Source: Saccoglossus kowalevskii
Lineage: Eukaryota; Hemichordata; Enteropneusta; Harrimaniidae
DNA: 32,185 nucleotides
Assembly (NCBI RefSeq): GCF_000003605.2
Contig: NW_003133344.1
Coordinates: 413,932 to 446,116, forward strand
Direction: 5' to 3'
This document shows positions 1 through 32,185 of the stretch, piece after piece (positions within the stretch are counted from its first letter, which is position 1; each line of letters starts with the position of its first letter). The translations under genes and the position numbers were made by a program. The notes beneath the pieces are model-generated. The model was not told the origin of the DNA. It did no database searches and saw only the letters and a program-made list of their open reading frames with translations.

Positions 1-3000
1 TAAAATTTTTGGCTTTCACACTGATATCTAAGTTCTAATCAAATTTCAATGAAACATGGTACATAGATGGTATGTAATCTTGTACAGTGACCACTCGCCA
101 AGTCGCACCTCACTAATTCATGGGTAGTTGGTTGGCTCCCAAAAATTGTGTTGGCAGTTTTGAAGTAAAAGAACTAATGTTTTTTTGCATCAAGTATTTA
201 ATTGGCCGTTGAAGGGCTGGAAAATGAAGGAGACAACTTAACACCTACTGTGAATCAATCACTGAGATAAGAAGGGTGACAGCAGCCTGGCGCAAGGTGT
301 CGACAGGGGTGTCAAGTTGCAACTTTATGCACGACTTATGGCCTTTGATATGACTATAAAACTCGCTACAATGAGTTGGTCAATCACCCTGATCTCTAGT
401 TCTCAACTGAACAGCATGTCTAAGTGAATGTGCAGGGTTACACATGATCTAGCAGTCAATCACTGTACCATAATAGTTTTACATTAAAATCTGAGCATAT
501 TAAATACCTCATTTGCATAATTAGTCAGTTTTCAGCTTTTCCATCAATATCTTAAGTACTTTTTTCAAGAGATAATCATCCCATTATGTCATGCAGGCAC
601 ATATTTGTTTGACCATCAGATTTAAGATGGCTGAATGGCCGCCATTTTACTGGAATAAGGTTAAAAATTAAACATTTCTTCCATCCTTGAACCACGATTT
701 TGGTCATGTATTGATTGATTTCATTCAAACTTGGTTAATTTTGTTTAAATCGGGTTTGAAGCAGCCGACTGGTGGCCAGTTCATTTTAATGAACGTGGTT
801 TCAGAACCACATCTCTGATGTTCAGATTTTTAAGGATACACCATGTAACACATATGCACACTAAAATGATCTGATTTAAGATGGCTGAATGGTAACCATT
901 TTAATCTTTAAAAGGCACCAAAATAAGCATTTCTGCCATTCTAGATCTACATCTCGGTTATACATGGACAGTCCATCTTGTTAATATACATAAATATATA
1001 TAACAAGACCAAAATGTTTTTTTCAGATCGGATTCAAAATGGCCGATTTCTGCCATTGTAGACCCACATTTCAGGGACCATCTTACATCACATTCAAACT
1101 TCATGCATATTGGAATGCACGTCCATTCATTTCATGATTGAATTAAAGTTTGCCATGCAATCAATGTTGTTTTATAAAAAAACACATCTAGAAAAAGAAA
1201 ATTCCCATTAGTATTAGAACTTAAGCCAACAGATGTTCAGCACCAATATTCGTTCTGAAGTTTTTGCTTAAACAGGTTGAAATAAAATATGCATGGCACA
1301 TGACCCTAAAACTAATCATGTTGCACATTTCCCCTAAGTCTTTGTAGTTAGCGAGTTTGTATGTATGTGTACGTGTCCCCAAAGTACTGATGTGATAAAT
1401 TTTATCAAAATCCACCCACAAATTTTTGCTTACAGTCATAGACGCGCCAAACTTGCTTTGCACACACAGCAGCTAAAAAAATGACATGTTCTTGTCCATT
1501 CCAGTCACATACAAAATGGCCGCCAGTCGGCCGCCTTGAATTGCATCTTGATTGTATAACAATGACCACAGCAGACAGTAATTGTAGTTTATTAGATTTT
1601 TAATATACTTGGACTAAACCAACATATCTAAAATGGAGGGAAGATAATTCACTAATACTTTTACACTGTAAATCGCTAGATTTTAACTCCTGGAAACGGA
1701 TTTTATGGCAGTCATACATAACAAATTTTGCGAAATTTCACTGCGGCAAAATATCTTGAATTTGACAGACACAAATATACGTCTTGTAGAATTCAAATTG
1801 ATTTACAGTATGTATTTGACCCCTACAGATCTTGAAAATAAAAATTTTGGAATACAAACACTGCTCTATTGGGATAAGATATGTGTATGGTATATATAAC
1901 ATGTCTCTAGAGAGCGCTGCCATGGGGGTGAGGGCTGGGGGGTTGAGAAATCACAAGCAGAGGCTGGATAGGTGGAAACAATCTTCAAAAATGAGATGTT
2001 ATCTACACAGGTCCCTGATCTGATACAATTGGCACATATCTAAACCTTGTTAATCCCAATAGCTATAAGTTGGCTACCCAACATTCAAAACACATACATT
2101 TTTCGTAAAAATAGTCTCCCTTCCTGTTGCAAACGTGTCTGATAATGTGACCCCGATCTTGTCCATTAGTTTCATGGTTTTTGTTTACAGAAAAATATTA
2201 GCTCTCCCCTAAATGTATGTAGGCTTTCTTGCTTGTTTTTTTTTCATGACTACATCCGCAAATTATAATCTAACCCCAACTTCATGTCAATGAAAACATG
2301 TACAGTTAGATCTACTGCACTTCATCTATGGCACAAAACCTAAACACATCTATGCAGGTTGCAGTAACAAGTACATTGAGTTAGGGAGCAAAATTTACAG
2401 TACCCCCTAGGACAATGTCAATAACACTTCAATTAAAAAGGTTAAATAATTATGAAAGAAATAATACCTTCACCAAATATTCATGAAATTAAAGTGGATT
2501 TTACAATTTTGTAAATATTTAAGCTGTACATGAAATCAGAATGAAGAAATTACGGAGGCAGTTTAATATTGAAGCAATTTGATTTGATAATTTTACTGCA
2601 AATCTGCAGGATTGAATACTTAACTTTATGATACAGTAAACTGACTATTAGTTGAAATATATGATTTTTGCTGAAAAAGTTACTTTCCTCCTGCAATTCA
2701 ACATGGCAATCACTAACAATTCCATCCTGATGTTTTTTTTCCTTATTGAGGAGAAATAAACTAGTCAACACCAACACCGTTGAATCATTCTGTGTTTTTG
2801 TTTTGTATTCACATGTGAGATTATCTCACTGATAATTAAGCAACTCAATCTAATGAATACATTTTTTATGTCCGATCTAATTATTGGGAGGAATACCTCA
2901 TTTCCGTCATTACAGGTGCATGTCAAACACAATTTAGAGTTCTCGTGGGATTTTAAGTACGCAAAAATCATGCTTATTTAATGATAACTACATTTACGCT

Positions 3001-3150
3001 AGCATGTGCACTTCAAATAGATATGGGTGGTTTTGTACAAGTTTCAACAATGTTACTTCTATACAGACAGCCTAGATAGAATTGTTTTAAGCTATGTCTA
3101 CTTTTTAAACATTAAAAATCACATTCAGGGAAACATGCCTAAGTTTTTTG
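1..3150. other. Non-coding flank downstream of endophilin-B, degenerate repeats
   Basis: No exon recognised on either strand. The left part (about 590-1520) holds several diverged copies of an AAGATGGC...GCCATTTT hairpin repeat. 1600-3150 is featureless AT-rich sequence with short frames that match nothing known. Confidence 0.6.
624..1058. repeat. Three diverged hairpin repeats with ATGGC/GCCAT arms
   Basis: Hairpins at 624-648, 878-902 and 1035-1058 share arms of the type AAGATGGC / GCCATTTT. The first two share the longer lead-in GATTTAAGATGGCTGAATGG. Related single motifs occur at 1514-1526 and 5249-5260. Likely remnants of one dispersed family. Confidence 0.5.
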
Positions 3151-3158
3151 TGAGTAAT

Positions 3159-3352
3159 TATTGTAAAATAATTTATTTTCACTCGGAATTAATTTTCGCA
3201 ATTTTCACTGAAGAAATGATTCAGTGAAAATAAAATCCAGCGAATATACCTTTTTCCTATATTTTACATTTAGCTCATCAAAAATCAGTAAATACAATTC
3301 CATCCAAAACACCCAAAAAGTAGTTTCAGCGAAAATTAATTCCAGCTAAAAT
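3159..3352. mobile_element. Degraded palindromic MITE copy A
   Basis: Aligns along its length with the better-preserved copy at 10485-10696. Shared blocks are TATTTTC-CT-GGAATT, GTGAAAATAAAATCCAGCGA, AAAACACCCAAA and GCGAAAATTAATTCCAGCTA. The outer TACTGTAGAA ends are eroded. Confidence 0.7.
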
Positions 3353-3444
3353 AACAACTGCACAAGAACGTTTGAAATAAATGACAATAAAACTTAATAA
3401 TTATAATAAATACCAACACCTGCAATAAAGTTAACAATGTCACT

Positions 3445-3613
3445 TTTTGTGTGCACAACATGATGACATCTGCAATCTTTGTGTGCACAACATGATGACA
3501 TCTGCAATCTTTGTGTGCACAACATGATGACATCTGCAATCTTTGTGTGCACAAAAAAATGACATTTGCAATATACTTTGTGTGCACAAAATGACATCTG
3601 CAATATACTTGTG
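3445..3613. repeat. 32-bp minisatellite, about five units
   Basis: Units start GTGTGCACAA at about 3449, 3481, 3513, 3545 and 3580. The first steps are exactly 32 bp and nearly identical; the last two units have diverged. The repeat keeps long frames open on the minus strand that encode only repetitive CAHKDCRCHHVVH-like peptides, so it is not read as a gene. Confidence 0.9.
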
Positions 3614-3699
3614 ATGGGGAAACAACGCAAAAATACCATTCCTATAGACGAAAGTGTGATTCTTTGAAAATAGGAAAAAAAAATTGTGCACAATCACTT

Positions 3700-5207
3700 T
3701 TTTAATGTACTTTTAGCAGCAACACTGAAACTTTCTTCCTTCAATTGCATTTTTGGTGAATGCTCAAAATAATCACAAATAATGGGTAGAATTATGGAGA
3801 GCGCCACACATGTTCTGTATTCAATAGTTAAACAACAATATTCTCAATTTTTATGTGGATTATCTAATTTCAGATACTGTAAAAGGGCAATATGCAAATG
3901 AGGCACTGCAGTTCAGACTGTTTTGAGTTGCATTGAAGATGTTCATGAAGATATAAAGAGCATATTAAGACAGTGTTCAAATTACAAACGACAACAAGTT
4001 ATCTTGATCAGCAGACTACAACAACTGAGGCTTAAAAAGCTTAGCATACATCCAAGACCAGATAAAAAAAAATAAAGTCCATATAATTAATATATTTTAT
4101 TTGTTTTCCCATAATATATTCTTATCTACATTATTCTCTGTCTGGTACACCAATTATAAAGTAATTAAAAGATGAACTAGTGAATTTAATGTGTATTGGT
4201 AGAGTTCACTACCAGATTGAACAGATTGCATCTCAAAGTGCACCACCACCACCGCTTGGTGAAAGATTTTATTTTCAGAACTGTTCCATACATTTTGAGC
4301 TCAGATTTCAAAGTTACACTCAGAAATGGTACTTGAGATTATTGCAGTTTTGTAACTATTATTACAAGACATATTTCACAGCAGGAATATGCATATTCTA
4401 AATGTCAAGATTATTTTGGCTTTCCTGTTCTCTTGCTAAATTGTTCACGCCCACACAGACTCACTAAAAATTCACCTAATTCTGAATTACATCACAGTAA
4501 GTAAGAATTAGGATGAATTCTCAAATATTTGGTGCATATTAATATCATCAAAAATGTCACAAGGTGCATGTATGATAGTTTCAAAACTGAAATTAACGTA
4601 CAAGTAATATCCCAGAATGCAACTCTCAACTTATGACAATCACAAAATAGAAGAGGTCTCATTCTTCTACAGTTCAGCATAATTAATTAAGGCATTTTTT
4701 CAACACTAATTTCACTCACTAATTTGGTGAAAAAAAGTTGGCAAAATGAATGAAAAAGGTCTGGAAAAACAAAACAGAAATAAATAATTCGAATTTTTCT
4801 AGAGCACCAGTTGCAATTGCATAACTCTACACACAGACTACTACGCAACAATATTACTGTAACCATGGTAACCAATAGATGTAGTTCAAATCTGTGTTAA
4901 TCTATACCTTTATAATCCGCATCAAAACAATTTTTTTTTTCATCGCATAATGACTAATAACAAATAACCCAATGACAAATCACGCAATAACTGATGACAC
5001 AATTGCACAAGACACAAACTTGTAATTTTGCATTTTTTTTTAAAGACTGCTAAATGCTCCTTTTTTTGGACTCAGTTTGTCAACAATTTTTTTTTAGTGG
5101 CGTAGGTAGATTGTCTCAGAACTACGGAATAAAATAGTCTGTTCAATTCTTGTACGTTTTAGACGGTCGTCTTGTAAGTAATCTCCTTGAGGGCACTGTA
5201 CACGATG
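3700..5207. other. Non-coding flank or distal 3' UTR of endophilin-B
   Basis: No exon recognised. Contains an RFX X-box-like palindrome at 4859-4872, poly-A/T tracts, and minus-strand polyadenylation-like hexamers at 4096-4101, 4268-4273 (AATAAA) and 4909-4914 (TATAAA). How much belongs to the endophilin-B 3' UTR cannot be told. Confidence 0.5.
4859..4872. promoter_or_regulatory. RFX X-box-like palindrome
   Basis: GTAACCATGGTAAC matches the X-box consensus GTHNYYATRRNAAC at every position and is a perfect palindrome. RFX factors bind such sites near cilia genes in animals. No gene is visible close by, so function is open. Confidence 0.35.
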
Positions 5208-5216
5208 TTACAAATC

Positions 5217-5230
5217 CCTATAGAGGGCGC
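5217..5230 (+). promoter_or_regulatory. CTCF-like site in the endophilin-B 3' region
   Basis: CCTATAGAGGGCGC agrees with 12 of 14 positions of the CTCF core CCASYAGRKGGCRS. It lies about 80 bp beyond the endophilin-B stop codon. Confidence 0.3.
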
Positions 5231-5311
5231 TGCCTTTTGTAGTGAAATCAAGATGGCCGACAAATTGTCTCTCCAGTGTAGATGAAGAATGTGAAAAAAA
5301 AAAAAAATGCA

Positions 5312-5419
5312 CTAGTCTAAAAGCTCCAGAAATGTAACAGGTACTTTTCCTTTTTGGTTGCCTCGTTCTCCCATCATCCAATCGGAATCCATGCCGGGAA
5401 GACTGTATACTGTAATTAT
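5312..5419 (-). CDS. SH3GLB: Endophilin-B exon 9: second half of SH3 and stop
   Basis: Begins after a pyrimidine-rich acceptor ending CTTCTAG. Reads IITVYSLPGMDSDWMMGERG then NQKGKVPVTFLELLD and TAG. The conserved SH3 Trp is in MDSDW (about residue 318), and the KVP-TFLELL end is typical of endophilin-B C-termini. The 3' UTR continues toward lower coordinates. No minus-strand AATAAA occurs until 4268-4273, and a TATAAA variant lies at 4909-4914, so the polyadenylation site is undecided. Confidence 0.95.
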   Translation of the reverse strand: MITVYSLPGMDSDWMMGERGNQKGKVPVTFLELLD

Positions 5420-8400
5420 CTAGAAGGACAGGGAACATGAATATGATAATTTGAATACTCGCATATTTGTCTACTGTTCTGCAAATTAACAGCACAATGT
5501 ACACAATATGTTAAGGGTGGGGAGGGAGGGTAAGGTATGGGTGGTCACTAAACACTAAATAAACATATACATGTACAGGTATATTCACACATCGTCTGCG
5601 TTTTTCCAATTCAATTTCGGCTATTCATAGAGGCTTAATTCAGCAGGCAATGCGTTAATAAAAATCTTGAATGAAGTTTTTGATATCAGATTAATCTACA
5701 ACGCCATCAAAATAAGACATCTGAACTTCTTGTATCCATGATATATTGAATAAATTATGACTTGTTTCAGGTTGATCACTTTTTATTATACTTTACAGAC
5801 AGCAGATGAAACTGCTGAAAACACAAGTTACGATAGAAATGGGAAGAAACAAAAACAAAGTATCCCAGTGTGCACCATGCAATTTAATCTCAATCAGCCG
5901 CGTGCAAAACTTTGGTGTACACATGCATGTGAAATCAGACAGTGACTGACAAGATTAAATTTTGTATTTACCATAATATAAAATTGAATTTATACGCATG
6001 GATTATACCATTTGACACGGGGATGAAAGGTGCAAGCAAAGCAACCTACAGCACATACCAGAACTTGTGTAAAGCCTTCAATTTTTTTTAGTTTTTCTCT
6101 ACGTCTATAGGACTAACATTTATTTTTGCATGCATGACTGTTTTCGACTAGTTTTAAAAACTCAAAGAAAAAAAAATTAACAAAAAGATGAGAAGAGACA
6201 CACCCTTTTTACTAATGGCTACCAAGCCTACTATCCCCTGACACTATAAGAAGGTACAACAATCAGGTTAGTGGGGTTACACCACAAACACATGGTTATA
6301 CCAATCCACTATTTACATGCTGTAGGCATTGAACTGTTCAACAATGCAATAGTACCAGTAACCGTGTAATCTTTTTTCCTCTACTCGCAGAAAGAGTTAA
6401 GTTGTGTAGTAAAACTAGGTCACCAAGTTCCGACAAGGCCATTCAGACAATTGGGACTTGGCAGCCATTTAACAAAACGAGTTTGGAAGAAAATGAGAGG
6501 AGGAATAAATTAAATCTGGTACAAAAGAAACGAAATTTAACATTGTAAATGTCAGTGGGAGGGGTATAAAGTAATAAAAGATATAAGCAAGATAACACGA
6601 GAGGAAGAAAAGTAAAGCGTGACTGAAATATACAGAAATGAAAATAATAGACACAAAGCCCTATTTGAAATGACTGATTTTAGTTACAAGTCAATTTTGT
6701 TTCCAAATATAGTCTTGCACTAGCAAGGCCTGTTCTGGTCTGTACGAAATAAGCGCTTTTTAATTTTGTCCCAGTTTGTATGTACCTCGTCAGCGAGAAG
6801 TGAAAGCTCTGAAAGATCAGCAGCATCGTAGTCATAGAGCACGCGTGCCCGTCTGGTGCCTGTCGGGGCCCTATCGTGGAACTTGGGTGGGGCAGAAGGG
6901 GCGGATGATATGTTGACAGAGTTTGAATGGTTCCCAGCACCTGGAAGACTGAAGAAACACCCGGGAATGCATCAACATCACGATGGAATGATTTGCAGAA
7001 TGTGGAAACAAAAATAGTGTACATACAGAATAAATGCTTCAAAATAAGAGTGTACTGTCTCAGTTGTCAGAAGCAGGTGGGGCAGACGGAATGCAGTCAC
7101 CTCCAGCTGGAAGGCTGTAAGTAACCAAATATGCTAAAATTAGAAAAACCAGCTAATAACATGTGCTGATACAAAAATAGGCTGGAGTCATCCAATGAAA
7201 TACTACGATACTAACAGATTCAGGAGTGAGAGTGATTAGCCAATAAATGGCGCTTTACTATCAACCAATGAAATTTGCCAACTCTAAATACAATTTATAT
7301 TAATTTTTTTTTAAAGTATACATCAATTTTTTTTTATTTCACATTAGAAACATTAAATATTTAAAATGAAGTTTCTAGTAGATTTTACAGTTTTACTGTG
7401 ATACAGACTTCTTTGGATTGAAAATAATCAAGTCATTCATTGTGGCAGTTATAAAAAGATATAAAACGTAATTTAGATTGTCTGGAAAACTTCAAATTGT
7501 CTAGATAGCGCCAAAGAAATTTAATCTTCAATGAAATGTCTTAGAGTAATTGAAGTTTCAAGTATTGGTGTACATAATGTAAAATATCCAGTCATATCAT
7601 TTTAACAGAATTAATTCATTAAAGTCACACGATACTCCTTTTACTGTGAGAAACCCAAGCTTGAAAACTACGATAACAAAGTACCACTATTGAGAAGAAA
7701 GATGAAAGAGACGAGAAAAAGACTTTGTTTATTGCACCCACCACCATTACGAGATCACCACGGCCTGCCAGCAAGGTATATATGCAAATGACATGCAAAT
7801 GCAATGTTGCTATGGATACAGACTACATAGGAGAGACTAAACATCATCAGTCAGTAACGATTTAATCTAATTGCAGTAACTGGAGACGAATTTATAAGAT
7901 AACGGTATGCAACGTTCATAACCATATGAAACAGAAGGCAAACTCTGACATTTTTAATTGAAAGCAATCCCATTCCATGCACGTCATTCTAATGTCTGAT
8001 TACACGAACAGATTTATTGCGTGTATTTAAAAACACAAAACAGACGCTTTGTGAACGAACAAGGATACTGTCAAAAATGGTTTAAGGCAGACATTGAACA
8101 TTTCGTTCAGACTCATTAATTAGCATTGGAATATGTAGATATGTCTGTTTTGTGATTTTGTAATCATCTCAAAATTATGAATTTTCATCGCATACCGCAA
8201 ACTTATAAATCTTGACTGAACATAGCTATCTGATGCGAATTGACCTCTCCCCCTCTAATGGTTGGAAATCATTTCTCATTTCGCGAGATAACAATTACAG
8301 ATTATACATTTTCTGAAAGTTGCTGTGACTTTTTGGGTTCTATGACGTCAGTGAAATTTTAACTGACTTGCGAAATTAGCAAAGATTTGTCGTTCACGAA

Positions 8401-11400
8401 ATTAAAGCAATCTACAGTATTAGAGGTTGATCTCAAATTATGAGGTGAAACTGTAAAACAATAATCCATTATCAGAATTAAACAAAATCCAAAAATAATA
8501 TCTACAATTATCCGCATCTTTCTAAATTTATACAACATGATAGCTATCTTTTGTCAAACAATATTCACCTCAGTTTAATAATTTTTTTTATAAAACCACA
8601 CAGACTGCTATTTTTCTTTCTTCCGGTACTAATTTTTGTTTTTGTTGAATGCAAGTATACACTAGCAAAAGATTTAACTTTGAATTATGACTCATAGTTA
8701 ATGAGTTAGTCTGAGTGAGAAAAAGCATGGTCATCATCTAGGGCAGTGAAGGAAACAAACCTCAAACAAACAAATCATGTTCTCACAGGCAAAGTTCAAC
8801 ATCACAAGCAAAAAATTGAGTTGTGCATGGAAATATCACTATTCAGTTTAACAGCTTCAACTTAATATACTTTGTAGCTAAAAATTCAAAATTTTGAGTC
8901 AATAAAATAAAAAAAATACAGAAAACCAACCTTGTGAGTTGTTTCTGCAGGTCAGCAATCAGACCGGTACACTGCACAAAGTAGGCATGTTGTACTTCTA
9001 CGAAGTCCTGAAGGCAGCGTAAGTGGTTAGCCTAGTGCACAAAAACAAAATTATGGAAATATAAAAACAGCAAATACCGGTATGCTAAAAAAAGCAATAT
9101 TGTAAAAAAAAAACGATTAGCATAAAGTGCATGTGATGTTGGTATAGAGACAATGGAGGAACATAAATAGGTAGAATGTAAGCATATGCAGTCCTTAAGA
9201 CAGTGTCACTAACTGGACAATGAATGAATGTATTTGTTTCCAAGATTCACTGGTTGTCATGACAACTGACCATGTTTGTTTTTTTATATTTTTGTGTCCG
9301 GCAACAGTTTTGAAGATTTAATGTCACTGTTGTCTCTCCTGACTTTTTTTTATGTGCAGAAGTGGGGAAGTGCTGACATATAGTACATTTTTCCACAGAA
9401 GCCATATTTGTGACAACATGGCAGGGCTGTGTGACCATGTTGCTATTATAATAGAATTCTGGCAATTAAAAGTACTATACAGGTGTCAATCAGGCCCATG
9501 ATGTAGAAATTATAAGCAATTCCAATCATCATGTTTAGGCTCGTGTAACCATGGTTCTGCGTAATATTTATAAACAAGAACACTAAAAATGTTACAATGT
9601 AAAAAGACTTACATGGGCATTGCTGACGCCTTCCAACAACAGTTTGGTGATCTCGTACTGCTTGTCAAATTCACTCTGAGCCACTCTCAGTTCTTCTTCA
9701 GACTGTGAATCACAACATAAAAGGTATAAGTTCATGAAATTGTTGACATTTACAAAAACACGGTGACAGTATTGTACAAGACGTAACATTTCATCAGTAA
9801 TGGTTAACTTGTTCTCATTTTTAGAGGAATTTTATCAAAAAATAGATAGAATACCTTGCTAACAATTGAAGTTTCTGATTTTAATAAAAAACACAATAAG
9901 ATGGATCGAGTTATGATCTCAGCTCTTAGATGTGCTCATCAGATGGCTTATCAAACATGTCAGTATGTAAACTTGTCATTGTCTACGGTGTTGTGTGGTT
10001 CTTACCTCCCCCATTGTGTGTGATATCAAGTTACTAAAATATGCCTAGTGTAGATGTTATATTAAAACACACGAAATCATGATATATCAAATGTGACGCA
10101 GCGTAGAATTGATAGCGTGCCTAAAAACACAGTGAAGTTAGACGACTTAGATTGGTACTTTGTATTGCGATACTGCGTGGTTATCACATGACATCACGAA
10201 TGACGTCATGGCTTAGTACTATCTACAACCGGAAAGTAATACATTAGCGTAAATAATTCGGCCCAATATCAACCAGCTCCACAAAGTAATAACCGATACC
10301 CAGAGATAACCTTTTAATTACATGACCAACTTCACATGTCAAAACAGAGAAATCTGAGAGATTTAACAGAACTGCACTTTAAAAAATCATATGTTAATTT
10401 ATGCTAATTATCTTTGACGTCTAAATACTCAGTTACGATCGTCAATAGTTTCAAAATCAACAGAAATGATACCCTTCCTAGCAATACTGTAGAACACTTT
10501 ATTTTCGCTTGGAATTTATTTTCGCTATTTTCGCTGAAAGGATGATTCTGTGAAAATAAAATCCAGCGAGTATACATTTTCCCTATATTTCACATTCAAC
10601 TCGTCAAAAAATCAGTGAAAATAAATTCCATACAAAACACCCAAATTGCTTTTTCAGCGAAAATTAATTCCAGCTAAAATAAAGTATTCCACAGTATTCC
10701 GAGTTACGATGCTATGCGATAGTTTGTTGATGTTATACCATATAGTATGTTTGGATGGTACAGTTGTGTAATAACGAAATTAATATAATATTTTTTTTCA
10801 CATAAACTTTCCGTCATTATTATCAATTACTGTTATTGCAAGTAAATTGTTGTTATCCAGACCGAAAATTCTCAAATCACATCTATAACAAACGGTTCTG
10901 TCGTCTGATTTATTGTATTTTCTCCATGTAGTTTGAGCACACAGAGAAATGACATATATCCGTGCATATTGACATTTTACACTAAACAGTACCACTTTGG
11001 ATGATATCATGGTCATGTGATAATAAGGTAATTCAGAAAATACCAAAATTTATGTCTGATTACATCATACAGCGAAGATATTATCCAAGACGCATAGCAT
11101 CAAGAATAATGTAAAAGTGAACAATATACGAGAAGATAAATTCTGGTATTATGTTCATCTTTTTGTTCGTGTTTCTCTAAAATTCTGACAAAACAATAAA
11201 AACAGAAATTTATAACTGATAGACGCGATGACCAGGAACATGAATATTTTATCCAGGGCTGTAGCTGATTGGATATTCATGTCACATGACATAATTGTAT
11301 TCTGATTAATGAGATTCAAGTAACATCATCGGTATTACAGACCAGCAACAAACGCCAGTATATGAATTACTGCTTGACATACCACAGTATACAGAATAGA

Positions 11401-14400
11401 AAGAGATTTCCTTCAACAGATCAAGTGTCCCAGTAATTTGGTCATTACAAAACATCATTTTTTAAAACAAATAACTTGATTTTCTAGCTTCAAACTTTTT
11501 GAAATTTTTGTTAAATATGGCAAAATAAATAAATTTGCAGGCAATTGAGGGAATGTTTTTTTCTGTGCAGGCATATATACTTTTCGTGACCTTTCTTTAA
11601 TAACAAACTGACAATTTCAAAAGTTCATTCAAATCATCAATATAGGCACCTGGAGTTGGAAGGTTTGGTCACAAAATAAAAATACTTCAAATAGAGTAGC
11701 ACAATTATAAAAAAAAAAAACATGTATTATTCACTATATAGTTTGTTTTCATTAAAAGAACATTACTGATACATCCACAAGATAGCAGACAGGTAATATT
11801 CAAGTTTCTAAAAATGAAAATTTGAAGCTAGATAATCAGAAAAATACTCTTATAATCACCTCAATCTCCTTCTCATCCTTTGAGACACACATTGGAGGAA
11901 ATAAAATACAAACAATGACAGTCATTTTGGTTTGCCAGTTTACTTTTCTAAAAGTTGATATTATTGTCAAATTTTAAAACAAATACAACATTTCAATAAT
12001 GTTTTAATATAGTCAATAAAAGCTAAATCTGACTACTAGTATCTTAGATTATTATTATGGATATTTTCCTCCAGGATATTAGCATAATAAAACTAGAGTT
12101 GTACAGTCCAGACGCCAACTGTCACATGCGAAATGCGAGCGACAGTGGGAGTCTTACACCCTTTGTGATATCATGTCTGTTTCAGTTTCTCATGAAATTA
12201 ACATGCATTTGGAGTCAACAGAGTTTTACAGTGAAACAGTATTTATTCACGGCAGATAACAAATTGTATTAAATGTCAATATCCAAACAAAAAATTTTGT
12301 GTTTTAAAATCTTAAAGATTTCAAATGAAATGAGCAACAATTTTCAAATTTTACAAACATTTGTATTTTAAAACAATTTACAGTAATCCATTTCAGAACA
12401 TATCCTGGGGACAAATTACATCACAAAATAGAAATTTCAACTGGCAATACAACTTAATACAATTTTGGCAAAGTTTAATGTGGTATTACATATCATATAT
12501 CATTTACCACATCAAATATACTGTTCATGCATTATCGTATCAAACAGCACCAATTAATTTAATTTGGAGGGGAGATATGGAAGGATTAATGTAGCAGTGA
12601 TCACCATAGCAACAGCCACCATTCATTTGGGTCAACCCTATTGATAAATACATGCCCTCAGGCGCCCTCAGGTGATAAATTCATGCAGTTTGCAATCCTG
12701 AGAGCCTGGCCAACACTGCCCCAGAAACATAACAATTCATTCAACATGCACAATTAATGGCGACAATCAACTGTAAAAAAAACACTGAATAAAGTGCTGC
12801 AATAAACTATAAACCCAACAATACACTACAGATACTAAATGAATCTCTGTAGAGACAGGTTTTGATTGACTAATAAAATACAACCTCAGAAACAAAAATC
12901 TTAAAGGGGTATAAATTTATTTATCCCTGCAACTTATTTTTCACCAAATAAGATAAACTGATTGTCGGGCATAAAAGGTGAATATAAACATAACTTTATT
13001 AATTTAACAAAGGCTGTATGTACCGAGTTCAAAGATTCACGGAAGAAGCTATTTTCAATTATATCCTATGAGCAATATTAAAAACCAACCTTTTCACTAG
13101 GTTAACCTGACTGTGCCAGATAAGTAAATGTTTTGGAGATATTTTTACTGAATAAAACATTGTTCAAAACACTTCCATGGTGAGAAATGAACACTACCAT
13201 GGTTAGAAACAAACACTACCATGGTGAGAAACGAACACTTCCATGGTGAGAAATGAATACTTCTATGGTGAGAAATAAACACTTCCATGGTGAGAAATAA
13301 ACACTTCCATGGTGAGAAATGAACACTTCCATGGTGAGAAATGAGCACTACCATGATGAGAAATGAACACTTCCATGGTGAGAGACAAACACTTCCATGG
13401 TGAAAAATTAACACTACCATGGTGATAATCAGTAACCATAGAAACTCAAATATACTTATAACTGAAACAAATAAGTTCCAACATAGTGAAAAGAAGATAG
13501 TTGAACAGAAGTCTGCCCCTGTATGTAAAGCGAGTGAATCTTTACAGCAGTGCGGTGTATACAAATAACAGATTAATGCAAGGCTTGAACTTTGCAGGAC
13601 ACCAATTTTGAAAGCTAAAATTGACAAAATTGTCTTGGCATCATAGAAATAGTCTAGAGAGTATCAAAAGCCAAGGCAAATTGTTTGGCGTGAAGGTGAT
13701 TACCTTTGATGCCTGTCAGAAGTTCAAGCCCTGTTAATGTTATAGAAAAACATAACATAGCTAGGAATGCTATAATTCATGGGGTATATTTACAGTGTTA
13801 AATTTTAGCTGATTTTCCTTTTAATTTAGCATATTTAGCTATAAGTGAAAATAAAGGCAATAGCTAAACCCTGTCCAATATTATGTGGAGATAGTGCACA
13901 CTGCCCTCTAGTGGTAACATATAACATCACATACATAGCAGAGCACCCTCTGGTGGCAATTCACAGCACTTAATTGTTCAGCATTGTTTTGTTTTAGATT
14001 GTGCAGTTGCAACAGTGTATTTTGAAATGCTACATCCAGCGATACCACAAAGCCTTATTGTGGATGAGAAGTACTACAGAATCCTCAACCATTGGTTAGC
14101 GAGAACAAACATAATGCAGATTGGAGTGGTGGGGTGGGGCGTATAGTTGGGAGTGGTTCATTAGCGCATTTTACATTGGTTCAAATATTAAAAAAAAAAA
14201 CAGTGTAAAAGAAAAGAGTTTGGATCACAACTATTCTTCTCACTAGATTGTAGAATTTTTTGCAGATTTTCAAGTATTTTTCTTGAAAATGAAAATAATG
14301 TCCTATTCTCTAAATGACTCAATCAAAATTTATTTTGTGAAACAATGACAATGAATTTTTCACTTCAACAGACTTTATTTGTTTATGACAATAGTTCCCA

Positions 14401-17400
14401 GATTGTGAAAACAGAAAAATAAATTTCAGTGCGATTATCATTTTAGGTAAAACAGAATAAAAATATTCGAGTAAATGCCACAGCAAAGAGTTAAGAACAT
14501 GAATAATTGACGTGTCTTACTGTCATGTCTTACTTTCCCTCTCCCATCCATACATATATACATTGACGAACAATGGACTATGCCAAATTATAAAGATGGG
14601 AGGGGTGAACAGGTCTGTTGTGTGTATACTTACTTTTTCAATGTCACCAGGAGTAACCTTTAGAATTAGCATGTGAGTAAAATATGAGAAAAAGACACGC
14701 TTTAAACAGCAAAATGTTACTTTATAGTGTGACAAGAGAAGTGAGAACCATGAAATAGGGGAGATCTGAAGCCCCCCTCCATATCCTGAACTTTAATTTC
14801 ATCACCTGATTTGATATGAAGCTTCCTCAATCGAAAAAAATTATTATTATGCTTTAGAAATTTGTTTAATTGAAATGAGGAATGTGCAGATCAGTCCAAA
14901 GAGGATTAGGATTAATTTAAGCTCATGAAATTCACAGTTACCATGGTTTCCACTCCTGATGTCAATGTGAGGTGACAGCAGTGTGGGGTGTATAAAGCAT
15001 GGGAAGACATTGACAACATGTGTGCGTCAATGTACTGTAGTTATTTCACATACAGTACAACAGGCGTGCTGTGTCCCTTCTATGAAGAGAATAGAAAAGG
15101 CGATACTTTAATTGCATTAGAAATGCAAACTATATCATCTAGACTGAATACATTGTTGTGGATTTCTCTGAATTACTGTAAACATAATTACGATTTGTTT
15201 CTGAAAATACCTTAAAATGATCTTGCTAAATATGCATCAAGTGAAATTTTTCTTATCTGTATTTTATTATGAGAGAAAATGTACATCTAATGCAAATTGG
15301 AATCTATGCATACAGAGGAAATATTTATCTATCAATCTGACAGCTACAGAGCCACTGATTGGCTTTTGAGACCAGGTGGCGAATTAACATAAAGGTGTTG
15401 CTACAAAAAGTTCAGTTTTTATGTTGTCAATGAACCTTGTTGTAGCAGAACTGCAGATATTCATTCAGTAAAACATTCATAAAGGATGAGAGATTGCCAA
15501 ACAGCAACAACCACTGAACAAGCAGATATAAGGAATTCAAAAGTCAGATAAAATGCAACCATGAAAAAAAAATGCAGATATTAATCGGGAAAATCTGAGA
15601 GAAGAAATTGATATGACGAAATAAGGACATTATAAATACACACATTACACATAGACTACATATGACAACATGCAATAAGACCCATCATGCACTATTCAAA
15701 ATGATTCCTATACCAGACATTTCAATATTCAGAAAAGCAGGAAGTTCAATATCAAATCGCCATTAATTCCATACTCAAAACATTTGTTTAAGGTTCTCAT
15801 TTGTTTGCGTGTTTTTTTTTAAGAGACAATGCTCATCAAAATAAATTACCCTAGCCCATTCAGAGACAATGCAGAACAGTTCCGAAACTTAGCAATGTAT
15901 TACTTCAGTTCAAATGTATGAATTGTGTGACCAGGGTACCACCAGCTCACCTTTGATTGGTCGATTTGTTTATAATGAATCCCTACAGTACAAAACTAAC
16001 TTAGAATCGAGGTGTCTTCAAAAATCTCTACGAATTCTAAAATACACGCCGAGCATTGAAGGTTGGTTTAACCTATTTGGCCATGTCAATATACTGAAAT
16101 GCAACGTACAAAGAGCCAACTTCGCCAGAACTATCCAAAGTTAAATACTCCCCATTCATTGGTCAATTTTTATGTTGCAAGTGCAAATCACATGACATGG
16201 TATGGTGACCATTATTGCGTTTATTGACAGTCAGCGCTCAGGCGTTTATTTTAGATGTCTTTAAGAATCCATCGATTCTAGGCTAGCACAAAACCAAAAG
16301 TTGATGAAAAAGTATCTGACACATAAAGGTAGACTACTGACTCAGTACAAAGTGAAATTGACATCACTCCTTGACTGAATCAAATAATCAGTAAATGTAG
16401 TTAGAAAATCGGCCCTTTTGAAAACCATGTATTATTTTCTGATGCAGAAGTCCCATGATGTATGTGAACTCATTGCTTGATTTTAATATGATCATCTCTT
16501 TTAGATGTAAGCCAATTCTTACACTCTTCATATTTATCCGCCCTTGTATAAAGAGCTGATTTTCTGACAACAGTACTTACCTTGGCTTTAGATTCATCAG
16601 ATTTTGTTTTCCTCAGTTTGGATTTGGCCGCGTCCAAGTCAAGACGCTTGTTCTCCAGGAGTTTACGTTCTTTCTGTTTAAAACAAAAAACAGTGGATAC
16701 ATATTAACACAAGCAGCCTCCCAGCTGAGATTAGCTCTGCTGTTAGCAATACACATTTCTATTAAAGAATTGAAGTTCAAATATGAATCTGAGAGAGGTC
16801 CACCTGAGGTACCCTAATATATATATATATATATATATATAATATCAAAATAATCGTTTTTAACAAGAGGTCAAAATATTACTTTTTACTAAAAATGACA
16901 GAAATATTCATCAAAATTAGAGAAATAAACAAATCTAAGAGAGTTCTACCTAAGGTACATGCATATACATCAAGTATCGAAGCAATAAGGCTTGTAGTTT
17001 TGAAGAAGAAGTCAAAGTAGTAACAAGTTGACGTTGACGGCGGACGCCACCAGACAATTACTCCTATAATAAGCTCTGTTCGACAAAGTAAACAGCGGAG
17101 CTAATAACATTTGTAAAAGTGTTTGCTATAATTGTATGGATGGATATAAATTCAAGATCATCATAGAACTGAAGAACATTCTTATTTATCACTAGGCAGG
17201 GCTTGACAAATTTGGAAGGAAAAGTAAACAATTTCAATTTTTGTAATAATAGTTTCATGGTTAGAATATAAGGTTAATTGAGAGATTTACAAAAAAATAA
17301 TCAATAAACACAAGCAGTAAGTGAATATTATAAATAAAATATTGTAAAAATTAATACTGACACTGCTCAATGTTATAATGCAAATCATATCAACTTCAAT

Positions 17401-20400
17401 TTGAGTAAAATTTCTCTATTTATTGGAGCGTAATTATTCTGGCATTGAAAAGGAGAAACAAACACGAGGCTAGGGGGGCTATACACCTCATTAATATGCA
17501 GCAAGTGTCATTCACCATTGCCACCTCATCATATCGCACCGTATGGATGAAAACTGTTATCAATGACACTTTTAACAACTCAATGCATCAGCAGACAAAT
17601 AGCATCATATTTTAAATTCACCAGTCGAATACCCTGAGTATTAATGGTTATTGTCCTAATTTAAGACTTAAATATTCCTTCAATCTGATGAAAATAATTG
17701 CTCAATATGAACCTCAATAAAATGCAATAAATCTACAACGGACTTAGTATGATATATTCCATAAAGACACAATTACACTGTCCATTGGAATTATTTATTG
17801 GTATTTCAGATCAAAAGTTGCTCAAAAGTGTTTGAGATTTTGTTTAAATGAGGTAATTAATATGCAATTTAGCTACTTAATATGTACAAAATTGCCCCGG
17901 AAACTAATCATCATATCAAATTTAATCTTCTCAGAAGTTTTTTTTAAATTTTTATATCACACAGACAGACAGACACAAACTCATTATCTCCCCTTGTGTG
18001 CTTTGCAAACACATGAACTAAAAATAGGATGTCCTTAATTACACAGAAATGACAAACAGTAGCATACATGCACGTTCTTTATGCATGGTGATACTAAAAT
18101 GTGTGTATCCTTGGTAACAAGGCATGGTTATCCCACTTTTTTTTGTTTGTCATGAAGGGATGTAACATCACTTACAAATTTGTTTGTTTTATTCAATAGA
18201 AGTTAGTCATAGTCTAGGTATTTTGTTTTATGTGTGCCATTTTTTTTTTATTCAATAATGCCTTAGTGCAAAAGGTGAATTTGGATTAAACTTCCATAAT
18301 GCATTGTACATATGCTCAGTAGAGCAAAATGTGAATTTGAATTAAACTACCATAATGCATTGTACATATGCTCAGTAGAGCAAAATGTGAATTTGGATTA
18401 AACTCCCATAATGCATTGTAGATATGCTCAGTAGAGCAAAATGTGAATTTGGATTAAACTCCTATAATGCATTGTACATATGCACAGTAGAGCAAAATGT
18501 GAATTTGGATTAAACTACCATAATGCATTGTACATATGCTCAGTAGAGCAAAATGTGAATTTGGATTAAACTCCCATAATGCATTGTAGATATGCTCAGT
18601 AGAGCAATATGTGAATTTGGATTAAACTCCCATAATGCATTGTACATATGCTCAGTAGAGCATAATGTGAATTTGGATTGAACTCCCATAATGCATTGTA
18701 CATATGCACAGTAGAGCATAATGTGAATTTGAATTAAACTACCATAATGCATTGTACATATGCTCAGTAGAGCAAAATGTGAATTTGGATTAAACTCCCA
18801 TAATGCATTGTAGATATGCTCAGTAGAGCAATATGTGAATTTGGATTAAACTCCCATAATGCATTGTACATATGCTCAGTAGAGCATAATGTGAATTTGG
18901 ATTAAACTACCATGATGCATTGTAGATATGTTCAGTAGAGCAATATGTGAATTTGGATTGTACTCCCATAATACATTGTACATATGCTCAGTAGAGCAAA
19001 ATGTGAATTTGGATTGTACTCCCACAATGCATTATACATATGCTCAGTAGAGCAAAATGTGAATTTGGATTAAACTCCCATAATGCATTGTACATATGCT
19101 CAGTAGAGCACAATGTGAATTTGGATTAAACTCCCATAATGCATTGTACATATGCTCAGTAGAGCAATATGTGAATTTGGATTAAACTACCATAATGCAT
19201 TGTACATATGCTCAGTAGAGCAAAATGTGAATTTGGATTAAACTCCCATAATGCATTATACATATGCTCAGTAGAGCAAAATGTGAATTTGGATTGTACT
19301 CCCATAATGCATTGTACATATGCTCAGTAGAGCAAAATGTGAATTTGGATTAAACTCCCATAATGCATTGTACATATGCTCAGTAGAGCAAAATGTGAAT
19401 TTGGATTAAACTCCCATAATGCATTGTAGATATGCTCAGTAGAACAATATGTGAATTTGGATTGTACTCCCATAATGCATTGTAGATATGCTCAGTAGAG
19501 CATAATGTGAATTTGGATTAAACTACCATAATGCATTGTACATATGCTCAGTAGAGCAAAATGTGAATTTGGTTTAAACTCCCATAATGCATTGTAGATA
19601 TGCTCAGTAGAGCAATATGTGAATTTGGATTGTACTCCCATAATATATTGTACATATGCTCAGTAGAGCAAAATGTCAATTTGGATTGTACTCCCATAAT
19701 GCATTGTAGATATGCTCAGTAGAGCAAAATGTCAATTTGGATTAAACTCCCATAATGCACTGTACATATGCTCAGTAGACCAAAATGTGAATTTGGATTA
19801 AACTCCCATAATGCATTGTNNNNNNNNNNNNNNNNNNNNNNNNNNNNNNNNNNNNNNNNNNNNNNNNNNCAATTTGGATTAAACTCCCATAATGCACTGT
19901 ACATATGCTCAGTAGACCAAAATGTGAATTTGGATTAAACTCCCATAATGCATTGTACATATGCTCAGTAGAGCAAAATGGGAATTTGGATTAAACTCCC
20001 ATAATGCACTGTACATATGCTCAGTAGAGCAAAATGTGAATTTGGATTAAACTCCCATAATGCATTGTACATATGCTCAGTAGAGCAAAATGTGAATTTG
20101 GATTGTACTCCCACAATGCATTGTACATATGCTCAGTAGAGCAAAATGTGAATTTGGATTAAACTCCCATAATGCATTGTACATATGCTCAGTAGAGCAA
20201 TATGTGAATTTGGATTAAACTTTCATAATATATTGTACATGTGCTCAGTAGAGAAAAAATGTGAATTTGGATTGTACTCCCATAATGCATTGTACATATG
20301 CTCAGTAGAGCAAAATGTGAATTTGGATTGTACTCCCATAATGCATTGTACATATGCTCAGTAAAGCAAAATGAGAATTTGGATTGTACTTCCATAATGC

Positions 20401-23400
20401 ATTGTACATATGCTCAGTAGAGCAAAATGTGAATTTGGATTGAACTCCCATAATGCATTGTACATATGCTCAGTAGAGCAAAATGTGAATTTGGAGTAAA
20501 CTCCGATAATGCATTGTAGATATGCTCAGTAGAGCAAAATGTGAATTTGGATTAAACTCCCATAATGCATTGTATATATGCTCAGTAGAGCAAAATGTGA
20601 ATTTGGATTAAACTATCAAAAAAGGATGCACCAATGCTTCTACTATATCTAGGGTAATGAGATTATTTTATCATAATCTGTTGTTAAATTCACATTCCAA
20701 TTATACAGGAATATATATGAATTTGTGTGTGCCACTTGGAAGCCATTCTAAGATTAAACAAACCAGCAATTTACGGCAATCTAGGCAGTTTGGGTGTGGT
20801 AAAACAGCATCTAATAATCAAGCAGTTAGGGGGACTGGTGATGACAATATTATGACTCACCAGTGTAAGCTGGCAACAGTTGTACACAAAAAAAACAATG
20901 CATACATCACATGCATCACCTGGTATGTGACTCAAAGCTTTTAATGTATAAACACACATTTGCATAATCTTATTGTGTAATGGTGGCTCACCAAATAAGA
21001 GCACATGTTAAAACATCAGCTGATGAAAGCATTCATGGATTGCTGAAATGACTGGTGTATAATGGCATTAGCAGACGATGTGTTATTCTGACTATTGTAC
21101 TTTCTCTATTAGAAGCACATATATTTGCGAAATGGTCATTATAATATAATTTATTTTTACCACAAACACGGCTGGAATTTTCGGAAAGACATGTGTTACT
21201 ATGAGAGCAGACACGGTTTTCATACTGGAAGAATTTGGTTAAAGTCAATTTTCTTTTGACAAAAAATAAAAAAATTGATGCATGTATATTTTGTGAATTA
21301 AGGACATTTATGATGAGTAAAAAAGCACTGTGCCAAACTAGTACCCCAGTAAAAACCACTATGACAGCCACTGTGACTCCCTAGTAACCCAACAAAGCCA
21401 CTACTGTAACTGCCCATGGAGCTAAAAAAAGAAGGAGATCGAACAGATTGTAATCCTACTTGAGTCCTTTGTTTTAAGCTGATTAGTTTATTGTTCGCGT
21501 TTGCCTTTCATCTCCGTGATCGCGGCCGGCGTTAAACAATGAATAATTAATGAGCGTCCTCCTCGCATCAGTGACCTGAACTTTGAGAGCTGCGCAGTTG
21601 GTGCCGAAGTTCACCAAACATGCGCGATTTCCAATTTTAAGTTTTTCAGCAACCATGTTGGATGGTGACGTTCGAATCATGGAAATCGCACGATTAATGC
21701 GTCAGTTACAATAATTTTCGTTATTTTCTTACTGCGAAAACATCGTTCGAAAAAAATCGATTTTCTAGCGTGATATTAGGTCCCGGAAAATAATTCTTGG
21801 ATAAAAAGAGAGTAGATTTCGCATACTTGTTGACAATGTGTAGATGACTTGTTACTTCGAGTGGCCAAACGCAGCGTCACACTTTCCATTTCCGCTTGTT
21901 GGTTCGTTTCCTGTTTATGTCTCCCGTGGGTCCTCATAGTTATTGCTGCACTCAGCTGAGCAACACGTTAAACTTGAGCTCTTGTCAATCTGTAATTTCT
22001 CGTGATAATCTTAACTCCGGTCGGTAAAAAACAGTTCAAACGAAAGGATTTCTGCTGTACATCATTTCTAGGTAGGTTACACGATTACTATTATATGGCC
22101 AAGTCTGCAATTCTCGTTTTACTTCGATGTATTTGTACACGAATTCGCCATCGTGTTTGTTTATGTCGAGTGCTAACATCCCCGGGGTTTCCTATTCGCC
22201 GCACTCGGTATAACGTGTTGACATCGCCGCCATTTTGAAATTGTGTTTATTTGTTGCATGCTCGGAAATTGCCGAAACTGTCCGACTGGAACCCGAACGC
22301 CCCTCATTAAATATTCATGGTTGTTTATTGGCTTAAAATTATCGGAACGCCGTGTTTGCTGAGTAAACAGCGGCAACGGTCATTTAAACAATAGCTTCAA
22401 AGGCAGTTCGATCTCCTTCTTTTTTTAGCTCCATGAACTGCCTAAGACCCCAGTGAAAGCAATTGTAATTTCCTAGGTTCCCAGTGAAAGCCACTGTAAT
22501 TCCCTAGAACCATCCCTGTTACAAGAATTTTTTTCATAATAATTTCCCCAGATTGGCAAAGTTCATGAAAATTTGAATATCACCAAGTCAAATCAGTTTA
22601 CAGTAAAGCTCACTCAGCAAAGTAACTTACGTTGATAGTCTTCATGTCACCGTCCAAGAAATTCTTCAATGGCTGCAGATAGTTATGGATACTAGTTGAG
22701 ATGAGCTCTTTCTCTGCAACCCCAAGTTTCTGTTGAACTTGTCCACATTTGACGAGTGCTGCACCTATAGAGAATAATTATAATAATATTATTATATTTG
22801 ATGATTTTAACTGGCACTCATTGGTAAGTTTAAAGGGTGGTATTCGCTGCGTCCTGTTCGATATGAGACTCAGCAGTATCATTTCTACATTTTGCTGCAG
22901 ATCGTCATTATTTTAAAATTTAAAAGTTTTGCCAGTGACTAGGTGATCAAACACTGGCAGTTGTGGAACTCATGTAATTGAACGTATACAACAGTCATTT
23001 TACATTCATTGTTTATGTTTATTGCCAACACTTGGATGTGATGACCGCATTGACTGGAACTCAACAAACATGCTTACCATATGCAGTGCCGGGACCGATA
23101 TCATTTCCAGCATCTACCATAGTTTGACCCAGAATCTCAGGATTCGTAACGCGGTCTGAACGTTTACGATCAACCTTTTCCATCACATAGTCCTCTATTC
23201 TGGCATCTAAAAAATAACAACAGACAAAACTCAAGTTTCATTCATGATTACTACTATGAGTAATTAATGTGTATTCAGAAGGTACCGGTATATTCAGGGG
23301 GGTTATAGTTACGAGGAAATACACGATACCAATACTTCACAAAGGATAGAACAATTCAACAATATATTGGGATCTTACTTGGATTTGGTTGGAGGACTGT

Positions 23401-26400
23401 CTCAGTCTGTTGAACAATTAATTCCGTCCACCTCCGGGTCCTCTCGGCCCTTTGCATGAGATTCTCGAAATGAGCATCGTATTCAGTTTTCTCAGCACTT
23501 CCAAGTTTTTCTTCGGTGTACTGCACGGTTGGAAAAACAACATAATGTTAACATGGTTTGTTTTGCATACTTTCTGGATATGCATTTGACCACAGTGCAA
23601 CCAAGCGATGCCAAGTATCAGTAGTATAGACCATATTGTATATAGACCATATCCACATTCAATAAAGTATACATTTATTCCAACTGCTATTTGTATCTAC
23701 TGGTAAGTGCTATTTGTATATGCAAATGAGTTACATATCCAAGCATGTCTGTATAATAAAAGTACTGATCACTTTTTAGAATTATAGTTTCATAAAATAC
23801 AAGTTTATATTATTTCAATGTTAGTCTGACTTGAGTAACAATCACAGCATCCACATGGTTACGTGTCAACTTTGATTGAATGTAACACAACACACACGAC
23901 TTGAATTGACATATTTGTTGGATGGTGCATGGTATGGCTGGGAATACAACAGATAGCAAAATCCCTTGATTTCCTGGGAATACAACAGATGGCAAAATCC
24001 CTTGATTTCCTGGGAGTCAAACAGATGTCATATATAGATCCATTTTGCAAAAATGGTCAAAAAAACGAGCACAATTGGTATGAGTACTCAAACATGTACA
24101 CTCAAAATATTCATGTTCAGTGGACAGCATCTGTCATATTTTAAATGAAGAACAAGAATTGGGCCCTGGAACCAGCATTCCACCATTTTACATATACCAA
24201 GTAGAGGCAAAAATTCAAATATCTCATATTTGTAATTCTGTTTGTTTTTATGTGTAAGTTTTCTCTTGATGTTGACAGATTGAACATTGTCATCAAATAC
24301 TTTTCTAAAATATAGCAGTTGCGGAACAACATCATACACATAGTAAATTGCACATGCATGGTTTACGGGTACTTGTTGATTTGACAATGCTTTGCTGAAG
24401 TGAACAAGTACAACCAATTTACTGGCATCACTTGCATGACCTGTTATACTCGTTTTTTTTTTTATGTTCATGACTATATTTTAGAAATAACTTACATTTA
24501 AGGTAGCAGAACAGTCTTTTAGGGCCGTTTTTTTGTGTTTTTTTTCAATTAAATAAAAATGGTATTTGTTATATGTACTGTCATATAACCTGTTAAAAAA
24601 CTTTTTTTTCTATTAAAAAATGCATCTTTTTCTCCTATCATAACAAGAGCACAAGTTAATGTTTACCCTTGGCACCTGCACATGCGTCAGATGGCCATAG
24701 CGTGTCATTGTTTGCAAACAAGCGTCTACCAATGAGCCTTTACGTTTTTAGCGTGTGTTGTTATCGTCGCTTGGGAATCAATTCCCGCGTGTGCGCAGGT
24801 GACAACCCTCTCGCTTTAACTAAAACATCAACAGAAATATATAAATATATTTGCTGGATTTTATTTTCACTGAATCATTCCTTCAGTGAAAATAGCGAAA
24901 ATAAAGTATTCTACAGTAGGTTTGATAGAGATTTTGGCCATTATTGTTCTTGCCGTCAACATCCTGCTACAAAACTCATTTTTCGATTTAGTATTAATAT
25001 TTGCTAGTTAATATTCAGGTCTTAATAAAAACACTGTAACCATGGTACAGTATATTGGTAATTTATGCACAGTTAAACATTAGTCACATGGGGTATGTTG
25101 GCCAATCACAGCGATGTAATAATATAAAAATTTACATATATTTACTACTGTTGTGAATAATATGATGGCAATAAACTCAACTGACATAAATGCCAACTAT
25201 ATACATGTATAATAAAGCTATTAATTTTTTTTATTGACACCAGTCATGTGACAGTGGGTCCCCAGATATTTATAAACAGGTTTGCTGGTACCATATGGTC
25301 TTTCAAGTCACTGGGAGCTCAGCATTTTAGAGCCCCCTAGGATGCTGATTCTAAGAAATAGAGACAGCATCAGACTAACTTTCAGCTATATTTGCTGGAC
25401 TGAGCAATGTCCAATGGTTTTTCACCAAAACCACAAAAACTGACAGCGCATCTTTTTTATTCAATAGCGAAAACATTTAAAACCAAGCCAAAAGGTGGCA
25501 CACGTGTATCTCCATATAATATTTCTGATGGCAAGTACCTGCTGATTTAGCCACAGCGGATATTACTACAGTGTTTTATTTTATCCAATTTCCAACTTGT
25601 TTTAATAATGAATTTATCATTTTATTTTATTTTTTTGTATTTACCGGATGAAAAACACTACAACAGATTCCTAGAAAATTTAAATGTGCTACTGTAACAT
25701 AAATTTCATAACAAGCCATAATTTTTTGAATATTTAATTTACATTCCTGCGCATATGATGACATGCTTTATAAATAATGATCATTTTCACAGAATAATTC
25801 ATTAATGAGAAAAGTGACATAATTTATTGTAGCCAAACCTAAATAAAATTTGCCATTGACAACTAGCAAAGAATTGACACAAGCGCAGGTACCCCCACCC
25901 ATTGTTCATTATTAGAGCTGCTTATGTATACGGGTAGAACAAACATTTTATACAGTGAGAGTTTAGAAATTGACAAATGGGCAAATATATGTACACGTGT
26001 ATGTATAAGTGTAAACAAGTATTGGTTAATATATATTTATTCTTAAACCAAACTTGAATTTTGGCAATATACATTAACAAGAATCATTTTATAATGTAAT
26101 ATAGGCATTTAAAAAAAAAATATTTATGCATAATTATTAATTTGAATAATTAATAATTTATGTACGATTAATATGAATAATTAAATATTTATGCACAATT
26201 ATTAATATGAATAATTATTTATGCACAATTATTAATATGAATAATTAATTATTTATGCATAATTATTAGTCTATAGAATAAATTATTTATGCATAATTAT
26301 TAGTCTGTAGAATAAATTTTTCAAAAAATAAATTACTTGTTAAATATAATTCATGCTCTACAAAATTATATATTTATGAGTCATTGTAGATATGCGACAC

Positions 26401-29400
26401 ACCCTTTAACACCAAGATTGACGATAAGATCAAATGTGAATAGCAAGTCAAGCAGCTAGAGTAATGAGAACGTGATGAAGTTCCAACTTTGGAGACACAT
26501 TCTCATGTACATTATTCTATACACATACTACTGAGTAAATAAATTGAGATTTGATTTAGAAATAAATTACTTTGTACAATGAACCATAATGCCACTGGTT
26601 TAATTCTCCAATCTATCCCTAATAAACTAACGAACGGTAGAGAACAGTGTAATTTATTCTGCTGAATCAATACATAGCAATCAAAATAGCAACAAAAAGG
26701 TCACACCATACTCAAAAGCTGGCAAATCATGTTTAACTATTTTGAATCACTCGTTCGGTCTTTTTAGAATAACTATTTTTTATATTAATGTTCCTAAAGT
26801 AAAAAATAAACTACCTTCCCTATTACGAAATGGAGTATGCACCCAACACATTACCCAACCCCATCCACTGAATACACATCGTCAGGAACCAAGAGAATAT
26901 AATAATATTATCTCTAGTTTGTTTATGCTTTTCAATTAGTAACATCGCACAGATGGAGTGGGGATTTACGATCCAGTTCGGCTGTTACATACAATAATGC
27001 ACTTCTTCATTGTCCAACTTTGCTAAATAAAACCCCCGAGATCATGTGATCGGGACAGAATATCATGTGATCAAGGCAGTAGATCATGTGATCAAGATAG
27101 GTTTGAATAAGTTTGTTCATTTTTTGATGATGGCAATTTAACATTTTGTATTTATACGATATTACGAGAAATTTCCCAACCAATATTTCACATGAAATAA
27201 ATAAAAATAGTTTTTATTTTTTGTTTGTTACATAGGCGAATAAAGTAACTAAACTTTCAGGGTCACAAAAGGTCAGATGTAAATATACTGAGCACAAAAT
27301 TATAAATAAAATTAAGATATGAAGAATAATTAAATAATACTACATACTTCAATAATACCAAGCCAGTATTTGATTAGAAATAGTAAAACAATGAAGCATT
27401 TTTTTATAATTAAAAAAAATATAATCATACAATACTGTAAGTTGGAAAATTTGAGAACTGTATCTGCTCTTTTATAAGTGCAAGTAGAACTAAAAAATAA
27501 ACGCAAAAATACATTTATTGTATGTTGGACCATTGAAGCATCATATTTTGACCGCAGACTCACCTCTGTCATTCATTTATTTGTGTATGTGTGTTTTTAG
27601 CTTTTAGTACCATGATAGCAAATAAAGTACCGGGTATTGAACATTTTTCAAATTACGGTGCCTAAAAAGATAATACGAGTTAATCTTGGGAGTTGATATA
27701 TTTAAACTTGGAAAACAGATTATGTGTTCCATATTTGTAACATATGGTGTCCAAAACAGGTTATAATAAATATTAACTTAGGGTGTTCAAAACAGGTTAT
27801 AATAAATATTAACTTAGGGTGTCTAAAACAGGTAATATGTGATATGCGAGTCTAAGATGGTACACCCAAAGAGTTTTTTCTGATATTTGCTCTTGATTTG
27901 GCAATGACAGTGTAGCTCCTAATTTTGTTTCCATGACAACGACATAGTTGCAATGTACAATATGGTCATACCAAAGTACACATTAGAGCACACAGTTTGA
28001 TATGCATATATGGACTTACAGAATTTGATGAATATTAATAATTATTAGTCCTGAGTTAAACATTGAAAGGAAACTATTAATCTGACAGGTACTATAGCAT
28101 TGTGGTATTTTTCGCATGGTTATTTGAACCTAGACAATATCTGAATAGAATATGAACTCACTCCAAATGTATTTTTTTTTTCAATCATCCTTACATCAAT
28201 GCATATCTTAATATAGATACAGATTTCACTTTTGAGTGCCAATAATTTTCCCGCCAAAACTTTTATACATTTTTCTATAATTTCTTTATTAATTTTGAAC
28301 CAAATGGATGTAATACCTTACTCACTACAAATATGATCAAATTACGTGCATTCATTTTGTAAATGGTGACATAAGTTGACTACAATTATAGCGTCATTAT
28401 ACTTATTACTAATTTCTATTCTAGTCTATTCTATTCTATTCTATTCTATTCTATTCTATTCTATTCTATTCTATTCTATTTTATTCTATTCTATTCTATT
28501 CTATTCTATTCATTTAAAAATGTTCATTAAAACTCATTGATATGTAAATTAGCAAAAAACAGCATCAAAAGATCACATACCAGTCAAAGTGTATGTATAA
28601 ATGTAATTAATACACATTTAGTAACACTAAAATTTATTGACATCATAACTGATGGAATAATCTGTTTCACTTATTACCTGGATAGTTCATTTCACATAGT
28701 ACATGCATATTGTATTTAAATGAAGTTGCTGTAGTTGTGTCTGGACGTACATTACGTACACTACAAATATTTTCATATCGACAGTGGCAGTACTGTGAAA
28801 AAGCTATTCAGATTCAAACAGATATTCAAGGTAACGTTAACGACTTGCATGAATGGACATACACATGGATGGACAGAACCCAAAACATAAGTTGCCCTTG
28901 TGGGATTAACAAAAGTAGATCCAAAACAGTCACTGAAATTTGAGAAAATTTGGCAAGCATGAGTCAAAAAATAAGGCAGTTTATTTTACTTGTGTTATTT
29001 TTGTTTAATTCTGGAATATCATTATTATCTTGTTACATAACACGAATTATTTTGCCACATCACAACCTAATACCAGCTAATTATATTTTGTTTGTTTAAC
29101 CATTTTATTTGTTTACTGTCATTTTTCCTGCAAAATGTTAGTGCAATATTTTGCAATATTTTTTATCTATGCTTTTTCAATTTTTTGGATTAATTAAACA
29201 TAATTTGCATTTGCTAAAAAAACTTGATCTAAATTTTTAAAGATTAGGGGGTAAATTACTAAGCGTAATTATTTTGTGATATTTGCATTGAAAGTAGTTT
29301 TGAATTAGCAAAAATGGAAACAACAAATGTCAGTGAAAATTAATTAGCCTAGTCAAACATCTTTAGAAATACGACAATAAAAGAAGACAACAATATTCCA

Positions 29401-31424
29401 GAATATTATATTTTAGTCTGCTTCACGATTATGCGTTTTTTAGGAGTCATCCTAAAGCTTGATTTAACCATAGACCTTAATTCTAAGGTCTATGTTTTAA
29501 CATGAAAAAATTTATGAATTTCGTGAATTCAAAATTTTTGTTTTTTGCTCAATGCACATAAAATAAAAAAGTTCCTGGATTTCCCTTGTTACACAACTTA
29601 TTTTACATTTACATTTAATAGCAAAAACCAAATATTTGTTTTCCAATTGTTATTCTTTTCACTTATTTACAAAACAGGATGTCTACTATGTAATCAAACT
29701 ATAAATATAATTTTATAGTCTACAAGGTGACATCATTTATTTAACTCGGTTTTATTAAATACACAATGGAGTACTGCAAAAGGTGTTGGAACACCACCTT
29801 TAATAAGGTTAATAAACTAAAGGTTATTAAATGATTGAAAATACTAGTAATTGAAAACCAACAGCAGGAATTTAGCATATATTTAACTCAAATACAACAG
29901 TATGTCTGAATTCACACAGAGCAGCCTGCAATTGTTCAAAACACAAATGATTTTACTATTATATTATAAACAAATTTAACCCTTTGAGTGCCAGATATTT
30001 TCCCTCCCGAAAATAAGTGCATATATATTCAACATTCTGTAAAATTTGGCCGTACAGACAAGTTCAGATATTGCTTTTAGTTTTTGATCAAAAGGTTTGT
30101 CAATTTTTATCGACATTTCATGCAGAGAAGACTGCATACAATATTTTTTTTTAGATGATGCCAAAAGTAGACAATTGCACTCAAATTGTTTTTAGAACCA
30201 TGGGTAGAACAAAAATTCATAGTCAACATGATTATTACAATATTTACTATTCCTCACCAGTTAATAGATCTGTTTTTTTTAAATTAACTTTATTAAACAA
30301 CCAGGTTCTGACTGTGCAAAGCAAGCTGTTGCAGGATAAACAAGACCCTAGTTATTTTCATTTGTTGTGCAGTTTGAATCGCTAACAAATTTGACAATTT
30401 CACTGATCAATCAAATTAGATAAGTGTCCACAGACAATTTTTAATGAGATATAGTCATATTATTATTGTACAACTGTTGATTATTCATTTAAAATCATGT
30501 CCACATTTAAGCGGCTTATGTAGCTTGTCACATAAAAACAATTATTCATCTTTAATGAAATTCTTTTGAAATATCTGCAATTGTATACAATTTTGACAAA
30601 AGCTGTTTCTTTAGCAGGGTTCCACTACTATTATTTATTTGTGAAACATTTATTATGACAATCCAACATAGGAATCCCATGCCAATTTATACATATTAGA
30701 AATAAAAAGTTTAGTGAACTAGTATGGGGATGAAATCTCAGAAAAATAGTGTAGTGATATTGAACCTCAAGAAAATAACAAATAAAAAGATGAATCAGTT
30801 TTACAAATAAAAGTTCAAACCAATTCACCTGCGAAAATTAGGTATTTAATAATTGTGTCAATCAACAGGAGATGTTTATCAATTAAAGATTGCATGTAAA
30901 TTTGCAGCAATTTCAGATAAATATTAATTTGTAAATATTAACTGTAATATTAATTTGCAGTTTATTCCTGCTACCCCAATGTTGCTCTATAGACTGTCGC
31001 GTTACAGAGTTATAGCTCAAGTCACAGGCTGTTGTTTCCGTTCATTATTGTGCCACGCCCGTCTCCGCTTTCGTCAATATTAACGTATTAGTAAAATAAT
31101 ATGGATCTGCAATATCTGAAAAAATTGATTCAGGTCCTAAAAGTGATCGATCATTCTGAACGCAAAGCTAAGATGGAAAAATAAATGAGTCGACATCATG
31201 CCCGGAAACGTACGTCGTGGCAGTTTCGGTCATTATTTATGCGAGTTGATTCAACGTTTTAACCGATTTGTCATGTTTTATGCCAAAATGCAATTTTTGC
31301 GATACGCTGGATAGCATGTAGATAACACGTGCATTATTCATAGATTACAATCTTTAAGATTTACCTGCTTAGCTCTAGTAAACAGCGTACCAGCTTCAGC
31401 TGAAAATTTCTTGAATCCTTCCAT
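5312..31424 (-). CDS. SH3GLB: Endophilin-B (SH3GLB/Bif-1 family), complete gene of nine coding exons
   Basis: Gene-level entry. Coding exons in transcript order: 31424-31365, 23520-23379, 23206-23078, 22764-22631, 16673-16581, 9702-9613, 9031-8931, 6948-6786, 5419-5312. They total 1,020 nt, or 339 residues plus TAG, against roughly 365 residues for human SH3GLB1. Every junction is GT-AG and keeps frame, with phases 0,1,1,0,0,0,2,0. Approximate domains: amphipathic helix 1-20, BAR domain to about 249, linker 250-282, SH3 283-339. Recognisable blocks are GPGTAYG, KERKLLENKRLDLDAAK, LLLEGVSNAH and RVLYDYDA. Known role of the family: membrane curvature sensing and bending on mitochondria, Golgi, endosomes and autophagosomes, with the SH3 domain binding proline-rich partners. 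The second Met (31424) is preferred as start because it has A at -3 and G at +4 and aligns with the family N-terminus. An upstream in-frame ATG at 31457 would add 11 residues. Whether this matches SH3GLB1 or SH3GLB2 cannot be decided; an invertebrate probably has a single pro-orthologue. Confidence 0.95.
5420..6785 (-). other. Endophilin-B intron 8
   Basis: 1,366 bp between the GTACAT donor and the CTTCTAG acceptor. AT-rich with poly-A runs. No repeat family or further exon recognised. Confidence 0.8.
6786..6948 (-). CDS. SH3GLB: Endophilin-B exon 8: linker and first half of SH3
   Basis: Enters in phase 2 after a TTTCTTCAG acceptor, completing Ser250. A short linker of about 33 residues rich in Ser/Pro/Asn (with APSAPPKF) precedes the SH3 start TRRARVLYDYDAADLSELSL then LADE, ending phase 0 at GTACAT. 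The ALYDY-type signature is RVLYDY at residues 285-290. The linker is shorter than in vertebrate Bif-1. A second AG eight bases inside the exon (CTTCCAG) would break the frame and is probably not used. Confidence 0.94.
6949..8930 (-). other. Endophilin-B intron 7
   Basis: 1,982 bp with an unusual GTTGGT donor and a TTTCTTCAG acceptor. Low complexity; no internal exon, RNA gene or mobile element recognised. It interrupts the BAR-to-linker junction. Confidence 0.8.
8931..9031 (-). CDS. SH3GLB: Endophilin-B exon 7: end of the BAR domain
   Basis: Reads ANHLRCLQDFVEVQHAYFVQ then CTGLIADLQKQLT, ending in phase 2 with AG before a weak GTTGGT donor. Matches the HHLRCLNDFVEAQ...LDLQKQLG segment. It closes the BAR domain, and the split Ser codon is completed by exon 8. 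Confidence 0.94.
9032..9612 (-). other. Endophilin-B intron 6
   Basis: 581 bp with consensus GTAAGT donor and CACTAG acceptor. Contains the palindromic half-site AACCATGG at 9547-9554. Nothing else seen. Confidence 0.8.
9613..9702 (-). CDS. SH3GLB: Endophilin-B exon 6: distal BAR helix
   Basis: Thirty codons in phase 0 on both sides: SEEELRVAQSEFDKQYEITK then LLLEGVSNAH. Aligns with SEQELRITQSEFDRQAEITRLLLEG in SH3GLB1. Acceptor TTCACAG, donor GTAAGT. Confidence 0.96.
10485..10696. mobile_element. Palindromic MITE copy B (best preserved)
   Basis: 212 bp. The ends are inverted: left TACTGTAGAACACTTTATTT and right (reverse complement) TACTGTGGAATACTTTATTT, and the arms continue with TTCGCT-GGAATT on both sides. 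The first and last TA may be the target duplication, as in Tc1/mariner-type MITEs. No coding capacity. Copies also at 3159-3352 and 24848-24918. Confidence 0.8.
12662..12675 (-). promoter_or_regulatory. Weak CTCF-like site
   Basis: The reverse complement TCACCTGAGGGCGC agrees with 12 of 14 core positions of CCASYAGRKGGCRS. It lies in a short 10-bp duplication (GCCCTCAGGC / GCCCTCAGGT). Confidence 0.25.
13164..13428. repeat. 22-bp minisatellite with a CCATGG core, about 12 units
   Basis: Unit AACACTTCCATGGTGAGAAAT plus one base, repeating every 22 bp, with TTCC/TACC variants. The array keeps a long minus-strand frame open that encodes a repeated FSPWKCSFLTM peptide. Because the unit is not a multiple of three and no homologue is recognised, it is treated as non-coding. 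Confidence 0.9.
13901..13914 (-). promoter_or_regulatory. CTCF-like site 1 (perfect core)
   Basis: The reverse complement CCACTAGAGGGCAG matches all 14 positions of the CTCF core CCASYAGRKGGCRS. It is in the same orientation as site 2, 42 bp away. Confidence 0.5.
13943..13956 (-). promoter_or_regulatory. CTCF-like site 2
   Basis: The reverse complement CCACCAGAGGGTGC matches 13 of 14 CTCF core positions (T for the invariant C at position 12). It lies 42 bp from site 1, about four helical turns. Confidence 0.4.
16581..16673 (-). CDS. SH3GLB: Endophilin-B exon 5: BAR helix, KERKLLENKRLDLDAAK block
   Basis: Thirty-one codons between an AAACAG acceptor and a GTAAGT donor, both in phase 0. Reads KERKLLENKRLDLDAAKSKL then RKTKSDESKAK. 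This highly basic, charged helix is the most conserved stretch of the family. The 3' edge of this exon is where vertebrate SH3GLB1 inserts extra neuronal and muscle exons (known from the family). No such exon was recognised in the following intron. Confidence 0.96.
16674..18253 (-). other. Endophilin-B intron 4, exon 5-proximal part
   Basis: AT-rich non-coding sequence with an (AT)n microsatellite at 16816-16842 and a short (CAGA)n tract near 17961-17975. No exon seen. Confidence 0.75.
16816..16842. repeat. (AT)n microsatellite
   Basis: About 13 uninterrupted AT dinucleotides. Confidence 0.95.
18254..20614. repeat. 56-bp satellite array, about 41 visible units
   Basis: The unit reads CATAATGCATTGTACATATG, CTCAGTAGAGCAAAATGTGA, ATTTGGATTAAACTCC and repeats head-to-tail every 56 bp with high identity. 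Each unit holds three self-complementary hexamers (ATGCAT, TGTACA, CATATG) and a GCTC-AGTA-GAGC hairpin. Units carrying GAGCAT extend the hairpin stem to six pairs. Recurring variants (TAAACTCC, TGTACTCC, TAAACTAC; TACATATG or TAGATATG) are interspersed, as expected from unequal exchange. The first unit is degenerate and internally deleted. Minus-strand frames through it (NALWEFNPNSHFALLS...) are repeat artefacts. The array lies wholly inside endophilin-B intron 4. Confidence 0.97.
19820..19869. other. Assembly gap of 50 N
   Basis: Exactly 50 N inside the satellite. The 87 bases to its left (19733-19819) are identical to the 87 bases to its right (19870-19956), including rare variants, so the gap probably joins overlapping contig ends. 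Confidence 0.98.
21342..21414. repeat. Left part of a roughly 30-bp minisatellite interrupted by the TIR element
   Basis: Degenerate units of the type CCCAGTGAAAGCCACTGTAA-TCCCTAG. The matching right part is 22436-22506. The insertion of 21415-22435 splits one unit. Confidence 0.75.
21415..21444 (+). repeat. Left terminal inverted repeat
   Basis: Thirty bases starting CATGGAGCTAAAAAAAG and ending GATCGAAC, perfectly matched by the right end. Preceded directly by the AACTGCC target duplication. Confidence 0.9.
22406..22435 (-). repeat. Right terminal inverted repeat
   Basis: Perfect inverse copy of 21415-21444, followed directly by AACTGCC. Confidence 0.9.
22436..22506. repeat. Right part of the interrupted minisatellite
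   Basis: Two clear units, CCCAGTGAAAGCAATTGTAA... and CCCAGTGAAAGCCACTGTAA..., each closing with TCCTAG or CCCTAG. Continuous with 21342-21414 once the transposon is removed. Confidence 0.8.
22631..22764 (-). CDS. SH3GLB: Endophilin-B exon 4: central BAR helix
   Basis: Residues 111-155. Reads AALVKCGQVQQKLGVAEKEL, then ISTSIHNYLQPLKNFLDGDM and KTIN, ending phase 0 at a consensus GTAAGT donor. Matches the KCGETQKRIG...TPLRNF-EGD-KTI block of SH3GLB proteins. The next intron (5,957 bp) carries the 56-bp satellite and the TIR element. Confidence 0.95.
23078..23206 (-). CDS. SH3GLB: Endophilin-B exon 3: BAR domain with the GPGTAYG block
   Basis: Enters in phase 1 after a TTTTTTAG acceptor and reads NARIEDYVMEKVDRKRSDRV, then TNPEILGQTMVDAGNDIGPG and TAYG, ending phase 1 at GTAAG. 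It corresponds to the family segment ARIE-F-EKLDRK...NPELLGQ...GPGTAYG. Introns 2 (172 bp) and 3 (313 bp) on either side are short, so exons 2-4 form a compact cluster. Confidence 0.96.
23379..23520 (-). CDS. SH3GLB: Endophilin-B exon 2: first BAR helix
   Basis: Begins after a TGCAG acceptor with YTEEKLGSAEKTEYDAHFEN and ends with TVLQPNP plus one base before GTAAG (phase 1). The EEKLG-AEKTE-DAH-ENL pattern is diagnostic of endophilin-B rather than endophilin-A. It forms the start of BAR helix 1. Residues 21-67. Confidence 0.96.
23938..24033. repeat. 36-bp tandem repeat, about 2.6 units
   Basis: CTGGGAATACAACAGAT(A/G)GC starts units at 23938, 23974 and 24010, with a shared AAAATCCCTTGATTTC tail. 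The third unit is truncated and diverged. Confidence 0.85.
24671..24803. mobile_element. CpG-rich islet with imperfect inverted ends, possible MITE
   Basis: CACCTGCACATGCG at the left pairs imperfectly with CACCTGCGCACACGCG read from the right end, and an inner pair CAAGCG / CGCTTG occurs at 24719-24724 and 24768-24773. CpG density is far above the surrounding intron. No clear target duplication. Confidence 0.4.
24848..24918 (-). mobile_element. Half-copy C of the palindromic MITE
   Basis: Read from the minus strand it starts TACTGTAGAATACTTTATTT and continues CGCTATTTTCACTGAA...GTGAAAATAAAATCCAGC, equal to the left half of 10485-10696 minus an internal stretch of about 17 bp. The second half is missing. 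Confidence 0.75.
26118..26320. repeat. AT-rich tandem repeat
   Basis: Five to six diverged units built on TATTTATGCA(T/C)AATTATTA followed by ATATGAATAATTA or GTCTATAGAATAAAT. Unit length varies around 32-36 bp. Confidence 0.8.
27040..27095. repeat. Three 21-bp units carrying ATCATGTGATC
   Basis: ATCATGTGATC at 27041, 27062 and 27083, exactly 21 bp apart, each containing the E-box CATGTG inside a near-palindrome. Confidence 0.85.
27746..27833. repeat. 36-bp tandem repeat, about 2.4 units
   Basis: GGTGT(C/T)CAAAACAGGTTATA starts at 27746 and 27782, with a partial unit at 27818. The first two units differ by only one or two bases. Confidence 0.9.
28229..28275 (+). repeat. Dispersed TTTGAGTGCCA repeat, copy 1
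   Basis: TTTTGAGTGCCAATAATTTT then CCCGCCAAAA is similar to 29980-30020. Likely a remnant of an interspersed repeat. Confidence 0.45.
28414..28510. repeat. (TCTAT)n pentanucleotide microsatellite
   Basis: About 17 near-perfect copies from 28425, with one TTTTATT interruption near 28480 and a degenerate lead-in. Confidence 0.97.
29469..29494. repeat. Perfect 11-bp hairpin
   Basis: CATAGACCTTA and TAAGGTCTATG are exact reverse complements separated by ATTC. TTAA on both outer sides extends the symmetry after a short mismatch. Too short for a miRNA precursor. Confidence 0.8.
29980..30025 (+). repeat. Dispersed TTTGAGTGCCA repeat, copy 2
   Basis: CCCTTTGAGTGCCAGATATT then TTCCCTCCCGAAAATAAG is similar to 28229-28275 in the same orientation. 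Confidence 0.45.
31365..31424 (-). CDS. SH3GLB: Endophilin-B exon 1: start codon and amphipathic helix
   Basis: Encodes MEGFKKFSAEAGTLFTRAKQ and ends phase 0 before a GTAAAT donor. It matches the conserved family N-terminus with its alternating Phe/Lys helix and the AGT-F-RA core. Families of this type insert this helix into the membrane outer leaflet. The reading frame stays open upstream to an ATG at 31457, which is preceded by an in-frame TGA at 31464-31466, so the maximal exon is 31365-31457. The upstream ATG has C at -3 and a poor context. The exon lies about 7.8 kb upstream of exon 2. Confidence 0.9.
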
Positions 31425-31457
31425 GTTTAATTTCTCGATGAAAATGAGATCCTGCAT

Positions 31458-31680
31458 ATGATGTCACCACCTGAACCCCCTAGGTGATTGCTTTTTGAGC
31501 CCAATTTACGTTTCTACTCTTCTTGTATTTAATTAGTGTGTTTTTAATTTATTTAACATTATTTAACACACTTAAACAATATAAATTAATTATTGTTGTT
31601 TTTTATGATCACTTGAAATAAATATAAAAAATTTCATGACCTTTGACCACAGTCACCGGATCGTTGGCTAAGGCGGCAAC
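31458..31680. promoter_or_regulatory. Candidate bidirectional promoter between endophilin-B and AOPEP
   Basis: Both genes begin at the edges of this short interval and diverge, so the 5' UTRs and core promoters of both should lie here or overlap the first exons. It holds an ATATAAAA TATA-like run near 31621, a DR1 pair at 31637-31648 and AT-rich sequence in the middle. Inferred from position only; no transcription start site can be read directly. Confidence 0.55.
31637..31648. promoter_or_regulatory. Perfect DR1 nuclear-receptor site
   Basis: Plus strand reads TGACCTTTGACC; minus strand reads GGTCAAAGGTCA, a direct repeat of the nuclear-receptor half-site with a one-base spacer. This is the form bound by HNF4, RXR heterodimers and COUP-TF in animals. 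It sits 33 bp before the AOPEP start codon. Confidence 0.5.
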
Positions 31681-31861
31681 ATGACAGCACCAAACGTGGA
31701 AGTGTTGCATTCTGATAAAGTTATCGATATTGCCACAGCTTCGAATTACAAAGACTTCAAAGTGAGACATTTTCACTTGGATCTCGACGTGCGATTTGAG
31801 TCACAGACCATTGTTGGTGCTATAATTCTCGACATTGAAATTGACAGACCGTGTGTAGAAG
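31681..31861 (+). CDS. AOPEP: M1-family aminopeptidase, probably aminopeptidase O, first coding exon (partial gene)
   Basis: The ATG is preceded by an in-frame TAA at 31669-31671 and has A at -3. Sixty codons plus one base end at a GTAGGC donor (phase 1). The segment FKVRHFHLDLDVRFESQTIV then GAIILDIEID resembles the N-terminal beta-sandwich start of aminopeptidase O (VKHYVLDLDV-FESQVIEGTI) better than leukotriene A4 hydrolase or aminopeptidase B. The catalytic HEXXH region would lie in exons beyond the window. Known family function: zinc-dependent removal of N-terminal residues from peptides. Without splicing the frame stops at 31894, which supports the donor. Orientation is head-to-head with endophilin-B. 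Confidence 0.75.
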
Positions 31862-32185
31862 GTAGGCGATCTGCTGCGATAACTTGCATGCAATAACTTG
31901 ACTCGTTTGAAGCTGGCAGACACTCCCAGAAGACAGTGGAAGCTAGCAGACACACTAGCAGCCACAGTCTATCAGGCATAATATTGCTTTGAATCAAAGT
32001 TTATCACATCTTTTTGCATCACGTAATCACGTAATGGCTAATACTAGTATTCATTTAAACAGAGAAATTCTAACAAATGTACTCACTCCCCCTGAAAGTG
32101 TATCTCTATGTGCGTGTATATAAACACTATTCCCAATATTTTTTGGGAAATATTGAGTGTGCACCTTATCCACATATTTTTACTG
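31862..32185 (+). other. Start of AOPEP intron 1
   Basis: Non-coding sequence after the exon 1 donor. It contains a short direct repeat GAAGCT(G/A)GCAGACAC at 31909-31923 and 31938-31952, and a 7-bp inverted repeat TTCCCAA/TTGGGAA at 32130-32149. No second exon is visible. Confidence 0.6.

Follow-up and report, generated by a model that had tools for sequence, protein, structure and literature searches.

A 1021-bp mobile element occupies positions 21415..22435 (no strand assigned) of the window, by which we mean the whole 32,185-bp stretch of DNA analysed, and is bounded by perfect terminal inverted repeats (TIRs) and a target-site duplication (TSD). We assign it, with a probability of about 0.9, as a non-autonomous cut-and-paste DNA transposon that lies within an endophilin-B intron in an animal genome; it is known from one copy. 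The element has exact ends, a true duplication, paired subterminal inverted repeats (STIRs), and a surrounding tandem array whose register is restored when the insertion is taken out. We take the insertion to be genuine, probably fairly recent, and ordinary in kind; in anatomy the element comes closest to P elements.

The window is animal DNA, and its minus strand encodes the endophilin-B gene. A query assembled from three exon translations gave endophilin-B1 as its best match (PDB 6up6, E 6.7e-45), and the Pfam BAR domain scored above cut-off in two open reading frames (ORFs; E 2.8e-12 and 6.6e-08); one further BAR stretch and one SH3 stretch fell short of the Pfam cut-offs. Protein match and splice donor together place an exon of the BAR domain region at 22631..22764 on the minus strand, with its donor GT at 22630-22629. 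The intron that holds the element begins at 22630 and ends at about 16674, and the element lies 188 bp past the splice donor.

Several other repeats are present in this region. The same intron carries two adjacent arrays of a 56-bp unit at 18264-20614 (27.8 and 13.3 copies; matches 93%), and a stretch of N falls between or within them (the whole window has 50 N). A 22-bp-unit array is found at 13168-13425 (11.7 copies) and a TTCTA array at 28414-28511 (19.6 copies). At the right end of the window, the plus strand at 31672-31896 weakly resembles the N-terminus of a leukotriene A4 hydrolase/aminopeptidase (E 0.0011), and we take this stretch to be most like AOPEP.

Direct comparison of the two TIRs bore out the exact 30-bp inverted ends proposed in the original prediction. 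The left TIR (CATGGAGCTAAAAAAAGAAGGAGATCGAAC, 21415..21444, plus strand) and the right TIR (22406..22435, minus strand) are complementary at 30/30 positions, as expected of a non-autonomous cut-and-paste transposon of the TIR type. The pair cannot be extended, and both element ends begin CATGGAGC. At up to three mismatches, the TIR 30-mer occurs in two places in the window, both of them element ends, against a chance expectation of 0.00 (mean of 100 shuffles). It is also the longest exact inverted pair within 5 kb anywhere in the window; the next independent exact pair is 16 bp long and AT-rich. In an exact scan, the first 21 TIR bases gave no stretch in a viral contig collection and one stretch, in a bacterial MAG, among bacterial and archaeal contigs, where the 30-mer was absent at up to three mismatches. 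The 18 inner TIR bases gave one stretch in viral contigs, again without the 30-mer at up to three mismatches. We treat these single fragment matches as chance. Because the scanned collections are viral and bacterial/archaeal, absence from them is uninformative about animals.

Copies of the 7-mer AACTGCC flank the element at 21408..21414 and 22436..22442 (both plus strand), outside of which lie the left and right parts of a degenerate 31-bp tandem array (21362..21407 and 22443..22507, plus strand), recognized by array comparison as the insertion target. Identical 7-mers spaced 1021 bp apart occur at 6 of 31038 window positions, the AACTGCC pair included. Between the two flanks, which are diverged copies of the 31-bp repeat, 11 of 5382 7-mer pairings are identical. 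Since array-derived flanks share 7-mers anyway, we examined the array register separately by aligning the joined flanks to the repeat unit after removing 0 to 14 bp along with the element. The score peaked at 77 when 6 or 7 bp were removed, compared to 76 for 5 bp, 74 for 8 bp, and 70 for none. Both AACTGCC copies also differ from the corresponding array unit, AATTCCC, at the same two positions. Removal of the element plus 6-7 bp thus puts the array back in register, indicating that the duplication proposed earlier is genuine. Array register alone leaves the TSD length uncertain to the base; the direct copies set it at 7. The duplication expected of a cut-and-paste non-autonomous transposon is seen both as two AACTGCC copies and in the array register. 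These observations also bear on the suggestion that the inverted repeat arose by chance within a tandem array and that the direct repeats are simply array words. The identical 7-mers in 11 of 5382 flank pairings would be in keeping with such an origin, but an exact 30-bp pair was never reached in shuffles and the array stays out of register unless one AACTGCC copy is removed, leaving this explanation with almost no credibility.

Directly inside the TIRs the element ends diverge, and they then share a 20-base STIR block. The left STIR (AACAATGAATAATTAATGAG, 21535..21554, plus strand) matches the right STIR (AACCATGAATATTTAATGAG, 22303..22322, minus strand) at 18/20 positions. The two copies lie at offsets of 121-140 from the left end and 114-133 from the right end, about 120 bp from each. 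Such a pair was found in 0/1000 dinucleotide shuffles under strict scoring and 2/1000 under relaxed scoring, in agreement with the original description of subterminal inverted blocks at similar distances from both ends. A further inner inverted pair (21633-21657 / 22316-22340), of 76% identity, plays no part in the argument. Short words common to both ends just inside the TIRs were discarded, as the best 10-mer (8/10) was matched by 269/500 shuffles.

The base composition of the element is unlike that of its surroundings, as had been noted: GC is 0.416 and CpG observed/expected (o/e) 1.42, compared to 0.331 and 0.48 in the remaining window. In the 961-bp interior (21445..22405, no strand assigned), CpG o/e reaches 1.46. 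The window is otherwise CpG-poor, with a median CpG o/e of 0.51 in 1-kb windows. Values near 1.1 occur at 10001-11021 and 30751-31771, with just 31 and 32 CpG, respectively, and the second of these regions runs into the beginning of the aminopeptidase-like stretch.

Dinucleotide ratios in the left flank (CpG 0.26, TpG 1.59, CpA 1.48) form a CpG-decay pattern; those in the right flank are 0.57, 1.27, and 1.40. The element, with CpG 1.42, TpG 1.05, and CpA 1.01, lacks the decay seen around it. Recent movement, as originally suggested, is supported by the perfect TIRs, the unchanged TSD, the undecayed CpG, and the neutral TpG and CpA values, although we infer the date from this one copy.

In line with the original view, there was no sign that the element encodes its own transposase. 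Four interior ORFs searched against Pfam (E up to 1) gave no match, THAP and P-type transposase domains included, as expected for a non-autonomous copy. A PDB search with one of these ORFs, also at E up to 1, returned none, and the longest ATG-started ORF in the element has 65 codons. The CpG-rich interior may be cargo picked up from the promoter or first exon of a host gene and now held between the transposon ends, a possibility that is compatible with the assignment as a transposon and that we regard as tentative and rather less probable than its converse. The element contains 63 CpG, compared to a shuffle mean of 44 (reached by 0/2000 shuffles), which goes beyond a mere lack of decay. A motif scan found one exact YY1-type site in the interior (AAAATGGCGGC, 22226..22236, minus strand), using what we take to be the YY1 motif. 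Precedent for unrelated interiors exists in Anopheles, where the P-MITEs described in PMC1562414 have centres unrelated to P. Against capture, the four ORFs gave no Pfam match, and a scan of the element allowing one mismatch found no NRF1, CRE, or ETS motif, with TATA and CAAT motifs present only in one-mismatch form. The CpG level may also merely reflect the parent transposon.

The arrangement of the ends invites comparison with the P superfamily. The Drosophila melanogaster P element is described as having 31-bp perfect TIRs, 11-bp STIRs, and spacers of about 100 bp, with internally deleted copies spanning 0.5-2.8 kb (PMC7776569). Our element resembles it in its long perfect TIRs (30 bp) starting CATG, in a STIR lying about 100 bp inside the end (offsets 114-140), and in being a non-autonomous copy within that size range. 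It differs in its TSD (8 bp in fly P) and in its STIR, which has 20 bp with 2 mismatches. The Anopheles gambiae P-MITEs, compared by their described anatomy, are likewise non-autonomous, lacking a transposase, and belong with P masters whose TIRs are 27-31 bp (PMC1562414); unlike our element, they have 8-bp TSDs. The zebrafish Pdre2/THAP9 element shares a CAT start and a TIR plus STIR (PMC10983969). It departs in its 13-bp TIR, 12-bp STIR, and 400-bp spacers (PMC7776569) and in its 8-bp TSD.

In the sequence of the TIRs, by contrast, similarity to P elements is no better than chance. With the fly P end taken from PMC9682801 and PMC11368186 as reference, the TIR matched at 12/25 positions ungapped and had a gapped score of 6, which was equalled by 0.15 of shuffles and, in a repeat test, by 800/5000. 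The same score was reached by 316/4888 CA-starting and 48/372 CATG-starting 24-mers in the window and by 0.40 of shuffles with CATG fixed. Likeness to the Pdre2 end was also at chance in the gapped comparison, and neither candidate was retained. Within 200 bp of the ends, every position had at least 2 mismatches to what we take to be the 10-base P transposase site. The Repbase rule for non-autonomous elements, as given in PMC4455052, asks for the same TSD length and at most one mismatch over terminal positions 1-11. The two P ends compared, both from elements with 8-bp TSDs, showed 5 (fly P) and 6 (Pdre2) mismatches.

The 7-bp TSD is a further departure, as 8 bp is the usual P length. Galileo, a Drosophila member of the P superfamily, has mostly 7-bp TSDs (PMC4168063, PMC2775673), so the superfamily is able to produce them. 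Galileo otherwise differs from our element in its long, internally repetitive TIRs and its TSD consensus, GTANTAC, in place of AACTGCC. The original statement that no common superfamily is an exact fit was reasonable, but Galileo makes 7-bp TSDs (PMC4168063) and the TIR-plus-STIR layout is P-like (PMC7776569). We assign the element to no superfamily because the TSD is 7 rather than 8 bp and the ends are unlike those of fly P, Pdre2, and hobo. A transposase of the P-element type, with the element working like a P element, has in our estimate about an even chance of being correct.

Among other assignments, a non-autonomous hAT element, for which the 7-bp duplication would be atypical, is unlikely but has some points in its favor. 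hAT ends start with C-A and have G at position 5. Our element shares both features, as does hobo, from whose ends it differs at 5 positions over bases 1-11, the same number as from fly P. An example command for Repbase that extracts hAT entries with a 7-bp TSD suggests that such entries exist (PMC4455052). On the other hand, published hAT dimensions are a TIR of 5-27 bp and a TSD of 8 bp (PMC2874221), compared to 30 and 7 here. In gapped comparison, the hobo ends do no better than chance (4625 and 3896 of 5000 shuffles equally good), and the 5 mismatches, with hobo ends alone compared, exceed the one that the Repbase 1-11 rule allows. We consider a Dada element less probable still, indeed improbable. 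Its 6-7-bp TSDs would accommodate the 7 bp seen here, and many, though not all, Dada families target multicopy small RNA genes (PMC8869645). No such target is present, as the window contains 0 tRNA genes and 0 Rfam families at gathering score; the comparison with Dada covers TSD length and target choice. Intermediate between these in our estimate, and itself doubtful, is membership in a superfamily not yet described, marked by a 7-bp TSD and CATG...CATG ends, or kinship with a family outside the ends compared. No terminal match was obtained among the reference ends, and in literature text the first 14 TIR bases matched only in an unrelated context. Foldback FB4 did give a gapped match, but this was inner, in another register, and A/G-rich, with 15/5000 shuffles as good and five references tried; over bases 1-11 FB4 has 8 mismatches. 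With a handful of reference ends compared, a missing match means little.

For the non-autonomous cut-and-paste transposon that we favor, a mechanism can be proposed. In cut-and-paste transposition, the transposase pairs both ends and joins them to staggered cuts in the target strands. Here, the transposase would be supplied in trans from another locus of the host genome and would bind the element ends, probably at the paired STIRs as well as at the 30-bp TIRs. It would excise the element from a donor site and insert it at staggered cuts, 7 bp apart, in the small tandem array of the endophilin-B intron. Gap filling would then produce the AACTGCC copies.

The locus provides a clean example of a TSD that can be supported from a single genome alone, through the tandem array into which the element inserted. 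A more far-reaching possibility, to which we give little weight, is that the element represents a recently active family, either a 7-bp-TSD branch of P outside Drosophila or a new superfamily, that carries a captured CpG-rich promoter with a YY1-type site. If so, introns could acquire a regulatory unit from non-autonomous copies. Were the family P-like and still mobile in this animal, a 7-bp lineage would join Galileo, the only one in the literature compared here, and the family would be a candidate genetic tool; otherwise, the element would be an ordinary intronic transposon copy.
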